Assembly (NCBI RefSeq): GCF_001375555.1
Contig: NZ_CTDZ01000009.1
Span: 434,001 to 498,000 of the forward strand
Length of the DNA stretch: 64,000 bases
Direction of reading: 5' to 3'
Origin: Numidum massiliense
GTDB lineage: Bacteria; Bacillota; Bacilli; Thermoactinomycetales; Novibacillaceae
The notes under the pieces were generated by a model, which was not told the origin of the DNA, searched no databases, and worked only from the letters and a program-made list of their open reading frames with translations. Every line of letters starts with the position of its first letter. Positions within the stretch are counted from its first letter, which is position 1. Positions 1-64,000 of this stretch are shown here, one piece after another. Position numbers and translations under genes: made by a program.

Positions 1-2
1 GG

Positions 3-860
3 GAATTGCGGGGGAAGTTCCCGCACCTCAAGCTTGGGACGAAAAAAATTGTGACGAAAGGCGATAAGATTCTTCACGTCACCTTGTCCAAGGTGGGCGG
101 CAAGGGTTTGTTTGTGAAAGAAATTGAACAGGCGTTGCTGGACGGAGAAATTGACGTCGCGGTGCACAGTATGAAAGACATGCCTGCTCAACTAGCAGAC
201 GGTTTGACGCTCGCGGCGATCTGTAAACGGGAAGATCCGCGCGACTGTTTTATTTCCAAAACGGGACAATCGCTCGACGAGCTTCCAGAAGGTGCAATCG
301 TCGGTACGAGCAGCTTGCGGCGACAGGCGCAAATACAACATTACCGTCCGGACTTACAGATAAAACCGGTGCGCGGCAATATCGATACGCGGTTGCGCAA
401 GTTGCGGGAAGGCGAGTTCGATGCGATTATACTTGCGGCGGCGGGGCTCATCCGCTTAGGGTGGGAGGATGTCATAACGCATTACTTAGACGTTGACGTG
501 TCCCTACCTGCTGTCGGGCAAGGGGCGATCGGGTTAGAGTGCCGCGCCGACGACGAAGACACGCAAGCGTTGCTGGTGGCGCTGAACGACGCCGACACGG
601 CACGAGCTGTATCGGCGGAGCGAGCGTTTTTACACCGTTTAAACGGGAGTTGTCAAATTCCGATCGGGGCTTACGCGCGTATTGAGCAGGAGGCGATTGC
701 TTTGTCGGGCCTCGTCGGCGATCCTGCGGATGGGCGAATTATACAGCATGCGGGGACCGGCAGCGATCCCGTGCAATTAGGAGTACAGCTGGCCGATGCG
801 CTAATCGCGCAGGGCGCGGACGAAATATTAGCGTCGCTCGCTAACGGCAACGACACTTAA
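3..860 (+). CDS. hemC: Porphobilinogen deaminase (hydroxymethylbilane synthase), 5' end outside window
   Basis: This cytosolic enzyme joins four porphobilinogen molecules into hydroxymethylbilane in tetrapyrrole synthesis. The frame is open to the left edge, so the first few dozen residues are missing; the TTG near base 6 falls inside the conserved domain and is not the start. Visible family signatures are VTKGD, SKVGGKGLFVKE, VHSMKDMP, GTSSLRRQAQ and RGNIDTR. The dipyrromethane-cofactor cysteine lies in NGSCQIP, with its codon at 651-653. A fused hemD gene follows about 140 bases on, then hemB and hemL, the usual Bacillales hem order. I see no strong promoter in the gap, so it is probably read from an upstream hemA/hemX promoter (inference). 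Confidence 0.97.
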   Translation, partial: ELRGKFPHLKLGTKKIVTKGDKILHVTLSKVGGKGLFVKEIEQALLDGEIDVAVHSMKDMPAQLADGLTLAAICKREDPRDCFISKTGQSLDELPEGAIVGTSSLRRQAQIQHYRPDLQIKPVRGNIDTRLRKLREGEFDAIILAAAGLIRLGWEDVITHYLDVDVSLPAVGQGAIGLECRADDEDTQALLVALNDADTARAVSAERAFLHRLNGSCQIPIGAYARIEQEAIALSGLVGDPADGRIIQHAGTGSDPVQLGVQLADALIAQGADEILASLANGNDT

Positions 861-999
861 TGACGGTCGCGCTCGGTTCTTTTTGATTAGGCGCTGATCA
901 AGTGATATGGGTGTATACTGGTAAGGGAATACTTTTCGCGTGTGTCGATCGGAGAAGAGGAGAAAGCTTGCACTCGATTGCGAAGGGGAGTCCGTAGTA

Positions 1000-2718
1000 A
1001 TGGGCGATAAATGTGAGCATAACGATCAATGTCAGCGGGTAAAAGAAGGAATCGTCACCTTCGTCGGCGCAGTAGCAGGAGATGTCGGCTTGATGACGGT
1101 GAAAGGGATGCGCGCACTTCAAACAGCGGATGTCGTCGTTTATGACGCTTGCCTCAATGCACGCCTCTTGTATTTTGCTCCTGAGTACGCGGAGCGTCTG
1201 TGCGTGCATACTGCTCAGCAGGTACCGTTACTCAATAGTGCCGCAGCATGTGGGTGTGATGACGGGACCGCTGTTCTCGATAAAAACGATGTTGCCGCGG
1301 ACAGTGAGACTATAAATGCGGACGGGGTCAATGCGTTAATGGTCGCACGCACACGGGAAGGGAAGAGGGTCGTCCGGTTAATGTACGATAATCCGTTCAC
1401 CACCCTAGACGGCGTCCGGGCTGTGCGCGATGTGCGCGAACGAGGCGTACGCTGCGAAGTCGTCCCTGCTGTGCCCGCGACCGTCGTGGCAGCCACGTAT
1501 GCCGGAATTCCCGTCGGAGAGGCGGCGTATACGATGAACGCGCCACTGACCGCATGGCTAGACCGGGAGTCCCAACAAGACACGCAGGACGTACATAAAC
1601 CGGTGCTTTTTTTTGATACAACTGTGGCGACAGCGGAAGAACTCGCAGCCGTCTGCGGTCAGTTAATGGCGGACGGCTATCGCGCCGACACACCTGTCGC
1701 CCTTATTTGTCACGGGACGCGTGGGGAGCAAAGGGTGCTCGACGGCACGTTAGCGACCATTACGGAGCAATTGTATGCGGAGGAGCGACTGCACGTCTGC
1801 GAGCAGGAGAGAGACGGTTCAGGCAGTCCTGCGACACACGTTAGCCGGCAAGCGTTGGGGGAACCTTGTGTTGTTGCCTTCGGAGAACCCGTGCGCGTGG
1901 ACCGGAGAATCGCTTGGCTGCAGGAAAAACCGTTAAGCGGCCACCGCGTACTTGTGACGCGGCCGCGCGGGCAAAATAGGGGTATGGTCCACGCCATTGA
2001 ACGCCTCGGCGGTGAGCCGTACGAGTTTCCAACCATTCGCATCGTCGATCCCGCCGATTACGGGCCGCTCGACCAGGCCATTCGTCAATTGGGGAGTTTT
2101 AAGTGGGTTATATTTACGAGTGTCAACGGCGTCGAGCACTTTTTTCGCCGCATTCGCGCCGTGCCCGGGGTCGACATTCGGCAAATGGCGGACGCGCGCA
2201 TCGCCGCGGTCGGTCCGAAAACGGCAGAAGCACTAGCCGAGAAAGGATTGGAAGTCGATTTATTGCCCGGGGAATACCGGGCAGAAGCACTTTTGACCGT
2301 TTTGGAAAAGAATGTAATGAAAGGTGATCGCATCTTGCTACCGCGCGCCAATATTGCGCGTAACGTATTGCCCGATGGACTTCGGGCACTCGGTTGCGAC
2401 GTGACGGACGTCGACGCATATCGTACAGTTACCGATGCGAGCCGGGCGGGTGACGTGGCGCGCTTACTCGCGCGGCGGTCACTGTCGATTGCTACGTTTA
2501 CGAGCTCTTCCACGGTGCGCAACTTTGTTCAAGCGCTTGAGGCGACGGGAACAACTTGGCGGCAGTGGATGAAAGGTGTACAAGTTGCTTGTATCGGGCC
2601 GATTGCGGCCGGCACGGCGCGCGAGCTTGGCCTCGAGGTGGACATCGTCGCCACCGATTATACGACTGAGGGATTACTGACAGCGATCCAAGCTGCCATT
2701 GAACAAAAGGGGGAGTAA
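1000..2718 (+). CDS. hemD: Uroporphyrinogen-III synthase fused to a degenerate uroporphyrinogen methyltransferase-like domain
   Basis: The C-terminal half (from about residue 315) is HemD, which cyclises hydroxymethylbilane to uroporphyrinogen III; it begins at [12 protein letters not shown] and contains [21 protein letters not shown] and [10 protein letters not shown]. The N-terminal half aligns by eye with SAM-dependent uroporphyrinogen-III methyltransferase (CobA/SUMT): [35 protein letters not shown]. Its catalytic motifs are altered: the family GAGPGDPGL reads [22 protein letters not shown] reads [13 protein letters not shown], and PGVTS reads PAVPA. About 30 extra residues sit before the EGKRVVRL block. 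HemD activity is expected; methyltransferase activity is doubtful. ATG at 1000 was chosen for the AAGGGGAG nine bases upstream; a GTG at 940 in the same frame lacks this. hemB follows after 2 bases. Confidence 0.9.
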
Positions 2719-2720
2719 CG

Positions 2721-3698
2721 ATGCTCAAATTTGCGAGACACCGCCGCTTGCGGCGCGATGCGACCATTCGCCGCATGGTGCGGGAAACAGTACTCTCAGT
2801 TGACGATTTGATCATACCGTTGTTCGTCGTCGAAGGAGAAAATGTGAAACGAGAAGTTCCTTCGATGCCCGGCGTGTATCAATTGTCCCTCGACGCATTC
2901 ACGCGCGAGTTGCGCGAAATTGAACAATTAGGGATCCCCGCCGTGATGCTGTTCGGCATTCCCGAACATAAAGATGCGTGTGGTAGCGAGGCGTACGCAG
3001 ACGATGGCATCGTACAGCAAGCCATTCGCTTGGCTAAAGAAGCGGTGCCAACGCTACACGTCATGGCTGATACGTGTCTTTGTGAATACACCGATCACGG
3101 ACATTGCGGCGTCATTGAGGGGAACGACGTCGCTAATGACGAATCGTTAGAGTTACTCGTCAAGACGGCTGTTTCCCAAGCACGAGCCGGCGCAGACTCG
3201 ATCGCCCCGTCCAATATGATGGACGGGTTTGTCGCTGCGATTCGCGCCGGGTTAGACGATGCCGGGTTCGAAAAAGTTCCGCTCGTTTCGTATGCGGTCA
3301 AATATGCGTCGTCGTTTTACGGGCCTTTTCGCGATGCGGCTGATTCGACTCCTCAGTTCGGCGACCGCAAAACGTATCAGATGGATCCAGCTAACGCCCG
3401 CGAAGCGCTGCGCGAGGCACACGCGGACATTGCACAAGGGGCCGATATGCTCATCGTCAAACCGGCGCTCAGCTACATGGATATTATCCGCCGCGTGCGC
3501 GAGGCGTGCGACTTGCCGCTGCTCGCCTACAACGTAAGCGGCGAGTATGCGATGGTGAAAGCGGCGGCGCAAAACGGGTGGATTGACGAGCAAAAAATAG
3601 TGTTGGAAATGCTGACGAGTATGAAGCGGGCAGGGGCTGACCTCATCTTGACGTATCACGCGAAGGACGCAGCCTGCTGGTTGCGAGAACGCGAATAA
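2721..3698 (+). CDS. hemB: Delta-aminolevulinic acid dehydratase (porphobilinogen synthase)
   Basis: Condenses two 5-aminolevulinate molecules to porphobilinogen in the cytosol. The 325-residue length is normal. The zinc-binding cysteines are present at 119, 121 and 129 ([14 protein letters not shown]), so this is the Zn-type enzyme. The two active-site lysines are K194 ([12 protein letters not shown]) and K247 (LIVKPAL). ATG at 2721 follows GGGGGAGTAACG at the end of hemD, so the two are probably translationally linked. hemL follows 60 bases later. Confidence 0.98.
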
Positions 3699-3758
3699 CT
3701 CGTGTGTGCTAGTATTCATCGAGTCACATACTATTCATAAAGGGAGAAGGTGCTTACT

Positions 3759-5051
3759 ATGGCGCGTTCTTTTGCGAATTCGGAACGTAATTTTGCTAAA
3801 GCGAAACAAGTGATACCCGGCGGAGTAAACAGCCCCGTGCGCGCCTATCATGCGGTCGGGATGACGCCGATCGCCATCGCCCGCGGGGGTGGGTCGCGCG
3901 TCTACGATATCGACGGGAACGACTATATCGATTATGTGTTGTCGTACGGGCCACTCATTTTAGGACACGCACACGAAGCGGTCGTTACCGCACTGGGCGA
4001 AGCAGTAGCGAACGGAACGAGCTTCGGAGCGCCGACAGAGCTGGAGACGGAGATGGCGGAGCTGGTCACCAACATCGTTCCCTCACTCGACATTGTGCGC
4101 ATGGTCAACTCCGGTACGGAGGCGACGATGAGTGCGCTCCGCGTCGCCCGCGGCTACACCGGGCGCAGCAAAATCGTCAAGTTCGTCGGCTGTTACCACG
4201 GCCACGCTGACAGTTTGCTCATTAAAGCAGGGTCGGGAGTAGCGACGCTCGGTTTACCCGACAGCCCTGGCGTGCCACACAGTGTCGCTGAACATACGAT
4301 TACAGTGCCGTACAACGATCTGGAGAGCGTACGCCGCGCTTTTGAGGCGTACGGTGAAGACATTGCCGGGGTCATCGTCGAACCAGTCGCCGGCAACATG
4401 GGGACAGTTCTACCAGAGCCCGGGTTTTTACAAGGTTTGCGCGACATAACGAATGAGTACGGCGCTGTACTCATTTTTGATGAAGTGATGACGGGCTTCC
4501 GCGTCAGTTACAGTGGGGCACAAGGTCACTTCGGCGTCACGCCAGATTTGACGACGCTAGGCAAAGTGATTGGCGGCGGTCTCCCCGTCGGCGCTTACGG
4601 CGGAAAGCGGGAAATTATGGGGCACGTCGCTCCCGTCGGCCCGATTTATCAAGCGGGGACGCTCTCCGGCAACCCGCTAGCGATGACAGCCGGCTATACG
4701 ACTCTCGTCGAACTCGGTAAAGAGGGCGTGTTCGATGCATTAGTGCGTAAAACAGAGGCGTTAAAAGAAGGGTTGCAGCAGGCGGCTGACGAAAGCGGCA
4801 TTCCGCTACAGATTAACCAAATAGGTTCGATGATGACGATGTTCTTCAGCGAAGAACCAGTAACGAATTACGAGCAAGCGTCGCGAGCGGATCAACAGCG
4901 CTTCGTCGCCTACTTCCGCGCAATGATCGAAGAAGGCATTATGCTCGCACCGTCGCCGTTCGAAACGATGTTCCTGTCGACGGCGCACAGTGACGACGAC
5001 ATTGCCCGTACGATTGAGGCACACCGTCGTGCGCTCAAGCAGCTTGTGTGA
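3759..5051 (+). CDS. hemL: Glutamate-1-semialdehyde 2,1-aminomutase
   Basis: PLP-dependent enzyme converting glutamate-1-semialdehyde to 5-aminolevulinate in the C5 pathway. The 430-residue protein shows [10 protein letters not shown] near the N-terminus, VNSGTEA, the FDEVMTGFR motif (aspartate near residue 241) and the PLP lysine in [14 protein letters not shown] (near residue 269). ATG at 3759 is preferred because AGGGAGAAGG lies about 8 bases upstream; the in-frame GTG at 3750 overlaps that site. It is the last hem gene here and is followed by a strong hairpin terminator at 5161-5199. Confidence 0.98.
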
Positions 5052-5160
5052 ACGGTCACTCGCTGGTGAAAGTGTGCAACTTGTGAGTGATGGGTACAAC
5101 AGGAGTGAACTACTGTAGACCCGTCTAACTATACAAAACAACTCAATTAAAACTGACGGC

Positions 5161-5199
5161 GACAAGCCTCGTGCATTAGCACGGGGCCTGTCTTTTTTT
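5161..5199 (+). terminator. Rho-independent terminator of the hem operon
   Basis: A 13-base-pair stem (5162-5174 with 5179-5191, two G-U pairs) closes an ATTA loop and is followed by an unbroken run of T at 5193-5199. It lies 110 bases after hemL. The remaining gap to spoVID (5200-5362) has no gene I can support. CATATGTT at 5323-5330 resembles a sigma-E -10 element, but no convincing -35 pairs with it. Confidence 0.9.
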
Positions 5200-5362
5200 A
5201 GGATGTACATGTTCGTTGCGCCGCCCTGCGACAATATGTTGCCATCGATATTGTGAGCTTGCAGCCGCAGGAAGCCGATGACGGCGTCGCCGCACACACT
5301 GTTCTATGACCCTACAGCTCTTCATATGTTGTAGAGAGCGATTGTTTTGGGAGGGATGAGCA

Positions 5363-6964
5363 TTGACGAGCGACGGACAATCCCAACTGCGGTTCGATAT
5401 TTACGAAAAAGTAACCGTGCACTACGATCAACCAGGAATCGATACTCTGCTTTCCTTAGATCTCGTTCCCGAAGTTCAAATTGATGAACTAGGTGACGCA
5501 GTATGCTTAAGCGGCGTGCTACGGCTGAGGGGAACTTATTTGAAGGAAGGAGAGACACGAGAGCAGATTACACTCGAGGACGAGCTGAACGGAGAAAAAA
5601 TTGAATACGTCATTCCGGTGGAAATTACGATGCCTGCCGAGCGGGTGAAAAATATCGAGCAAATATGCGCGCAAATCGAGTCTTTCGATTACGATATTTT
5701 ATCTTCCCGCCAACTGGCGATTCAAGCGGTGCTTCTTATTGACGGCTTACACTTGGAGAAAGCGGCTAACGATATGCATGCAAGCTTTTCTGCAGGCGAA
5801 CAATGGGCGGAGACGATACAGGAGGAGCCGCAACTTACGGTGCACAACGTATCCGACGACGATGAACGAGCGGTCGAGTCACATCAGTCACAAGCTCCTT
5901 GGCAAGAGGAGCGGGCGGCGATGGGGCAAGAGGAACGTACGGTAGAGGACGCCGCGGATCAAGCATCGGAAGCATACGCCCGCAGCACAGAATACGACGA
6001 TCGTGCACCGAGAGAATGGGCTCGCAATCGTGCAGGTGAGGGAGAGGACCCGACACATCAGGTGGGCACGCGCGCAGGTGGCGAGCAGGTCTCTGATAAA
6101 CCTGCGCCCGGCAGCGCTGAACGTGCGCCCGGTACCGCAAGGACGGAAGAGAGCACGCGCGCGCGTACAGGTGACGGTCACGCGTCGGCAAAGGAACGGG
6201 CGGTGGAACGAAAGGGGGACGACGAGGCCGATCTGCACGACGATTTGCGCGCCGGGAAACAAGACGAAGCGGAAAGGAGTGCTTCGCCTACAGAGGAAGA
6301 ATCAGTTTCAAAACGTGCAACCGACATAACCGACAGTGCACCTAAAGGCGGGACAAAAATTACGTTCCAAAAAAAGGATGAAAAAACGTCTCCCGTCACC
6401 GGCACACAGAAAAAACAATCGTCTGCGAGTGAGACGGTGCACAGCTTCGACGGCATGGGCGGTTCGCATCCCGAGGGAGCGGGAATAGAAGAGCCCTTCG
6501 GTCATGACGGACAGGCGAGCGAGGAATTTGCCTCCCGCAGCGGGAATACTTACGGAAGTAAATTCGACAGACAGGCATACGACGGAGTGACCTTCAGCGA
6601 CAACTATGACGGCCGTTCTTACGGCGACAATGCACACGACAGCCACGATGACGGACATTCGTACGGCGGTAACTACCCAGACGCCCATACGCCATCGGGT
6701 GCGGGTGAAGAGCAGGCCACCGATACAGACGGGCGAGAAGAAGACAGCCACAGTCAAGCGATTGAGTGGATGAAAAAAAAGCTAGGAGGAGAGGATGACC
6801 GGTTTCACCAAGTGAAAATAGTGATTGTGCAGCAGGAAGATACGTTGGAAAGTATTGCTGACCGGTATAATTTATCCTCGGTCGAACTGTTACAAGTCAA
6901 CCGATTGCAAAGTGGTGAACTGCAGGCGGGGGAGATTGTGTACATCCCGCAGAAGAAGGCGTAG
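5363..6964 (+). CDS. spoVID: SpoVID-like spore-coat morphogenetic protein with C-terminal LysM
   Basis: SpoVID drives encasement of the forespore by coat proteins and binds SafA and lipid II through its C-terminal LysM (known for B. subtilis). Here residues 1-110 match the SpoVID N-terminal domain by eye (LRFDIYEKV, then PEVQIDELGDAVCLSGVLRL). Residues 150-480 are a long, low-complexity, charged region rich in Glu, Asp, Arg, Ser, then Gly-Tyr-Asp-His. Residues 482-533 are a LysM (VQQEDTLESIADRYNLS, ending IVYIPQKK). The start is TTG at 5363, eight bases after GGGAGGG. Position between hemL and a ysxE-like kinase is the B. subtilis order. The linker is probably disordered and should diverge fast. 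Confidence 0.9.
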   Translation: MTSDGQSQLRFDIYEKVTVHYDQPGIDTLLSLDLVPEVQIDELGDAVCLSGVLRLRGTYLKEGETREQITLEDELNGEKIEYVIPVEITMPAERVKNIEQICAQIESFDYDILSSRQLAIQAVLLIDGLHLEKAANDMHASFSAGEQWAETIQEEPQLTVHNVSDDDERAVESHQSQAPWQEERAAMGQEERTVEDAADQASEAYARSTEYDDRAPREWARNRAGEGEDPTHQVGTRAGGEQVSDKPAPGSAERAPGTARTEESTRARTGDGHASAKERAVERKGDDEADLHDDLRAGKQDEAERSASPTEEESVSKRATDITDSAPKGGTKITFQKKDEKTSPVTGTQKKQSSASETVHSFDGMGGSHPEGAGIEEPFGHDGQASEEFASRSGNTYGSKFDRQAYDGVTFSDNYDGRSYGDNAHDSHDDGHSYGGNYPDAHTPSGAGEEQATDTDGREEDSHSQAIEWMKKKLGGEDDRFHQVKIVIVQQEDTLESIADRYNLSSVELLQVNRLQSGELQAGEIVYIPQKKA

Positions 6965-7073
6965 CATAGCTGGCTGACGCGCATAGTGGAAAAATGTACT
7001 TCTTTAATCGGGGCAACGGTTTCGTCAGTCGACAACAAGTATAAATGAATAGGACAAAAAGGAGGTGTAAGTT

Positions 7074-8108
7074 TTGTCAGATCAACAAAAGTGGGAACGC
7101 CTCCTGCCACGCGTATTCCACGCATACCATTGGCAGCCGCTTAGTGTACGAAAGGTACGAGGTGCATTTCGCGTACAGACATCCAGTAACACCTTCGCCC
7201 TTAAACCGATTGGAGCGACAGAGGAGCGGTTATCTTTTTTGCACAAAATGACGGTGCACTTATTAGACAAAAACTATAAGCATGTCCTGCCGTGGATGCA
7301 GACGAGGCGGGGGGATCCATTTTTCCTACACGAGGGCCAGGCGTTTTATGCGACCCCGTGGTATGGAAAAGAGTTTTCGTCCGAATCGTCGCCAGCGATC
7401 GGGGAATTGGCGCGTTCACTCGGGGAGATGCACCAATTGACGAAAGATGTAACAGTAAGCAGTTCGTCGTCAACCGCGTCGCTCACACAAACCGCCAGCC
7501 GTGTTAACGCGCAAAGTGAACAGTTGCGGGCATATGCCGAGACAGCTGAGCAGCGCACAAATAAATCGCCGTTTGACGTAACCTTTTTAGAAAATGTGGA
7601 AGAACTACAGCAAGGGGCCACTTTCGCTGTCAAAGGCATACAGCGTGCGGCGGTCCTCGCTGCGGAGAAGCCATTCCGCCAGGTGTACTGCCATCGAAGC
7701 ATTCACCGACACAACGTCGTGAAGCGAGGGGGACGGTGGAAGTGGATCGATTTTGACAAAGCGGATCTTGATGTTCCCGTACGCGATTTAGCCGTCCTTT
7801 TGCAACGGTTTGTTAGTGAGGACACTTCCTTACAAACGTTAGAAGGCGTGTTGCTAGCGTACGAACAAGCGTTAAAAATCGATGCGCGGGAAAAGCGGTT
7901 GCTCGGGTTGTTGTTAGCGTATCCCGACCACGTCTTTCGGCAACTCAGACGGTACTACGACAGAGATGAACACCGCGAAGAAATGGCTAGCGTCGAACAG
8001 TTGAAGGCTTCGATCGCCCGTTATCAGGTCGTGAAGCGCTTGGCCAAGCAGCTCGTCACACGCCGTAACGGAAGCGCGCGAAGGCAAAAAATGTCTGTAA
8101 AAAACTAA
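7074..8108 (+). CDS. ysxE: YsxE/CotS-family spore coat protein (aminoglycoside-phosphotransferase fold)
   Basis: Kinase-like proteins of the CotS/YsxE/YutH group associate with the spore coat in Bacilli; their substrate is unknown. The 344-residue protein has the fold's late motifs: CHRSIHRHNVV (catalytic-loop-like, with serine where many members carry aspartate) and WIDFDKADLDVPVRDLAVLL (metal-binding DFD). TTG at 7074 follows a near-perfect AAAAAGGAGGTG. It lies 109 bases after spoVID, with which it is probably co-expressed in the mother cell (inference from synteny). Catalytic activity is uncertain. Confidence 0.85.
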   Translation: MSDQQKWERLLPRVFHAYHWQPLSVRKVRGAFRVQTSSNTFALKPIGATEERLSFLHKMTVHLLDKNYKHVLPWMQTRRGDPFFLHEGQAFYATPWYGKEFSSESSPAIGELARSLGEMHQLTKDVTVSSSSSTASLTQTASRVNAQSEQLRAYAETAEQRTNKSPFDVTFLENVEELQQGATFAVKGIQRAAVLAAEKPFRQVYCHRSIHRHNVVKRGGRWKWIDFDKADLDVPVRDLAVLLQRFVSEDTSLQTLEGVLLAYEQALKIDAREKRLLGLLLAYPDHVFRQLRRYYDRDEHREEMASVEQLKASIARYQVVKRLAKQLVTRRNGSARRQKMSVKN

Positions 8109-8140
8109 TCGGCTCCTTTTTTTTCAAACTGCGCGATGCC

Positions 8141-8184
8141 CATCGTTAAAACGATGCGCGGAACTTTGCGTAGTTTTTTATTTT
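8141..8184 (+). terminator. Possible weak terminator after ysxE
   Basis: A 7-base-pair inverted repeat (8141-8147 with 8150-8156) inside a CGCG-flanked palindrome is followed about 15 bases later by a T-rich stretch (8173-8187). The distance to the T-run is longer than in a classical terminator, so this is tentative. Confidence 0.35.
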
Positions 8185-8243
8185 TTGTTAGTCAATCGTG
8201 TTCGCGAGAACGTCACTTATTTGTCAGAAATTCAATTCGGCCT

Positions 8244-8272
8244 TTGTCAACCGACACGTTATACTTTATAGT
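8244..8272 (+). promoter_or_regulatory. Sigma-A-type promoter upstream of the small membrane protein and ctaB
   Basis: TTGTCA at 8244-8249 and TATAGT at 8267-8272 are separated by 17 bases. It lies about 115 bases before the next gene start and after the possible ysxE terminator. Confidence 0.6.
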
Positions 8273-8387
8273 GTAATATCTAGGCATAGTCGGTTTTCGT
8301 TTAAATGTGTTATGATGGTTGATGGATACCATTGTCGAAAGTGTCGACATTATTGTGTATAAGGAAGCGCGGGCTGGGAGGGCAGCA

Positions 8388-8654
8388 ATGATACCAAATG
8401 TCGTTCTCGCTTACAATGTAGATCCGCTATTTTTTGCGATCATGGCTGTTAGCGTTGCCGTTTTTTTCGTCATATGGGTCGTACATATGACGTCGCTTGC
8501 GAAGCAATTTATAAAGGGTGAGCGCCGCCAAATGTTCAGCCTGTTGATCTGGACGATTGTACCGGCTCTGTTCATCGCCGGTTTTATTTGGTTCGGCCCG
8601 CAAGTGGTGGATAATATGCAGCAAGTAGCAGTGATACTTAAAACGAACGGTTAA
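8388..8654 (+). CDS. Small membrane protein of unknown function, upstream of ctaB
   Basis: An 88-residue protein with two predicted membrane spans, about residues 11-31 and 48-68, joined by a short basic loop (KQFIKGERRQ). I do not recognise a family. ATG at 8388 is chosen because GGGAGGGC lies 5-10 bases upstream; an in-frame TTG at 8319 has no ribosome-binding site. It ends 100 bases before heme O synthase and probably shares its promoter, so a role at the respiratory membrane is possible, by context only. Confidence 0.65.
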   Translation: MIPNVVLAYNVDPLFFAIMAVSVAVFFVIWVVHMTSLAKQFIKGERRQMFSLLIWTIVPALFIAGFIWFGPQVVDNMQQVAVILKTNG

Positions 8655-8754
8655 GCCTATTTACTCGGGATGGCTATTTATGTGTCGATCAACGGACTTA
8701 TATTTACGCGTTGTGAATGAGGAAATGGCGAAGCGTGTTGTAGGAGGTGATTGC

Positions 8755-9714
8755 GTGGAAAGAGAAGTGGTTTGCGGGACGGGAACGGAGTCTTCGCTGC
8801 AGCAGGAGCAATCGCATGTAGCTTCGCAGCAAGTGGGCTGGCGCGACTTCGTGACGGTGACGAAGCCGGGCATTTTACGTTCCAACTTATTGAGTACAGC
8901 AGTCGGATTTTGGTTAGCGGTGCATTCGTTTCAATTAAGCGAAGCGTCCGCATGGAATACCCTGTTCCTTTTTTTATATACGTGTCTTGGAACGACGCTC
9001 GTCATGGCCTCTGGTACTGTGCTCAACAACTATTTAGACCGCGATTTAGACCGCTTAATGGAACGGACAAAAAATCGTCCCTCCGTACAGCGAATGAAGC
9101 CAAAAACACTTCTAAGCTACGGACTCGTTCTTGGAATTTTAGGTGTTATCGTTTTGTCGTTCGTGAACATCCTGTCTGCCGTGTTAGGCTTTTTAGGTAT
9201 TTTTTCATACGTTGTCGTTTATACGGCCTTACTTAAGCGGACGAGCACTCTCAACACCGTCGTCGGTGGCATTCCCGGGTCGATTCCGCCTATGATCGGT
9301 TGGTGTGCCGTGTCGGGAACGTTGGACGCGGCGGCTTGGATCTTATTTGCTTTCGTCTTTTTGTGGCAGCCACCGCATTTTCTCGCCTTGGCGATGCTCA
9401 GGGCCGAGGAGTACAAACATGCCGGTTTTAAAATGCTGCCGCAAAGCGTCGATGACCACGAGTCGAAATGGCAAATTTTGTTGTGGGTCGCGGCGTTAGT
9501 GCCATCGTCGCTACTGTTCTTTTTGTTGCCGAATATCGGTTACATTTACTTAACTGTCGCCGTTGTTCTCGGCAGTGTGTACGTCTATTGCGCCTTGCAA
9601 GGGGTGCTAGGTAAGGCAAAAGACGGTAAGCGCTGGGCTGGAAAAATGTTCGGTTACTCGCTCATGTATTTAGTCGTCATTTACGCGGCACTCTTTATCG
9701 ATGCGGTGCTTTAA
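8755..9714 (+). CDS. ctaB: Protoheme IX farnesyltransferase (heme O synthase)
   Basis: Integral membrane UbiA-family prenyltransferase that adds farnesyl to heme B, giving heme O for heme-copper oxidases. The 319-residue protein has multiple hydrophobic spans, the Mg-diphosphate motif NNYLDRDLDRLMERTKNRP, YTALLKR and a second acidic loop (EEYKHAGFKMLP, DDHESKW). GTG at 8755 is chosen for TAGGAGGTGA immediately upstream; an earlier GTG/ATG at 8680 would add a non-homologous tail. No ctaA or oxidase subunits are nearby, so it is separated from the usual cta cluster. Confidence 0.96.
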   Translation: MEREVVCGTGTESSLQQEQSHVASQQVGWRDFVTVTKPGILRSNLLSTAVGFWLAVHSFQLSEASAWNTLFLFLYTCLGTTLVMASGTVLNNYLDRDLDRLMERTKNRPSVQRMKPKTLLSYGLVLGILGVIVLSFVNILSAVLGFLGIFSYVVVYTALLKRTSTLNTVVGGIPGSIPPMIGWCAVSGTLDAAAWILFAFVFLWQPPHFLALAMLRAEEYKHAGFKMLPQSVDDHESKWQILLWVAALVPSSLLFFLLPNIGYIYLTVAVVLGSVYVYCALQGVLGKAKDGKRWAGKMFGYSLMYLVVIYAALFIDAVL

Positions 9715-9726
9715 GCACATGATACG

Positions 9727-9742
9727 CCTAGGTGCCTAGGTA
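9727..9742 (+). repeat. 8-base tandem repeat GCCTAGGT x2
   Basis: Two perfect copies of an 8-mer containing the palindrome CCTAGG lie just after the ctaB stop codon. Confidence 0.7.
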
Positions 9743-9805
9743 CGGTGAATGTAACACAGGTGCGGGGCATCGATATTAGTAGGACATGAATGAGGTATAA
9801 AATGG

Positions 9806-9850
9806 ACACACTACTACCGATCCGAAAGTTTGGAAAGAGGGGTAGTGTGT
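9806..9850 (+). repeat. Inverted repeat enclosing a ribosome-binding site
   Basis: ACACACTAC at 9806-9814 is the exact reverse complement of GTAGTGTGT at 9842-9850. The 27-base loop contains GGAAAGAGG, part of the Shine-Dalgarno sequence of the following 60-codon gene, whose ATG is at 9853. The hairpin could control its translation. Confidence 0.55.
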
Positions 9851-9852
9851 AA

Positions 9853-10035
9853 ATGAAACCATTCAAAAACGGACGACAACGGACAAAGCAGTCACAGCCT
9901 TATAAGCCGAAGGCAAGGCGATCGCTACCACCTATTGAAGACACGGAGTTTGCCTCCGAAGGGTTAGTGAACAAAGCGATCCAACGCTCTTATCGGCAAA
10001 GCGGTCGGCCGAATGAACCGCTCGACGAGGAATAG
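9853..10035 (+). CDS. Small basic hypothetical protein (60 residues)
   Basis: The N-terminal half is rich in Lys/Arg/Gln/Pro (FKNGRQRTKQSQPYKPKARR); the C-terminus is acidic (NEPLDEE). There is no membrane span or signal peptide. It has a Shine-Dalgarno sequence (GGAAAGAGGGG, about 10 bases before ATG) and is followed 38 bases later by a clear terminator, which together support a real monocistronic gene. I do not recognise the family; a small spore- or nucleic-acid-associated protein is possible but unproven. Confidence 0.6.
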   Translation: MKPFKNGRQRTKQSQPYKPKARRSLPPIEDTEFASEGLVNKAIQRSYRQSGRPNEPLDEE

Positions 10036-10073
10036 GTTGACTGTAAAAGAGAACATATGTGACACATACGGTT

Positions 10074-10104
10074 AATCCCGCTTGCGTAGCGGGATTATTT
10101 TTTT
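10074..10104 (+). terminator. Rho-independent terminator (AATCCCGC hairpin)
   Basis: AATCCCGC (10074-10081) pairs perfectly with GCGGGATT (10089-10096) around a TTGCGTA loop, followed by ATTTTTTT. Close relatives of this hairpin recur at 13587 and 14887. Confidence 0.9.
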
Positions 10105-10112
10105 AGGGATAG

Positions 10113-10154
10113 TGACAATTTCACTGATGTGTGACAATATGACCATATCACTGA
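10113..10154 (+). repeat. Two direct TGACAAT...CACTGA repeats, possible operator
   Basis: TGACAAT at 10113-10119 and 10132-10138 is each followed by CACTGA (10122-10127 and 10149-10154). The pair lies 27-68 bases upstream of the -35 box at 10181 and could be a regulator-binding region for the ABC cluster. Confidence 0.35.
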
Positions 10155-10180
10155 CGAACAATTTTTTTTTGAGTTAACAG

Positions 10181-10209
10181 TTGACAGGAATATTTAAATA
10201 TATTAAACT
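10181..10209 (+). promoter_or_regulatory. Sigma-A-type promoter of the ABC transporter cluster
   Basis: A consensus TTGACA at 10181-10186 and TAAACT at 10204-10209 are spaced by 17 bases, within an AT-rich stretch. Gap 10210-10401 holds a 17-codon ORF (10314-10367) and then a small stem (CTA-GTG with CAC-TAG) that overlaps that ORF's stop. Confidence 0.65.
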
Positions 10210-10313
10210 GAAAGCGGTTAATATTAGAGAGGTTATATGTAGCATTATTTGCAACATTTTACGTTAGATAGATAGCTATCGCTTAAAGTTTTGGAAAAAC
10301 AAAGGAGGATACT

Positions 10314-10367
10314 TTGACGCCTTTAAGATCAAAGGCGCTTGGAACCCGGATAGTTTTTAAGGACTAG
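10314..10367 (+). CDS. Putative 17-codon leader peptide upstream of the ABC cluster
   Basis: TTG at 10314 follows AAAGGAGGAT, one of the best ribosome-binding sites in the window, and opens a 17-codon frame (TPLRSKALGTRIVFKD after the start) that ends in TAG at 10365-10367, 34 bases before the first permease. Its stop lies in a small hairpin. It may be a regulatory leader or a small secreted or toxic peptide; it lacks a signal sequence and resembles no peptide I know. Confidence 0.35.
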   Translation: MTPLRSKALGTRIVFKD

Positions 10368-10401
10368 GTGTATTCACTAGGCAGAAAGTGAGAGATGACT
10401 A

Positions 10402-11217
10402 GTGTTCTTATCGGAGTTTAAAAGAGGCATCTTGAATAGACGGATGTTAGTAACGTGTGTACTTTCTTTAATCGTCATGTATTGGACCGTTTACGACAGA
10501 ATTTTAGATAGTGGGACTTTTTTCGATCCAGACGCACCCGATTTGAAAGACAATCCCGAAGTGGTTAAGAGTCTTTATGAGGAAGGACATAACAAATACA
10601 ATGTCTGGGATAACACCTTATACCACTTAGGATTATTATTTCCTTTAATTGTCGTTTTTCCTTATGCGGCTTCTTTTTTAGAAGATCGTTCGCACAAGTT
10701 TTATTATTTCATTCAAATGAGGAAATCTGCTGATCAGTATGTACTGGGTAAATATTTGGTTGTTACCATGGTCGGCGGGCTCGCGATCTTTATCCCGCAG
10801 ATTATTTTTTACGCTGTGCTTTCGATCGTTTTTAAAAACGAAGCTGACTCGCCGTATCGCATTTTAAAAGATGAAGGCTTGTTTTATACACTTTTTAATA
10901 CATCGCCGGAAGCGTACATTTAGCTTACTTTTTTGACGCATTTTTTACTCGGGGCTTGCTTTGCTGCAATGGCACTTTGCCTTTCTAGTTTTGTTAAGAA
11001 AAAAGCGGTCGTTTATATCGCGCCCTTTCTTATTTTTGCCGCTTGGGAGATTACTGTAGGGGCGATCCTCGGTCTATATCAATTTTCCCCGACGACATGG
11101 TACCAAATGTGGCCAGAAGTACACCCACTGTACGTATATGGCTCTATGGCCACTATTTTGATTGCATGCTGCTTGTTGTTTGTTTGGCAATCGAAGCGGG
11201 TGAGAGTAAATGGATGA
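10402..11217 (+). pseudogene. ABC-2-type permease interrupted by an in-frame TAG
   Basis: Codons 1-173 (from GTG 10402) and a continuation after TAG at 10921-10923 are in the same frame and together read as one permease of about 270 residues. The order is a span near residues 15-30, an extracytoplasmic loop, LLFPLIVVFPYAASFL, GGLAIFIPQIIFYAVLSIVF, then after the stop LLGACFAAMALCLSSF, VVYIAPFLIFAAWEITVGAILG and a final span. A single base change in a sense codon (for example Gln, Tyr or Trp) explains the stop. A TTG at 10933 could restart a 94-residue C-terminal piece, but no good ribosome-binding site precedes it. Sequencing error, true inactivation or readthrough are all possible. It is the first of four ABC genes and overlaps the next by 8 bases. 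Confidence 0.75.
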
Positions 11218-12034
11218 AGCATGGCCACGGCAAGGGGATGTCCTGTGCAACTATAGTAAACAAAAACTAAAACAGGTAATAAAAAATCGGAAAACAGAAC
11301 TGTTTGTGTTGCTCGTATGCGCTTCGACGTTCCTTGCTAATAGCACCTTACGATCAGTTGGACGTGACTCACTCAATATGTGGGATTTAATATATGGCAT
11401 GCTTGTTCATCCGTATTACCAACTTTTTTTGTTTCTGCTTTTCTTTTTGTTCGTCGTGCGCGACATTTGCGACGATCGGCCAATTATGCAGTTTATCCTG
11501 CTCCGGTTAAAGCAGAAAGCGACTTGGTTGTGGGCGAAAGGGCTACTCGTATTAATTATGAGTACGTTATATACGTCGGTTTATTTGGCAATTATAACCG
11601 TTAGCGCCTTTTTATTGTACGGTTACGATGTTACATGGAGTGCGGGAGCAATGGCGTTTGCACACGGGGAATTCGTCGATGACATACGACCAGGCGCAGG
11701 TTTTATCTTGATCGTTATACGCCATTTTTTGAGCATATGGTTCGTGAGTATGTGTTATTTACTTGTATACAGTTACGCACCTAGGTTTAGAAATATCACA
11801 GCGGGCATAGTCACACTGATGCTGCTCATCTTTAATCATCTATTCGCTTTCGGCTTCTTTGTTAAGTTCGCACCTTTTCTTTACATTCACAATCAATATA
11901 TCCATGTTGTCAGAGTCGACGAAAATGGGTGGCAGGCGGCGATGTTGTTGAATGCAGCCGTTCTTTCCTCGATTATTTTCATCGTTTTACTACTCTGGTG
12001 GCGAAAATCTAAACTACAATTTACGGAGTCGTGA
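11210..12034 (+). CDS. Membrane protein of the ABC cluster, second permease
   Basis: A 274-residue polytopic protein with about six hydrophobic spans (for example YYQLFLFLLFFLFVV, VLIMSTLYTSVYLAIITVSAFLL, ITAGIVTLMLLIFNHLFAFGFF, LLNAAVLSSIIFIVLLLWW). The layout, with a short cytosolic N-terminus and paired spans, fits an ABC-2-like permease. ATG at 11210 overlaps the stop of the interrupted permease, which indicates translational coupling. I do not recognise a named family or substrate. Confidence 0.8.
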   Translation: MDEAWPRQGDVLCNYSKQKLKQVIKNRKTELFVLLVCASTFLANSTLRSVGRDSLNMWDLIYGMLVHPYYQLFLFLLFFLFVVRDICDDRPIMQFILLRLKQKATWLWAKGLLVLIMSTLYTSVYLAIITVSAFLLYGYDVTWSAGAMAFAHGEFVDDIRPGAGFILIVIRHFLSIWFVSMCYLLVYSYAPRFRNITAGIVTLMLLIFNHLFAFGFFVKFAPFLYIHNQYIHVVRVDENGWQAAMLLNAAVLSSIIFIVLLLWWRKSKLQFTES

Positions 12035-12037
12035 ACG

Positions 12038-12820
12038 ATGCATAGATGGTTAACGCTTGTTCAATTTAATGTCCGTCACTTTACGTATAAGCAATGGTTG
12101 TGTGCGATCGCAGCTTTTTGCTTGTCGACCTTTTTCACAATCTTGTATTACGGAGGACACGCCGTATCGCTGCTGGATGCGTTTATTTACCACTTCAGCA
12201 TATTCGGCGGAGCCGACTTTATCATTGTCATTCATACGTTGCTCCCTTTTTTGATTCTAGCTTTTTTTGTCGACTTATATACGGAGAACAATTTAAACGA
12301 CAATTTACTGTACACGCTTTTACGCGTAACAAAGATAAACCTTTGGGCTTCTTCGCACTTGGCTGTCTTGTTTGCCATGCACGTCGTATTTCTTGGCTTA
12401 TATTACGCGATTGCGTGGGTCGTTTTGCCATTGTTTTACGAACACGGCGCTGTAACGGTCCTGTATTGGACGGAAACGGCGTCTCTTGATCACTTCTATC
12501 CGGTGCCGTTCGTTTTGCTCTTTTCGTTGCTAATCCAAGTCAGTGGCGCTTTCGGGCTCAGTTTGTGGCAGCTGTACGTTAATGCGTTGTCGCAACGGGT
12601 TGGTTACGGCTATCTGTCAGTCGTCTTGATCTATCTTTTGGCGTTCATTTTTCCTCTTAAAAATGTGTGGATTGGGAGCCACGTAACGCTAGAGAAGTAT
12701 GGCGTACTAGCTGCTGGCAGTGGGGAGTACTCTGTCGCCATCTTTTTCGCCGTTCACACGGTGTGGATTGTCCTGTTCATTTCGTTACTATGTCGCCTGT
12801 TTTGGCAAAGGAAATTTTAA
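12038..12820 (+). CDS. Membrane protein of the ABC cluster, third permease
   Basis: A 260-residue polytopic protein with six likely spans, including LCAIAAFCLSTFFTILYYGG, FIIVIHTLLPFLILAFFV, FAMHVVFLGLYYAIAWVVL and a C-terminal VWIVLFISLLCRLFW. ATG at 12038 is 3 bases after the previous stop. It resembles its two neighbours in size and layout but not obviously in sequence, so the cluster encodes three non-identical permease-like proteins for a single ATPase. Confidence 0.8.
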   Translation: MHRWLTLVQFNVRHFTYKQWLCAIAAFCLSTFFTILYYGGHAVSLLDAFIYHFSIFGGADFIIVIHTLLPFLILAFFVDLYTENNLNDNLLYTLLRVTKINLWASSHLAVLFAMHVVFLGLYYAIAWVVLPLFYEHGAVTVLYWTETASLDHFYPVPFVLLFSLLIQVSGAFGLSLWQLYVNALSQRVGYGYLSVVLIYLLAFIFPLKNVWIGSHVTLEKYGVLAAGSGEYSVAIFFAVHTVWIVLFISLLCRLFWQRKF

Positions 12821-12850
12821 ATAGCAAGGTAACCTAGGAAGGTGATCACG

Positions 12851-13522
12851 ATGACAACTGCGTTAAAAGTGAGTCGTTTAACGAAATCGTTCAAGAAGGA
12901 AACTGTATTCGAAAACGTTAATTTGGAGCTTCCTTCGGGAAGTATTTACGGTTTTGTCGGGCATAACGGGAGTGGCAAGTCAGTTTTCTTTAAAGTATTG
13001 TGTGGCATCTTGCTGCCAAATAAAGGAACCGTATCAATATTTGGCCAAGTATTAGGAAAAGACATTGACTTTCCAGACAAAGTGGGCGCCGTAATCGAAA
13101 CCCCGGGGTTTTTACCTGAATACTCCGGATTTAAGAACTTGAAGTATTTAGCTTCGATCCGTAAACTAATTGGCGACGATGAGGTTAAAACGGCGATGGC
13201 ACGTGTCGGGTTAGATCCGAATAGCCGCAAAAGCGTTAAAAAGTATTCGTTAGGGATGAAGCAGCGATTGGCGCTTGCCCAAGCGATTATGGAGAGACCA
13301 CAGATGTTAATTTTGGATGAGCCGATGAACGGTTTGGATAAGACAGGGGTTAAGCAGATTAGGGAGTTGTTGCTGACTTTAAAAGCACAGGGGACGACCA
13401 TTTTATTAAGTAGTCATATGAGTGCCGACATTCATTTGCTCTGTGATCACGTGTATGAGTTTGACAATAAAACGCTCGTTGAGGTTACCAAAGAGGAATT
13501 GGTAGATGAAATAACGTCGTGA
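12851..13522 (+). CDS. ABC transporter ATP-binding protein
   Basis: The 223-residue nucleotide-binding subunit has Walker A GHNGSGKS, a Q-loop region (GAVIETPGF), signature YSLGMKQRLALAQ, Walker B MLILDEP and switch histidine LLSSHMS. It is of the BcrA/YxlF type, which mostly drives peptide-antibiotic resistance or export. ATG at 12851 follows AGGAAGGTGAT; GTG at 12842 in the same frame overlaps that site. It closes the permease cluster and is followed by a terminator at 13587-13613. Substrate unknown. Confidence 0.93.
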   Translation: MTTALKVSRLTKSFKKETVFENVNLELPSGSIYGFVGHNGSGKSVFFKVLCGILLPNKGTVSIFGQVLGKDIDFPDKVGAVIETPGFLPEYSGFKNLKYLASIRKLIGDDEVKTAMARVGLDPNSRKSVKKYSLGMKQRLALAQAIMERPQMLILDEPMNGLDKTGVKQIRELLLTLKAQGTTILLSSHMSADIHLLCDHVYEFDNKTLVEVTKEELVDEITS

Positions 13523-13586
13523 TTCCGTTAGTGTGTGACGGGATGGGAGTCGCATATCACATGTATGGTACGATTGGTACCATGGG

Positions 13587-13613
13587 ATCCCGCTCGCGTA
13601 GCGGGATTTTTTT
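13587..13613 (+). terminator. Rho-independent terminator after the ABC cluster
   Basis: ATCCCGC (13587-13593) pairs with GCGGGAT (13601-13607) around TCGCGTA, followed by seven T. Bases 13591-13612 are identical to 14891-14912. Confidence 0.88.
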
Positions 13614-13620
13614 ATGTCAA

Positions 13621-13839
13621 GATGACAGAATCGCTTGCGGCTTTAGCGCCCTGCTCGCCTCTGATTTCGCCATATTGGACAATTTTGGTATAATAACGTT
13701 AATTAACGTTTCCCTCGCTTTGTTTAGCACGGTCGTCGTTAAGCCTGCCATACTTGTCGCGTTAGACCGATTCGTGCACACGAAGCTAGTAAAACGGTTA
13801 GTAGGTGAAAGTAGGATGATGGATGAAAAGTGCGGCTGA
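13621..13839 (+). pseudogene. 3' fragment of an RND/MMPL-family efflux transporter
   Basis: The frame encodes FSALLASDFAILDNFGIITL, then INVSLALFSTVVVKPAILVA and LDRF, which matches the last two membrane helices of MMPL/HAE3-type pumps (family pattern FGALLFSDFPILRDFGLITV, then LPALLVLLD). The remaining roughly 700-1000 residues are absent, and the homology begins only a few bases after the terminator at 13587-13613. Its 3' end overlaps the TetR gene by 17 bases, an arrangement typical of a pump gene and its repressor. Confidence 0.75.
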
Positions 13840-14398
13840 ACGAATTGTAGACGCAGCGATCGATATCTTTGCAGAGAAGGGGTTCACCCAAGCAACGACA
13901 CAAGAAATAGCGAAAGCAGCAGGGGTTGCGGAAGTTACCCTTTACCGTAAGTTTTCCACGAAGCAAAACGTATTCCTTTCCGTCGTGAGAACGGTCATCG
14001 ACGATCAATTTGAGGCGGGAATGACGCGGCGGGCAGAAACGAACGACACGCGCCAATTACTGAGACAGATCGTTTCCAACAGGTTGGACGTCTTTTCTAA
14101 AAATGAACAATTAATCAAGATGCTCCTATCGGAAAGTTTAATGGGGCATGTAAGTGCCGACATTAACTTACCTGCCCTGTTGTACGATAGCATTAAAAAA
14201 AGTTTAGCCACTCATTTTGATGCGACTGGGCAGGCGGTAAATATCGAACATTGTGCGCGGCAGTTGGGAGGCATCTATTTAAGTCACATTGTGTTTCCAG
14301 CTGACACACCTTTTTTCAAGTTATCCTCGGCGGAAAAGGAAGCGGTCGTCGATCAATATGTCGATGCGCTGATCGCCTCCCTCGAACAAAAAAAGTAG
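13823..14398 (+). CDS. TetR-family transcriptional regulator
   Basis: 191 residues. The N-terminal helix-turn-helix spans about residues 5-50 (IVDAAIDIFAEKGFTQATTQEIAKAAGVAEVTLYRKFSTKQNVF is the region; key motif TLYRKF). The rest is a helical ligand-binding domain of the TetR_C type. ATG at 13823 follows GTAGGATG. It overlaps the end of the pump fragment at 13621-13839, which was probably its target. With the pump gone, the regulator may be an orphan or may control distant genes. Confidence 0.92.
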   Translation: MKSAAERIVDAAIDIFAEKGFTQATTQEIAKAAGVAEVTLYRKFSTKQNVFLSVVRTVIDDQFEAGMTRRAETNDTRQLLRQIVSNRLDVFSKNEQLIKMLLSESLMGHVSADINLPALLYDSIKKSLATHFDATGQAVNIEHCARQLGGIYLSHIVFPADTPFFKLSSAEKEAVVDQYVDALIASLEQKK

Positions 14399-14472
14399 CA
14401 CGACGAGCGATGAGGGGACCGTGCCGTTACCGCTCAGATGGCGGGCGATACGTCACTAGTATAGAAGACCTC

Positions 14473-14498
14473 TTGTTGGGTTAGGTTGTTGGGTTAGG
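14473..14498 (+). repeat. 13-base tandem repeat TTGTTGGGTTAGG x2
   Basis: Two perfect copies, 14473-14485 and 14486-14498, in the spacer about 75 bases after the TetR stop codon. The 199-base spacer 14399-14597 holds no gene. Confidence 0.8.
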
Positions 14499-14551
14499 CT
14501 GTGCAATATGAATGGGCGAGCTGTGAGGCTGTTGGGAGCGGAGGCGAGCTG

Positions 14552-14593
14552 AGCTGTTTAGAGTGCGTCCACAAGGGGGCACCCTAAACAGCT
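14552..14593. repeat. 15-base-pair inverted repeat beside the MOSC fragment
   Basis: AGCTGTTTAGAGTGC (14552-14566) and GCACCCTAAACAGCT (14579-14593) pair with a single mismatch. There is no T-run on either strand, so it is not a typical terminator, though it sits right at the 3' end of the minus-strand MOSC fragment. Confidence 0.7.
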
Positions 14594-14597
14594 TTGG

Positions 14598-14807
14598 CTA
14601 CTTCCGTACCTTCGGCGGATCGTAGACGATCACTTCGACCTCGTCTCCCGGGGCTATTTTTCCCGGCCGCTCGACGACACAGACAATCCCCCGTAACCCT
14701 AAGGCAGATTTCACAAATTTGGAGGCCAATTTGGACTGTTGCGGGTAGTGCCTTTGGATGATCTCGCCCGGCTGTGTGCACGGCAAGTTTTCGCTATTTA
14801 TATCAAT
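14598..14807 (-). pseudogene. C-terminal fragment of a YuaD-like MOSC-domain protein
   Basis: Read on the minus strand, about 68 codons encode ENLPCTQPGEIIQ, SKLASKFVKSALGLRG, IVCVVERPGKIAPGDEVEV, the C-terminal third of a MOSC domain, including the cysteine (PCTQPG) of the family motif. The closest relative I can recall is B. subtilis YuaD. A TAG interrupts the frame upstream at about 14808-14810 and no N-terminal part is seen nearby. MOSC proteins handle sulfur or molybdopterin-bound substrates; this remnant is too short to be functional. Confidence 0.75.
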
Positions 14808-14886
14808 CTATTTTATCGCAATGGTAGAAAAACTGAAAGCGCGCCTTGAACTGTCGCTTAGTTAGTTAAAGAAACGAATGGCGCTG

Positions 14887-14912
14887 AATCCGCTCGCGTA
14901 GCGGGATTTTTT
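14887..14912 (+). repeat. Third copy of the CCGC...GCGGGATTTTTT hairpin
   Basis: AATCCGC (14887-14893) and GCGGGATT (14901-14908) with loop TCGCGTA and a T-run; one C is missing from the left arm compared with the copies at 10074 and 13587. It points along the plus strand, although the genes on both sides are on the minus strand, so it terminates no obvious gene. Confidence 0.75.
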
Positions 14913-14955
14913 ATTTGCGAAGTTGTCGGTATGACCTAGGCGACGTTGCCGCCAT

Positions 14956-15840
14956 TTACCCGTTAACGACAACTCCGCCGTTGACGTGGATGATTTGTCC
15001 GGAGATGTACGAAGCGTCGTCGGAGGCGAGAAAAACGTATGCCGGAGCGATCTCCTGGGGCTGTCCGGCTCTCCCGATCGGGTTCGTACTGCCCCAGTCC
15101 GCAACTTGGTCGGCGGGAAATGAGGCGGGGATGAGCGGGGTCCACACTTTTCCCGGGGCGACGCCGTTGACGCGGATACCGCGCCCGATGAGCGATTTGG
15201 ATAAGGACCGCGTAAAAGCGACAATCGCCCCTTTTGTCGCGGCATAGTCCATTAACTGCTCATTGCCTTCGTAGGCGGCGAGTGAGGCAGCATTAATGAT
15301 GGCGCTGCCGGGGCGGAGGTGGGGGAGAGCCGCTTTCGTTAAAAAAAAGGTGGCGAAAAAGTTCGTTTGAAACGTGCGCATCATTTGCGTCGTTGAAATG
15401 TCTTCCAACTTGTTTTGTACATGTTGTTCGGCGGCGTTGTTCACGAGAATGTCGAGCTGTCCGAAAGCGGCGATCGTTTGATCCACCACGTCGCGGCAAG
15501 CCGTTTCTTGGCTAATGTCGGTGGCAATGGCCATGCAGCGACGCTCCTTCTGTTCGACGATTCGTTTCGTTTCTTCCGCGTCTTCGTGCTCATTAAAATA
15601 GACGATGGCGACATCTGCCCCTTCTTTCGCAAAGGCGACGGCGATCGCTCGTCCCATGCCGCTATCGCCACCGGTAATAAGGGCGACTTTGTTATGCAGT
15701 TTTCCACTCGCTTTGTAGGCGGGATTGTCGAAGAACGGACGCGGCGTCATAACTGTTTCTAATCCCGGTTGCTGATTTTGATGTTGCGCCGGGTAAGGCG
15801 GTGCCGGATAAGTCGTTACTGGATTCATGACTTTGTTCAT
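14956..15840 (-). CDS. SDR-family oxidoreductase (YhdF/YdaD-type)
   Basis: An NAD(P)-dependent short-chain dehydrogenase of 294 residues. It has the N-terminal extension of the general-stress subfamily (PAPPYPAQHQNQQPG, then MTPRP), the nucleotide motif TGGDSGMGRA, NNAA, catalytic Ser in INAASLAAYEG and YAATK, and the C-terminal SYISGQIIHVNGG. Relatives in B. subtilis include YdaD and YhdF. It lies 64 bases downstream of the pyruvate-oxidase-like gene on the same strand, a pairing seen around ydaD/ydaP (known to be sigma-B dependent there). I could not find a convincing sigma-B promoter here. Substrate unknown. Confidence 0.9.
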   Translation of the reverse strand: MNKVMNPVTTYPAPPYPAQHQNQQPGLETVMTPRPFFDNPAYKASGKLHNKVALITGGDSGMGRAIAVAFAKEGADVAIVYFNEHEDAEETKRIVEQKERRCMAIATDISQETACRDVVDQTIAAFGQLDILVNNAAEQHVQNKLEDISTTQMMRTFQTNFFATFFLTKAALPHLRPGSAIINAASLAAYEGNEQLMDYAATKGAIVAFTRSLSKSLIGRGIRVNGVAPGKVWTPLIPASFPADQVADWGSTNPIGRAGQPQEIAPAYVFLASDDASYISGQIIHVNGGVVVNG

Positions 15841-15904
15841 TGTTATTTTGCTCCTTTTGCTTTCGTTTTGTGTTGCTTCGCGTTAGTTTGCATCCATGTT
15901 TGCT

Positions 15905-17626
15905 TTACTGCGTTGGAAGTTGATGATTCGGGTACGGGATCGTTTGCGTCGGCACTTCGATGAGTGTCGGTTTGGTGGACTGTAAGGCCCGGGCGATGAG
16001 CGGTTCCAATTGTTCCTCTTCTGTTATGCGGTACGACTCCCAGCCGCAGGCACGAGCCAATTGGACAAAGTCGGGGTTTGTCAGATCGGTGGCAACAGGG
16101 GCATAACCGCTAAGCAGTGATTTGTTTAATTCCATTTGTAAGGTGCCGTTGTTGGCGACGATGACGACAATCCCTAACTGTTTGCGCACGGCAGTGAGCA
16201 AGTCCGCGAGGACCATCGCTAGACCACCGTCTCCGGTAAAGGCGATCACTTGCCGCTCGGGGTCACATATTTTGGCGGCAAGAGCGGCGGGTAAGGCGAA
16301 TCCCATCGTCCGCCAGTGGGCGGACAAGAGAACCGTCTGTGCCGTGAGGTGAAACGTTCGCAGTAACCAGAGTGCAGCGTCACCTGTGTCTAACGTAACA
16401 ATTGCATTAGGGGCAGCTGTTTTTTCTAGTGCACGGACGAGGCGGGCCGGTGCGACAGGAAAGCCGGAGGTTTCCTTTTCTGTGGCCAGTTGCTGTGAGA
16501 TCGTCTGTTTCGCTTCCCGCAACTGGTTGATCCAGCTTTCCCCAGGGAGACTTGGTAGCTGATTCAAGTTAGTGTCTTTGTGCTTTTGCTCTGAGACCTT
16601 CGGCATTGGGTGATGTTGCGCCATTTGCGCGAGTAGCAGGTGGATGACCGTATGGGCTTCTCCGGCTAACCCAATTTCCGCGGGAATGCCTATGCCGAGG
16701 TTACTTGCATCTCGATCCACCTGAATGACGCGGGCATTCGGCACGTGCGCTTCGGGCCAGTACTGTGTGCCAATGACGAGTACGACGTCCGCCTGCCTAA
16801 AAAAATGTGACGCAAGCGGGTGACCACTCGGTCCCAAACTGCCGAGCAGTTGCGGGGACTCTTGTGGCAAAACGTCGATCGCGCCGTGGCTCGTCACAAT
16901 GCCCGCTCCCCAGTGGGTGGCTAGGTCGCCAATCGCTCGCCCCGCTGTTTTCGCGCTAATCCCAGTAAGAATCATTGGGCGTTCAGCCCTTTGCATGACG
17001 TGAATGGCCTGTTGTAGCGTTTTTTGGTCCGGTCTTGCGGCCGACCGGATCATTTTAGGGCGCGGGATGGCGGTCGTCGGCAGTAGAAAAACGTCTTGCG
17101 GGATTGACAAGTGACTAACCGCTCGTTCCGTTAGCGACGTGTAAATCGCTTCGTTCAACACGTCGACGATGGCGTCGGGGTCAGTCACGAGTGTACTGTA
17201 CCGGGCGACGGGGTGAATAAATTGTTGTTGATCGATGAACTGTTTGTAGCGGGTACCAATTTTTTTGCGGGGGGCTTGTCCCGTAAGGGCTAATACGGGC
17301 ACTTGATCGGCGCACGCATCGCCTAGTCCATTCAATAGATTACCTAAGCCGGGTCCTTGATGCGCGGTACAAACAGCGAGTTCACCCGTAAGTTTTGCTT
17401 CGGCAGCAGCCATCATCGCTGCCACCGACTCGTGTTTGACAGCAATGAAGTGAATCTGGTTCTCTTTGGCAAGGGTGTCCAAAAAGGGGAAAATACTGTC
17501 TCCGGTAACGCCGTAGAGGCGTGTAACTCCTAGTATGTGTAACTGTGCGAGGATCACTTCCGCCACGTTTTGCGGGGCACTGTGTATGTCGCCAGCCATT
17601 TTTTTATCGATGGATGAAGGTAACAC
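15905..17626 (-). CDS. Thiamine-diphosphate-dependent pyruvate oxidase-like enzyme (YdaP/CidC type)
   Basis: Probably decarboxylates pyruvate to acetate with electron transfer to a flavin/quinone or oxygen. The order is a TPP-binding N domain with the catalytic glutamate in VKHESVAAMMAAAEAKLTG, a central domain (LVIGTQYWPE), and a C-terminal TPP domain with GDGGLAMVL...NN, the thiamine diphosphate motif. GTG at 17626 is chosen because AGGAGGA lies 9 bases upstream; an ATG at 17645-17647 overlaps that site. Acetolactate synthase or another family member is possible, but the lack of an ilv context and the downstream SDR favour the YdaP group. Confidence 0.85.
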   Translation of the reverse strand: MLPSSIDKKMAGDIHSAPQNVAEVILAQLHILGVTRLYGVTGDSIFPFLDTLAKENQIHFIAVKHESVAAMMAAAEAKLTGELAVCTAHQGPGLGNLLNGLGDACADQVPVLALTGQAPRKKIGTRYKQFIDQQQFIHPVARYSTLVTDPDAIVDVLNEAIYTSLTERAVSHLSIPQDVFLLPTTAIPRPKMIRSAARPDQKTLQQAIHVMQRAERPMILTGISAKTAGRAIGDLATHWGAGIVTSHGAIDVLPQESPQLLGSLGPSGHPLASHFFRQADVVLVIGTQYWPEAHVPNARVIQVDRDASNLGIGIPAEIGLAGEAHTVIHLLLAQMAQHHPMPKVSEQKHKDTNLNQLPSLPGESWINQLREAKQTISQQLATEKETSGFPVAPARLVRALEKTAAPNAIVTLDTGDAALWLLRTFHLTAQTVLLSAHWRTMGFALPAALAAKICDPERQVIAFTGDGGLAMVLADLLTAVRKQLGIVVIVANNGTLQMELNKSLLSGYAPVATDLTNPDFVQLARACGWESYRITEEEQLEPLIARALQSTKPTLIEVPTQTIPYPNHQLPTQ

Positions 17627-17782
17627 GTCGGCAACTCCTCCTGTCATATGTTTCTCATCCTGTCACTATGTTTCCTTTGCATGGGCACGATTATTAGTTT
17701 TTGTCCTCCAACGAATAGTCGGCATTCTTTAACGGCATAATAAACGTCAATTAATGGCACAGTAAACATATATTGAGCGAAG

Positions 17783-18187
17783 ATGGTGATGGGATTGAAT
17801 TGGGACGGGTGGTCGTTAGACAGGATTCTCATTTTGTTTACCGGGTTAGTGTTTTTAGTCATCTTTGTGCAAGTGACTCTCTTTCATTACCGGCAAAATT
17901 TTCACCACTGGGCGATGTGGATTCCCGTCGTGGCGACACCGGTGATCGGGACGTCCATGGTGGTGTTCACCTTTTATAAGTCGGGATGGCTGTTTACACT
18001 AGTCGCCGTTTTGTTAGCAGCGGGTGCGCTAGCCGGTGTGCTCGGTTCGGTATTACACGTTCGCGGCGTCGGGGAAAGAGTCGGCGGCTATGAGCTCCGT
18101 AACTTTTTAATCGGACCGCCGCTGACGTTACCCGGGATGGTGACAGCGATGAGCATTATCGGGCTGATCGCCCTTTATTGGGGGTAA
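17783..18187 (+). CDS. Four-span membrane protein beside a gluconate-2-dehydrogenase-like module
   Basis: 134 residues with four hydrophobic segments, about 14-33, 44-64, 69-90 and 112-131, and almost no soluble domain. I do not recognise the family. The stop is 4 bases before the gluconate-dehydrogenase subunit 3-like gene, so the two form one transcription unit. By position it may anchor the dehydrogenase or connect it to the membrane (inference only). ATG at 17783 is near an imperfect ribosome-binding site; the ATG at 17789 is an alternative. Confidence 0.75.
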   Translation: MVMGLNWDGWSLDRILILFTGLVFLVIFVQVTLFHYRQNFHHWAMWIPVVATPVIGTSMVVFTFYKSGWLFTLVAVLLAAGALAGVLGSVLHVRGVGERVGGYELRNFLIGPPLTLPGMVTAMSIIGLIALYWG

Positions 18188-18191
18188 GACG

Positions 18192-18800
18192 ATGGACAAA
18201 TATACGAGTTACGACCCGGATTTTGACGTCCTTAAGGAGAAAGGACATTGGGATGACCATACGCGAGAAATTGTGGAAAAACGTCTGCAGGTGGATCGGC
18301 GTACGTATCAGTTTTTTACGGAAGAAGAGGCAGACAGTTTACTACATTTGTGTAAGGTGTTAGTCGACGACGACCGAGCAGAAATTATCGCTTTCGTCGT
18401 TCACCATTTCGATACGAAACTACAGGCAAACTTCGGTGAGGCACAGCGCAAGGTGGGAGTTCCTGCGGAAGCTGTTTTATTGCGCGACGGGCTCAAACTA
18501 CTCAACCAAATGTGTCATGAGACGTATAAAAAAAAATTCCCTCAGTTAGATCAGACGACCAAGCAGAAGATCGTCGGGGATTTGGTGCAAGGAAATTTAC
18601 AATTGCAAGTAGGAACAGCCAGTGTGCCGGCAAAAGATTTTATTAATAAAGTGATGGTCGAGACGGTGTCAGCCTATTATTCACACCCCTTCGTCTGGTC
18701 GGAGATCGGCTACGCCGGTCCGGCTTACCCGCGAGGCTATGTTCGTACGGAGTGGGGGTTAACGGATCCGTGGGAAGCGAAAAGGGAGGGCAAAAGGTAG
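18192..18800 (+). CDS. Gluconate 2-dehydrogenase subunit 3 family protein
   Basis: 202 residues. The central portion (about 35-175) matches the family by eye: FFTEEEADSLLHLCKVLVDDD, VHHFDTKL, GLKLLNQMCHETY and a C-terminal YYSHPFVWSEIGYAGPAYPRGY. In characterised systems this small subunit helps export and mature the FAD subunit and often has a Tat signal; none is visible here. ATG follows GGGGGTAAGACG. The partner FAD subunit is encoded at 20140, beyond an enolase-superfamily gene. Confidence 0.88.
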   Translation: MDKYTSYDPDFDVLKEKGHWDDHTREIVEKRLQVDRRTYQFFTEEEADSLLHLCKVLVDDDRAEIIAFVVHHFDTKLQANFGEAQRKVGVPAEAVLLRDGLKLLNQMCHETYKKKFPQLDQTTKQKIVGDLVQGNLQLQVGTASVPAKDFINKVMVETVSAYYSHPFVWSEIGYAGPAYPRGYVRTEWGLTDPWEAKREGKR

Positions 18801-18832
18801 CCCTTAAAGCAGCTACCCCTTAAAGCGACTAC
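18801..18832 (+). repeat. 16-base tandem repeat directly after a stop codon
   Basis: CCCTTAAAGCAGCTAC (18801-18816) and CCCTTAAAGCGACTAC (18817-18832) begin on the base after the stop of the subunit 3 gene and differ at two positions. Confidence 0.8.
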
Positions 18833-18879
18833 TAAAATAGCTTTCAAAGTACATATTCTGCCCTTCGTATTGGAGGAAA

Positions 18880-20025
18880 TTGTTAGTTAAGAAGGTGGCG
18901 CGTATCGAGATTCACTCGGTTGACACTTTTCCGTTGTACGTCCCGCTTCAACAACCTTACGGGGATGCGAACGGATTAAAAACGTATCGCAGCTGTTACT
19001 TGTTTCGCCTGCGCACGCGTTCTGGGTTAGAAGGGTGGGGCGAGTGCGTCGATTCGTTAGCAGTTCTAGAAAAGGAATTTCACACGTGGGTCATTCCTTA
19101 CCTCGTGGGAAAGCAGAGCGTGGCGCGCACCACACTCGTAAAAGCGGTGGAAAAATGGCACCCGCGCATCGCGGCAGGTGTCAGTATGGCGCTCACGGAA
19201 ATTATCGCCCAGCAGGCGGGGCTGTCGGTGAGCGATCTTTGGGGAGGAGCGCTGCGGACGGAAGTACCTGTTTACGCCTCTTTTCAATCTTACAGTGACC
19301 GTCCCGACTGGATGCAGCATTCCTTGACACTCGTGGAACAGGCGCTAGCGAACGGTTTTACGCAGTTAAAGGTGAAGGTCGGGGGGAAGCCTTACCGCGA
19401 AGATCGGGAACACATTACTGCACTCACCGGGGTGCTTGGCGCGCAAGGGCAACTCGCCCTCGACGCGAATGCGAGTTATGACCGAGGGACGGCGCTACGC
19501 TGGAACGAGCTGTTTGCGAACAGCGACCAATGGCTCTGGTTCGAAGAGCCGATGTCGATGTGGCGCATTTCCGAGTACCGTATGTTGCGCGGCCACAGCG
19601 TGATCCCGCTTGCCGGCGGGGAAAACATGCCGTCCGTCAGGCGGTTTCTTCCCTTGCTGCAAAAGGGCGCCCTCGACATGTTAAATCCCGATGTATTGCA
19701 TGTCGGAGGAGTCGACGCCTTCCGAGAAACGTTGCAACTGGCGCGCCACTACGGGTTTCGGGTAAGTCCGCATTGCTACGACGGTCCGCTGACGCGGCTG
19801 TATGCGTTGATCGCCCAAGCGTGTTTGCCCGCTTGGAGTAAAATGAGCGGCGAAAATATTGAACCGGTGGAGTGGGATGTGATGGAAAACCCGCTTACGC
19901 AGTTGTTTCCCCTTCGTCCGCAAAATGGCGCGGTGACGTTGCCGACGGGAAGCGGGCTCGGCGTAACGGTAGATGAAAACCTACTCCAGGCGTATCGCTG
20001 GGATGGGCTGGCAGAAGCGCGGTGA
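18880..20025 (+). CDS. Enolase-superfamily enzyme (mandelate racemase/muconate-lactonizing type)
   Basis: 381 residues. An N-terminal capping domain is followed by a TIM barrel carrying the general-base pair KVKVGG, metal ligands in LALDANASYD (Asp), WFEEPMS (Glu) and AGGENMPS (Glu), and SPHCYDGPLT with the opposite-face histidine. The LKVKVGG and H combination suits a sugar-acid dehydratase or an epimerase; the exact reaction cannot be read from sequence. It lies between two gluconate-dehydrogenase-like genes, suggesting sugar or polyol acid catabolism. The TTG at 18880 is only about 3 bases past GGAGG, so the true start could differ by a few codons. Confidence 0.88.
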   Translation: MLVKKVARIEIHSVDTFPLYVPLQQPYGDANGLKTYRSCYLFRLRTRSGLEGWGECVDSLAVLEKEFHTWVIPYLVGKQSVARTTLVKAVEKWHPRIAAGVSMALTEIIAQQAGLSVSDLWGGALRTEVPVYASFQSYSDRPDWMQHSLTLVEQALANGFTQLKVKVGGKPYREDREHITALTGVLGAQGQLALDANASYDRGTALRWNELFANSDQWLWFEEPMSMWRISEYRMLRGHSVIPLAGGENMPSVRRFLPLLQKGALDMLNPDVLHVGGVDAFRETLQLARHYGFRVSPHCYDGPLTRLYALIAQACLPAWSKMSGENIEPVEWDVMENPLTQLFPLRPQNGAVTLPTGSGLGVTVDENLLQAYRWDGLAEAR

Positions 20026-20053
20026 CGGCCTCGCCGGGATTACATGCGAAAAG

Positions 20054-20085
20054 AAAAAGTGATACGTAGAAAAAGCGACACGTAG
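20054..20085 (+). repeat. 16-base tandem repeat in a spacer
   Basis: AAAAAGTGATACGTAG (20054-20069) and AAAAAGCGACACGTAG (20070-20085), plus a partial third copy, lie 29 bases after the stop of the enolase-superfamily gene. Confidence 0.8.
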
Positions 20086-20139
20086 AAATAGCACGAACCA
20101 CAGGGCAATTATTTAACTTTTTCCGAGAGGTGACACGGA

Positions 20140-21774
20140 ATGGCTAATCATCGAGACCCGGTGACACACAATGTCGACCACTATGAAGGACACCGTTACG
20201 ACAATTTAAGACAACGGAAATTTGCCGACGGCGCAGACGTATGTATCGTCGGTGCCGGGGCAGCAGGGGGCGTGCTGGCGTACGAATTGAGCAAGGCAGG
20301 GCTAAACGTCGTCGTCATCGAAGCGGGTCCATTTTGGAACCCGCAAACGGATTTTGCGAGCGATGAGTTAACGATGACCCACCTCGGATGGCAAGAAACG
20401 CGCCTCGTCAGTGGCGGTACGCCGCTGCAACTCGGGCACAACAACTCAGGTCGCGGCGTCGGCGGGGGAACGACCCATTTTACCGGTGTGTTCTTACGCT
20501 TTCACGAAAGTGATTTTCGTACGAAGACAGAAGATGGCGTCGGCGACGATTGGCCGATCGCGTACGACGACCTCGCCCCTTATTACGACAAAATTGAGAA
20601 GGACATTGCCGTCTCCGGTCCGAAAAAATTCCCCTGGGGCGCTTTTCACGGGCCTTATCCGTATCCAGAGCGGGAGCCGATTAGCGCCAACGCAGAAATG
20701 TTCCGCATCGGCTGTGAAAAACTGGGGATAAAAAGTGTCGTCAGTCCGCTGGCGATTAACTCCGCCCCTTTTGACGGTCGTCCCCCTTGCATTAACCGCG
20801 GCTTTTGTAACCAAGGGTGCATGCCGAATGCCAAGTTTAGTACGCTCATTCACCACATTCCGAAGGCGATTCAGCAAGGGGCAGAAGTGATCTCCGACAG
20901 TATGGTCACACAAATTTTAACCGACAAAAAAGGTTTAGTCACAGGCGTAACCTTCGTTCACGACGGACAAACGCACGAACAAAAGGCGCGGATCGTCATT
21001 TTAGCTAATTTCGTCATTGAGACGCCGCGGTTGCTGCTTAATTCAGCCAATGCACAATTTCCTGACGGTCTCGCCAATTCGAGTGGTTGGGTCGGAAGAG
21101 GGATTATGCCACACAGCAGTAACGACGTGTATGCGAAGTTTCCTGAGGAGGTGCGACTGTATAAAGGGACGCCGGTGTTGGCGACGACGCAAGATTTTTA
21201 TGAAACAGACCGCTCCCGCGGTTTTGTGCGCGGCTATACGTTGCACGCGCACGGTTCGCGCCCGTTGGAGATGGCGAAAGGGATTTCTAAAGCGGCTAAC
21301 TTGTGGGGAGAACAGTTGCGCCGCACGATGCTGGATTACAATTTTTACGGGCGGGTGACGCTCGTCGGGGAAGTGTTACCAAATCCTGATAACCGTGTCT
21401 TGTTGTCCGCGGAAAAAGACGCGTACGGCCTCCCGATTGCGGAAGTTTCTTTTTCATACGGCCCTAACGACCTTGCACTAATCGACCACGCCGTGGAAAA
21501 AATGAAGGCGATCGTCAGCGCTGCAGGTGGTACGCCGGAATTTGTGACCGACGATACGGCCCACCTCATGGGTGGATGCCGCATGGGGGACGACCCGAAG
21601 ACGTCTGTCGCCAACAGCTTCGGTCAGACGCACGACATTCCTAACTTGTTTGTGTGCAGTGCCAGTTTGTTCGTCACTTCCGGAGGTGGAAACCCGACGA
21701 ACACGGTAATGGCACTCGCGGCGCGGACGGCGGAATACGTACAGGAAGAAATGAAGCGGCACAATGTGGGGTAG
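20140..21774 (+). CDS. GMC-family oxidoreductase, gluconate 2-dehydrogenase flavoprotein subunit-like
   Basis: The FAD-binding catalytic subunit, 544 residues. It has the dinucleotide motif CIVGAGAAGGVLAYELSKAG (about residues 30-50), GRGVGGGTTHFTGVF, a middle region with CINRGFCNQGC, and the C-terminal GMC motif with MGGCRMG, ASLFVTSGGGNPTNT (His/Asn region). Such proteins oxidise gluconate and related sugars at the membrane, passing electrons to a cytochrome c subunit; none is visible here. ATG at 20140 follows GAGAGGTGA. No Tat signal is apparent. Confidence 0.92.
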   Translation: MANHRDPVTHNVDHYEGHRYDNLRQRKFADGADVCIVGAGAAGGVLAYELSKAGLNVVVIEAGPFWNPQTDFASDELTMTHLGWQETRLVSGGTPLQLGHNNSGRGVGGGTTHFTGVFLRFHESDFRTKTEDGVGDDWPIAYDDLAPYYDKIEKDIAVSGPKKFPWGAFHGPYPYPEREPISANAEMFRIGCEKLGIKSVVSPLAINSAPFDGRPPCINRGFCNQGCMPNAKFSTLIHHIPKAIQQGAEVISDSMVTQILTDKKGLVTGVTFVHDGQTHEQKARIVILANFVIETPRLLLNSANAQFPDGLANSSGWVGRGIMPHSSNDVYAKFPEEVRLYKGTPVLATTQDFYETDRSRGFVRGYTLHAHGSRPLEMAKGISKAANLWGEQLRRTMLDYNFYGRVTLVGEVLPNPDNRVLLSAEKDAYGLPIAEVSFSYGPNDLALIDHAVEKMKAIVSAAGGTPEFVTDDTAHLMGGCRMGDDPKTSVANSFGQTHDIPNLFVCSASLFVTSGGGNPTNTVMALAARTAEYVQEEMKRHNVG

Positions 21775-21924
21775 TGCGCGTTAGGTTAAATTGTATTAGC
21801 ACATGAAAAAGATCATGGAATTATGCTCCAGAGATAAATGGAAGTATGGAATAATGTTTTTTCACAAAAAAGTGTTGCTGATAGTTTAGACTCGCAATAA
21901 ACAGAATACATTGAGGGGCGAGAT

Positions 21925-22221
21925 ATGGCGACTAACATTGAAAGCGCCCACAAACTACAAAAACCGTTCATAGACCACTTGAGAGAACTTCGAAAAAGAC
22001 TACTAATTTCCATCACATCATTCTTACTATTTTTCATAGCCTCATACCTAACATCGCCATACGTCATACAATTCCTGAAAAATAGTGCAACGAACTATGA
22101 CATCGAACTACATATATTCAAAGTCACAGAATCGATCGGAATATACATGAAGATTATGTTCTTTCAAGCAGTCGGTTTATCGGTACCAGTTGCGGTTGCG
22201 TACAGACATCTAATGAGGTGA
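21925..22221 (+). pseudogene. tatC: Truncated tatC (N-terminal third)
   Basis: The 98-codon frame reads as the start of TatC: FIDHLRELRKRLLISI (family DHLEELRKRL), a first span, then VTESIGIYMKIMFFQAVGLSVPV (family MTEAFSIKIKISLF). It stops where the remaining four helices should follow, so the twin-arginine translocase channel cannot be complete. Base use is unlike the neighbours: the sense strand is A/C-rich with many ATA, CTA and AAA codons. ATG follows GAGGGGCGAG. The next gene begins 4 bases after the stop. It may be an acquired and decayed gene. Confidence 0.8.
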
Positions 22222-22225
22222 GGAT

Positions 22226-22843
22226 ATGAAAAAAGCTGTTGTTTTCTTGGCTTTCTTTCTTCTACTTACGACGATGCTTGGTTGCTCAAGTGGCGAAAAA
22301 CAAAATAAGGATCAGGTCATAGATGTAAAGAAGGCGTTGGCAACATCTAAGGATGGGGGTGATACTGTCAATAAGGAAGACACGAAACAAGTTAACGATA
22401 AGAAAGGGCTTTCATCCGCTAAAAAACGAGATCAGCATGACAATGGCAATTGGAAGGTTGATCCTGTGTTTATTCACCCTTGGGATGAAGAAGGTTCGAA
22501 AAATGAGGAACCAATTGAACTGCTCGGCAAGAAAGGGAAGCTTGCATTTGTAGATCCAGGCCCGTTTATCGCTGGACAGCCTCACAAGATAATGTGGCTC
22601 ATCTGGAGGAAGGAACGGGATTTAGTACCGCCCTTTGAGGTAATTGGAACGAGTAAAGCGACGGGAGAAAAGGAGAAATTGCTGTATCGTGAAGGTTTGG
22701 GTTCACCTCATATGGGAGCAGATTATCATTTACCTACACTGGTGGAACTCCCTACACCAGGTCTATGGCGCATGGACGTTTTCATTAACAATAAACTGTA
22801 CGACTCCATCGTCGTCGACGTGCAAGAACCACCAGCGGAGTAA
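22226..22843 (+). CDS. Putative lipoprotein with DUF4871-like domain
   Basis: 205 residues. A signal peptide with hydrophobic core (VVFLAFFLLLTTMLGC) ends in a lipobox with Cys about residue 20. A hydrophilic Lys/Asp-rich linker follows (about 25-75), then a folded domain with WKVDPVFIHPWDE, KGKLAFVDPGPFIAGQPHKIMW and LWRMDVFINN. This resembles small Bacillus lipoproteins with a DUF4871-type domain (family assignment by memory, moderate certainty). It sits in an AT-richer stretch with the tatC fragment. Function unknown. Confidence 0.75.
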   Translation: MKKAVVFLAFFLLLTTMLGCSSGEKQNKDQVIDVKKALATSKDGGDTVNKEDTKQVNDKKGLSSAKKRDQHDNGNWKVDPVFIHPWDEEGSKNEEPIELLGKKGKLAFVDPGPFIAGQPHKIMWLIWRKERDLVPPFEVIGTSKATGEKEKLLYREGLGSPHMGADYHLPTLVELPTPGLWRMDVFINNKLYDSIVVDVQEPPAE

Positions 22844-22938
22844 TTGTTGCAACTGATTGCATGTCGTGTTCCGGAGGGATACAACCTTATAAGCGCGCAA
22901 CAATAACTCCCACAACCGACAACGCATCAAAAAAATAA

Positions 22939-22967
22939 TTGACTATCCTTGGCGACTGAGGTATCAT
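22939..22967 (+). promoter_or_regulatory. Sigma-A-type promoter upstream of the valS leader
   Basis: TTGACT at 22939-22944 and TATCAT at 22962-22967 are separated by 17 bases. If it is the only promoter, the valS transcript starts around 22975 and has a leader of over 500 bases, the last 300 of which are the T-box. No gene is seen in 22844-23154. Confidence 0.6.
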
Positions 22968-23154
22968 ATATTGGAAATTGACCGTATACTGTACGTATCA
23001 ACTGTTTAGTGACATTGAAGAGAGTGAACGTTAGCGTGAACGAGTTTTTATATAGATCGTTCCCAACGTATTGTTACTTTCGATTCGTCGCTTCCATGCA
23101 TTCACTGGTGACGGATCCGCTATGCAATTGATCCGATCTTAGAAAAAGCTACGC

Positions 23155-23456
23155 AGGGAAAGAGTACACAGCGAAAGCTTTTAGAGAGGTTCGCGCATCG
23201 GCTGCAACGCGAACTAAGCGGAACCTGTGGAAGTCGTCCCGAAGCTGTCAACCCGAACGAGTGGCAAGACAAAGTAAGGTTGACCGGATAAACCTCCGTT
23301 AACAGGTCAAAGTGTGCGACGTACGCGCTAACGATTCCAACTGATCATTCGATTGGTATGCATTTTCTTAGTATGCGCTGCGCGACGTAGCAAATTAAGG
23401 TGGTACCGCGGAACGAATGCCTTCCGTCCTTTGTGGACGGAGGGCTTTATTTTTTT
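23155..23456 (+). promoter_or_regulatory. T-box riboswitch, tRNA-Val responsive
   Basis: T-box RNAs bind uncharged tRNA and switch transcription on. Seen here: AGTA at 23163-23166, the AGAGAG box at 23183-23188, a distal stem GTTCGCG/CGCGAAC, the specifier region GGAAGTC with Val codon GTC at 23233-23235, the T-box AAGGTGGTACCGCGG at 23397-23411, and a terminator (11-base-pair stem 23419-23429 with 23435-23445, then TTTATTTTTTT). It lies 35 bases upstream of valS, which matches the Val specifier. Confidence 0.93.
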
Positions 23457-23491
23457 GTTACCACTACGTTCAGACGATTGGGGGATTAACG

Positions 23492-26359
23492 ATGGCCAAC
23501 GAAAAACAAACGACGACAGCGAACGAGCAGCCGTTAAACATTCCGAAGACGTATGACCCACAACAAACAGAAAACAAGTGGTATGCGTATTGGCTCGAAC
23601 ACGATCTGTTTCGTGCTGGGGACATAGGTGTAGGTGAAATACCAAGCGACACACCAAGCGAAACACCAGACACACCAAGCGAAACACCAGACACACCAAG
23701 CGAAACAGCACGTGACACAGCCCGCGATACAGTAGAAGACACAAATGAAGATAAAGATCCCACAGCAGCCGAGCAAACCGATGCCGGCGTTCGCGCGAAC
23801 GACGACAGGCGCGCTAAGCGCAAGGAGAAGTTTTCCGTCGTCATCCCGCCGCCAAACGTGACCGGCGTTTTGCACATCGGGCACGCCCTCGATTTTACGT
23901 TACAGGACATTCTCGTGCGGGCGAAGCGGATGCAAGGGTACGATGCGCTCTGGTTGCCGGGGACAGACCACGCGGGCATTGCGACGCAAGCGAAAGTGGA
24001 GCAAAAGTTGCGCGTAGAAGGTGTGTCGCGCCACGACCTCGGGCGGGAAAAGTTTCTCGCGCGCGTGTGGGAGTGGAAAGAACATTACGCCCAGAGGATT
24101 CGCGACCAATGGCGTAAAATGGGTCTATCTGTCGACTACTCCCGCGAGCGGTTTACGATGGACGAGGGGTTGTCGCGGGCGGTGCGCGAAGTGTTCCTCC
24201 GCCTGTATGAAAAAGGGCTTATCTATCGTGGGAAGTATATCATTAACTGGGACCCGGAGGCGGGGACGGCTCTTTCCGACATCGAAGTGGAACATAAAGA
24301 AGTGACCGGTGCGCTGTACCATATGAAATATCCGCTTAAAGACGGGAGCGGCCACATTACGGTGGCGACGACTCGTCCGGAGACGATGCTCGGCGATACA
24401 GCCGTCGCGGTACACCCCGACGACGAACGGTATGAGCACTTAATCGGGCAAACGGTTGTGTTGCCGATTGTCGGGCGGGAAATTCCGATCGTCGCCGACA
24501 CGTACGTCGATAAAACATTCGGCAGTGGTGCTGTAAAAATTACGCCGGCCCACGATCCGAATGACTTTGAACTCGGGCAGCGGCACGAGTTGCCGCAAGT
24601 GCTCGTCATGGACGAAAGAGGGAAAATGAACGGGAATGCCGGTAAATACCAAGGGATGGACCGCTTCGCCTGCCGCAAACAGATCGTCGCTGATTTGCAA
24701 GAAGCGGGCGTCCTCTTCCACATCGAGGAGCACGTCCACTCCGTCGGGCACAGCGAGCGTACTGGAGCTGTCGTCGAACCGTATTTGTCGACGCAGTGGT
24801 TCGTACGCATGAAGCCGCTGGCGGAGCAAGCGATCGCCCAGCAAAAAAGCGGCAACGGCGTCAACTTCGTTCCCGAACGGTTTGAAAAGATTTACTTGCA
24901 CTGGATTGAAAACATTCGCGACTGGTGCATTTCGCGGCAGCTGTGGTGGGGACACCGCATTCCAGCGTGGTACTGTCAGTCCTGCGGGGAAACGACGGTG
25001 TCTGTGGACGACGTCAACACCTGTGCCCATTGTGGCAGCGAGTCGCTCAAGCAAGACGAAGACGTGCTCGACACGTGGTTTAGTTCGGCGCTGTGGCCCT
25101 TTTCGACGCTGGGCTGGCCGGAGGAGACGGCAGACTTACAGCGTTACTTCCCGACCGACGTGCTCGTCACCGGGTATGACATCATTTACTTCTGGGTGGC
25201 GCGCATGATTTTCACCTCCCTCGAATTTAAAGGTGAAATTCCGTTTAACGACGTGCTCATTCACGGCTTAGTGCGCGATGCGGAAGGACGGAAAATGTCC
25301 AAGTCCCTCGGCAACGGCGTCGACCCCCTCGAAGTGATCGACACGTACGGTGCGGACGCGATGCGTTACATGCTGTCGACGGGCATCACGCCGGGGCAAG
25401 ATGTGCGCTTCCATTGGGAGCGGGTGGAGATGGCGCGCAACTTCGCCAACAAAATTTGGAACGCGTCGCGCTTTACGCTGATGAACTTGGAAGGCTTCAC
25501 TGCAGATGACGTCGATTTGTCCGGAGAGTTGTCCCTTGCCGACAAGTGGATCTTACATCGCTTGAACGAGACGACCGCCGAAGTGACGCGCGGCATCGAC
25601 CGCTACGAGTTCGGGGAAGTCGGCCGCACGCTGTACGCCTTTATTTGGGACGAATTTTGCGATTGGTACATTGAGCTCGCCAAGCTGTCGCTGTACGGAG
25701 ACGATGCAGCGGCGAAGCGGACGACACAGTCGGTACTCACGTACGTGCTCGACCGCACGCTACGCCTATTGCACCCGTTTATGCCGTTTATTACGGAAGA
25801 GATATGGCAACACTTACCAACGAAAGGTATGAGTATCGTCACGGCGGCATGGCCAGAAACGGACAGCGCTCACGATTTTCCAGAGGAAACAGCGGCGATG
25901 ACGCTCGTCATGGACATCGTGCGCCACGTGCGCAACATTCGCGCCGAATCGAACGTGCCACCGAACAAAGCGGTCGCGTTAATCGTCCGTCCCGACGAAG
26001 CATCGTTACGAGCGGTACAGGCCGGAGAAGATTACATCGCGCGCTTGGCGAAGACGAGCGAACTTGTGATCGATCCTACGGCGACGCGTCCGGACAAAGC
26101 GATGTCTGCTGTCATCTCCGGCGCAGAACTGTATTTGCCGCTCGAAGGCCTTATCGATTTGGAAAAAGAAGTGGCGCGGCTACAGAAAGAACTGGCGCGC
26201 CTCGACCAAGAGGTGGCCCGAGTCGCCAAAAAACTGAGTAATGAAGGATTTGTGGCGAAGGCGCCGGCACACCTCGTCGAAGCGGAACGGCAAAAAGGTG
26301 TCGACTACGAACAGCAGCGCGAAAAAGTGCGCGAACAACTCGCTACGCTCCAAGCGTAA
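23492..26359 (+). CDS. valS: Valyl-tRNA synthetase with a repetitive N-terminal insertion
   Basis: Charges tRNA-Val; class Ia synthetase. It has [15 protein letters not shown] (HIGH near residue 138), the editing domain, [12 protein letters not shown], the anticodon-binding domain and a C-terminal coiled coil ([21 protein letters not shown]). The protein has 955 residues, whereas the family usually has about 880. The excess is an insertion of about 70 residues (about 43-112) between the [10 protein letters not shown] segment and the HIGH region. The insertion is made of Thr/Pro/Ser/Glu/Asp repeats (SETPDTP). Its DNA has a 21-base repeat at 23648-23707. ATG 23492 follows TGGGGGA; upstream ATG/GTG codons lie in the T-box terminator. 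Confidence 0.96.
23648..23707 (+). repeat. 21-base tandem repeat inside valS
   Basis: The 21-base unit GACACACCAAGCGAAACACC(A) occurs twice perfectly and a third time partially, encoding repeated DTPSETP. The length of 21 bases keeps the frame. Confidence 0.9.
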
Positions 26360-26476
26360 GCAGTGGGAGTAGTGCAAGCAGTAACGGGGCACGGGAAAGG
26401 TAATAAGGTATCCTTTAAGGTCCTTGTCGCGAGTGAGACGTTCACGCGCATGTACTGAACAGAGGGAGTAAAACGT

Positions 26477-27955
26477 ATGTCGACATCACAGTCACAGTCG
26501 TTAGCAGCAGCACTCACTTGGTTAAAAAGTTTTGATCGTTTTCACATCCGTCCGGGACTGGAACGGATGGAGGCGATGCTGGCGGCGCTCGGTCACCCCG
26601 AGCGCGGGCTCCGCTTTTTGCACATTGCCGGAACGAACGGAAAAGGGTCGACAGGTGCGTTTACGGCGCAGCTATTGCGCGCGCACGGGCAGACGGTCGG
26701 CGTTTTTTCTTCTCCGGCTATTATGCATGAACTCGATCGTATAAAGTATAATGGGGATAGGATCACAGACGGGGATTTTTTACAGTGTGTCGCGACGCTT
26801 CAGACGGTCGCCGCGCAGTTAGACGAGCGGCCGACCGAGTTTGAAGTCATGACGACACTCGCACTCGTTTACTTTAGTACCGTGCGTCCCGATTGGGTCG
26901 TATGGGAAACAGGCCTCGGCGGACGGTGGGATTCGACGAACGTCGTCGATCCGGTCCTTTCGATTATTACGAACGTCGGACACGACCACATGGCGATATT
27001 GGGCGACACGATCGAACAAATTGCCGCAGAAAAGGCTGGCATCGTCAAGCAGGGGCGCCCCGTCGTTACCGCAGCAGCGCCACCGGCCACAGGCGTCATC
27101 CGCGCGCAAGCGGAAAAAATGGAGGCACCCTTCTATGCCTTGTCCGACTATGTGCACACCGGCGGCAGTTCCGGGAAAGGGAGAGGAGCTCACGATCGCA
27201 GCGAGGCACGCGCCTGCTCGGACGCTCACGGCGAGGCACACGCTCGCGTGGGTGATCGCCTAGATCGCCAAGATCACCAAGATCATCCAAACGGTCGTAC
27301 GCACCGCGCGCACGACCGTAACGAGCGGAGCGGCAGGCGGCAGCAGCGCTTTACTTACCGAGGGCTAGTACATGAGTGGGAGCAGTTAGCGATTCCGCTA
27401 CTCGGCGACCACCAAGTGCAAAATGCCGCCTTAAGCTTATTCGCACTCGAACTACTCGAGCGGGAAGGGTACGTGCACTTAAGCGATCTAGCCGTCACGT
27501 GCGGACTAGCTGCAACGGAGTGGCCGGGCAGGATGGAGCTTGTGCAGGAGCAGCCTCTGCTTTTACTCGACGCCGCACATAATCGGGAAGCCGCCGTGCA
27601 ACTTAAGCAGGCGCTCGAGACGTATTTTACATACGATAAATGTTGGTTAATCATTGGAATTTTTGCTGATAAAGACATTGCAGCGGTCACGGAGCCGCTC
27701 GGCCAGTTAGCCGATGACATGGTGGCGACTTCCGGTGATAACCCGCGCTATGTCGCGGCTTCCACCCTCGCTGCACAGCTAAAAGAGGCGTTTCCGGCAA
27801 AGCGCGTGAGAACGGTCGCAGCGCCAGAGGCGGCTGTCCAGTTGGCGATGAGGCATTGTAAAACAAACGATTTAATCGTAGTGGCAGGTAGTCACGACTT
27901 GATGAGTCGTGTGCGTAAGCACCTAGTGCAAACGAAAGTAAAGGTTGGTGGGTGA
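26477..27955 (+). CDS. folC: Folylpolyglutamate synthase/dihydrofolate synthase with a low-complexity insertion
   Basis: ATP-dependent ligase adding glutamate to (dihydro)folate or pteroate. It has the N-terminal P-loop AGTNGKGST, the VWETGLGGRWDSTN motif, LGDHQVQNAAL and LLLDAAHNREA. The protein is 492 residues, against about 430 for most FolC. The excess is an insertion at about residues 228-290 (codons from 27158 to 27345), rich in Asp, His, Arg and Gly, with DNA repeats such as GATCGCC/GATCACC/GATCATCC. ATG 26477 follows GAGGGAG. It overlaps murC by 4 bases. Confidence 0.95.
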   Translation: MSTSQSQSLAAALTWLKSFDRFHIRPGLERMEAMLAALGHPERGLRFLHIAGTNGKGSTGAFTAQLLRAHGQTVGVFSSPAIMHELDRIKYNGDRITDGDFLQCVATLQTVAAQLDERPTEFEVMTTLALVYFSTVRPDWVVWETGLGGRWDSTNVVDPVLSIITNVGHDHMAILGDTIEQIAAEKAGIVKQGRPVVTAAAPPATGVIRAQAEKMEAPFYALSDYVHTGGSSGKGRGAHDRSEARACSDAHGEAHARVGDRLDRQDHQDHPNGRTHRAHDRNERSGRRQQRFTYRGLVHEWEQLAIPLLGDHQVQNAALSLFALELLEREGYVHLSDLAVTCGLAATEWPGRMELVQEQPLLLLDAAHNREAAVQLKQALETYFTYDKCWLIIGIFADKDIAAVTEPLGQLADDMVATSGDNPRYVAASTLAAQLKEAFPAKRVRTVAAPEAAVQLAMRHCKTNDLIVVAGSHDLMSRVRKHLVQTKVKVGG

Positions 27956-29352
27956 CAGTGACGAAAGAACACGTTCATTTTGTCGGGATCGGCGGGTACG
28001 GCATGAGTGCGATTGCGCGCGTTATGTTAGATATGGGGTACCGCGTCAGCGGCTCAGACGTCACGGAAAAAGAGTTGACCGTGCGATTGAAAGAGCGGGG
28101 TGCGACCGTTTATATTGGCCACGCGGCAGAAAATATAGATGGCGCCGATTTCGTCGTCTATTCAACGGGTGTCCCGAAAGACAACATCGAGTTACAGACG
28201 GCGAAGCGGGAAGAGATTCCGCTTTTACACCGTTCGGAAATGCTCGCCAAGTTGTTAAACGAGCGCAAAGGGATTGCCGTCGCCGGGGCACACGGAAAAA
28301 CGACGACGTCCTCGATGATTGCGCATGTGATGGCACATAGCGGCGCTGATCCGACGTATGTGATCGGTGGCGAAGTGGTCGGTTTGGGCGGTAATGCGCA
28401 AGCGGGAAAAAGCGACTACGTCGTCGCCGAAGCGGATGAAAGCGACGGGAGCTTTCTCGCGTACCATCCATACCTAGCGGTCGTCACGAACATTGAAGCA
28501 GACCATCTCGAAAATTACGACGGGTCGTTCGCCAATCTGTTAGCCGCTTACCGCCAGTTTTTGAGTCAAGTGCAGCCGGGGGGACAGGCACTCCTTTGCG
28601 GCGATGACCGTTACATCCGCGAACTGTTACCTGAAGTCGTAGCCCCTGTCGCCACGTACGGGTTAGGAGAAGATGTGGACGTGCGCGCGACCGACATCCG
28701 CATGCAAGGGATGCGCACGCGATTTGCCGTAATAGATCGCGGACAGCTTTTGGGGGAGGTCGAGCTGGGCGTTCCTGGTCGCCATAACGTGTACAATTCA
28801 CTGGCGACAATCGTCGTCTGTCTGAAGGCAGGCATCTCATTTAGCGACATTGCCGCAGCCTTACCGCATTTCCGCGGCACGAAACGGCGATTCGAAATTG
28901 TCGGTGAGGCAAACGGGGTGACGGTCGTCGACGACTATGCGCACCACCCGACAGAAATCGAAGCGACGATTGCGGCGGCGAAGGCACTCGACCAGCGCAT
29001 TATCGCCGTGTTTCAGCCACAGCGGTACTCGCGCACGTATTTTTTACTCGATGCGTTTAGCCGCGCCTTCGGCGAAGCGGACGAAGTGGTCATATCCGAC
29101 ATTTATGCACCGATCGGAGAAGAGCGGATCGAAGGCGTTAGCGCGCGCCGCTTAACGGAATTAATCCGCGAGAACTGCAATCCACAGGCGACGTACTGTG
29201 CGACGAAGGAAGATGTGGCGAACTATTTGCTAGAGCGGGTACGGCCGGGAGATTGTGTGCTGACGATGGGTGCGGGTGACATTTGGAAGGTGGCAAAAAA
29301 CTTATCACAAGCTTTGAAAACCTATCCTTTAAAACGGGCAAACAGTGAGTAA
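27952..29352 (+). CDS. murC: UDP-N-acetylmuramate--L-alanine ligase
   Basis: Adds L-alanine to UDP-MurNAc in peptidoglycan synthesis. The 466-residue protein has FVGIGGYGMSAIA (nucleotide-substrate motif), GAHGKTTTSSM (P-loop), EADESDGSFL, NIEADHLENYD and DDYAHHPTEI. GTG at 27952 overlaps the folC stop; GTG at 27958 is an alternative. In B. subtilis murC lies elsewhere, so its place between folC and the prepilin peptidase is a lineage feature. A terminator follows at 29385. Confidence 0.96.
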   Translation: MTVTKEHVHFVGIGGYGMSAIARVMLDMGYRVSGSDVTEKELTVRLKERGATVYIGHAAENIDGADFVVYSTGVPKDNIELQTAKREEIPLLHRSEMLAKLLNERKGIAVAGAHGKTTTSSMIAHVMAHSGADPTYVIGGEVVGLGGNAQAGKSDYVVAEADESDGSFLAYHPYLAVVTNIEADHLENYDGSFANLLAAYRQFLSQVQPGGQALLCGDDRYIRELLPEVVAPVATYGLGEDVDVRATDIRMQGMRTRFAVIDRGQLLGEVELGVPGRHNVYNSLATIVVCLKAGISFSDIAAALPHFRGTKRRFEIVGEANGVTVVDDYAHHPTEIEATIAAAKALDQRIIAVFQPQRYSRTYFLLDAFSRAFGEADEVVISDIYAPIGEERIEGVSARRLTELIRENCNPQATYCATKEDVANYLLERVRPGDCVLTMGAGDIWKVAKNLSQALKTYPLKRANSE

Positions 29353-29384
29353 GTGTTAAAAATTGAATCGGGTCATTCAGAACG

Positions 29385-29413
29385 CGGCGGACTTTAGTTC
29401 CGCCGTTTTTTTT
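29385..29413 (+). terminator. Rho-independent terminator after murC
   Basis: CGGCGGA (29385-29391) pairs with TCCGCCG (29399-29405), followed by eight T. It lies 32 bases after the murC stop and ends the valS-folC-murC unit. Confidence 0.9.
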
Positions 29414-29518
29414 GTCAGAAGGCTTGCCACCGCAACTAATCTCATGAATAATAAGAGTTAAGATAGCACGCGACATACAAGGGCAGGCGACCAGCTTGTT
29501 GCAAGGGGAGGGCGAAGA

Positions 29519-30280
29519 GTGGAAACAGTTGGAGCGTACGCCGCGTTTGCCGTAGTAGGGTTAGTCGTCGGCAGTTTCAATAACGTCGTCGCTTATCGCG
29601 TGCCAGCCGGCGAATCGGTCGTCGAGCCCCCTTCCCACTGTCCGGTTTGTGCCACCCAGCTAAAGGCGAGTGATCTCGTTCCCGTGCTCAGTTTCGTCGT
29701 CCTAGGCGGACGTTGTCGCTATTGTCGGGCGCCGATCCCCTTCGTCTATCCGCTTATGGAGATCGCTACAGCGCTCCTGTTCGTCCTCGCCTTTTGGCGC
29801 TTTGGCTGGTCGGGGGAACTAGGCGTCGCCTTGCCACTGTTCGCCTTGCTGACGATCGTCACCCACACCGACGCGCGACTAAAGCGTATTCCAGATGCGA
29901 TCACTATTCCCGGGATGGTTTACTTCGCCTTCGTGCGGCTCCTGTACCACCCGTTGCCGTGGCAAGATTACGTGTTCGGTTTTTTTGCCGCAGGGGGATT
30001 GCTGTTGTTAATAGCCGTCACTAGTCGCGGCGGGATGGGCGGGGGAGATATTAAATTGATGGCGCTAGCGGGCCTCGCTCTCGGCTGGCAACAAAGTTTG
30101 CTCGCCTTCGCCTTGGCGACGCTCAGCGGGGGAGTCGTTGGCACCTTCCTGTTGTTAACGGGAAAAGTTGATAGAAAAGATACACTTGCTTTCGGTATTT
30201 TTCTAGCGATTGGCATCGTTTGCGCTTACGTATGGGGCGAACAAATGTGGCAGTCGTACTGGCACGATCGGTTGCTTTAA
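29519..30280 (+). CDS. comC: Prepilin peptidase (type 4 prepilin leader peptidase/N-methyltransferase)
   Basis: Membrane aspartyl protease of the A24A family that cleaves and N-methylates type IV prepilins or competence pseudopilins. The 253-residue protein has the cytoplasmic zinc/methylation domain with CPVC and CRYC, a first aspartate in TDARLKRIPD and the second in GGGDIKLMALAG, and about eight spans. GTG at 29519 follows AAGGGGAGGGCGAAGA. It heads a pilM-pilN-pilO-like group. No prepilin substrate is encoded in the window. Confidence 0.95.
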   Translation: METVGAYAAFAVVGLVVGSFNNVVAYRVPAGESVVEPPSHCPVCATQLKASDLVPVLSFVVLGGRCRYCRAPIPFVYPLMEIATALLFVLAFWRFGWSGELGVALPLFALLTIVTHTDARLKRIPDAITIPGMVYFAFVRLLYHPLPWQDYVFGFFAAGGLLLLIAVTSRGGMGGGDIKLMALAGLALGWQQSLLAFALATLSGGVVGTFLLLTGKVDRKDTLAFGIFLAIGIVCAYVWGEQMWQSYWHDRLL

Positions 30281-30312
30281 TTTTGTCATCACGCGGTAAA
30301 GGAGTCATGACG

Positions 30313-31509
30313 GTGTGGGGTTCACGATCTTTTCTAGGAATGGAAATAAAAGATGACTATGTAAAAATCGTAGAAATGAGTCGCCGAAACCGCGGCGTGC
30401 AGCTGGAGCATTTTGTGTATGAACGCTTGCCGCAAGGTTGGATCGAGGGCGGGCGCATCAAAAAACCGGTGGAACTCGCCGAGTTTTTGCACCGAGTCGC
30501 AAAAGACGAAATGCTGCGCAAGCGCAAGGTACATGTGTCGATTGCTAGCCCACACTTTCGCTTGCGAAAAAAAGTGTACCCATACATGTCGCAACGGTTG
30601 CTAAAAAAAGTGATCGCGCACGACGTGCACGAACAGATGGCGTTACCGTACGACGATCCGCTATACGACGTCGCCTATTTGCAACGCCCACGCAAACGTG
30701 ACGAAAACAACGAATGGAAACTTCTGTTAGCTATCGCATCGCGCGCTTTCGTACGCGACTACGTCGAAGTTGTACGGGCGAGCAGATTGCGACCGGTCGG
30801 CGTCGATTTGGCGCCGCTAGCTGTTTACCGCTGGCTAAAGTACGTGCGTCCGGACCAAAGCGAAGTACAGAGCGTCCTCGTCGTCAATGTGTCCAAGCGG
30901 GTGGCAGAGGTCGCTTTATTCGCGCAGGACGTGCCCGTTTTGTCGCGTCGTTTGACGGTTAACGTCGCTGATCACGTCGTCGCGGCCGACCTTCGCACCC
31001 AACTCGTCGCGCAAGCTTCTGGCAAAGTCGTCGGGCGCATCGGAAGCGAGAAACCGGTACATACATCTAGCTGCGCCCATGAAGAGGAAGCTGCTTGCAC
31101 GTCGGAGTGGATCGACGGCGAGGAAGATGGACACCCAACAGGAAGCACACGCGGTGACGGTACGCGCCATACTAAAAAGTCCGGAAACGTCACTTATTTG
31201 TCGCAAGCGGGCGTTACGGTGAAAGATCGCGCTTTGGTTACAGCTTACGCGGACGAACTCGCCGCCTTACTCGAACAGATGGTCACATTGTACGACCTCG
31301 ATCTCGCGACAGAAGTTGTGTTGACTGGGGATGAGCTCCCTTTGTACCCACTCAGTCACCTCCTGCAGGAGCGATTGGCGCATCGCGTCACCGTCCTCTC
31401 GGAGGAAATACCGGTGAGTGACTCCCTCCTTTACAAACCGCCAACGGGGGTGAAAAACGGGCTATGCGTGTCCATGGGGTTGGCGCTGCAAGGATTGGTT
31501 CGCACGTGA
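30313..31509 (+). CDS. pilM: PilM-like actin-fold ATPase of a type IV pilus machine
   Basis: PilM is a cytosolic FtsA/actin-like protein that docks on the N-terminal tail of PilN. Family features: SFLGMEIKDDYVKIVE near the start, VSIASPHFRLRKKVYP, YDVAYLQRP, and TEVVLTGDELPLYPL near the C-terminus. Residues about 240-300 (31040-31200) hold a His/Glu/Asp/Gly-rich insertion (HTSSCAHEEEAAC..., GSTRGDGTRH) that is not part of the fold. GTG at 30313 gives 8-base spacing to AAAGGAG; ATG at 30307 is too close. The stop overlaps pilN's GTG. Confidence 0.85.
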   Translation: MWGSRSFLGMEIKDDYVKIVEMSRRNRGVQLEHFVYERLPQGWIEGGRIKKPVELAEFLHRVAKDEMLRKRKVHVSIASPHFRLRKKVYPYMSQRLLKKVIAHDVHEQMALPYDDPLYDVAYLQRPRKRDENNEWKLLLAIASRAFVRDYVEVVRASRLRPVGVDLAPLAVYRWLKYVRPDQSEVQSVLVVNVSKRVAEVALFAQDVPVLSRRLTVNVADHVVAADLRTQLVAQASGKVVGRIGSEKPVHTSSCAHEEEAACTSEWIDGEEDGHPTGSTRGDGTRHTKKSGNVTYLSQAGVTVKDRALVTAYADELAALLEQMVTLYDLDLATEVVLTGDELPLYPLSHLLQERLAHRVTVLSEEIPVSDSLLYKPPTGVKNGLCVSMGLALQGLVRT

Positions 31510-32207
31510 ACATTAACTTAATGCCGCGTGAACCGCTGTTTCGCCGTTTTTTTTATGTCTGGCTGGTGCTGACGCTTTTCGCCCTCATCGCTCTCGCCGG
31601 TTTTGCCCAGCAGTTATTTAATAAACAGCGCGCCGTCGCCAGTCAATTGGACAAGCACGTCGAACAGCTTTCAAGGGAGAAAAAAAACATGGCGACAGCG
31701 TTAAAAAAGTATGAGCAGCGGGAAAAGTCTTGGCAAAAAAACAAACCGTACGTCGCGTATGAAACGGTGGTCGAACAGCTTTCACAAGGCGTGTTGTATT
31801 GGGGCGACATCCTGTCTGAGATGGAAAAAGTGCTGCCGGATGGCGGGGCACTGTTTCGCCTCGAGGTGACGGGTACGACCGTGCAAGGATTTGCCGTAGT
31901 CCATTCGCTAGAGGGTGCTGCCTCGTTTATGGAAAAAATGCAAGGAATCCCTTATGTGAGCGGCTTTGCGTTGGAGACGGTCAATACTCCGACAGAGTTT
32001 GTCCCGCTGTACGTCGAGGACGAGGGTGCCCACATTTTCCGCTTTCGTTTCGAAGTCGAAGTGGCAGAAGCGGAAACTTCGGAGTCTGGCGACGCTGATG
32101 ACGAGGCGCCTCGCGACGACGCGGACGCAGTTGAGGAAGACGCTCACGGCGGGGGCGGTAGGGACGACGCTCACGGTGGGGAAGCAAAGGACGATGTGCG
32201 CGATTAG
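31506..32207 (+). CDS. pilN: PilN-like fimbrial assembly protein
   Basis: 233 residues. A short N-terminal segment NINLMPREP (the PilN signature that binds PilM) precedes a single span (VWLVLTLFALIALAGFAQQL), a coiled coil (DKHVEQLSREKKNMATALKKYEQREKSWQKN is the region) and a ferredoxin-like domain (LFRLEVTGTTVQGFAVVHS). The tail is Asp/Glu/Gly/His-rich and repetitive (DDAHGGEAKDD). GTG at 31506 overlaps the pilM stop. It should form a heterodimer with the PilO-like protein. Confidence 0.85.
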   Translation: MNINLMPREPLFRRFFYVWLVLTLFALIALAGFAQQLFNKQRAVASQLDKHVEQLSREKKNMATALKKYEQREKSWQKNKPYVAYETVVEQLSQGVLYWGDILSEMEKVLPDGGALFRLEVTGTTVQGFAVVHSLEGAASFMEKMQGIPYVSGFALETVNTPTEFVPLYVEDEGAHIFRFRFEVEVAEAETSESGDADDEAPRDDADAVEEDAHGGGGRDDAHGGEAKDDVRD

Positions 32208-32381
32208 TGCGAGCGGATGGCCTTTAGTTGACGTGAATAAGGCCGTATACATATGGCCGACAAGTTGTGTGCAGACGGTTAACAAAGCTGAGACGGCATG
32301 GACAGTATGGCCGTACGGACGGTTATTAAGGCCGTGACGGTATAGGTCGTACAGTCGTGCGAACGGTGAGGTGGCGCGAAA

Positions 32382-33482
32382 ATGAGAGTTAAACTATGGC
32401 GGAACAGAATGCTACTCGTATACGTAATAATCGTTTTCGTGTCACTGGCGGGGCTCCTCGGCTATTTTGCACCAAAAATATGGCAAGAGTGGCGACGCAT
32501 CGACGCGTTAACGAAACAAAAAGAATCGATGGAAGCGTACATTGCAAAGGGGAAGAAGTTGCTAAAGAAAGAAGAAAAGCGTCCGACGGCGCCGTTAGAC
32601 GACGCGACGCTCGCCGACTTGCAGCAGAAGTTACCGGTGCAAGAGGAAATTCCGCGCTTTATTCAGCAACTCGCGAAGGCGTCCGAGCGCGCGGGCGCGA
32701 CGCTAAACGGCCTCCACTTCGGACGTAGTGAGCAGGAATTGAATGAGCGGCTTGTAGCGCCGGGCTTTGCACCGGAAGAAGAACAGCAAGCGGCTGCCGA
32801 AGAAAAAAAGCGTGAGTGGCGTGCGGCCTTTGGGCAAAAAAACGGCGCAGAAAAAAAAGGGGAAAAGGACAAACAGGCAGAGCCCCCGCCTAAGAAACGG
32901 TCGCCGCTGTTAAAAGTGGACGAGAGCGTAAAAGCATCCGAGCGACAAACAGCCACCGCTAAACAGAAAGATAACGATCAACGTGTCAAAGCCGTATGGA
33001 CCGACATCTACTTAAAAACGTCGTATCGTAATCTAGCGAACTTTTTTTCGGAGATGCAAGAGATTGAGCGATTGACAGAAGTTGTCGCCTGGCGGTTCGT
33101 CCTTCCCGACGAAGAGAACAGCAGCCACGTGCGCATTCGCGTCAAAGCGTTTTTTTACGAAGATGAACAACTGACCGCCTTACCGCTGCTTCCGGCACCA
33201 AACATTTCTCCGGACGGTGGCCGTGCCCTTACCGTGTTGCCTCGCGCGCCGCAACCGAAAGAGGATGACGACGATGCGAAAAAGGACGAGGATAAGCACC
33301 AGCGTGACGGTCGCGTCATTTTGAACATGCCGTTTATTTTGAAACCGAACGAAGACGGCGACGGCTATATCCTCTATCCGTGGGATCCCGACGAGGCGGA
33401 GGATGATGAGGAGGACGAAGAGGCTAACGGCAGCAGCAATAAACGCGAGCGGGCTAAAGGCAAAAGTGATCAGCGAGAATAG
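32382..33482 (+). CDS. pilO: PilO-like pilus assembly protein
   Basis: 366 residues. N-terminal span (LLVYVIIVFVSLAGLLGYF), coiled coil, and a C-terminal periplasmic-type domain region (WTDIYLKTSYRNLANFFSEM, EIERLTEVVAWRF). The middle region (about 130-190) is Lys/Glu-rich, and the tail is acidic (DEAEDDEEDEEANGSS). PilO normally pairs with PilN to form the inner-membrane alignment complex. ATG at 32382 lies after a 174-base spacer with repeated GGCCGTA motifs; there is no other gene in it. Confidence 0.75.
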   Translation: MRVKLWRNRMLLVYVIIVFVSLAGLLGYFAPKIWQEWRRIDALTKQKESMEAYIAKGKKLLKKEEKRPTAPLDDATLADLQQKLPVQEEIPRFIQQLAKASERAGATLNGLHFGRSEQELNERLVAPGFAPEEEQQAAAEEKKREWRAAFGQKNGAEKKGEKDKQAEPPPKKRSPLLKVDESVKASERQTATAKQKDNDQRVKAVWTDIYLKTSYRNLANFFSEMQEIERLTEVVAWRFVLPDEENSSHVRIRVKAFFYEDEQLTALPLLPAPNISPDGGRALTVLPRAPQPKEDDDDAKKDEDKHQRDGRVILNMPFILKPNEDGDGYILYPWDPDEAEDDEEDEEANGSSNKRERAKGKSDQRE

Positions 33483-33500
33483 ACAGCGTATGAGTAGATA

Positions 33501-33560
33501 GGCGACGTATGGGTGATTAGGGCGACATATAGGTTGTTAGGGCGACGAATGGGTGGTTAT
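33501..33560 (+). repeat. Three 20-base imperfect tandem repeats after pilO
   Basis: GGCGACGTATGGGTGATTAG, GGCGACATATAGGTTGTTAG and GGCGACGAATGGGTGGTTAT occupy 33501-33560 and are flanked by degraded partial copies. They begin 19 bases after the pilO stop. The 187-base spacer holds no gene. Confidence 0.85.
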
Positions 33561-33669
33561 GCGACAGTGGCAGTAAGCGGGAACGAAGAAATGCGTATCT
33601 GCGGTTCTATCTTCTCTACTTTTTCATACAATACGAGTAAAACAAGCTCGTACTAGGGAGAAGATGAGA

Positions 33670-34860
33670 ATGAGTGAACCGCGGGTTAACGTGCGCAGTA
33701 AAAATAAGCGGATCTTTAAGTCGGCTGGCGGAGGGCAGGAACGGCAACATTGGCTCGGCGGAGGCGACGCGCCGAACGCGCACGAGCTTCCCGAAGGAGT
33801 AAGCAAACGGCGTTCGGATCAAGATTATTGGTCGCACTACGTATACAGAAGGAAACGCAAAAAGCCGCGGCGATCGGAAGGCAAACAGCCGTTTACGGTG
33901 AAAGCAAAGCGGGCGGTAAGCGGGGGCCATATCGCGACAAAACTCGTCATCGCCGGTTTAAGTGCCGTATTAATCGGCACGCTGATGGGCTTGTTCATTT
34001 TAAACGTGTTCGTTACCGGAGACGGGCAAGGCGAGACGGGGACGATCGACGATCGACTGCGCGGCGCGACCGGAGGCGCGAACGGTAAGGGGCAGCCGTC
34101 ACAGACGGGTAACGGGACATCGCCCCAGCCCGAGGCAGGTAAGCAATCGTCACAGTCAGGCGAAGGAGATAAGCAATCGACGCCGGGGAGTGGGGCGGGG
34201 CAAGGTGTGCCAGCGGCGGAAGACGGTTCGGATGCGGTGTACCTCCCGGAAGTGAAAGCCGTCTGGGTGCAGGGGGGCGTGTTCGCCAAGCAGAGTGGTG
34301 CGGAAGAGGTGGCAGCTGCACAGCGCAAGCATGGATTTGCGTCTGCAGTCGTCCCGATGGGCGATCAGTACCGCGTGTTTTTAGGAGTCAGCTTTAATCG
34401 AGACGATGCGCTTAAGATGGCCGCCGAAATTAAGGACAGCGGCACAGACGTCTATTTACAAGACGATATCGCCATCCCGCTAGTGCCGCTGACAAACATC
34501 GCGCAAGCGCAGGGGCAACAGCTGCAACAAGCAGCTGTTGCTGGCCAAACGGTGTTAGACAGAGTCGCCCGTTTAACAGCGCAAGGCATAGCCGGTGAAA
34601 AAGTGTCAGGCGGGATACAGCGCGAGATTAAAACGATCGAACAGGCGCATCGCACCTTTTTAACGGCGCTTAAAAACGTCGAGGGTGAGCTGTCTAGAGA
34701 CGGGCAGGAAGCAGTGAAAGTGATGGCGCAAGGCCTGTCGGAAGTGGTCGCAGCGATGAAACAGTATGCGGAAGAAGCGAAAACGTCGTATTTGTGGCAG
34801 GCGCAAGAGGGGATGATCAACTACCTCATCGCCTACTGGCAACTTGGCCAAGCGAAGTGA
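33670..34860 (+). CDS. SPOR-domain membrane protein, probable SpoIIB counterpart
   Basis: 396 residues: a basic cytosolic N-terminus (KRKKPRRSEG), one span near residues 95-118 (LVIAGLSAVLIGTLMGLFI), a Gly/Gln/Ser-rich linker, and a SPOR-like domain at about 195-275 (VWVQGGVFAKQSGAEEVAAAQ, YRVFLGVSFNRDDALKMAAEIK). SPOR domains bind denuded peptidoglycan at septa. B. subtilis SpoIIB, with the same layout and the same place after comC, promotes septal degradation at engulfment. ATG 33670 is preferred to 33664 because of the spacing to GGGAG. Synteny and layout, not sequence identity, support the SpoIIB call. Confidence 0.7.
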   Translation: MSEPRVNVRSKNKRIFKSAGGGQERQHWLGGGDAPNAHELPEGVSKRRSDQDYWSHYVYRRKRKKPRRSEGKQPFTVKAKRAVSGGHIATKLVIAGLSAVLIGTLMGLFILNVFVTGDGQGETGTIDDRLRGATGGANGKGQPSQTGNGTSPQPEAGKQSSQSGEGDKQSTPGSGAGQGVPAAEDGSDAVYLPEVKAVWVQGGVFAKQSGAEEVAAAQRKHGFASAVVPMGDQYRVFLGVSFNRDDALKMAAEIKDSGTDVYLQDDIAIPLVPLTNIAQAQGQQLQQAAVAGQTVLDRVARLTAQGIAGEKVSGGIQREIKTIEQAHRTFLTALKNVEGELSRDGQEAVKVMAQGLSEVVAAMKQYAEEAKTSYLWQAQEGMINYLIAYWQLGQAK

Positions 34861-35007
34861 ACCAACTCGGGGTGCGATTCGTTTAACAATTGAGGGCTGG
34901 AGGTTAGTAGGCGTACGCAGCGGAATGATTTATAAAATTATAAAGCAAATGCTGTCATAATTCGCAGTTATGTGGCGGCTGTATAACGGTAGAAAGGAAT
35001 CATCACC

Positions 35008-36615
35008 ATGGCTATTACTGAATTTTTAAGACGACAAAACGAAGCACTCATTCCATTGTACAAAGAGAGCGCGCTGACAGCGTGGATGAGTGCGACGACG
35101 GGGGAAGAGGCGTGGAGCACGCGACGGGAACGGGCGCTCCACGCCTATTACCGTTTTTTCGCCGACGAAGCGCGCTTTGAGCAAGTGATGACATACCGCC
35201 AACAGGCAACGCTCGACCCCCTACAGCGCCGTCAATTGGACGACCTGTACATAAACATGGTTCGCAATCAGCTGGACGGGGATCTCGCCGCGCGCACGGT
35301 AAAAATGACGCAAGAGCTGTCGCACCTTTTCACGACCTTTCGCCCCACCTTGAATGGACAAGCCGTCACGAACAACGATCTGCTTAAGATCTTGAAGGAA
35401 AGTGACGATTCACATGAGTGTCAAGAAGCTTGGCTCGCGAGCAAGCAGATCGCTAAACAGGCCGAGAGAGACATTCTCGCCTTAGTCGCGCAGCGGAACG
35501 CCGAGGCGCGGTCGCTCGGATTCGACAATTTCTATCACATGAGTTACGCCACCGAGGAACTAGATTTGGACGAGACCTTCGCCCTGTTTGAAGAAGTGCG
35601 TGCGTTGACAGAGGAGCCGTATCAACGCGTCAAACGGGAAATCGACGAACAGGTGGCAGAAAAGTTTTCCCTCCCGCTAGACGAACTGCGGCCGTGGCAC
35701 TACGGCGATCCTTTTTTTCAAGGGGCACCACCGGAACCGCGAGTGGCGGTGGACGAGCTATATCAAAATAAAGATTTGGAACAGCTAACTGCAGACACCT
35801 TTGCGAGTATGGGCTTTGATATTACCGATCTGCTAGCGAAGAGCGACCTTTACCCGCGTGAGAACAAATACCCCTTCGGGTTTTGTACAAGTATGGATCG
35901 CGAAGGGGATGTGCGCGTCCTCGTCAATGCGGACGCAAGTCAATTTTGGATGACGGCACTCTTACACGAATTTGGCCACGCCGTCTATTATAAACACGTC
36001 GACCGCGCACTGCCGTTTTTGCTCAGATGTCACGCGCACACGTTGACGACAGAAGGCGTCGCTATGTTTTTCGGCCGCTTGAACAAAACGCCCGCTTGGA
36101 TCGACAAGTTTTTATGCACGGATGGCGAAGGAATCCAGGGGCGAAACGGTGGCCGCGGCAGAGCGTCACAGGTGGCTGCTGCCGGCGCCCATGCCCTTCA
36201 GCGGGAGTTACTTGTAGGCATGCGCTGGTTTTTGGCGTTCGTCTTTTTCGAACGGGAATTGTACGAACGGCCGGAGCAAGATTTAAATCGTCGCTGGTGG
36301 GAAATAGTGGCGGATATTCAACAGCTTCATCCTCCGGAGGAGACGCATTATCCGGATTGGGCGGCGAAAATGCACTTTTCCCTCGCGCCTGTCTCGTACC
36401 AAAACTACATTTTGGGCGAATTGACGGCGTCACAGTTGCAGCACTACATTGAAACACACGTCAGTGACGATTGGTTCACCCCAGAAGTCGGCAAGTACTT
36501 ACGGGAAGTGTTTTTCGCCCCTGGTGCCCGCTGGGAATGGCAGGAAAAAATCATCAAAGCGACTGGGGAGCCGTTAAACGCACAGTTTTTTGGCCAACAG
36601 GTGGCACGCGTTTAA
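35008..36615 (+). CDS. M3/M2-like zinc oligoendopeptidase
   Basis: A 535-residue cytosolic metallopeptidase. The zinc site is HEFGH (His320, Glu321, His324) with the third ligand Glu349 in LTTEGVAMFF. Other conserved segments are EARSLGFDNFYHMSYATEELDLDE and RPWHYGDPFFQGAPP. The mostly helical layout is that of the M3 family of oligopeptidases, though features recall M2 enzymes too. ATG 35008 has AGAAAGGAATC upstream. It occupies the place where B. subtilis has maf, between spoIIB and radC. No signal peptide. Confidence 0.85.
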   Translation: MAITEFLRRQNEALIPLYKESALTAWMSATTGEEAWSTRRERALHAYYRFFADEARFEQVMTYRQQATLDPLQRRQLDDLYINMVRNQLDGDLAARTVKMTQELSHLFTTFRPTLNGQAVTNNDLLKILKESDDSHECQEAWLASKQIAKQAERDILALVAQRNAEARSLGFDNFYHMSYATEELDLDETFALFEEVRALTEEPYQRVKREIDEQVAEKFSLPLDELRPWHYGDPFFQGAPPEPRVAVDELYQNKDLEQLTADTFASMGFDITDLLAKSDLYPRENKYPFGFCTSMDREGDVRVLVNADASQFWMTALLHEFGHAVYYKHVDRALPFLLRCHAHTLTTEGVAMFFGRLNKTPAWIDKFLCTDGEGIQGRNGGRGRASQVAAAGAHALQRELLVGMRWFLAFVFFERELYERPEQDLNRRWWEIVADIQQLHPPEETHYPDWAAKMHFSLAPVSYQNYILGELTASQLQHYIETHVSDDWFTPEVGKYLREVFFAPGARWEWQEKIIKATGEPLNAQFFGQQVARV

Positions 36616-37134
36616 CGACGTGGAACGAATGTTAGTCGGCGGACAGCAGCGGGCGCGCACGTCGACTACGATCGAAAAAAATGGTCGCTTAGTAGACGCG
36701 CATAGATGCGCGCGAACGGTTGTCGGTGGACATGGGCGTACAGGTTGACGCCTTCGACCGACAGGCGGGTACCGGGAGTGTCCTTTCTACTTCCTATGAA
36801 CGGAAAATTCGCTAGAAAACTTTTTACAAACAATTACTGTTTACGACCATTTCTGAGCTTGTCACTGCGGGTTCGCTTTGTTAAACTGGACGTTAGGTAA
36901 AAGTCGAAGGAGTAAATAATCTGTTCGTTTTTGACGAAAGATGTAGCTGAATGAACGTTAGCATATAGGGGTTATCGTTTAAGCAGCGAAATATGCCTCC
37001 AGAGATGTTCATCTTGAAAATTTCGTTGCCCCTTATTTACTTTAGTGACAAGTACTCGTCGACCGTTGCGGTCGCGGACGGCACGTTGTGACTTAAGACG
37101 GTCATCGCGCTATTGTCATAAGGAGGCACGGGGT
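36616..37134. other. 519-base intergenic region, no gene recognised
   Basis: Between the peptidase and radC I find no frame with family signatures; the longest open frame (64 codons, 36706-36900) has no ribosome-binding site and no conserved content. TTGACG at 36931 and an AT-rich segment to 36975 might be a weak promoter for radC. No maf remnant is visible. Confidence 0.6.
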
Positions 37135-37830
37135 GTGAAAGAAGAGACGAAACACGTAATGATTCGCGACGTTCCTGTAGATGAACGGCCGCGCGAACGA
37201 TTGATGCAATACGGCGCCACAGCGCTATCTAACGCGGAACTCATCGCCATTTTACTGCGTACCGGCACATCGTCGCAGTCAGCGAAACATTTAGCCGAAC
37301 GCATCTTGTCCGCAGCGGGTGGGCTAAAAGGGTTAACGGATAGTTCGATCGAAACGTTGACACAAGTTAAAGGAATTGGACCGGCTAAGGCGGTACAAGT
37401 GCTCGCGGGCGTCGAACTCGGACGCCGCATATCGCGCGCATTGCCGGAAGAACGCTTCGCCATCCGCTCGCCGCAAGACGCTGCTGACCTTATGATGGAC
37501 GAGCTACAACATTTACAACAAGAACACTTCGTATGCCTGTTTTTGAATACGAAAAACGAGGTCCTAGCGAAAGAAACGGTGTTTGTGGGCAGTTTAAACG
37601 CCTCGATCGTGCACCCGCGAGAAGTGTTCAAACGCGCGATTAGTCGCGTGAGCGCCGCGATCATTTGTTTGCACAACCATCCGAGCGGTGACCCGACGCC
37701 GAGCAGAGAGGATCGTTACGTGACGAAACGTCTGAAACAAGCCGGGGAACTCATCGGCATCGACGTTTTGGATCACATCATTATCGGAGAACAACGCTTT
37801 TACAGCATGAAAGACAACGGGCTAATGTAA
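37135..37830 (+). CDS. radC: RadC-family JAB/MPN-domain protein
   Basis: 231 residues with an N-terminal helix-hairpin-helix ([18 protein letters not shown]) and a C-terminal JAMM metalloprotease-like domain ([19 protein letters not shown]). Its true role is unsettled; despite the name, it is not clearly a DNA-repair protein. GTG 37135 lies 8 bases after AAGGAGG. The place before mreB is conserved in Bacilli. Confidence 0.95.
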
Positions 37831-37913
37831 CGTACGCGAAACAGGCAAGCGGAACGTACAGCTTACACGGGACAAATGAAACTTGCAGTGACACGAAGGG
37901 AGCCACTAGAAAG

Positions 37914-38948
37914 ATGTTCGGAGTTACTAAAGATTTAGGAATTGACTTAGGGACTGCCAATACACTTGTATATATTAAAGGAAAAGGCATCGTCGTACGC
38001 GAGCCTTCCGTCGTCGCGATCGACATCGACAACGGGACGATCAAGGCGGTCGGCGACGAAGCCAAACGGATGCTCGGACGTACGCCGGGCAACATTAACG
38101 CCAAACGGCCGATCAAAGACGGCGTCATCGCCGATTATGATACAACACTGGCTATGCTCAAATATTTCATCCGCCAAGCACAGCGCAAGCGGTCGCTGTT
38201 TGGACGGTTGCCGAACGTCATGGTATGTGTCCCGTCCGGGATCACGGCCGTAGAAAAGAAAGCTGTCGAAGACGCGACGAAGCAGGCTGGCGCGCGCAGT
38301 GCGATTACGATCGAAGAGCCGTTTGCCGCAGCGATCGGGGCTGACTTACCCGTTTGGGAACCGACCGGTAGTATGATTGTCGACATTGGCGGCGGGACGA
38401 CCGAAGTGGCGATCATCTCCCTCGGCGGCATCGTCACGCGGAAATCGATTCGCGTCGCCGGCGACGAGATGGACAGCGCGATCATTCAATACATTAAGCG
38501 CATGTACAATCTAATGATTGGCGAGCGTACGGCCGAAGCGTTGAAAATGGAAATCGGATCTGCGATTGCTCCTGAGGAAGAGGAATTTATGGACATTCGC
38601 GGTCGCAACTTAGTAAGTGGTTTGCCGAAAACACTGCAACTTTCGTCGACAGAAATTTCCGAGGCGCTTTCCGACACAGTGACTTCAATCGTCGACGCCG
38701 TAAAGATTTGTTTGGAAAAAACACCGCCGGAACTGGCAGCAGACATTATGGATCGGGGAATTGTTCTCACTGGTGGCGGCGCGCTCTTACGCAACATGGA
38801 TACCCTCTTGGCGAACGAAACGGGCATGCCTGTCCTCGTCGCGGAAAATACGTTAGACTGCGTAGCTTTGGGGACTGGGCGCGCGCTGGAAAACATCCAT
38901 CTCTTTAACTCGCGTCCCGGAGCGACGCTGCGCTCTGACCGGAAATAA
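37914..38948 (+). CDS. mreB: Rod shape-determining protein MreB
   Basis: Bacterial actin that guides elongation-phase wall synthesis under the membrane. The 344-residue protein has the actin-fold phosphate-1 motif [10 protein letters not shown], the phosphate-2 loop [11 protein letters not shown], and the adenosine motif [14 protein letters not shown] 37914 follows GAAGGGAG. First gene of the mreB-mreC-mreD-minC-minD group. Confidence 0.98.
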
Positions 38949-38960
38949 GGTGCTTAGTTC

Positions 38961-39869
38961 ATGTGGTTTCGACTGTTCAGCAATCGAAAGCTATTCATTT
39001 TGCTGACTTCGCTCGTGCTGTTGCTTCTTCTCATGGGCGTGACTGGCAACGGGCGTACGGAGCTCTCGTGGCCGGAAAAAGCGTTTAAAAGCACGTTGGC
39101 AAAATTGCAAGGGCTCGTCTATAAACCGGCTGGCGCAGTCACCGATTTTATTGACGACCTCGCGCATATGGGTACGTTGTACGAAGAAAACACGAAACTG
39201 CGGGCGAAGTTAGAAAAACAAATCGACGTGACGGACGAACGAGACGATTTGCGCGCCAGACAGAAGGAGCTCGAGAAGCTTGTCGGTTACTACGAAAAAC
39301 ACAAACAGGAACATATCGTGGCACAAGTCGTCGCCCGCAGTGCGGACCGTTTTAACGACGTCATCGTGATCGACCGCGGCATGGCCGAGGGCATTAAACC
39401 GAACATGGCGGTTATTACGCACGAAGGGCTTATTGGCCGCGTCGAGAGTGCTACCGATTCAATGGCTAACGTACAACTACTGACGAGTTCGCGGCAAGAA
39501 AACCTGATGAAAGCTCCTGCGATCGCTGCGGAAATTAAAGAGCGAAACGCGTTCGGGATCATCGAAGGTTACGACCACGACAAGAAGGCACTTATTCTTT
39601 CAATGGTCGACTCCCAAGCGAAACTGCATAAAGGCGACACGGTCATCACGTACGGACAGTCGGAGATTTACCCGCCTAACTTGTTAATCGGGACGGTTCA
39701 AGAAGTCGGCAAAGGCAATTACGGTTTGGATCAGACAGCGTATGTGAAACCGAAAGCAAGCTTCGATCGTTTACGTTACGTCATGGTCGTACGCGATACG
39801 GGTAAACTCGAGGTACAAAAACATTTAGAAGAAAACAAAGCAGACAAACGAGCTAAAGGAGGGGATTAG
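38961..39869 (+). CDS. mreC: Rod shape-determining protein MreC
   Basis: 302 residues: one N-terminal span (LFILLTSLVLLLLLMGVTG), a coiled coil (about 70-115, EENTKLRAKLEKQ) and the extracytoplasmic beta-barrel domain (VIVIDRGMAEGIKPNMAVI, GLIGRVESATDSMANVQLLT). It scaffolds the elongasome. The stop is directly adjacent to the mreD start. Confidence 0.97.
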   Translation: MWFRLFSNRKLFILLTSLVLLLLLMGVTGNGRTELSWPEKAFKSTLAKLQGLVYKPAGAVTDFIDDLAHMGTLYEENTKLRAKLEKQIDVTDERDDLRARQKELEKLVGYYEKHKQEHIVAQVVARSADRFNDVIVIDRGMAEGIKPNMAVITHEGLIGRVESATDSMANVQLLTSSRQENLMKAPAIAAEIKERNAFGIIEGYDHDKKALILSMVDSQAKLHKGDTVITYGQSEIYPPNLLIGTVQEVGKGNYGLDQTAYVKPKASFDRLRYVMVVRDTGKLEVQKHLEENKADKRAKGGD

Positions 39870-40400
39870 ATGATACAACGCGCGTTGTTCATCGGCTTCC
39901 TCTTCTTCCTTTTTTTACTGGAGGGGACGCTCTTACAGTGGCTCGTTCCGGACTCGTGGGGAACGACGTGGACATTCGTACCTGCCCTGTCATTCGTCGC
40001 CATTTTGCTCGTCGCAATTTTTTTCGATGAGCGGCGGGGTCTTATTTACGCGGCACTGTTCGGTTTAATGCACGATCTCGCATTCGGGCTAATGCTCGGT
40101 GCGTATACGTTTAGCTACGTGTTGATCACATATTATGTCAGTTCGGTGATCAAGCAGTTTCACCAAAGTAACGTGTTCGTCGTCGTCACCGTCGTCGTTG
40201 GCGTCATCCTACAAGTCGCGTCAGTTTACGGTCTATTTGTGTTGTTTGGCGTGACGCAGATGGACTGGCGGTTGATGCTCTACAAGGTACTCATCCCTAC
40301 GGCCGTCTTTAATTTACTGTTTGTTCTCGTCATGTTGCGGCCGCTAAAAGTTTGGGTAAATAAACTAAAGGCAACCGTCGATGAACATTTCTTTCGCTAG
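39870..40400 (+). CDS. mreD: Rod shape-determining protein MreD
   Basis: A 176-residue polytopic membrane protein with 5-6 spans (FLFFLFLLEGTLLQW, FVPALSFVAILLVAIFF) and the conserved GLMHDLAFGLMLGAYTFSYVLI segment. Start directly follows mreC. A 10-base direct repeat straddles its stop codon (40400-40430). Confidence 0.95.
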   Translation: MIQRALFIGFLFFLFLLEGTLLQWLVPDSWGTTWTFVPALSFVAILLVAIFFDERRGLIYAALFGLMHDLAFGLMLGAYTFSYVLITYYVSSVIKQFHQSNVFVVVTVVVGVILQVASVYGLFVLFGVTQMDWRLMLYKVLIPTAVFNLLFVLVMLRPLKVWVNKLKATVDEHFFR

Positions 40401-40430
40401 CGCCCTTCTCGGTACGTCTGGCGCCCTTCT
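40400..40430 (+). repeat. 10-base direct repeat (21-base period) at the mreD stop
   Basis: GCGCCCTTCT at 40400-40409 and 40421-40430, flanked by CTA/AGC, so the start of the first copy overlaps the stop codon TAG. Confidence 0.75.
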
Positions 40431-40527
40431 AGCAAATTAGGTGAGAGGTTTCGTCAATTTCTTTTCTAAAGGCAGGAATACCGGGAACTCGTGACGAATT
40501 GCATTTTAATAGGATGGAGTGACGGCC

Positions 40528-41226
40528 ATGGAACAGGTAACGCGCTCACCCGTTGTGATCAAAGGCACGTTAGACGGACTCTTCTTCCGTTTGGACGATC
40601 AGTGCGCGTTTACAGACGTGCTTGCGGATCTAGAGCAGAAATTGGCAGAAGAACAGGGACAGTTGTTGGACGGACCGGATACGTCTGTGCGCATCCAACT
40701 GGGACAGCGGCAAATTGTGCGCGAGGAAGAACGCGCGTTACGCGCGTCGTTCGCGAAGCGGCCCAACTTAATCATCACGCACATCAGTTCCGAGGCGGGG
40801 CACTACCGGCTAGATCACGATCCCTTCAAACTGTTAAAGAAAGCTTCTGGGAGAGTGCGTGCGGGGCAAGTGTTGGAAACAGATAGTAGCTTGCTGTTAT
40901 TCGGCGATGTGAACCCAGGGGGAATCGTTCGCGCTGCCGGTCACATCTATATATTTGGCTCGCTTCGCGGGACGGTACACGCCGGTTGTAGCGGTCAAGG
41001 CAGTGCCATTATCGTCGCAGCGGCAATGATGCCGACGCAACTCAGAATAGCGACGGCATTTAGCCGACCGCCGGACGAGGGGAAACGTCACGTCGGATCT
41101 ATGGAATTTGCTTACATAAACGGCAAACACATTGCGATTGAGCCTGTCGTTCACCTACATCGCGTGCGACCGGAACTGGTTCAAGAGACCGTAACGGCCG
41201 TTAAATTAAACGATCAATTCGCATAA
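40528..41226 (+). CDS. minC: Septum site-determining protein MinC
   Basis: Inhibits FtsZ away from midcell together with MinD. The 232-residue protein has an N-terminal domain with KGTLDGLFFRLDD and the C-terminal beta-helix (GQVLETDSSLLLFGDVNPGG, GHIYIFGSLRGTVHAG). ATG 40528 is preferred for AGGATGGAG spacing; GTG at 40519 overlaps this site. Confidence 0.97.
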   Translation: MEQVTRSPVVIKGTLDGLFFRLDDQCAFTDVLADLEQKLAEEQGQLLDGPDTSVRIQLGQRQIVREEERALRASFAKRPNLIITHISSEAGHYRLDHDPFKLLKKASGRVRAGQVLETDSSLLLFGDVNPGGIVRAAGHIYIFGSLRGTVHAGCSGQGSAIIVAAAMMPTQLRIATAFSRPPDEGKRHVGSMEFAYINGKHIAIEPVVHLHRVRPELVQETVTAVKLNDQFA

Positions 41227-41265
41227 CGACTGCCGCGCACGTGTCGGTTTAGAGGAGGAATCGCC

Positions 41266-42063
41266 TTGGGAAGAGCAATCGTTGTCACATCCGGTAAAGG
41301 TGGCGTCGGCAAAACGACGACGTCGTTCAATATTGGGACCGGTCTAGCGCTAGCAAACAAGCGGGTCGTCCTCGTGGACGCAGATATTGGTCTCCGAAAT
41401 TTAGATGTCGCGATGGGGCTGGAAAATCGGATTGTGTTTGATTTGGTCGATGTGGTCGAGAATAAATGCCGTATGCAGCAAGCACTCGTCAAAGATAAGC
41501 GCTTTGACGATTACTTGTACTTGCTTCCCGCCTCGCAGACGAAGGAAAAGTCGGCAGTGACGGCGGAGCAGTTCAAACAACTGACTACGGAACTAAAACG
41601 CCAGTACGATTATGTGATCATCGATTGTCCAGCAGGGATTGAACAAGGATTTCGCAACGCCGTGGCCGGAGTCGACGAGGCGATTGTCGTTACGACGCCG
41701 GAAAACACCGCGATTCGCGACGCCGACCGCGTCATTGGGTTACTAGAAAAAGAGGAGATACAACCGCCGAAGTTAATCGTTAACCGCTTGCGTCCAGACA
41801 TGGTGCGGGGCGGCGATATAATCGAAGTGGACGAAATCGTGCAAGTGTTAGCGATCGACTTGCTCGGGGTTGTGCCGGACGACGCAAACGTCATTAAAGG
41901 GTCGAACCGCGGGGAACCGCTGGCGATGGACACAAACTCGCGTGCAGGGCGCGCGTACCTCAACATCTCTAAACGCATTCTCGGTGAAGCGGTGCCTCTG
42001 ATGCCACTCTACGAAAAGACGAGCTGGTGGAAGCGGATGAAAAAGTGGTTCGGCAACGCCTGA
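41266..42063 (+). CDS. minD: Septum site-determining protein MinD
   Basis: Membrane-associated ParA-like ATPase. It has the deviant Walker A SGKGGVGKTT, VLVDADIGLRNLD, a C-terminal SWWKRMKKWFGNA amphipathic membrane-targeting helix, and 265 residues, the normal length. TTG at 41266 follows GAGGAGGAA. No minE or divIVA is nearby; Bacilli place MinCD by MinJ/DivIVA instead (family knowledge). Confidence 0.98.
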   Translation: MGRAIVVTSGKGGVGKTTTSFNIGTGLALANKRVVLVDADIGLRNLDVAMGLENRIVFDLVDVVENKCRMQQALVKDKRFDDYLYLLPASQTKEKSAVTAEQFKQLTTELKRQYDYVIIDCPAGIEQGFRNAVAGVDEAIVVTTPENTAIRDADRVIGLLEKEEIQPPKLIVNRLRPDMVRGGDIIEVDEIVQVLAIDLLGVVPDDANVIKGSNRGEPLAMDTNSRAGRAYLNISKRILGEAVPLMPLYEKTSWWKRMKKWFGNA

Positions 42064-42141
42064 TGGGCAGGTAGCTTGTTCATATCAGCTCCCCCTTTCT
42101 CATAGGTTGTACAAACGGGAAGAGAAAGGGTTGAGCATACG

Positions 42142-42852
42142 GTGAAAGAGGTCGATCAGCGGATCAAACGGCGGCGCGATGAACGGATTCGCGCCTTGCA
42201 AGAGCAAGCACCTTACCGCGATGTGAGGCGGCCGTCACCAGAACGCCGCGAGCTGCGGGGGCAAGGTAAGTTATTCTTGCAAACTGTCCTGTCGTGTGTA
42301 CTTCTTCTTTTTACTTACCTCATTTTCCAGGTGGACAGTGCGACGTTCCGCCAAGCACAAACGGCGATTAGAGACATTATGGCGCAAGACTTTAATTTTA
42401 ACGACGTCGCTACTTGGTATGAAGAAACGATCGGCGGCATGCCAGCCATTATTCCTACATGGACGAAAAATGCCAATCCATCCGGAGCAAATAGTTTACA
42501 ACCAGCTCATTGGTTGCTACCCCTTAACGGCGAAGTGAAGAAAAAATATGCGGCGGCGCATCCTTACATTACGATTCGAGGCTTTCAGAATGCGCCGGTC
42601 GTCGCCAGTGCGGAAGGTCTTGTCGCCTTCGTCGGGGAAAAAGACGGGTGGGGACAATGCGTCATCGTGCAGCACGCGGGCCAGTTCGAAACGTGGTACG
42701 GAAACTTAAAGCAGGTGCGCATCAAACTGTCTGATTGGGTGCAGCCACAGCAATTGCTCGGGGAACTCGATGAGGTGGGCGGGGATGTCCAGTTCGCGGT
42801 GAAACGAGGAGGCGAATTCGTCGATCCGCTAGATGTGATTGCGCGTGACTGA
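42142..42852 (+). CDS. spoIVFA: SpoIVFA-like M23-fold membrane protein
   Basis: 236 residues: basic N-terminus, one span (TVLSCVLLLFTYLIFQV), and a degenerate LytM/M23 domain (about 125-235: HWLLPLNGEVKKKYAA, GWGQCVIVQHAGQFETWYGNLKQV). Catalytic HxxxD and HxH residues of active M23 enzymes are not retained. SpoIVFA holds and inhibits SpoIVFB in the outer forespore membrane until the SpoIVB signal. GTG at 42142. It overlaps spoIVFB, supporting the pairing. Confidence 0.88.
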   Translation: MKEVDQRIKRRRDERIRALQEQAPYRDVRRPSPERRELRGQGKLFLQTVLSCVLLLFTYLIFQVDSATFRQAQTAIRDIMAQDFNFNDVATWYEETIGGMPAIIPTWTKNANPSGANSLQPAHWLLPLNGEVKKKYAAAHPYITIRGFQNAPVVASAEGLVAFVGEKDGWGQCVIVQHAGQFETWYGNLKQVRIKLSDWVQPQQLLGELDEVGGDVQFAVKRGGEFVDPLDVIARD

Positions 42853-43723
42853 CGTGACAGGCGCGCCTTTCGGAAAGCTCCGATTTCGCATTCACCCCTG
42901 CTTTTGGCTCGTCGTTATTTTGGCGGTGTGGGGTGGTTACTTCGTCGAAATAGCCACCTTGTTTGCACTCGTCATCATCCACGAACTAGGACACGTCAGC
43001 GCTGCCCGCTATTTTCGCTGGCGGATGACGGAAGTCGAGCTGCTGCCCTTCGGCGGCGTCGCCAAGACGGACGAGTGGGGCACGGTGCCAGCGCGCGAAG
43101 AAATACTCGTCGCTATTGCTGGACCTGCATACAACGGCGCAATGATCGTCTTTGGGGCGATTTGTTACGTGAGCGGCCTTTGGACTCCTGACTGGTCGCG
43201 TTATTTCGTGACGGCGAATTTGTGGCTGGGCGGTTTTAACTTGTTACCCGTCTACCCGCTCGACGGGGGCCGTATTTTGCAAGCGTTGCTCAGTTATAAA
43301 TGGCCGTACCGCGCATGTATTGTATGGACGTTGCGCCTAAGTGTGGCCGCGGCGGCAGTGATGGTCGTCGTTAGCTTCGCTCCCGCACTGTTCGGAGCTC
43401 CACCGCTTGTTAACTTGTTATTGCTGGCTCTTTTTTTGTTACTCGCAAACGTGCGGATGTGGCGGAAGAAAGAGTATCAGTTTATGCGTTTTCTGGCGCA
43501 GCGACTCGTGCAAACAAACGAGGTGTGTAAACAGTGTATCCTCCTCACTTCAACTGAGGAAACTCTTTGGTCCGTCGTGAAAAAGTTAAAAAAAGAGGAA
43601 TGCCACGTCATTGTCGTCCGGGATTGCCACGGGGACATTCGGCGCATTTTGACTGAAGAAACGGTGCTCCGCCACCTGTTTGGGCCTGCTTCTCCCCATA
43701 GCACACTAGGTGAACTGCCGTAA
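42845..43723 (+). CDS. spoIVFB: SpoIVFB-like intramembrane metalloprotease (S2P family)
   Basis: Cleaves pro-sigma-K in the mother cell. It has HELGH in the second span (about residues 46-50), ELLPFGGVAKTDEWG, and the third zinc ligand in the span NLLPVYPLDGGRILQAL, then a C-terminal CBS-like cytosolic domain (ETLWSVVKKLKKEECHVIVV). 292 residues. The start is uncertain among TTG 42839, GTG 42845 and GTG 42854; all overlap or abut the spoIVFA end. A terminator follows at 43732. Confidence 0.93.
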   Translation: MTDVTGAPFGKLRFRIHPCFWLVVILAVWGGYFVEIATLFALVIIHELGHVSAARYFRWRMTEVELLPFGGVAKTDEWGTVPAREEILVAIAGPAYNGAMIVFGAICYVSGLWTPDWSRYFVTANLWLGGFNLLPVYPLDGGRILQALLSYKWPYRACIVWTLRLSVAAAAVMVVVSFAPALFGAPPLVNLLLLALFLLLANVRMWRKKEYQFMRFLAQRLVQTNEVCKQCILLTSTEETLWSVVKKLKKEECHVIVVRDCHGDIRRILTEETVLRHLFGPASPHSTLGELP

Positions 43724-43731
43724 GCATAAGG

Positions 43732-43764
43732 ACTGCCCTCATCGCGCTTGGCGGGCAGTTTTTT
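43732..43764 (+). terminator. Rho-independent terminator after spoIVFB
   Basis: ACTGCCC (43732-43738) pairs with GGGCAGT (43753-43759) around a GC-rich loop, followed by TTTTT. Confidence 0.85.
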
Positions 43765-43933
43765 CCTACCCTAAAAAACGTCACATAAGCTGTGCGCGAT
43801 TAGGTACAAATTCTCTTCCAGGTATGATAATGTATAAAGCAGACATTCGAAAGTATTTTATTTAGATATTGCACGGGTGGCTACCTACATGGTGGACAGC
43901 CCTTACTCATCAACGACATATTGGGGGAGACCA

Positions 43934-44422
43934 ATGCACACACCAATCGATTCAAAACTGTTCCGAGAAACAATGGGCAAATTTGCGACCGGAATTACTG
44001 TTGTGACGACACCAATTGAAGGCGATGATGTCCACGGCATGACGGCAAATGCCTTTATGTCCGTGTCGCTAGAACCGCCGCTCATCTTAGTATCTATCGA
44101 TCGGCGGGCGCATACGCACCGTTACATCCAGGAAGCGAAGCGCTTCGGGGTGAACTTTTTGCACGCGGAGCAAGCCGCGCTATCTAATCACTTTGCCGGT
44201 AAGGCGAGTGCCGAAGTAAGTGCTGCGTTAAAATACGAGTGGCACGACGATATTCCGCTATTAGCCGACTGTTCGGTACAGATCGCCTGTCGGCTGTGGG
44301 CGAATTACGACGGCGGCGATCACACGCTGTTCGTCGGCGAAGTAGCCGGCATGAACGTATTAGGCGGAGAACCGCTACTGTACTATTCCGGCGCTTACCA
44401 CACGCTCAAGCCCGAGGCGTAA
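43934..44422 (+). CDS. Flavin reductase-like FMN-binding protein
   Basis: 162 residues of the flavin reductase/HpaC-like split-barrel family: FRETMGKFATGITVVTT, HGMTANAFMSVSLEPPLILVSI, FGVNFLHAEQ, HTLFVGEV. It reduces FMN/FAD with NAD(P)H, often for a partner monooxygenase, or binds FMN; no partner gene is nearby. ATG 43934 follows TGGGGGAG. Unrelated insertion between spoIVFB and rplU compared with B. subtilis. Confidence 0.9.
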   Translation: MHTPIDSKLFRETMGKFATGITVVTTPIEGDDVHGMTANAFMSVSLEPPLILVSIDRRAHTHRYIQEAKRFGVNFLHAEQAALSNHFAGKASAEVSAALKYEWHDDIPLLADCSVQIACRLWANYDGGDHTLFVGEVAGMNVLGGEPLLYYSGAYHTLKPEA

Positions 44423-44511
44423 CGACGCGCGGAATTGGCGGGGCGACGGAAGCGAATGTCGAGGTGACGCAAGCCAACATACCCGATGAACAACAAAACG
44501 AAGTGCCAACC

Positions 44512-44540
44512 TTGACCGCTGATGCACATTGTGGTAATAT
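44512..44540 (+). promoter_or_regulatory. Sigma-A-type promoter of rplU-prp-rpmA
   Basis: TTGACC at 44512-44517 and TAATAT at 44535-44540 are separated by 17 bases, about 100 bases before the rplU start. Confidence 0.75.
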
Positions 44541-44545
44541 TTTTT

Positions 44546-44638
44546 TGTTATGTGCTTGAACCGCACGGCAGAGGTAACGAAGTCTTAAGGACACCTCATG
44601 CTGGCGAGTCTAAAGTATGAGGAGGTGCATCGACTACG
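44546..44638 (+). promoter_or_regulatory. rplU leader with a Shine-Dalgarno-sequestering hairpin (L21 leader-like)
   Basis: CACCTC (44592-44597), extended by AT, can pair with GAGGTG (44622-44627), which contains the rplU Shine-Dalgarno AGGAGGTG. An L21 leader is known upstream of rplU in many Firmicutes and probably serves autoregulation; I infer this element belongs to that class. Confidence 0.55.
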
Positions 44639-44950
44639 ATGTACGCGATTATTGAAACAGGTGGAAAACAGTATAAAGTACAAGAAGGCGACGTGCTCTT
44701 TATCGAGAAGCTAGCGGCGAACGAGGGCGAATCGGTACAATTCGACCACGTGTTGCTCATAGCAAACGAAGACGGTGTAAAAGTCGGCAGCCCGACTGTC
44801 GCTGGGGCGACCGTCTCCGCAAAAGTAGAAGCACACGGACGCGGCAAAAAACTAACTGTTTTTAAGTACAAACCGAAGAAAAATTACCATCGCAAACAAG
44901 GCCACCGTCAACCGTTTACGAAGGTGACGGTCGAAAAAATTAACGCGTAG
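44639..44950 (+). CDS. rplU: 50S ribosomal protein L21
   Basis: 103 residues with the family pattern [20 protein letters not shown], and C-terminal [22 protein letters not shown]. Binds 23S rRNA with L20. ATG 44639 follows AGGAGGTG with 11-base spacing. First gene of the conserved rplU-prp-rpmA operon. Confidence 0.99.
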
Positions 44951-44959
44951 TAGGCACGC

Positions 44960-45298
44960 ATGATTAACATTACGGTTAAGCGGGACAAGGTAGCACAAAC
45001 GGTGCGGGAAGTGACGTTGAGTGGCCACGCGGGGTATGACGATTACGGGAAAGATATCGTCTGCGCCGCTGTGTCGTCGGTTTACATCAACATCGTCAAC
45101 GCCGTGGAAGCTCTGTTACACGTTTCATTAACGCTTGAGCAGCAGGGCGGTCACGCCGTGTGCCGCGTACCTGACTTAAAGGACGAGCAAGTTGCCGCAC
45201 GCGTGCAACTACTTCTGGAAACACTCGTTTTTTCCTTACAGACCATTGCGAAAGAATATCCTTCTTTCGTTTCGATACGCGACTCGGGAAAGGAGTGA
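44960..45298 (+). CDS. prp: Ribosomal-processing cysteine protease Prp
   Basis: 112 residues with His23 ([20 protein letters not shown]) and Cys35, the catalytic pair of the YsxB/Prp family. It removes the N-terminal extension of L27, which is essential in Firmicutes with the extension. The substrate gene rpmA follows 6 bases later and carries the expected cleavage motif. Confidence 0.96.
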
Positions 45299-45304
45299 CA
45301 CGAT

Positions 45305-45595
45305 ATGTTAAAACTGGATCTACAACTTTTCGCGCAAAAAAAAGGTGTCGGTTCTACTAAAAACGGACGGGACAGCATTTCCAAGCGTTTAGGCGTGAAG
45401 CGCGGCGACGGACAGCAAGTGAGCGCCGGTAGTATTTTAGTCCGCCAACGCGGCACGAAAATTTACCCTGGCTTTAACGTCGGACGCGGTGGCGACGATA
45501 CGCTGTTCGCGAAAGTCGACGGCGTCGTCAAGTTTGAACGCTTAGGGCGCGAACGGAAAAAAGTGAGCGTCTACCCGGAAAGCGTAGAAGCTTAA
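45305..45595 (+). CDS. rpmA: 50S ribosomal protein L27 with cleavable N-terminal extension
   Basis: 96 residues. The N-terminus [14 protein letters not shown] carries the Prp cleavage motif, so cutting after Phe9 exposes [15 protein letters not shown], the mature L27 start near the peptidyl transferase centre. The rest ([27 protein letters not shown]) is canonical. Terminator at 45613. Confidence 0.99.
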
Positions 45596-45612
45596 ACACG
45601 TTTACGCAAACG

Positions 45613-45644
45613 AGATCTCTAGCAGCGGCTGGAGGTCTTTTTTT
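45613..45644 (+). terminator. Rho-independent terminator after rpmA
   Basis: AGATCTC (45613-45619) and GAGGTCT (45632-45638), with an inner AGC/GCT pairing, followed by T-run to 45644. Confidence 0.8.
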
Positions 45645-45740
45645 GATTTCCAAAATAGATTAACTTTGTGTACAATATAAATGGGCCGTTTGGTGTCGGC
45701 TTACGCGCTTGGCCATTGCCGTTTTTTTCGGAGGGAAGTC

Positions 45741-46343
45741 ATGCAGAAAGCTGCTCAAATCGACGAGGAACATAAACTGTTAACGTGTTTGAACTTCAAG
45801 CGACACGATTGGTTGAATCATCTGCAAGTAATGACAGGATATTTGTCGTTACGAGAGTATGACCGGTTGCGCAACTACGTGACTCGCGTGCTCGACGAAG
45901 CAGAACGGGAAGGGCAAATCTTCCAAATCGCCTACGCCCCGCTCGCTCACTATTTGCTCACCTACAATATTTTTGCCAAAGACACCGCTTTCAACGTACA
46001 TATTGCGGCAAATGTGACGCGCCTCAAGGCGCAAGTAGGGGAATGTTTGTTGCAAGCGATTTGCACCTTCGAGCAGGTGATCGCCGCTGCGTGTACCAGA
46101 AAAGCGACGGACGTCGTCACGATCGACTTGGCGCTACACGACAGTGAAAACAAAGTGCCTAGCGGTTGCAGTTACGTCTTGTACGTCGACGTCACACCGC
46201 CCCCCGCTGTTTACGAAGCGCTCCGAAACACAAATTGGGCACTCGTCCAAAAACAGCTCGGCCCGTGGTGCGAGGATGTAACGATCGACTGGGACGGCCG
46301 TACGCTCGAGTGTGGGGTGCGCGTTGCCGGACAAGCTAAATAA
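45741..46343 (+). CDS. spo0B: Spo0B-like sporulation phosphotransferase
   Basis: Transfers phosphate from Spo0F to Spo0A in the sporulation phosphorelay. The 200-residue protein has the phosphorylatable His22 in KRHDWLNHLQVMTGYLSLREYDR, which fits the Spo0B four-helix-bundle motif, and a degenerate HATPase-like C-terminal half. ATG 45741 follows CGGAGGGAAGTC. It is followed by obgE, as in B. subtilis. The C-terminal half is too divergent to check by eye. Confidence 0.88.
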   Translation: MQKAAQIDEEHKLLTCLNFKRHDWLNHLQVMTGYLSLREYDRLRNYVTRVLDEAEREGQIFQIAYAPLAHYLLTYNIFAKDTAFNVHIAANVTRLKAQVGECLLQAICTFEQVIAAACTRKATDVVTIDLALHDSENKVPSGCSYVLYVDVTPPPAVYEALRNTNWALVQKQLGPWCEDVTIDWDGRTLECGVRVAGQAK

Positions 46344-46397
46344 CGGGTATAATAGCAGTTGGCACCTTCATCTTACGAAAAGCAGCAGGTGAGCAGG

Positions 46398-47693
46398 ATG
46401 TTTGTAGATAAAGTAAAAGTGTATGTGAAAGGGGGCGACGGCGGCAGAGGAATCGTTGCCTTCTGGCGCGAAAAGTACGTAGCAGAAGGCGGGCCAGCTG
46501 GCGGTGATGGCGGACGCGGGGGCGACGTTATTTTTGTCGTCGACGAAGGGTTGCGCACGTTAATGGATTTGCGCTACCAACGCCACTATAAAGCGGCACG
46601 CGGGGAACACGGGCGAAGTAAGTCTCAGCACGGCGCAAACGCGGAACCGCTTCGAGTGAAAGTGCCGCCGGGCACAGTCGTGATGGACGAGGAGACGGAG
46701 GACGTGATCGCCGACTTGACGACTCACGGTGCCGAAGTGGTCGTCGCGCGCGGTGGGCGCGGCGGGCGAGGTAATGTGCGGTTCGCCACCCCGGCTAACC
46801 CGGCGCCAGAAATTGCCGAAAACGGTGAGCCTGGCGTGGAGCGTTGGATAATTTGCGAATTGAAGTTGCTCGCTGACGTCGGGTTAGTCGGTTATCCGAG
46901 TGTGGGTAAGTCGACGCTCCTGTCAATCGTCTCGGCGGCCAAGCCGAAAATTGCGGCGTACCACTTTACGACGTTGTCGCCTAACTTAGGGGTCGTCGAC
47001 GTCGGCGACGGGCGCGATTTTGTCATGGCAGACTTGCCTGGTTTAATCGAAGGCGCACACGAGGGCGTCGGACTCGGACACCAGTTTCTGAGGCACGTCG
47101 AGCGCACCCGCGTGCTCGTACACGTCATTGACATGGCCGGGTCGGAAGGGCGGGATCCGCTCGCCGATTATCACCAAATTAATGCCGAGCTTTCGCTGTA
47201 CAACGAGTCGTTGGCGCAGCGGCCGCAAATTGTCGCAGCAAACAAAATGGACGTGCCCGGGGCGGAGGACAACTTGGCGCTGTTTAAAGCTGAAGTAGGT
47301 GACGACGTTCAGGTGATCCCTATTTCCGCCGCGACGCGCGACGGAGTGCAAGCGTTGCTGTACGCGATTGCCGACGCGCTAGACGAGGCGCCAGCTGCCT
47401 CCTTGTCAGGTGGCGGCAGCGGAGAAGCCGCAGAACAAACGGATTACAAGTTGTACCGCGCTGCCGAAAAACAGGAACAGTTCGTCATTCGCCGCGATAA
47501 CGAAGTGTTCGTCGTCGAAAGTGCTAAACTGGACAAACTCGTGACGATGACCAATTTTGCTTATCAAGACTCGATCGATCGCTTTGCTCGCATTTTACGC
47601 AAAATGGGAGTTGACGATGCCCTGCGGGAGAGAGGGGCGCAAGACGGCGATACCGTGCGCATCGGCGAGCTTGAATTCGAGTTCGTCGAATAG
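46398..47693 (+). CDS. obgE: Essential GTPase Obg
   Basis: 431 residues: the glycine-rich Obg fold (about 1-158, [34 protein letters not shown] is the key region), a G domain with GYPSVGKST (G1), [12 protein letters not shown] (G3) and NKMD (G4), and the C-terminal OCT domain ([28 protein letters not shown]). It links ribosome assembly, stringent response and, in B. subtilis, sporulation. ATG 46398. The spacer behind it (47694-47889) is full of short tandem repeats. Confidence 0.98.
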
Positions 47694-47703
47694 GCCTGAG
47701 GTC

Positions 47704-47736
47704 GGCGATTGTCGAAGGCGATTGTCGAAGGTCGAA
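47704..47736 (+). repeat. 13-base tandem repeat GGCGATTGTCGAA x2.5 after obgE
   Basis: Two perfect copies (47704-47716 and 47717-47729) plus partial GGTCGAA, 11 bases after the stop codon. Confidence 0.85.
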
Positions 47737-47816
47737 GAGATACCTTGACCAGTGGCGTTCCGGTAACGTCGGAAAATCGAAGAAATAAAAGAAGTGCATA
47801 GACGCGTAAGAAGTGA

Positions 47817-47857
47817 AGTGGACGAAAGATAGTGGACAAAGCTAGTGGACTAAAGCT
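47817..47857 (+). repeat. Three 13-14-base AGTGGAC(A/T/G)AAAG tandem copies
   Basis: AGTGGACGAAAGAT, AGTGGACAAAGCT and AGTGGACTAAAGCT run from 47817 to 47857 just upstream of the dsbA-like gene. Confidence 0.8.
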
Positions 47858-47889
47858 AGACGTGTCAATGGACGAGTGGAGGGAGTCAC

Positions 47890-48663
47890 TTGGCTAAACG
47901 TAAGCAAACGGATCGTAAACTCGAACTTATTTTTGGGGGAGTCGTGTTAGTTGTCTTACTCGCAATCGTCATCCCGCTACTCGTGCAGTCCCAAAGTGGG
48001 TCAACGGGAACGGACAAGCCTCCGCAAGCCGAAGGGACCGGTTCGGACGATGCAGCTCAATCTGAAGGAGATGTGAGCGATCAGTTGCCGCAGCCGGCAC
48101 GGACGGGGTTAGATGTTCCGCTTGACGCAGACGACCAAACGTTAGGGGAAGAAAAAGCGCCGGTGACGGTCTTCGAATTTTCCGATTACCAGTGTCCGGC
48201 GTGTCAAATGAGTGTGCAAATGCTGCACCCGACGCTCAAAAAACTGATCGATGACGGCGACGTGCGCTACGTGTTCAAAGATTACCCGCTGAACATGCAT
48301 CCGAACGCGCCGCAAGCGGCAGTGGCCGCACGGGCAGCCGGAGAGCAAGGGGAGTATTGGGCGATGCACGACCTGCTGTTTGCACAGCAACAAGAATGGG
48401 CGAAGTTAGCGGACGACGATTTTCGGAAAAAATTGTTAGATTACGCACAAGAGCTCGGGCTCGACGAGGCGACATTCGAAAAAGCGCTCAAGAGTAAAAC
48501 GTTGAAGACGCAAGTAGACAACGGCAGGCAATTAGCGAATGATCTCAACATCGAATTCACGCCGACGTTCGTCATCGGGGGCGCAGTATATGAAGAAGGG
48601 CTCTCGGTAGAGCAATTGCGCGCGATCGTGCAAGATGAGAAGAGTAAAAAAAGTAAGCCTTAA
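47890..48663 (+). CDS. DsbA-family thiol:disulfide oxidoreductase (BdbD-like)
   Basis: 257 residues: one N-terminal membrane anchor (LIFGGVVLVVLLAIVIPLLV), a hydrophilic linker, then a DsbA-fold domain. The active site is CPAC (Cys102, Cys105) in SDYQCPACQMS, and the cis-Pro segment is in EFTPTFVIGG. It likely forms disulfides in extracytoplasmic proteins. TTG at 47890 follows GGAGGGAG. No BdbC/DsbB partner is close. Confidence 0.93.
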   Translation: MAKRKQTDRKLELIFGGVVLVVLLAIVIPLLVQSQSGSTGTDKPPQAEGTGSDDAAQSEGDVSDQLPQPARTGLDVPLDADDQTLGEEKAPVTVFEFSDYQCPACQMSVQMLHPTLKKLIDDGDVRYVFKDYPLNMHPNAPQAAVAARAAGEQGEYWAMHDLLFAQQQEWAKLADDDFRKKLLDYAQELGLDEATFEKALKSKTLKTQVDNGRQLANDLNIEFTPTFVIGGAVYEEGLSVEQLRAIVQDEKSKKSKP

Positions 48664-48712
48664 TAATGACACAAAAAAAAATAACAACATATAGAGAGGG
48701 AAGAATTTATTA

Positions 48713-49843
48713 ATGGGGAATGTGGTGTCAGTTAACGTATACAGTGAGAGGGGCATTCCGTTTGAGCGCAGCAATGTCATGCGCATTTGTGAAGAATTAA
48801 GCCACGTGTCGCGGGAGGAGCGGGAACCGGACCTGTTCTGGTTGTTGTATCAGACGATGCGATCGCTGCTAAAGCAAAAACGCCTGCAAGAATTTCACAA
48901 CTTTCTTCGTGAAATGGAACAGTATCCGTTCCCGCCTCATACCGAGTACATGGACGCGTACATTAAATTGTTAAGAGCTTTTTTATTGCGGGCACAAGGG
49001 AAGACGCAAGCGGCGGCCGGTCTGCTGAAGCAATCGCTACACAAACACGGAGAGCTAACAAGGCTCGGCATGAAGAACGTGCATGTGCTCTGTTACCGGG
49101 AATTAGGGAACTTGGGCGTGGATTGCAAAAAATATAAAGATGCCATTGTGCACTACCAACTGGCGATCAATCACCTGCCACTAAACAAGGACAGCGAATA
49201 CATGTTAGCTGTTTTACTCGGAAAAATCGTGTTTTGCAACTACCGGTTAAACAATTTCCGCGAGGCTTTTGCCGATTTAGAGAAAGTGCTCCTGCTGGTC
49301 AATAAGTCCAGTCACACCTTCGTCCTATTGCAAGCCGTCATCTTTAAGGCTCTTTTACTCGGGGAAAATTATCGGCAATACCGCGAATCGAACGACTGCC
49401 TCGAGTGGGCGCACGAGCTTGCCGTACGGAACCGATACACGGATGCTCTGGCTAACATTTGGCGCATACGTGGGATCAACTACTGTCATTTAGAGCAGTA
49501 CGTGTCCGCAGAGCAAGCCATACAACAATCGATTATGCTTAGTGGCGATTTCGATGATCGGGAAGGGGTGGTGCTATCACAATTAGTACTGTCCGAATTG
49601 TTGATCGTGCAAGGGCGGAAGCGAGAGGCGAAACAGTTGCTAAAAAACGTGTGCGAAACGATTAACAAGCAGCAGTTGTTCACGGACGATTCTACGTATA
49701 GGTTAAAGCTTCTTTGTGATAAAATGTCTGAAAATAGTAAAAAGTGGGTAACGGAGCTGCATAACGACAACGACCTATTAACGACTGAAGTGTTTGCTCG
49801 GGAAAAGCAACTCATCGTGAACGACTGCTTCGGATTCGATTAA
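48713..49843 (+). CDS. TPR-repeat protein of unknown function, Rap-like layout
   Basis: 376 residues, almost all helical, with tandem TPR-like units from about residue 100 to 330 (RELGNLGVDCKKYKDAIVHYQLAI, YRLNNFREAFADLEKVLLL, IRGINYCHLEQYVSAEQAIQQSI). No N-terminal helix-turn-helix, so it is not a PlcR-type regulator. The layout resembles Rap-family peptide-responsive proteins; however, no Phr-like peptide gene follows. ATG 48713 after AGAGAGGGAAG. Convergent with the small coiled-coil gene. Function unknown. Confidence 0.75.
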   Translation: MGNVVSVNVYSERGIPFERSNVMRICEELSHVSREEREPDLFWLLYQTMRSLLKQKRLQEFHNFLREMEQYPFPPHTEYMDAYIKLLRAFLLRAQGKTQAAAGLLKQSLHKHGELTRLGMKNVHVLCYRELGNLGVDCKKYKDAIVHYQLAINHLPLNKDSEYMLAVLLGKIVFCNYRLNNFREAFADLEKVLLLVNKSSHTFVLLQAVIFKALLLGENYRQYRESNDCLEWAHELAVRNRYTDALANIWRIRGINYCHLEQYVSAEQAIQQSIMLSGDFDDREGVVLSQLVLSELLIVQGRKREAKQLLKNVCETINKQQLFTDDSTYRLKLLCDKMSENSKKWVTELHNDNDLLTTEVFAREKQLIVNDCFGFD

Positions 49844-49878
49844 ACACATGTTGCGGAGGGCGGTCTCCTAAGTTTGCC

Positions 49879-49911
49879 AAAGGAAGGGAATCTTTTACTC
49901 CCTTCCTTTTT
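49879..49911. terminator. Bidirectional terminator between convergent genes
   Basis: AAAGGAAGGGA (49879-49889) pairs with TCCCTTCCTTT (49899-49909); T-run on the plus strand and A-run on the other side, so it can end both the TPR gene and the minus-strand coiled-coil gene. Confidence 0.85.
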
Positions 49912-49949
49912 GTCGTTGTCTAATGTGTTATGCTACTTTCCTCATTTCT

Positions 49950-50183
49950 TTAATGAAGGGGGCGTTGCTGCGATTCTCGTTGGAGGAGCTTTTGTTTCCA
50001 CAGTTCGAGTAGCTCGAGGTACTCCAAGAGGATGAGCTGTTCAAAAAAAAGTAGGCGCTGTTGCAAATACTGCTCCGACTGTTGCAGTTTTAACAGTTGT
50101 TCTTGCTGTTCTGAGCATCGTCGTTGGAGGTTATAGACGCGATTTTGCAGCTGTTCAATCGCTTCTGTCAAGTCTGCGGTCAC
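49950..50183 (-). CDS. Small Leu/Gln-rich coiled-coil protein
   Basis: 77 residues, almost entirely helical heptads (EAIEQLQNRVYNLQRRCSEQQ, then LLKLQQSEQYLQQRLLFFEQL) rich in Leu, Gln and Glu. GTG at 50183 is chosen since AAGGAGAGA lies 8 bases upstream; a TTG at 50216 has no site. It is read away from pheB across a 189-base gap. No family recognised; an oligomeric cytosolic protein is likely. Confidence 0.6.
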   Translation of the reverse strand: MTADLTEAIEQLQNRVYNLQRRCSEQQEQLLKLQQSEQYLQQRLLFFEQLILLEYLELLELWKQKLLQRESQQRPLH

Positions 50184-50296
50184 TGACGTTCTCTCCTTAG
50201 TTCCTTTAAATGCCAATAGTCGTTCTATGTATTGTATGGTGTAACCGTCGGTTTTGCTTGTACCATAGCCGAAGTAAGTATTAAAAAAAAAAGCCC

Positions 50297-50326
50297 TTGC
50301 CTGTTAGCGCTTGCAGCATTTATAAT
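50297..50326 (+). promoter_or_regulatory. Sigma-A-type promoter of the pheB-hom operon
   Basis: TTGCCT at 50297-50302 and TATAAT at 50321-50326 are separated by 18 bases, about 45 bases before the pheB start. Confidence 0.7.
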
Positions 50327-50372
50327 GTCCACAACGTGCATACATATGTCTGTTTTGGGAGGACTGTTACCT

Positions 50373-50825
50373 GTGAGTGGTGACGAACAGTTTTACTTAA
50401 TACGGGCTGATATTTTACCCGAAGCGATTGTGAAGACGGTTGAAGCAAAAAAACTACTCGCCTCCGGAAAAGTGGAGACGGTCGGCGAGGCTGTCGGCCG
50501 CGTCGGACTCAGTCGCAGCGCGTTTTACAAGTATAAGGACGGTATTTACCCGTTCAGTGCCGCGATGAAGGAGATGATCATTACCGTCTCGATGAACTTA
50601 GAGCACCGTTCGGGTGTGCTTTCCAGAGTGTTAAGTTATGTGGCGGGTGTGGGTGGCAACGTGCTAACAATTAACCAAACGATTCCGCTACAGGGGATGG
50701 CTAACGTGGCGATGTCGATCGATACGACTCATTTGGCCAAAGGTATTACGCAATTTTTGGAGGAGTTGCAAACAGTAGACGGCGTCAAACGGGCCCTGAT
50801 TGTCGGGCGCAGCGAAACGATTTAG
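50373..50825 (+). CDS. pheB: PheB/ThrR-like ACT-domain regulator
   Basis: 150 residues: an N-terminal helix-turn-helix-like part (EAVGRVGLSRSAFYKYKDGIYP) and a C-terminal ACT domain (NLEHRSGVLSRVLSYVAGVGGNVLTINQTIPLQG). The B. subtilis homologue, first called pheB, has been reported as ThrR, a repressor of threonine synthesis genes. Here it lies directly before hom-thrC-thrB-pheA, which supports this function. GTG 50373 lies 9 bases past GGGAGGA. Confidence 0.9.
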   Translation: MSGDEQFYLIRADILPEAIVKTVEAKKLLASGKVETVGEAVGRVGLSRSAFYKYKDGIYPFSAAMKEMIITVSMNLEHRSGVLSRVLSYVAGVGGNVLTINQTIPLQGMANVAMSIDTTHLAKGITQFLEELQTVDGVKRALIVGRSETI

Positions 50826-50855
50826 GAAATCTAACATTTTTTAGGAGTGGACGCA

Positions 50856-52154
50856 TTGAACAAACAGACGATTAACGTGGGACTCATCGGGCTCGGGACG
50901 GTCGGTAGCGGCGTCGTCCGCATTATCGAGCGCCACCAAGAAGATTTGTATCAGCGCACGGGCTGCCGCATCGCGATTGCAAAAATACTCGTCAAGCAGT
51001 TGGACAAGGAGCGGACAGTATCTGTCGCGGCCGACAAGTTGACAGACAACCCGCGCGACGTCTTGCACGACCCGCACATCGATGTTGTCGTCGAAGTGAT
51101 GGGCGGGGTCGATACGGCGCGCACGTACATGACGGAGGCGCTCGAAAACGGCAAGCACGTCGTAACTGCCAATAAAGATTTAATGGCGCAGCACGGTGCT
51201 GAATTACTTGAGCTGGCCGCGGCCAACAAGTGCGACGTCTTTTTCGAAGCGAGTGTCGCAGGGGGCATCCCGCTGCTGCGGGCGTTAGGTGAAGGACTCT
51301 CCTCGGACCGCGTGAAAAAAATGATCGGGATCGTCAACGGGACGACCAACTACATTTTAAGTAAAATGAGTCACGATGGTGCGGCGTACGCCGACGTCTT
51401 GCACGAGGCACAACAACTCGGTTACGCTGAGGCCGACCCGACAGCCGATGTCGGTGGACTAGACGCCGCCCGCAAAATGGCTATTTTGGCCACGCTCGGC
51501 TTTCACACCCCGGTCGTGCCGGACGATGTCGATGTGACGGGCATTACCGACGTGACGCCCGCCGATCTTGCCTACGCGAAGCGACTCGGTTACGAAATGA
51601 AGCTCGTCGGGATTGCCCAGGAAGACGACGGAATGATCGACGTGTCGGTGCAGCCGACGATGATTCCGGTGGCGCATCCGCTCGCCTCCGTCGGCGGTGT
51701 GTTTAATGCCGTCTACATTTACGGGGAAGCGGTTGGGGAAACGATGTTTTACGGACCAGGTGCTGGGGAATTGCCGACGGCTACGGCAGTCGTCGCCGAT
51801 CTCGTCGCCGTCGTGAAAAACATGCGCCTCGGTGCCACGGGGCAAAGCGGCGCGCCCCTCTACCGGGAAAAGAAGTTGAAAGCAGACGACCAAAAATATG
51901 CGAAATGCTTTTTGCGTTTGCTCGTCGTCGACCGCGCCGGCGTGTTGGCGAAAATCACGCAACTGCTCGCCGATTACGGGATCAGTTTGGAAAAAGTGAT
52001 TCAAGACCCGCTGGGCGGCCGCGACCTTGCCGAAATCGTGCTCATTACGCACGAAGCGAGCAAGCACGCGTTTGAGCAAGTGAAACGACAACTCGAGCAG
52101 CTAGACATTGTGAATGACATTGTGAGCAGTTACCGCGTGGAAGGGAGAATGTGA
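50856..52154 (+). CDS. hom: Homoserine dehydrogenase
   Basis: Reduces aspartate semialdehyde to homoserine. The 432-residue protein has [13 protein letters not shown] (NAD(P) motif), [28 protein letters not shown] and a C-terminal ACT domain ([27 protein letters not shown]) for feedback control by threonine. TTG at 50856 is chosen over GTG 50847, which overlaps TAGGAG. thrC follows after 1 base. Confidence 0.97.
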
Positions 52155-52155
52155 C

Positions 52156-53226
52156 ATGTGGCCAGGATTAATTACCCATTACAGTGATTATTTACCAGTT
52201 AACGAGGCGACGCCGCGAGTGACGCTGTACGAAGGGAATACACCGCTCATTCCCGCGGTGAACATATCAAAGGTTCTCGGCGTCGAGTTGTATTTAAAAT
52301 ATGAAGGATTGAACCCGACGGGGTCGTTCAAAGACCGCGGAATGGTATTGGCGGTCGCGAAGGCGATTGAGGCGGGAAGCGATACGATTATGTGTGCGTC
52401 GACGGGGAATACGTCGGCAGCGGCAGCAGCTTATGCGGCGCGGGCTAAACTCCGCTGCATCGTGCTCGTCCCCGACAAAAAAATTGCCGTCGGCAAATTG
52501 GCGCAGGCTGTCAGTTACGGGGCCGAAATCGTCGCCGTCGACGGCAATTTTGACGAGGCGCTGGCGATCGTGCGCGAGATTACGGATTCCTACCCGATTA
52601 CGCTCGTCAATTCGTTAAACCCGTACCGCATCGAAGGCCAGAAAACAGCGGCGTTCGAAGTGTGCGACGCGCTCGGAAGTGCGCCGGACGTCCTGGCGAT
52701 CCCCGTGGGTAACGCGGGGAACATTACCGCTTACTGGCGCGGGTTTACGGAGTATGCGGCAGCGAAGCGGATTGCTAAAACGCCCGAGATGTGGGGATTT
52801 GAGGCAGAGGGAGCCGCTGCGATTGCGAAGGGTAAACCGATTGCCCAGCCGGAGACGCTCGCGACGGCGATTCGCATCGGCAATCCGGCGAGTTGGGATC
52901 GTGCGGTTGCGGCAGCCGAGGAATCCGGCGGTGTGATCGACATGGTGAGCGATGAAGAGATCGTCGCGGCTTACCGCCTGTTGGCGCAAAAAGAAGGGGT
53001 GTTTGCCGAACCAGCTTCCGCCGCTTCGCTCGCTGGCGTCATCAAACAGCGGCAGCGCGGGCAGCTCGCCGACGGCACGCGCGTCGTCTGTGTCCTAACT
53101 GGTAACGGGTTAAAAGATCCTCAGGCGGCGATTGACGCCGGGAAGGTGCAGCCGACAGTCGTCCGCTCGACGCTGACCGACGTACTGGCGGCGATCGGTC
53201 AGAAACGGGGGAGTGTGCATGTGTAA
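52156..53226 (+). CDS. thrC: Threonine synthase
   Basis: PLP enzyme turning O-phosphohomoserine into threonine. The 356-residue protein has [11 protein letters not shown] (PLP lysine), [14 protein letters not shown] and the phosphate-binding [13 protein letters not shown]. It overlaps thrB by 8 bases if thrB starts at 53219. Confidence 0.98.
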
Positions 53227-54175
53227 CCGGGCGTCGAAAATAGAGCCATTTGAAGTCGTCGTGCCGGGGAGTACGGCCAATTTAGGTCCCGGATTCGACT
53301 CGATCGGCATGGCGCTCAATGTATTCACGACCGTGCGCGTCGAGCGCGCGCACACAACGCGCGTCGTCCTACACGGCGACAACTTAACCGGATTGCCGGC
53401 GGATGAGACAAACCTAATCGTGCAAGTGATGCAAAAATGTTTCGCGGCACGGGGTGAGGCGCTCCCTTCGCTCGCCGTGCACGTGTGGAGTGACATACCG
53501 ATGACGCGCGGCCTCGGTAGCAGTGCCGCCGCCCTCGCTGCCGGACTCGTGGCGGCGAACGAACTGCTCGGCGGCGCGTTCAGCATGGACGAGTTGTTAC
53601 AGTTAGGGACGGCGTGGGAAGGTCATCCGGACAACATCGGGGCGAGTTTACTCGGCGGAGTCGTCATCGGATCGTGGGACGGACGCCGTGCAGCGGTCGT
53701 GCAAGCAGATCCGCCGCCGCTCCCCGTCGTCGTCGCGATCCCGGAATACGAGCTTTCGACGACGGAGGCGCGTGACGCATTGCCAGGCGAATTGCCGTTC
53801 CGCGAGGCGATCCTTTCTAGCAGTCGGGCGAACGTGTTGACGGCAGCACTGCTAACAGGGCGGTGGGGGTTGCTCCCGGCGGCGATGCAAGATACGTTTC
53901 ACCACCCTTACCGCGGCCGGCTCGTCCCGGGGTTAGCCGACATGTTAGCGGCAGCTAATCGGCACGGGGCGCAAGGGATTGCCTTGAGCGGCGCAGGCCC
54001 GACGTTACTCGCCTTTGCGCAAAGCGGGGAAGAGGAGCGGCTGGCACACTATTTAGAAGAGACGTTTACGCGCCATGGGACGCGTGCACACATCCGCCAC
54101 CTCACACCGTGGGCACAAGGGGCAACCGTGCAAAGGGGCAGCCACGCGATTGACACGGAAAAACGAACCGTGTAA
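53219..54175 (+). CDS. thrB: Homoserine kinase
   Basis: GHMP-family kinase producing O-phosphohomoserine. The 318-residue protein has [19 protein letters not shown], the ATP motif [17 protein letters not shown] and [14 protein letters not shown] 53219 lies after GGGGGAG; GTG 53213 overlaps that site. Third enzyme gene of the operon. Confidence 0.97.
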
Positions 54176-54206
54176 AGTGATGAGAAAAATAAAAGGAGCA
54201 TTTTCA

Positions 54207-55088
54207 ATGAAACAAACGGTTGCCTTTTTAGGGCCGGCTGGAACGTTTACACAAGAAGCAGCGCACTATTTGTTACCGGAGACAGCTTATGAAACAGTTC
54301 CGTACAAGACGATTCCCGACGTGCTGAGCGCTGTGCATAGCGGGGAGGTCCACTTAGGCGTCGTACCAGTGGAAAATGCGATTGAAGGGTCCGTCAATTT
54401 GACGCTCGACTGGCTCGTGCACCAAGTGGCAGCGCCGATCGTCGGCGAATTGGTCTATCCCGTAGCACAACATTTAATCGTGCACGAGGCGCATGCGCAA
54501 CTGCCATTAGCAGAGGTGACGAAAGTGCTCTCCCACCCGCAGGCGATTGCGCAGTGCCGCTTGTTTTTACGCGATAACATGAGCGGTGCAGAAATCGAGT
54601 ACGCCAGTAGCACAGCCGAAGCGGCGCGCATCGTAAGCACACATCCGGAGCACCGCTGGGCGGCGATCGGCACGCGCTTGGCACAGCAAATATACAACTT
54701 AAATTTGCGGGAGGTAGCGATCGCTGATTACGCGCACAACTATACCCGCTTTATCGTCGTCGGCCAAGCGCCGCACGAGGTGCAACCGAAGGCCGTCGCG
54801 CAAAAAACGAGTTTACTTATTACGTTACCGGAAGATTTCCCGGGAGCGTTATATCAAGTACTGGCAACGTTCGCTTGGCGGAAAATTAACTTGACGCGGA
54901 TCGAATCGCGCCCGACGAAAAGAGGTCTCGGTAGTTACCACTTTTTTATCGACGCGGAAGCGTCAGCAGAAGATGTGTTGCTGCAAGGGGCGATGCGTGA
55001 AATTGACGCGTTAGGATGTAGACTGCGTCAGTTAGGTTCTTACCCATGTTACGCAGTTAGCACTGATTTTACCGCTGTAAAGCGTTGA
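54207..55088 (+). CDS. pheA: Prephenate dehydratase
   Basis: Prephenate to phenylpyruvate in phenylalanine synthesis. The 293-residue protein has FLGPAGTFTQEAA, PVENAIEGSVN, the catalytic TRF in NYTRFIVVG, and a C-terminal ACT domain with the ESR motif (RIESRPTKRGLGSYHFFID) for phenylalanine feedback. ATG 54207 follows AAAAGGAGC. The promoter for ilvE starts within its stop region. Confidence 0.97.
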   Translation: MKQTVAFLGPAGTFTQEAAHYLLPETAYETVPYKTIPDVLSAVHSGEVHLGVVPVENAIEGSVNLTLDWLVHQVAAPIVGELVYPVAQHLIVHEAHAQLPLAEVTKVLSHPQAIAQCRLFLRDNMSGAEIEYASSTAEAARIVSTHPEHRWAAIGTRLAQQIYNLNLREVAIADYAHNYTRFIVVGQAPHEVQPKAVAQKTSLLITLPEDFPGALYQVLATFAWRKINLTRIESRPTKRGLGSYHFFIDAEASAEDVLLQGAMREIDALGCRLRQLGSYPCYAVSTDFTAVKR

Positions 55089-55113
55089 CAACGTCAAGAG
55101 ACAGTAATATAAT
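55085..55113 (+). promoter_or_regulatory. Consensus sigma-A promoter of ilvE overlapping the pheA stop
   Basis: TTGACA at 55085-55090 contains the pheA stop TGA; TATAAT at 55108-55113; 17-base spacer. Both boxes match consensus exactly. Confidence 0.85.
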
Positions 55114-55205
55114 ATGTTCTAAATCATTCTTGCGTTGAAATGTTTCGATAACTTTATTATTGTCATCACCTGTCATATTGTCATAATTTTTCGGAGGTGC
55201 TTCTC

Positions 55206-56108
55206 GTGGAACAGCGGTGGATATTTTTAAATGGAAAATACGTAAAAAAAGAGGAAGCGACCATATCCGTCTTTGATCACGGCTTTTTATACGGGGACGG
55301 TATTTTCGAAGGTATTCGCGTCTACAACGGCAACATTTTTCGCCTGCGCGAACATATGGTGCGCTTATACGACTCGGCGAAAGTCATTATGCTAGACATC
55401 CCGTACACGCTCGAAGAGCTAGAGCAGCACGTAGCTGAGACGGTGCGAAAGAATGAATTGCGCGACGCGTATATCCGCCTAATCGTTTCACGCGGCATCG
55501 GTGATCTCGGGTTAGATCCGGCGAAATGCTCACAGCCGAGTGTGATTGTTATTGCCGATCAGGTGACCATGTACCCACAGGAAGTGTACGAAAACGGGTT
55601 GGAGATTGCGACTGTGCCGACGCGGCGAAACATCCCGGAAGCGCTAAACCCGAAAATCAAATCGCTCAACTACTTAAATAACGTATTAGCAAAAATCGAA
55701 GCGAGCCGCGCCGGAATTGGCGAAGCCTTATTGCTAAGTAACGACGGGTATGTCGCTGAGTGCTCGGGCGACAACATTTTCCTCGTCAAAGGCGGTGTGC
55801 TGTACACGCCACCGAGCGCAATCGGGGCGCTGGAAGGCATTACGCGGCAAGCGATTATCGACATATGTGCGCGCATCGGCTATACGGTAAAAGAAGAGCG
55901 GTTTACGCGTTACGACGTGTATACCGCGGACGAGGCATTTTTAACCGGGACGGCTGCAGAAGTCATCGCCGTCGTCGACGTCGACGGGCGCAAGATCGGT
56001 AGCGGGAAGCCCGGTACGGTGACGAAACAACTACTGGAAGAATTCCGCAAGATTGTCCAGGTCGAAGGTTTTAACGCGTACGAACCTGTCTCTCATACCA
56101 CGCGGTAG
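55206..56108 (+). CDS. ilvE: Branched-chain amino-acid aminotransferase (class IV)
   Basis: PLP-dependent, fold type IV. The 300-residue protein has FLYGDGIFEGIRVYNG, the PLP lysine in KIKSLNYLNNVLAKIEA, AECSGDNIFLVK and TGTAAEVIAVVDVDGR. Most similar to short (about 300-residue) IlvE; D-amino-acid transaminase is a less likely alternative. GTG 55206 follows CGGAGGTG. Own promoter (55085) separates it from the thr/phe operon. Terminator at 56217. Confidence 0.93.
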   Translation: MEQRWIFLNGKYVKKEEATISVFDHGFLYGDGIFEGIRVYNGNIFRLREHMVRLYDSAKVIMLDIPYTLEELEQHVAETVRKNELRDAYIRLIVSRGIGDLGLDPAKCSQPSVIVIADQVTMYPQEVYENGLEIATVPTRRNIPEALNPKIKSLNYLNNVLAKIEASRAGIGEALLLSNDGYVAECSGDNIFLVKGGVLYTPPSAIGALEGITRQAIIDICARIGYTVKEERFTRYDVYTADEAFLTGTAAEVIAVVDVDGRKIGSGKPGTVTKQLLEEFRKIVQVEGFNAYEPVSHTTR

Positions 56109-56216
56109 GACGACGTCCTGCGAGTTGCACCAAACAATAGTGAGCAGTGGACGGCGAACGATTCGAACAGCGTGCGGCGCAGAAAAAATGGCGCCGCGTC
56201 GTGCCGCGTCACAAGG

Positions 56217-56249
56217 CCTAGGGGAATTTCCTCTCCCTAGGTCTTTTTT
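56217..56249 (+). terminator. Rho-independent terminator after ilvE
   Basis: CCTAGGGGA (56217-56225) pairs with TCCCTAGG (56234-56241), T-run 56244-56249. A second GC stem, GCGGCGC/GCGCCGC, lies just upstream (56174-56198). The spacer to safA has no gene. Confidence 0.85.
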
Positions 56250-56359
56250 ATGCGCAATTCGCCTAATTGGTGCATAGGATGGAAGTAGCCTATGCTCGCC
56301 GGGTGCGTCCCTCAGCGCGCGGCAGCGGGTAGGAGAAATTACGCACGAGGAGGGAAAAC

Positions 56360-57283
56360 ATGAGAATCCATATCGTCCGCCAAGGAGATACGCTGTGGAA
56401 ACTTTCTAAGCAGTATAACGTGTCGTTGCAAACGATTATTGACGACAACCGTCATATTCAAGACCCTAACAATTTGCAGGCGGGGACGAAAATTCGCATA
56501 GCGACGGAAGGCGTGCCCATAAAGCCGAGGCGGCAAGCGGCTGCCCCGGCCGAAACGCAACCAGCGGCAGGTAAGAAGGTCGCTTCACCCTCTCCGATTG
56601 AGCGAAAGCGCATAGATGTACTTCCGGGTGAAACGCGTAGGCCGGCTAGCGAACGGACGTCACAGCCCACTGAACGGACGTCACAGCCCACTCCAGTTGA
56701 ACCGCAGCCAGTCGGGGCGCTTCCGCTCGATCACATGTCTAGCTCGGTTGGCAAACAAGGCGCAGATTCTAGCGCTGCTTCGTCAACTTTTGGCTCATCT
56801 TCAAGCGACTTATCACCTCTTGGCATCGGCGGGTGGTTTGAACAGCCGTGGGTGTCGATGACAGGGGCGATGTACGGGCTGCCCGGTCAGCAGCCATGGG
56901 GGCCGTTTGATCCGCACGTCTCGGCAATGGCGCCCATTTCCCCGCCGTCACCCCTCGCGATGCCCATGCGGCAGCTTGGGATGCCGGTGGCGCCATATGC
57001 GGCACCTTATGCGATCGCGCCCCCAGTGCCCCGAGTGCCTCCAGTGCCACCGGTGCCGCCAGTCGAATTGTCCGCAATCCCACATCTGGGGGTGCCGATG
57101 GAATCACCGGACGCGCACCTGTCGATGGGGATGCCAGCTATGCCGTATATGAGGGCGCCGTGTCCGTGTATGACCGCCATGCCATACGATGGGTACGGCT
57201 CCGGGGGGTACGCACCGCACGGTTACCAAGAAATGATCGATTGGTGGGATGGGAGTAGCAGCTCGTCTTCTTCCTCGTTTTAA
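56360..57283 (+). CDS. safA: SafA-like LysM spore morphogenetic protein
   Basis: 307 residues. An N-terminal LysM (MRIHIVRQGDTLWKLSKQYNV, then NLQAGTKIRI) targets cortex peptidoglycan. A middle linker contains a duplicated ERTSQPT. The C-terminal region is Pro/Met/Tyr/Gly-rich (PPSPLAMPMRQLGMPVAPYA), as in inner-coat proteins. SafA in B. subtilis recruits inner coat proteins with SpoVID and lies upstream of yebC, as here. ATG 56360 follows GAGGAGGG. The tail is divergent, so identity rests on the LysM, layout and place. Confidence 0.85.
   Translation: MRIHIVRQGDTLWKLSKQYNVSLQTIIDDNRHIQDPNNLQAGTKIRIATEGVPIKPRRQAAAPAETQPAAGKKVASPSPIERKRIDVLPGETRRPASERTSQPTERTSQPTPVEPQPVGALPLDHMSSSVGKQGADSSAASSTFGSSSSDLSPLGIGGWFEQPWVSMTGAMYGLPGQQPWGPFDPHVSAMAPISPPSPLAMPMRQLGMPVAPYAAPYAIAPPVPRVPPVPPVPPVELSAIPHLGVPMESPDAHLSMGMPAMPYMRAPCPCMTAMPYDGYGSGGYAPHGYQEMIDWWDGSSSSSSSSF
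56651..56692 (+). repeat. 21-base tandem repeat inside safA
   Basis: Two perfect copies of a 21-base unit (GAACGGACGTCACAGCCCAC plus T), encoding ERTSQPT twice, in frame. Confidence 0.9.
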
Positions 57284-57370
57284 CGGAGCGACGCATGGTG
57301 CGTGAGGGAGCTTAAGTTTCCACGACCATCCGTGGCAGGAGCGACGACTTTTTTGACAGGCGGGAACACA

Positions 57371-58303
57371 ATGAGTATAAATGTGCGGGAATTGGCGGAG
57401 TACCTAGGGGAACGGATCGTTCGGACGGGTAAACGACACGGGCTGTTATACATCGAGACCACGCGGCGAAAATATTTGCTAAAACCGATCGCAGATAGGC
57501 ACCACGTGCTTTGGTGGCAGCGAGTCGACCGCGCCATCCGGGAACGCGGCTTTACGTCGATGCCCGACTTTTTTGTGTGGAAAAACGAGTGGCTCGTCAT
57601 GCGCTTCATTTCCGGACGACAAGCACGTTACAGTCGCTATCGGGACGTGATGGTCGGTGCGCAGTTGCTGGCGCGTTTTCACGTTGCCGCGCGGGGGATC
57701 GAGAGCGGTGCCACACGAGGGCGAGAAGCGGCCACGCTCGCACAAAGGGTGCAAAAACGGTTCGAACAGTATGAACAGTCGTGTCGCGAGCCCGTCTCGT
57801 TTTTACCTGCGGCTGTGCGCGATGACTACCGCCGCTGGGGCGAATGGGCGCTGCGAAAAATCGAGGCGTCACCGATTCACGCGGTGACGCGGTTTGAGAA
57901 GGCAAAGCGGGCAGTAGCCCATCGCGATTTGGCGAGCCACAACATCGTCATCGGCAAGGGCGGGAAGCCGTGGCTGATCGATTTTGAAACGGCCGCCTTC
58001 GATGCGCAAATCGGCGATGTGTGGCAAATGACGAGCCGTACGCTCGTCGAATGGCATTGGGATCCGCGCGTCTACGAAGCGATCCTAGCTAACTACCAAT
58101 TGGTTCGTCCGCTGCGCCCCGAAGAGCAAGTTGTGCTCGATCGCTTGCTCATGTTTCCGAACGATTTTTTCCGCGAACAGACTGGCTTGTTAAAAGGGCG
58201 CCGCGGTTATTCCCTACAAAAAGTTGCGCCGTATTTATTAATGATGGTGCAAGACCGTCCGCGTTGGCTACAGTTTTTGCGCTGGCTCGGAGTCGCTTGG
58301 TAG
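57371..58303 (+). CDS. CotS/YutH-family spore coat kinase-like protein
   Basis: 310 residues with the aminoglycoside-phosphotransferase fold: AVAHRDLASHNIVIGKGGKPWLIDFETA (catalytic HRD...N and DFE), with a complete catalytic loop, unlike the YsxE-like copy at 7074. ATG at 57371 follows AGGCGGGAACACA; an in-frame GTG at 57302 would add 23 residues of unrelated sequence. It follows the safA-like gene, forming a LysM-kinase pair that mirrors spoVID-ysxE. Confidence 0.8.
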   Translation: MSINVRELAEYLGERIVRTGKRHGLLYIETTRRKYLLKPIADRHHVLWWQRVDRAIRERGFTSMPDFFVWKNEWLVMRFISGRQARYSRYRDVMVGAQLLARFHVAARGIESGATRGREAATLAQRVQKRFEQYEQSCREPVSFLPAAVRDDYRRWGEWALRKIEASPIHAVTRFEKAKRAVAHRDLASHNIVIGKGGKPWLIDFETAAFDAQIGDVWQMTSRTLVEWHWDPRVYEAILANYQLVRPLRPEEQVVLDRLLMFPNDFFREQTGLLKGRRGYSLQKVAPYLLMMVQDRPRWLQFLRWLGVAW

Positions 58304-58400
58304 AATGGTGGCGTTGTGCTATCATAAACAATAGTAAAAGACGATCGTGACAGACGATATGTCAAGACGATGTCGCGCACTTATAGGAGGATACTCAGTT

Positions 58401-59171
58401 GTGAGCAAAATCGAGCAAAATATCGCACACGTCGTCACTTGGCTGCGCGAACGGGTGCAGGCGGCGCGGGCGGACGGCTTGATCGTAGGGATTAGCGGCG
58501 GCGTCGACAGTGCCGTTGTTTCTTTTTTGATTAAACAAGCTTGTCCAGATCATTCTCTCGGCGTGATCATGCCGTGTCACTCTAACGCACGCGACGAAGA
58601 GGATGCGCAGAAAGTCGTGGCAGCGAGTGGGATTGACTGCGTGACCATCGATGTCTCAGCCCCTCACCGCACGCTGCAGCAAACGGTCGAGGCGCAGTTA
58701 ACGGCAGCCGGGAAGGTGGCGTCTCGGCCAGAAATCGAACGACTGAGAGACGCCAACTTACGGGCACGCGTGCGCATGGCGACGTTGTACACGGTAGCGA
58801 ATGACTTTAACTATCTCGTCGTCGGTACGGATAACAGGGCCGAGTATTATACGGGGTATTTTACGAAGTACGGCGACGGCGGTGTCGATTTGCAGCCGCT
58901 GGCGCGCTTGTTGAAACGGGAGGTGTACGACTGGGCCCGTCACCTCGGCGTCCCGGAAAGTGTGTGCAATCGCCCACCATCGGCAGGGTTGTGGGAAGGG
59001 CAAGAAGACGAAACGGAAATGGGGACGACGTATGCGGCCATCGATGCGTTTCTCGCGGGAGAAGCCGTGGCAGCGCGCGACCGCGGCGTCATCGAAAACA
59101 TGCACCGCCGTACGGAACATAAACGCCATACACCGCCCATCCCTCCACCGTTTCCTAAAGCGGACGATTAA
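58401..59171 (+). CDS. nadE: Ammonia-dependent NAD+ synthetase
   Basis: Last step of NAD synthesis, amidating nicotinate adenine dinucleotide. The 256-residue protein has the PP-loop GISGGVDSAVVSFL, TDNRAEYYTGYFTKYGDGGVD and RPPSAGLWEGQEDETEMG. No glutaminase domain, so it uses free ammonia. GTG 58401 follows AGGAGG with 10-base spacing. Confidence 0.96.
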   Translation: MSKIEQNIAHVVTWLRERVQAARADGLIVGISGGVDSAVVSFLIKQACPDHSLGVIMPCHSNARDEEDAQKVVAASGIDCVTIDVSAPHRTLQQTVEAQLTAAGKVASRPEIERLRDANLRARVRMATLYTVANDFNYLVVGTDNRAEYYTGYFTKYGDGGVDLQPLARLLKREVYDWARHLGVPESVCNRPPSAGLWEGQEDETEMGTTYAAIDAFLAGEAVAARDRGVIENMHRRTEHKRHTPPIPPPFPKADD

Positions 59172-59241
59172 CGGACGTTAACGTTCTGGTAAGAAATGGT
59201 TAGCGGATGAGCAAATCTTTCTAATTGTAGAGGGGATAACT

Positions 59242-60000
59242 ATGGCTGGACATTCTAAATGGAAAAATATTCAACACCGTAAAAATCGCCAAGATGCGGC
59301 CCGGGGAAAAACGTTTACGAAAATATCGCGGGAAATTTTTGTCGCTGCACGCCAAGGGGGCGGCGATCCGTCCGCCAACCAGCGCCTAAGGCTAGCTGTG
59401 AGTAAAGCGCGGGAGGCGAACATGCCGAACGACAACATTGAGCGTACGATCAAAAAGGCGCTCGGTGCGCTCGACGGTGTCACTTACGAAGAAATCACTT
59501 ACGAAGGATACGGACCAGCTGGCGTGGCTGTCTTAGTCGAAGTGCTAACCGATAATCGCAACCGTACGGCTGCCGACGTGCGCCACATTTTTTCCAAGCA
59601 CGGTGGCAATCTCGGCGCGAGTGGCTGTGTGGCGTGGATGTTTGCGCGCAAAGGGACACTCGTCGTCAATCGCGCGGACACCACCCTTGACGAAGATCAT
59701 TTACTCATGCTCGCCTTAGAGGCCGGGGCGGAAGATTTTGCTGCAGAAGAAGAGACGTACGACGTGACGACAGCCCCCGAGCAGTTTGAACAAGTAAAAG
59801 AAGCACTTTCTGAAGAAGGCGTGACGTTCGCGCGAGCAGAAATCGCGATGGAGCCGGAAAACACGGTGACGTTAAGCGGCGACGACGCGACGAAAATGTT
59901 GAAACTGATCGATGCGTTGGAAGATAACGACGACGTGCAAAACGTTTACGCCAATTTTGAATTAGACGAGGAAGCGTTGCAGCAGCACAGCGCGAACTAG
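59242..60000 (+). CDS. yebC: YebC/PmpR-family regulator
   Basis: 252 residues with MAGHSKWKNIQHRK, PNDNIERTIKKALG and FSKHGGNLG. Widely conserved; long annotated as a transcription regulator, and recently linked to translation of problematic motifs (family knowledge). ATG 59242 follows GAGGGGAT. Upstream of ruvCAB as is common in bacteria. Confidence 0.97.
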   Translation: MAGHSKWKNIQHRKNRQDAARGKTFTKISREIFVAARQGGGDPSANQRLRLAVSKAREANMPNDNIERTIKKALGALDGVTYEEITYEGYGPAGVAVLVEVLTDNRNRTAADVRHIFSKHGGNLGASGCVAWMFARKGTLVVNRADTTLDEDHLLMLALEAGAEDFAAEEETYDVTTAPEQFEQVKEALSEEGVTFARAEIAMEPENTVTLSGDDATKMLKLIDALEDNDDVQNVYANFELDEEALQQHSAN

Positions 60001-60012
60001 GGAGAGAAGTTT

Positions 60013-60534
60013 GTGCGCATTATGGGAATTGATCCGGGGATCGCCATTGTCGGCTTCGGCGTTGTCGAGCAGCACGGGCACCGCATCACCCCGATTCAGT
60101 ACGGCACGATCGAGACGAAGGCCGGGCTGCCGACGCCGCGTCGCCTAAAACAAATATACGACGCGTGCACCGAACTGTTGGCGAAGACGACGCCGGACGT
60201 CGTGGCGATCGAGAAGCTTTTTTTTAATCGCAATGTGACGACGGCTTTCTCTGTCGGACAAGCGCGAGGTGTCATTATGCTGGCGGCAGAGGAAGCAGGT
60301 GCCGCCATTACCGAATATACGCCACTGCAAGTGAAGCAAGCGGTCGTCGGCTACGGCAAAGCCGAAAAGCGGCAAGTGCAAGAGATGGTAAAAGTATTGT
60401 TGTCGTTATCGGAAATTCCGCGTCCAGACGACGTGGCCGACGCGTTGGCGATCGCGATTTGCGAGGCGCATTCGGCACAGCTACAGCGTCAGCTTCATGT
60501 TGCGGAGCAGCGAAGCAGGAGGAAGAGCGAGTGA
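60013..60534 (+). CDS. ruvC: Holliday-junction resolvase RuvC
   Basis: 173 residues with the acidic active site: GIDPGIAIVG (Asp), AIEKLFFNRN (Glu) and RPDDVADALAIAI (Asp pair). It cuts junctions held by RuvAB. Most Bacilli use RecU and lack ruvC, so its presence is notable. GTG 60013 with ATG 60022 as alternative. Its stop overlaps the ruvA start. Confidence 0.97.
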   Translation: MRIMGIDPGIAIVGFGVVEQHGHRITPIQYGTIETKAGLPTPRRLKQIYDACTELLAKTTPDVVAIEKLFFNRNVTTAFSVGQARGVIMLAAEEAGAAITEYTPLQVKQAVVGYGKAEKRQVQEMVKVLLSLSEIPRPDDVADALAIAICEAHSAQLQRQLHVAEQRSRRKSE

Positions 60535-61178
60535 TCGATTTTATAGACGGAGAACTTGCTTACATTTATCACGAGGCGATCGTCGTGAAGGTGTACGGGG
60601 TCGGCTACCACATTTTTTGTCCGGATCCGCGCGCTTTTGGCGCCGAAGGGACGCGGCTACGCGTCTTTACGCACCAACACGTACGGGAAGATTTTATCGG
60701 TCTATACGGCTTTCCGTCGGTGGAGGAACGCGAACTGTTTCGTCAGTTGTTGAACGTTTCCAGCATCGGGCCGAAAGTCGCACTCGGCATTTTGAGCGCG
60801 GGTGAGCCGGCTGCTGTCGTGCGGGCGATTTACGAGGAAGACTACCGCTATTTAACGAAGCTACCCGGCGTGGGGAAAAAGACGGCACAACGCATCGTGC
60901 TCGACCTGAAGGACAAGTTGTCGCTCGACGTGTGGCTGAACGACATGATCGCTGCGGGTCGAGGAACCGACTTTGGGGAGAACGCTGCCCAGGCGGGGGA
61001 TGCGGAGGTGGAAGCGGGCGGGTCCTTAAGTGAGGCGAGAGAAGCGCTCATGCAGCTCGGCTATACGGAAAAAGAAGCGAGCCGCGCGGTGCAAGAGGCG
61101 GCAGCACAATTGGACGAGGAAAATGTTTCTGTCGACATTCTCATTCGGCAGGCGCTGCAGGCGTTTTTGCCCTCGTGA
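60531..61178 (+). CDS. ruvA: Holliday-junction DNA-binding protein RuvA
   Basis: 215 residues: OB fold (IDFIDGELAYIYHEAIVVKVYGVGYHIF), two helix-hairpin-helix motifs (VSSIGPKVALGIL and LPGVGKKTAQRIVLDL), and the C-terminal domain that contacts RuvB. GTG 60531 overlaps the ruvC TGA; AGGAGGAAGAGC precedes it. Confidence 0.97.
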   Translation: MIDFIDGELAYIYHEAIVVKVYGVGYHIFCPDPRAFGAEGTRLRVFTHQHVREDFIGLYGFPSVEERELFRQLLNVSSIGPKVALGILSAGEPAAVVRAIYEEDYRYLTKLPGVGKKTAQRIVLDLKDKLSLDVWLNDMIAAGRGTDFGENAAQAGDAEVEAGGSLSEAREALMQLGYTEKEASRAVQEAAAQLDEENVSVDILIRQALQAFLPS

Positions 61179-61380
61179 GCGCCTACGGGCGAACGAAGCG
61201 ACGATAGCTACGACGTCCGGGCACACGTGTCGTAGACGAGGGGGGCGTCGCGACTTCGAAACGACACGTCGGCCATACGGGTGTGCTTGACGACACGCGG
61301 CTTGTACAGAAGGGCACCGCACGCCCGTTACCCCGTAAGGCGCCTTAGGAGACGTGTTTAGCACGCGAGGAGGGATCGGA

Positions 61381-62379
61381 ATGGACGAGCGCGTCATATC
61401 GACGCAGTATATGCGGGAAGACGATCAAGTGGAGTTGAGTCTGCGCCCTCGTTATCTCGCCGAATATATCGGGCAAGCGCAAGCGAAAGAGACGTTACAA
61501 ATTTTTATCGAGGCGGCGAAAGGGCGCCGCGAAGCACTCGACCACGTGTTGCTGTACGGACCACCCGGCCTCGGTAAGACGACGCTGGCGACGATCGTCG
61601 CCAACGAGTTAGGTGTCAATTTGCGGACGACGTCCGGCCCGGCGATCGAGCGGCCTGGTGACTTGGCAGCGCTACTTACGAATTTGCAACAAGGAGATGT
61701 TCTGTTCATCGACGAGATTCACCGCCTGCACCGGAGCGTGGAAGAGGTACTCTATCCGGCGATGGAAGACTTCGCCCTCGACATTATGATTGGCAAAGGA
61801 CCGAGTGCCCGCTCGGTGCGGTTAGACTTGCCGCCGTTCACGTTAATCGGAGCGACGACGCGCGCCGGCTCGCTGTCGTCGCCGCTACGCGACCGCTTCG
61901 GCGTGCACAGCAGATTGGAGTACTACAGTGCAGAAGAGTTGACGACGATCGTCAGCCGGGCGGCGGAAATTTTGCAAGTGGACATACACGGTAACGGTGC
62001 GGAAGAAATTGCGACGCGCGCACGCGGCACGCCGCGGGTGGCAAATCGGCTACTAAAACGGGTGCGCGACTACGTGCAAGTGCGGGGCGACGGCATTATA
62101 ACCGCTGAAATGGCGCGGGAAGCGTTAGAATTAATCCAAGTGGATAAACTAGGGCTAGACAAAGTCGACCATAAACTTTTGTATGCGATTATGAAGAAGT
62201 TTCGCGGGGGACCAGTCGGCCTGGATACGATTGCCGCTGTCATCGGCGAAGAGCCGCAAACGGTGGAAGACGTGTACGAACCGTATTTGCTACAGATCGG
62301 GTTTATCGACCGTACGCCGCGCGGCCGCACCGTCACCGCTAACTGTTACCGCCACTTCGGATTGGAGCTACCGTCGTGA
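61381..62379 (+). CDS. ruvB: Holliday-junction branch-migration ATPase RuvB
   Basis: 332 residues, AAA+: GPPGLGKTT (Walker A), FIDEIHRL (Walker B), [17 protein letters not shown] (sensor I/arginine finger), C-terminal winged helix. ATG 61381 follows GAGGAGGGATC. A 200-base spacer from ruvA has no gene I can support. Stop overlaps the DUF2905 gene. Confidence 0.98.
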
Positions 62380-62594
62380 ATGATTTACCGAAGCTACTCA
62401 TCGGCTTGGGCGCCGTCCTGATCGTCGTCGGACTCATTTGGCAATTCGGCGGAAAGTTTTTACCTCTCGGACGGTTACCCGGTGATATTGTGGTAGAGAA
62501 GGAAAACGTCAAATTCTACTTTCCGATCGTCACGTGCATCGTCCTCAGTATCGTCGTGTCGCTCGTCCTGTGGTTTGTCCGCTTGTTTCGTTAG
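62376..62594 (+). CDS. DUF2905-family small membrane protein
   Basis: 72 residues with two spans ([20 protein letters not shown] and [17 protein letters not shown]) and the family motif [23 protein letters not shown]. Function unknown; commonly between ruvB and queA. GTG 62376 overlaps the ruvB TGA. Confidence 0.93.
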
Positions 62595-62623
62595 CAAGTG
62601 CCTCTTCGTTCACAACAGTTCCA

Positions 62624-62653
62624 TTGACTCCAACTAAGCGGTATTGCTATAGT
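62624..62653 (+). promoter_or_regulatory. Sigma-A-type promoter of queA
   Basis: TTGACT at 62624-62629 and TATAGT at 62648-62653 with an 18-base spacer, 45 bases before queA. Confidence 0.7.
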
Positions 62654-62697
62654 GGTACAGGTATGCAGGAAGGTGTACTGGAAAGGGACGAACGCCT

Positions 62698-63726
62698 TTG
62701 GATGTGTCACAGTTTGACTATGAGTTACCAGAGCATTTAATTGCGCAAACGCCGCTCGAGGAGCGGTCGCAGTCGCGTTTACTCGTGTTAGATCGCACAA
62801 CGGGAAAAATTACCCACCGGCACTTTACTGACATCGCTAACTATTTACATGCCGGTGACGTCCTTGTCGTCAACGACAGTAAAGTATTGCCTGCTCGCCT
62901 CATCGGTAGCAAGGTAGACACCGGAGCGACGATCGAGTTGCTGTTGTTAAAGCAACTCACAGGTGACCGTTGGGAAGCGCTCGTGAAACCGGCCAAACGG
63001 GTGCGCGAAGGAACGCGCATTTCCTTCGGCGAAGGGGAGCTCGTCGCCGTCGCGGAGGAAGGGACAGAAGTGGCCGGTGGACGCGTGTTTCGCCTCGTCT
63101 ACGACGGCGTCCTACTCGAACTACTCGAGCGGTTAGGGCAAATGCCGTTGCCTCCTTACATAAAAGCGCAGTTAACGGTGCGCGACCGCTATCAAACAGT
63201 GTACGCACGCCATCTCGGCTCAGCTGCCGCGCCGACGGCTGGCCTGCACTTTACGCCCCAGTTGCTTAAACAGCTCGAGCAAAAAGGTGTGCGCATCGCA
63301 CCGATCACGTTGCACGTCGGGTTAGGGACGTTCCGGCCGGTGACGGTCGACCGAGTGGAGCAACACGAGATGCACGCTGAATATTTCGAAGTAAGTCGGA
63401 AAACAGCGGAGACGATCCGCGCGGCGAAGGCAGCGGGGAAGCGAGTGGTCGCCGTCGGCACGACGTCTTGCCGCACGTTAGAGACGGTCGTCAAGACGTA
63501 CGGCGACATGCGAGAAGCGAGCGGTTGGAGCGACATTTTTATTTACCCCGGCTTTCAGTTCCGCGCCGTCGACGCGTTAGTGACGAATTTCCATTTGCCG
63601 AAGTCGACGTTGATTATGCTCGTCAGTGCGCTTGCGAGTCGCGAACGCGTGCTGGCGAGTTATCGGGAAGCTGTGCAGCAAGAGTACCGCTTCTTTAGTT
63701 TCGGCGATGCGATGCTCATTATTTGA
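62698..63726 (+). CDS. queA: S-adenosylmethionine:tRNA ribosyltransferase-isomerase
   Basis: Builds epoxyqueuosine on tRNA. The 342-residue protein has [56 protein letters not shown] and [18 protein letters not shown] 62698 follows AAAGGGA; GTG at 62704 is an alternative. A direct repeat lies behind its stop. Confidence 0.98.
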
Positions 63727-63730
63727 TGCA

Positions 63731-63754
63731 TTATTTAATGCCTGTTATTTAATG
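63731..63754 (+). repeat. 10-base direct repeat TTATTTAATG, 14-base period, after queA
   Basis: Copies at 63731-63740 and 63745-63754, 4 bases after the queA stop. Confidence 0.7.
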
Positions 63755-63801
63755 AAATTCTCGCGCGCTGTTTTATTCATTGCTATGTTAAGATATAATG
63801 A

Positions 63802-64000
<199 letters not shown>

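Follow-up and report, generated by a model that had tools for sequence, protein, structure and literature searches.

An in-frame TAG interrupts the first permease gene of a small-protein/ABC transporter cassette in Numidum massiliense

The window analysed here is a stretch of 64,000 nucleotides from the genome of Numidum massiliense (contig NZ_CTDZ01000009.1, positions 434,001 to 498,000), and its coordinates are counted from its first letter. It carries genes for an ABC transporter with three permeases (A, B and C) and an ATPase, preceded by what is left of a small-protein gene, here referred to as the companion. Percent identities in the list refer to Aeribacillus composti (locus L028), which has the nearest permease A found.

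10277..10360, plus strand: companion gene remnant, last 27 codons and TAA; shares 18 of 27 residues with the end of the Aeribacillus companion
10402..10920, plus strand: permease A, part before the stop (173 codons); 57% identical
10921..10923, plus strand: in-frame TAG; sense codon in 24 of 24 aligned relatives
10924..11217, plus strand: permease A, part after the stop (97 codons and TGA); 68% identical
11210..12034, plus strand: permease B, open; 57% identical
12038..12820, plus strand: permease C, open; 52% identical
12842..13522, plus strand: ABC ATPase, open; 75% identical; best NCBIfam match TIGR03740, below cut-off

The assembly has TAG at 10921-10923, within the reading frame that GTG 10402 opens. 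This ORF encodes an ABC-2 permease (271 codons counting the stop) that is cut after residue 173; past the TAG the frame continues for 97 further codons, up to the TGA at 11215-11217, and the 3' end of the gene overlaps the start of permease B by 8 bases. No second stop or frameshift was detected along the gene. A single stop flanked on both sides by at least 90 open codons occurs at 17 places in the window, and since in-frame resumption is this common, the reality of a broken permease A rests on homology. Both halves align without frameshift to single relatives (L028, G053 and G105), and the A. composti protein is 61% identical and open throughout. A search of the class (398 genomes) gave 24 matched places in 20 genomes, with a stop inside the match in one of the 24, the window's own. 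Among the 24 aligned relatives, all with a sense codon in the TAG column, the residues are F (8), L (7), G (3), W (2), I (2), Y (1) and T (1); the site is thus not invariant, and in five of these relatives, A. composti among them, the codon is one base step from TAG. As far as the assembled sequence goes, these alignments confirm what an earlier note on this DNA had claimed, i.e. that an in-frame TAG splits an ABC permease gene and that the frame resumes straight after it.

According to the hydropathy profile the stop, residue 174, falls at the beginning of a hydrophobic segment (171-199), and the truncated protein is without this segment and those at 201-226 and 242-263; the segment 201-226 is not above threshold in A. 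composti. Translation would end after residue 173, with a product that would lose its last two or three hydrophobic segments. The first start codon after the stop is TTG 10933, nine bases on, and no clear ribosome-binding site was seen by eye. Given the lost segments and a post-stop piece that is not preceded by such a site, a working permease A is probably not produced.

The note had also described the rest of the operon as intact. This holds for permeases B and C and the ATPase, all of which are open, but not for the companion gene upstream of A, which is cut to its last 27 codons. The remnant comprises codons 10277-10357 followed by TAA, and its frame is closed further upstream. In A. composti a small-protein gene (L028 5511-5855 by the listed start) lies directly upstream of A, and its product ends YRLKIWKEKGGKFDRFTMKGKWNPDTY. 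Searching the whole N. massiliense genome with this companion recovered the remnant (E 9e-8) as the sole match below E 0.001, and window positions 9700-10450 gave no convincing match to other parts of the companion. An HMM trained on five companions of other genomes, with the window left out, picked up the remnant in the upstream regions (E 2.4e-6), and in the six frames of the window the remnant was its top match (7.6e-6; the next at 1.8); on reversed sequences nothing scored below 0.2. In the 398 genomes of the class the companion search gave the window remnant and one weak match (G141, E 1.9e-4), which is part of a larger frame where a contig begins; no permease was seen among the adjoining ORFs.

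The G+C content of the block 10034-13640 is 42.0% versus 53.7% in the remaining window, and neither permease B nor permease C is matched by Pfam or NCBIfam at E 1. Close relatives of A are scarce, both in the 398-genome class search and in a scan of genome contigs; with the alignment of A the scan gave one relative, A. composti, and with permease B it confirmed none, while 3 of 61 genomes, the source of the window among them, gave a match to permease B. No match to permease A, the Aeribacillus companion, the G373 companion or the G185 permease was detected in a plasmid collection, and the regulator upstream of the Aeribacillus cassette has no match at E 1 in window positions 8000-10500. The low G+C content together with the patchy occurrence fit horizontal acquisition, and the ABC cassette was probably acquired in this way as a dispensable block.

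Directly after the ATPase gene lies the tail of an HAE3/MMPL RND transporter, of which just the last ~43 residues are left (13630-13758; positions 690-732 of the 733 of the TIGR00921 profile, E 1.3e-9), in an ORF (13519-13839) that overlaps the start of a TetR gene. The genome has no other match to it below E 0.001, and the 3' limit of the acquired block may lie at this tail. At 10032-10102 there is a sub-threshold Rfam match to the Trp leader (22 bits versus a gathering score of 41), perhaps an ordinary terminator hairpin.

The cassette is spread over Bacilli. Where the regions have enough flank (L028, G185, G397, G373 and G072), the gene order is companion, permeases A, B and C, and ATPase. 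Of 25 loci, 12 have a sequence upstream of A that passes the inclusion threshold of the companion profile; five of these are its training loci, and the window remnant is one of the seven others. The weakest match is L023 (E 0.002). No companion was recognised in the other 13, close relatives G053 and G105 among them; L008, one of the 25 loci, had a shorter upstream stretch. All 12 companion sequences end near G-x-W (in G185 in another frame), and a signal-peptide-like start follows an in-frame start codon in seven of them as judged by eye (G373, G210, G397, G185, L018, L022 and L023). Six companions had no Pfam match at E below 0.01, with one DUF4179 match at 0.02, and against NCBIfam the Aeribacillus companion gave one insignificant match (E 0.078); a resemblance to DUF2712 proteins was considered and rejected, as no such Pfam match appeared at E 1. 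AlphaFold returned a low-confidence all-beta model for the Aeribacillus companion alone (mean pLDDT 53). A narrow literature search around the cassette gave no title or abstract that describes it. When intact, the cassette would probably encode a transporter that exports its small partner or protects the cell from it.

Five of the 12 companions appear damaged by eye (those of the window, L028, G185, L009 and G025b), the one in the window through loss of its 5' part. In A. composti (L028 5427-5855) the signal-peptide stretch is in frame with the mature part and no start codon precedes it in that frame, while eight consecutive A follow a GTG that lies in another frame; the defect could reflect phase variation, slippage, decay or an error. 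The conserved C-terminal end of the G185 companion (L037 5977-6384) is in a different frame from the rest, the L009 and G025b companions lack an in-frame start with a full signal peptide, in G072, too, no full signal peptide is evident, and a second companion copy in G397 is truncated. Some of this damage could be due to assembly errors.

Damage to the permeases occurs elsewhere as well. The second cassette of G025 (G025b, L035 2293-3923) has an A frame of 224 codons, compared with 256 to 319 stop to stop elsewhere, without the N-terminal part in frame, and its permease B matches fall in two frames. From its sequence this cassette looks decayed too, which weakens the idea that the transporters are always kept. 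Permease B of G105 (L033 71-742) matches to residue 202 of 276 only, near a contig end, and may be truncated or frameshifted.

Several observations bear on the age of the break in permease A. The part after the stop matches A. composti at least as well as the part before it (68% versus 57% identity), and its differences per codon are 0.22, 0.16 and 0.58 at positions 1, 2 and 3; the similar match and the third-position bias indicate that the stop is young. With G053 as outgroup, the window lineage has 24 amino-acid changes versus 15 in L028 before the stop (p 0.20) and 8 versus 10 after it, and none of A, B, C or the ATPase has a significant excess on the window lineage. Neither relaxed selection nor further lesions are thus seen in A, as expected if the break is recent. 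In simulations with 75 neutral substitutions in A (9% of its length), 4.5% of the runs left the gene without a further stop; with the whole A-B-C-ATPase block neutral, the figure for 75 substitutions (2.4% of its length) was 4.1%. That few simulated runs stay free of stops again argues for a recent break. Recent inactivation, readthrough and sequencing error were the three options named in the earlier note, and the first is the best supported, where recent means relative to the divergence from the nearest relative found.

Taken together, our data make it likely that permease A has suffered a recent nonsense mutation, in a cassette of a small protein and an ABC transporter that is no longer kept whole. 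The companion, cut to 27 codons, is a second lesion in the same cassette, and because this gene upstream of A is also mostly gone, the locus looks like the decay of an ordinary gene cluster rather than a special decoding trick. The companion gene would probably have been lost first and permease A thereafter. What speaks against decay is that the three downstream genes (B, C and the ATPase) are fully open and that A itself carries no further lesion.

The same openness of A apart from the one codon in question is what an error in the consensus sequence or assembly would leave, in which case the living strain would have an intact permease A. The conserved post-stop frame with its third-position bias, and a codon one base step away in 5 of the 24 relatives, are also in line with this. 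The genome is, however, rated 100% complete in 9 contigs, and the truncated companion is a lesion of another type that cannot be a base-call error; we regard an error as unlikely, while giving it some weight.

That the stop is read through, by natural suppression or recoding, with a low level of full-length A as the result, appears improbable. The frame is as conserved after the stop as before it, and the parts of Belinky et al. (2021; PMC7918605) drawn on here present in-frame stops as a widespread feature of bacterial genes on which purifying selection still acts, and regard such stops, where other signs of decay are missing, as poor markers of pseudogenes; their focus is on stops common to two or more species. 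Here, in contrast, the stop is common to none of the 24 relatives. We detected no CUA anticodon among 55 tRNA-like places in the genome, of which 54 were read by ARAGORN and the remaining one has a UGU anticodon by Rfam alignment. That place (L082 108-179, minus strand; 41.8 bits) has a mispaired acceptor stem and no ARAGORN call, and is perhaps a decayed tRNA-Thr. The PylS model TIGR02367 had one match in the genome (26 bits versus a cut-off of 178); in control genomes it matched 13 of 14, over the cut-off in one. In the window TAG closes 14 of 54 long non-overlapping ORFs picked mechanically (13 of 53 without the broken A), and Rfam has no match at the stop site, the sole sub-threshold match in 8000-15000 being the one at 10032-10102. 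Without a common stop, a CUA tRNA or a PylS over the cut-off, the readthrough option of the earlier note is left unsupported, while weak leakage at UAG is possible.

It is very hard to believe that the split gene works as two polypeptides, for which the TTG nine bases after the stop and the short G025b A frame without its N-terminal part could be cited, since inspection by eye showed no suitably spaced Shine-Dalgarno-like stretch ahead of TTG 10933, none of the 24 aligned relatives is split at this place, and the short G025b A belongs to a cassette with B matches in two frames that looks decayed too.

Returning to a recent nonsense mutation as the preferred reading, the permease should be flagged as interrupted in the annotation and is unfit as evidence for readthrough. 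The broken permease is ordinary in itself, and the often damaged companion is the better lead. A by-product of the analysis is a conserved small-protein/ABC cassette in Bacilli for which no family name was found in this analysis. We tentatively suggest, with more doubt than conviction, that it represents an uncharacterised bacteriocin-like or exported-protein system in which the small component is repeatedly damaged and the transporter, as an orphan protection module, is mostly kept open, and that the window and G025b would represent the next step, loss of the transporter. The damage to the small protein in 5 of 12 loci provides a simple test of the idea that it is an antimicrobial whose protection transporter has been retained.

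Among known systems, the LanFEG-type lantibiotic immunity transporters, which have two permease subunits, are similar in several respects. The ATPase of the window matches TIGR03740 (lantibiotic protection ATPase; E 5.6e-54, 183.2 bits), the cut-off of 309.75 not being reached, and the best NCBIfam match of the pre-stop part of A is the MutG permease TIGR03733 (E 3.8e-4, below the curated cut-off); in relatives, ABC-2-like permeases also lie beside a small-protein gene. Unlike LanFEG, the cassette has three permease genes, A, B and C (in the window, L028 and G053), instead of two, and its companion, which frequently begins with a stretch resembling a signal peptide (as judged by eye), gave no Pfam match at E below 0.01. 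With three permeases and an ATPase below the cut-off, we do not file the window cassette as LanFEG. The stops treated in the parts of Belinky et al. (2021; PMC7918605) considered here resemble ours, a single in-frame TAG in an otherwise conserved frame, but here the stop was seen in one genome only and an adjoining cassette gene is broken. Compared with an ordinary nonsense pseudogene, the locus differs in that the downstream operon genes are still open, and shares with it a homologous gene with one stop, a sense codon at this position in 24 of 24 relatives, and a damaged adjoining gene of the cassette.
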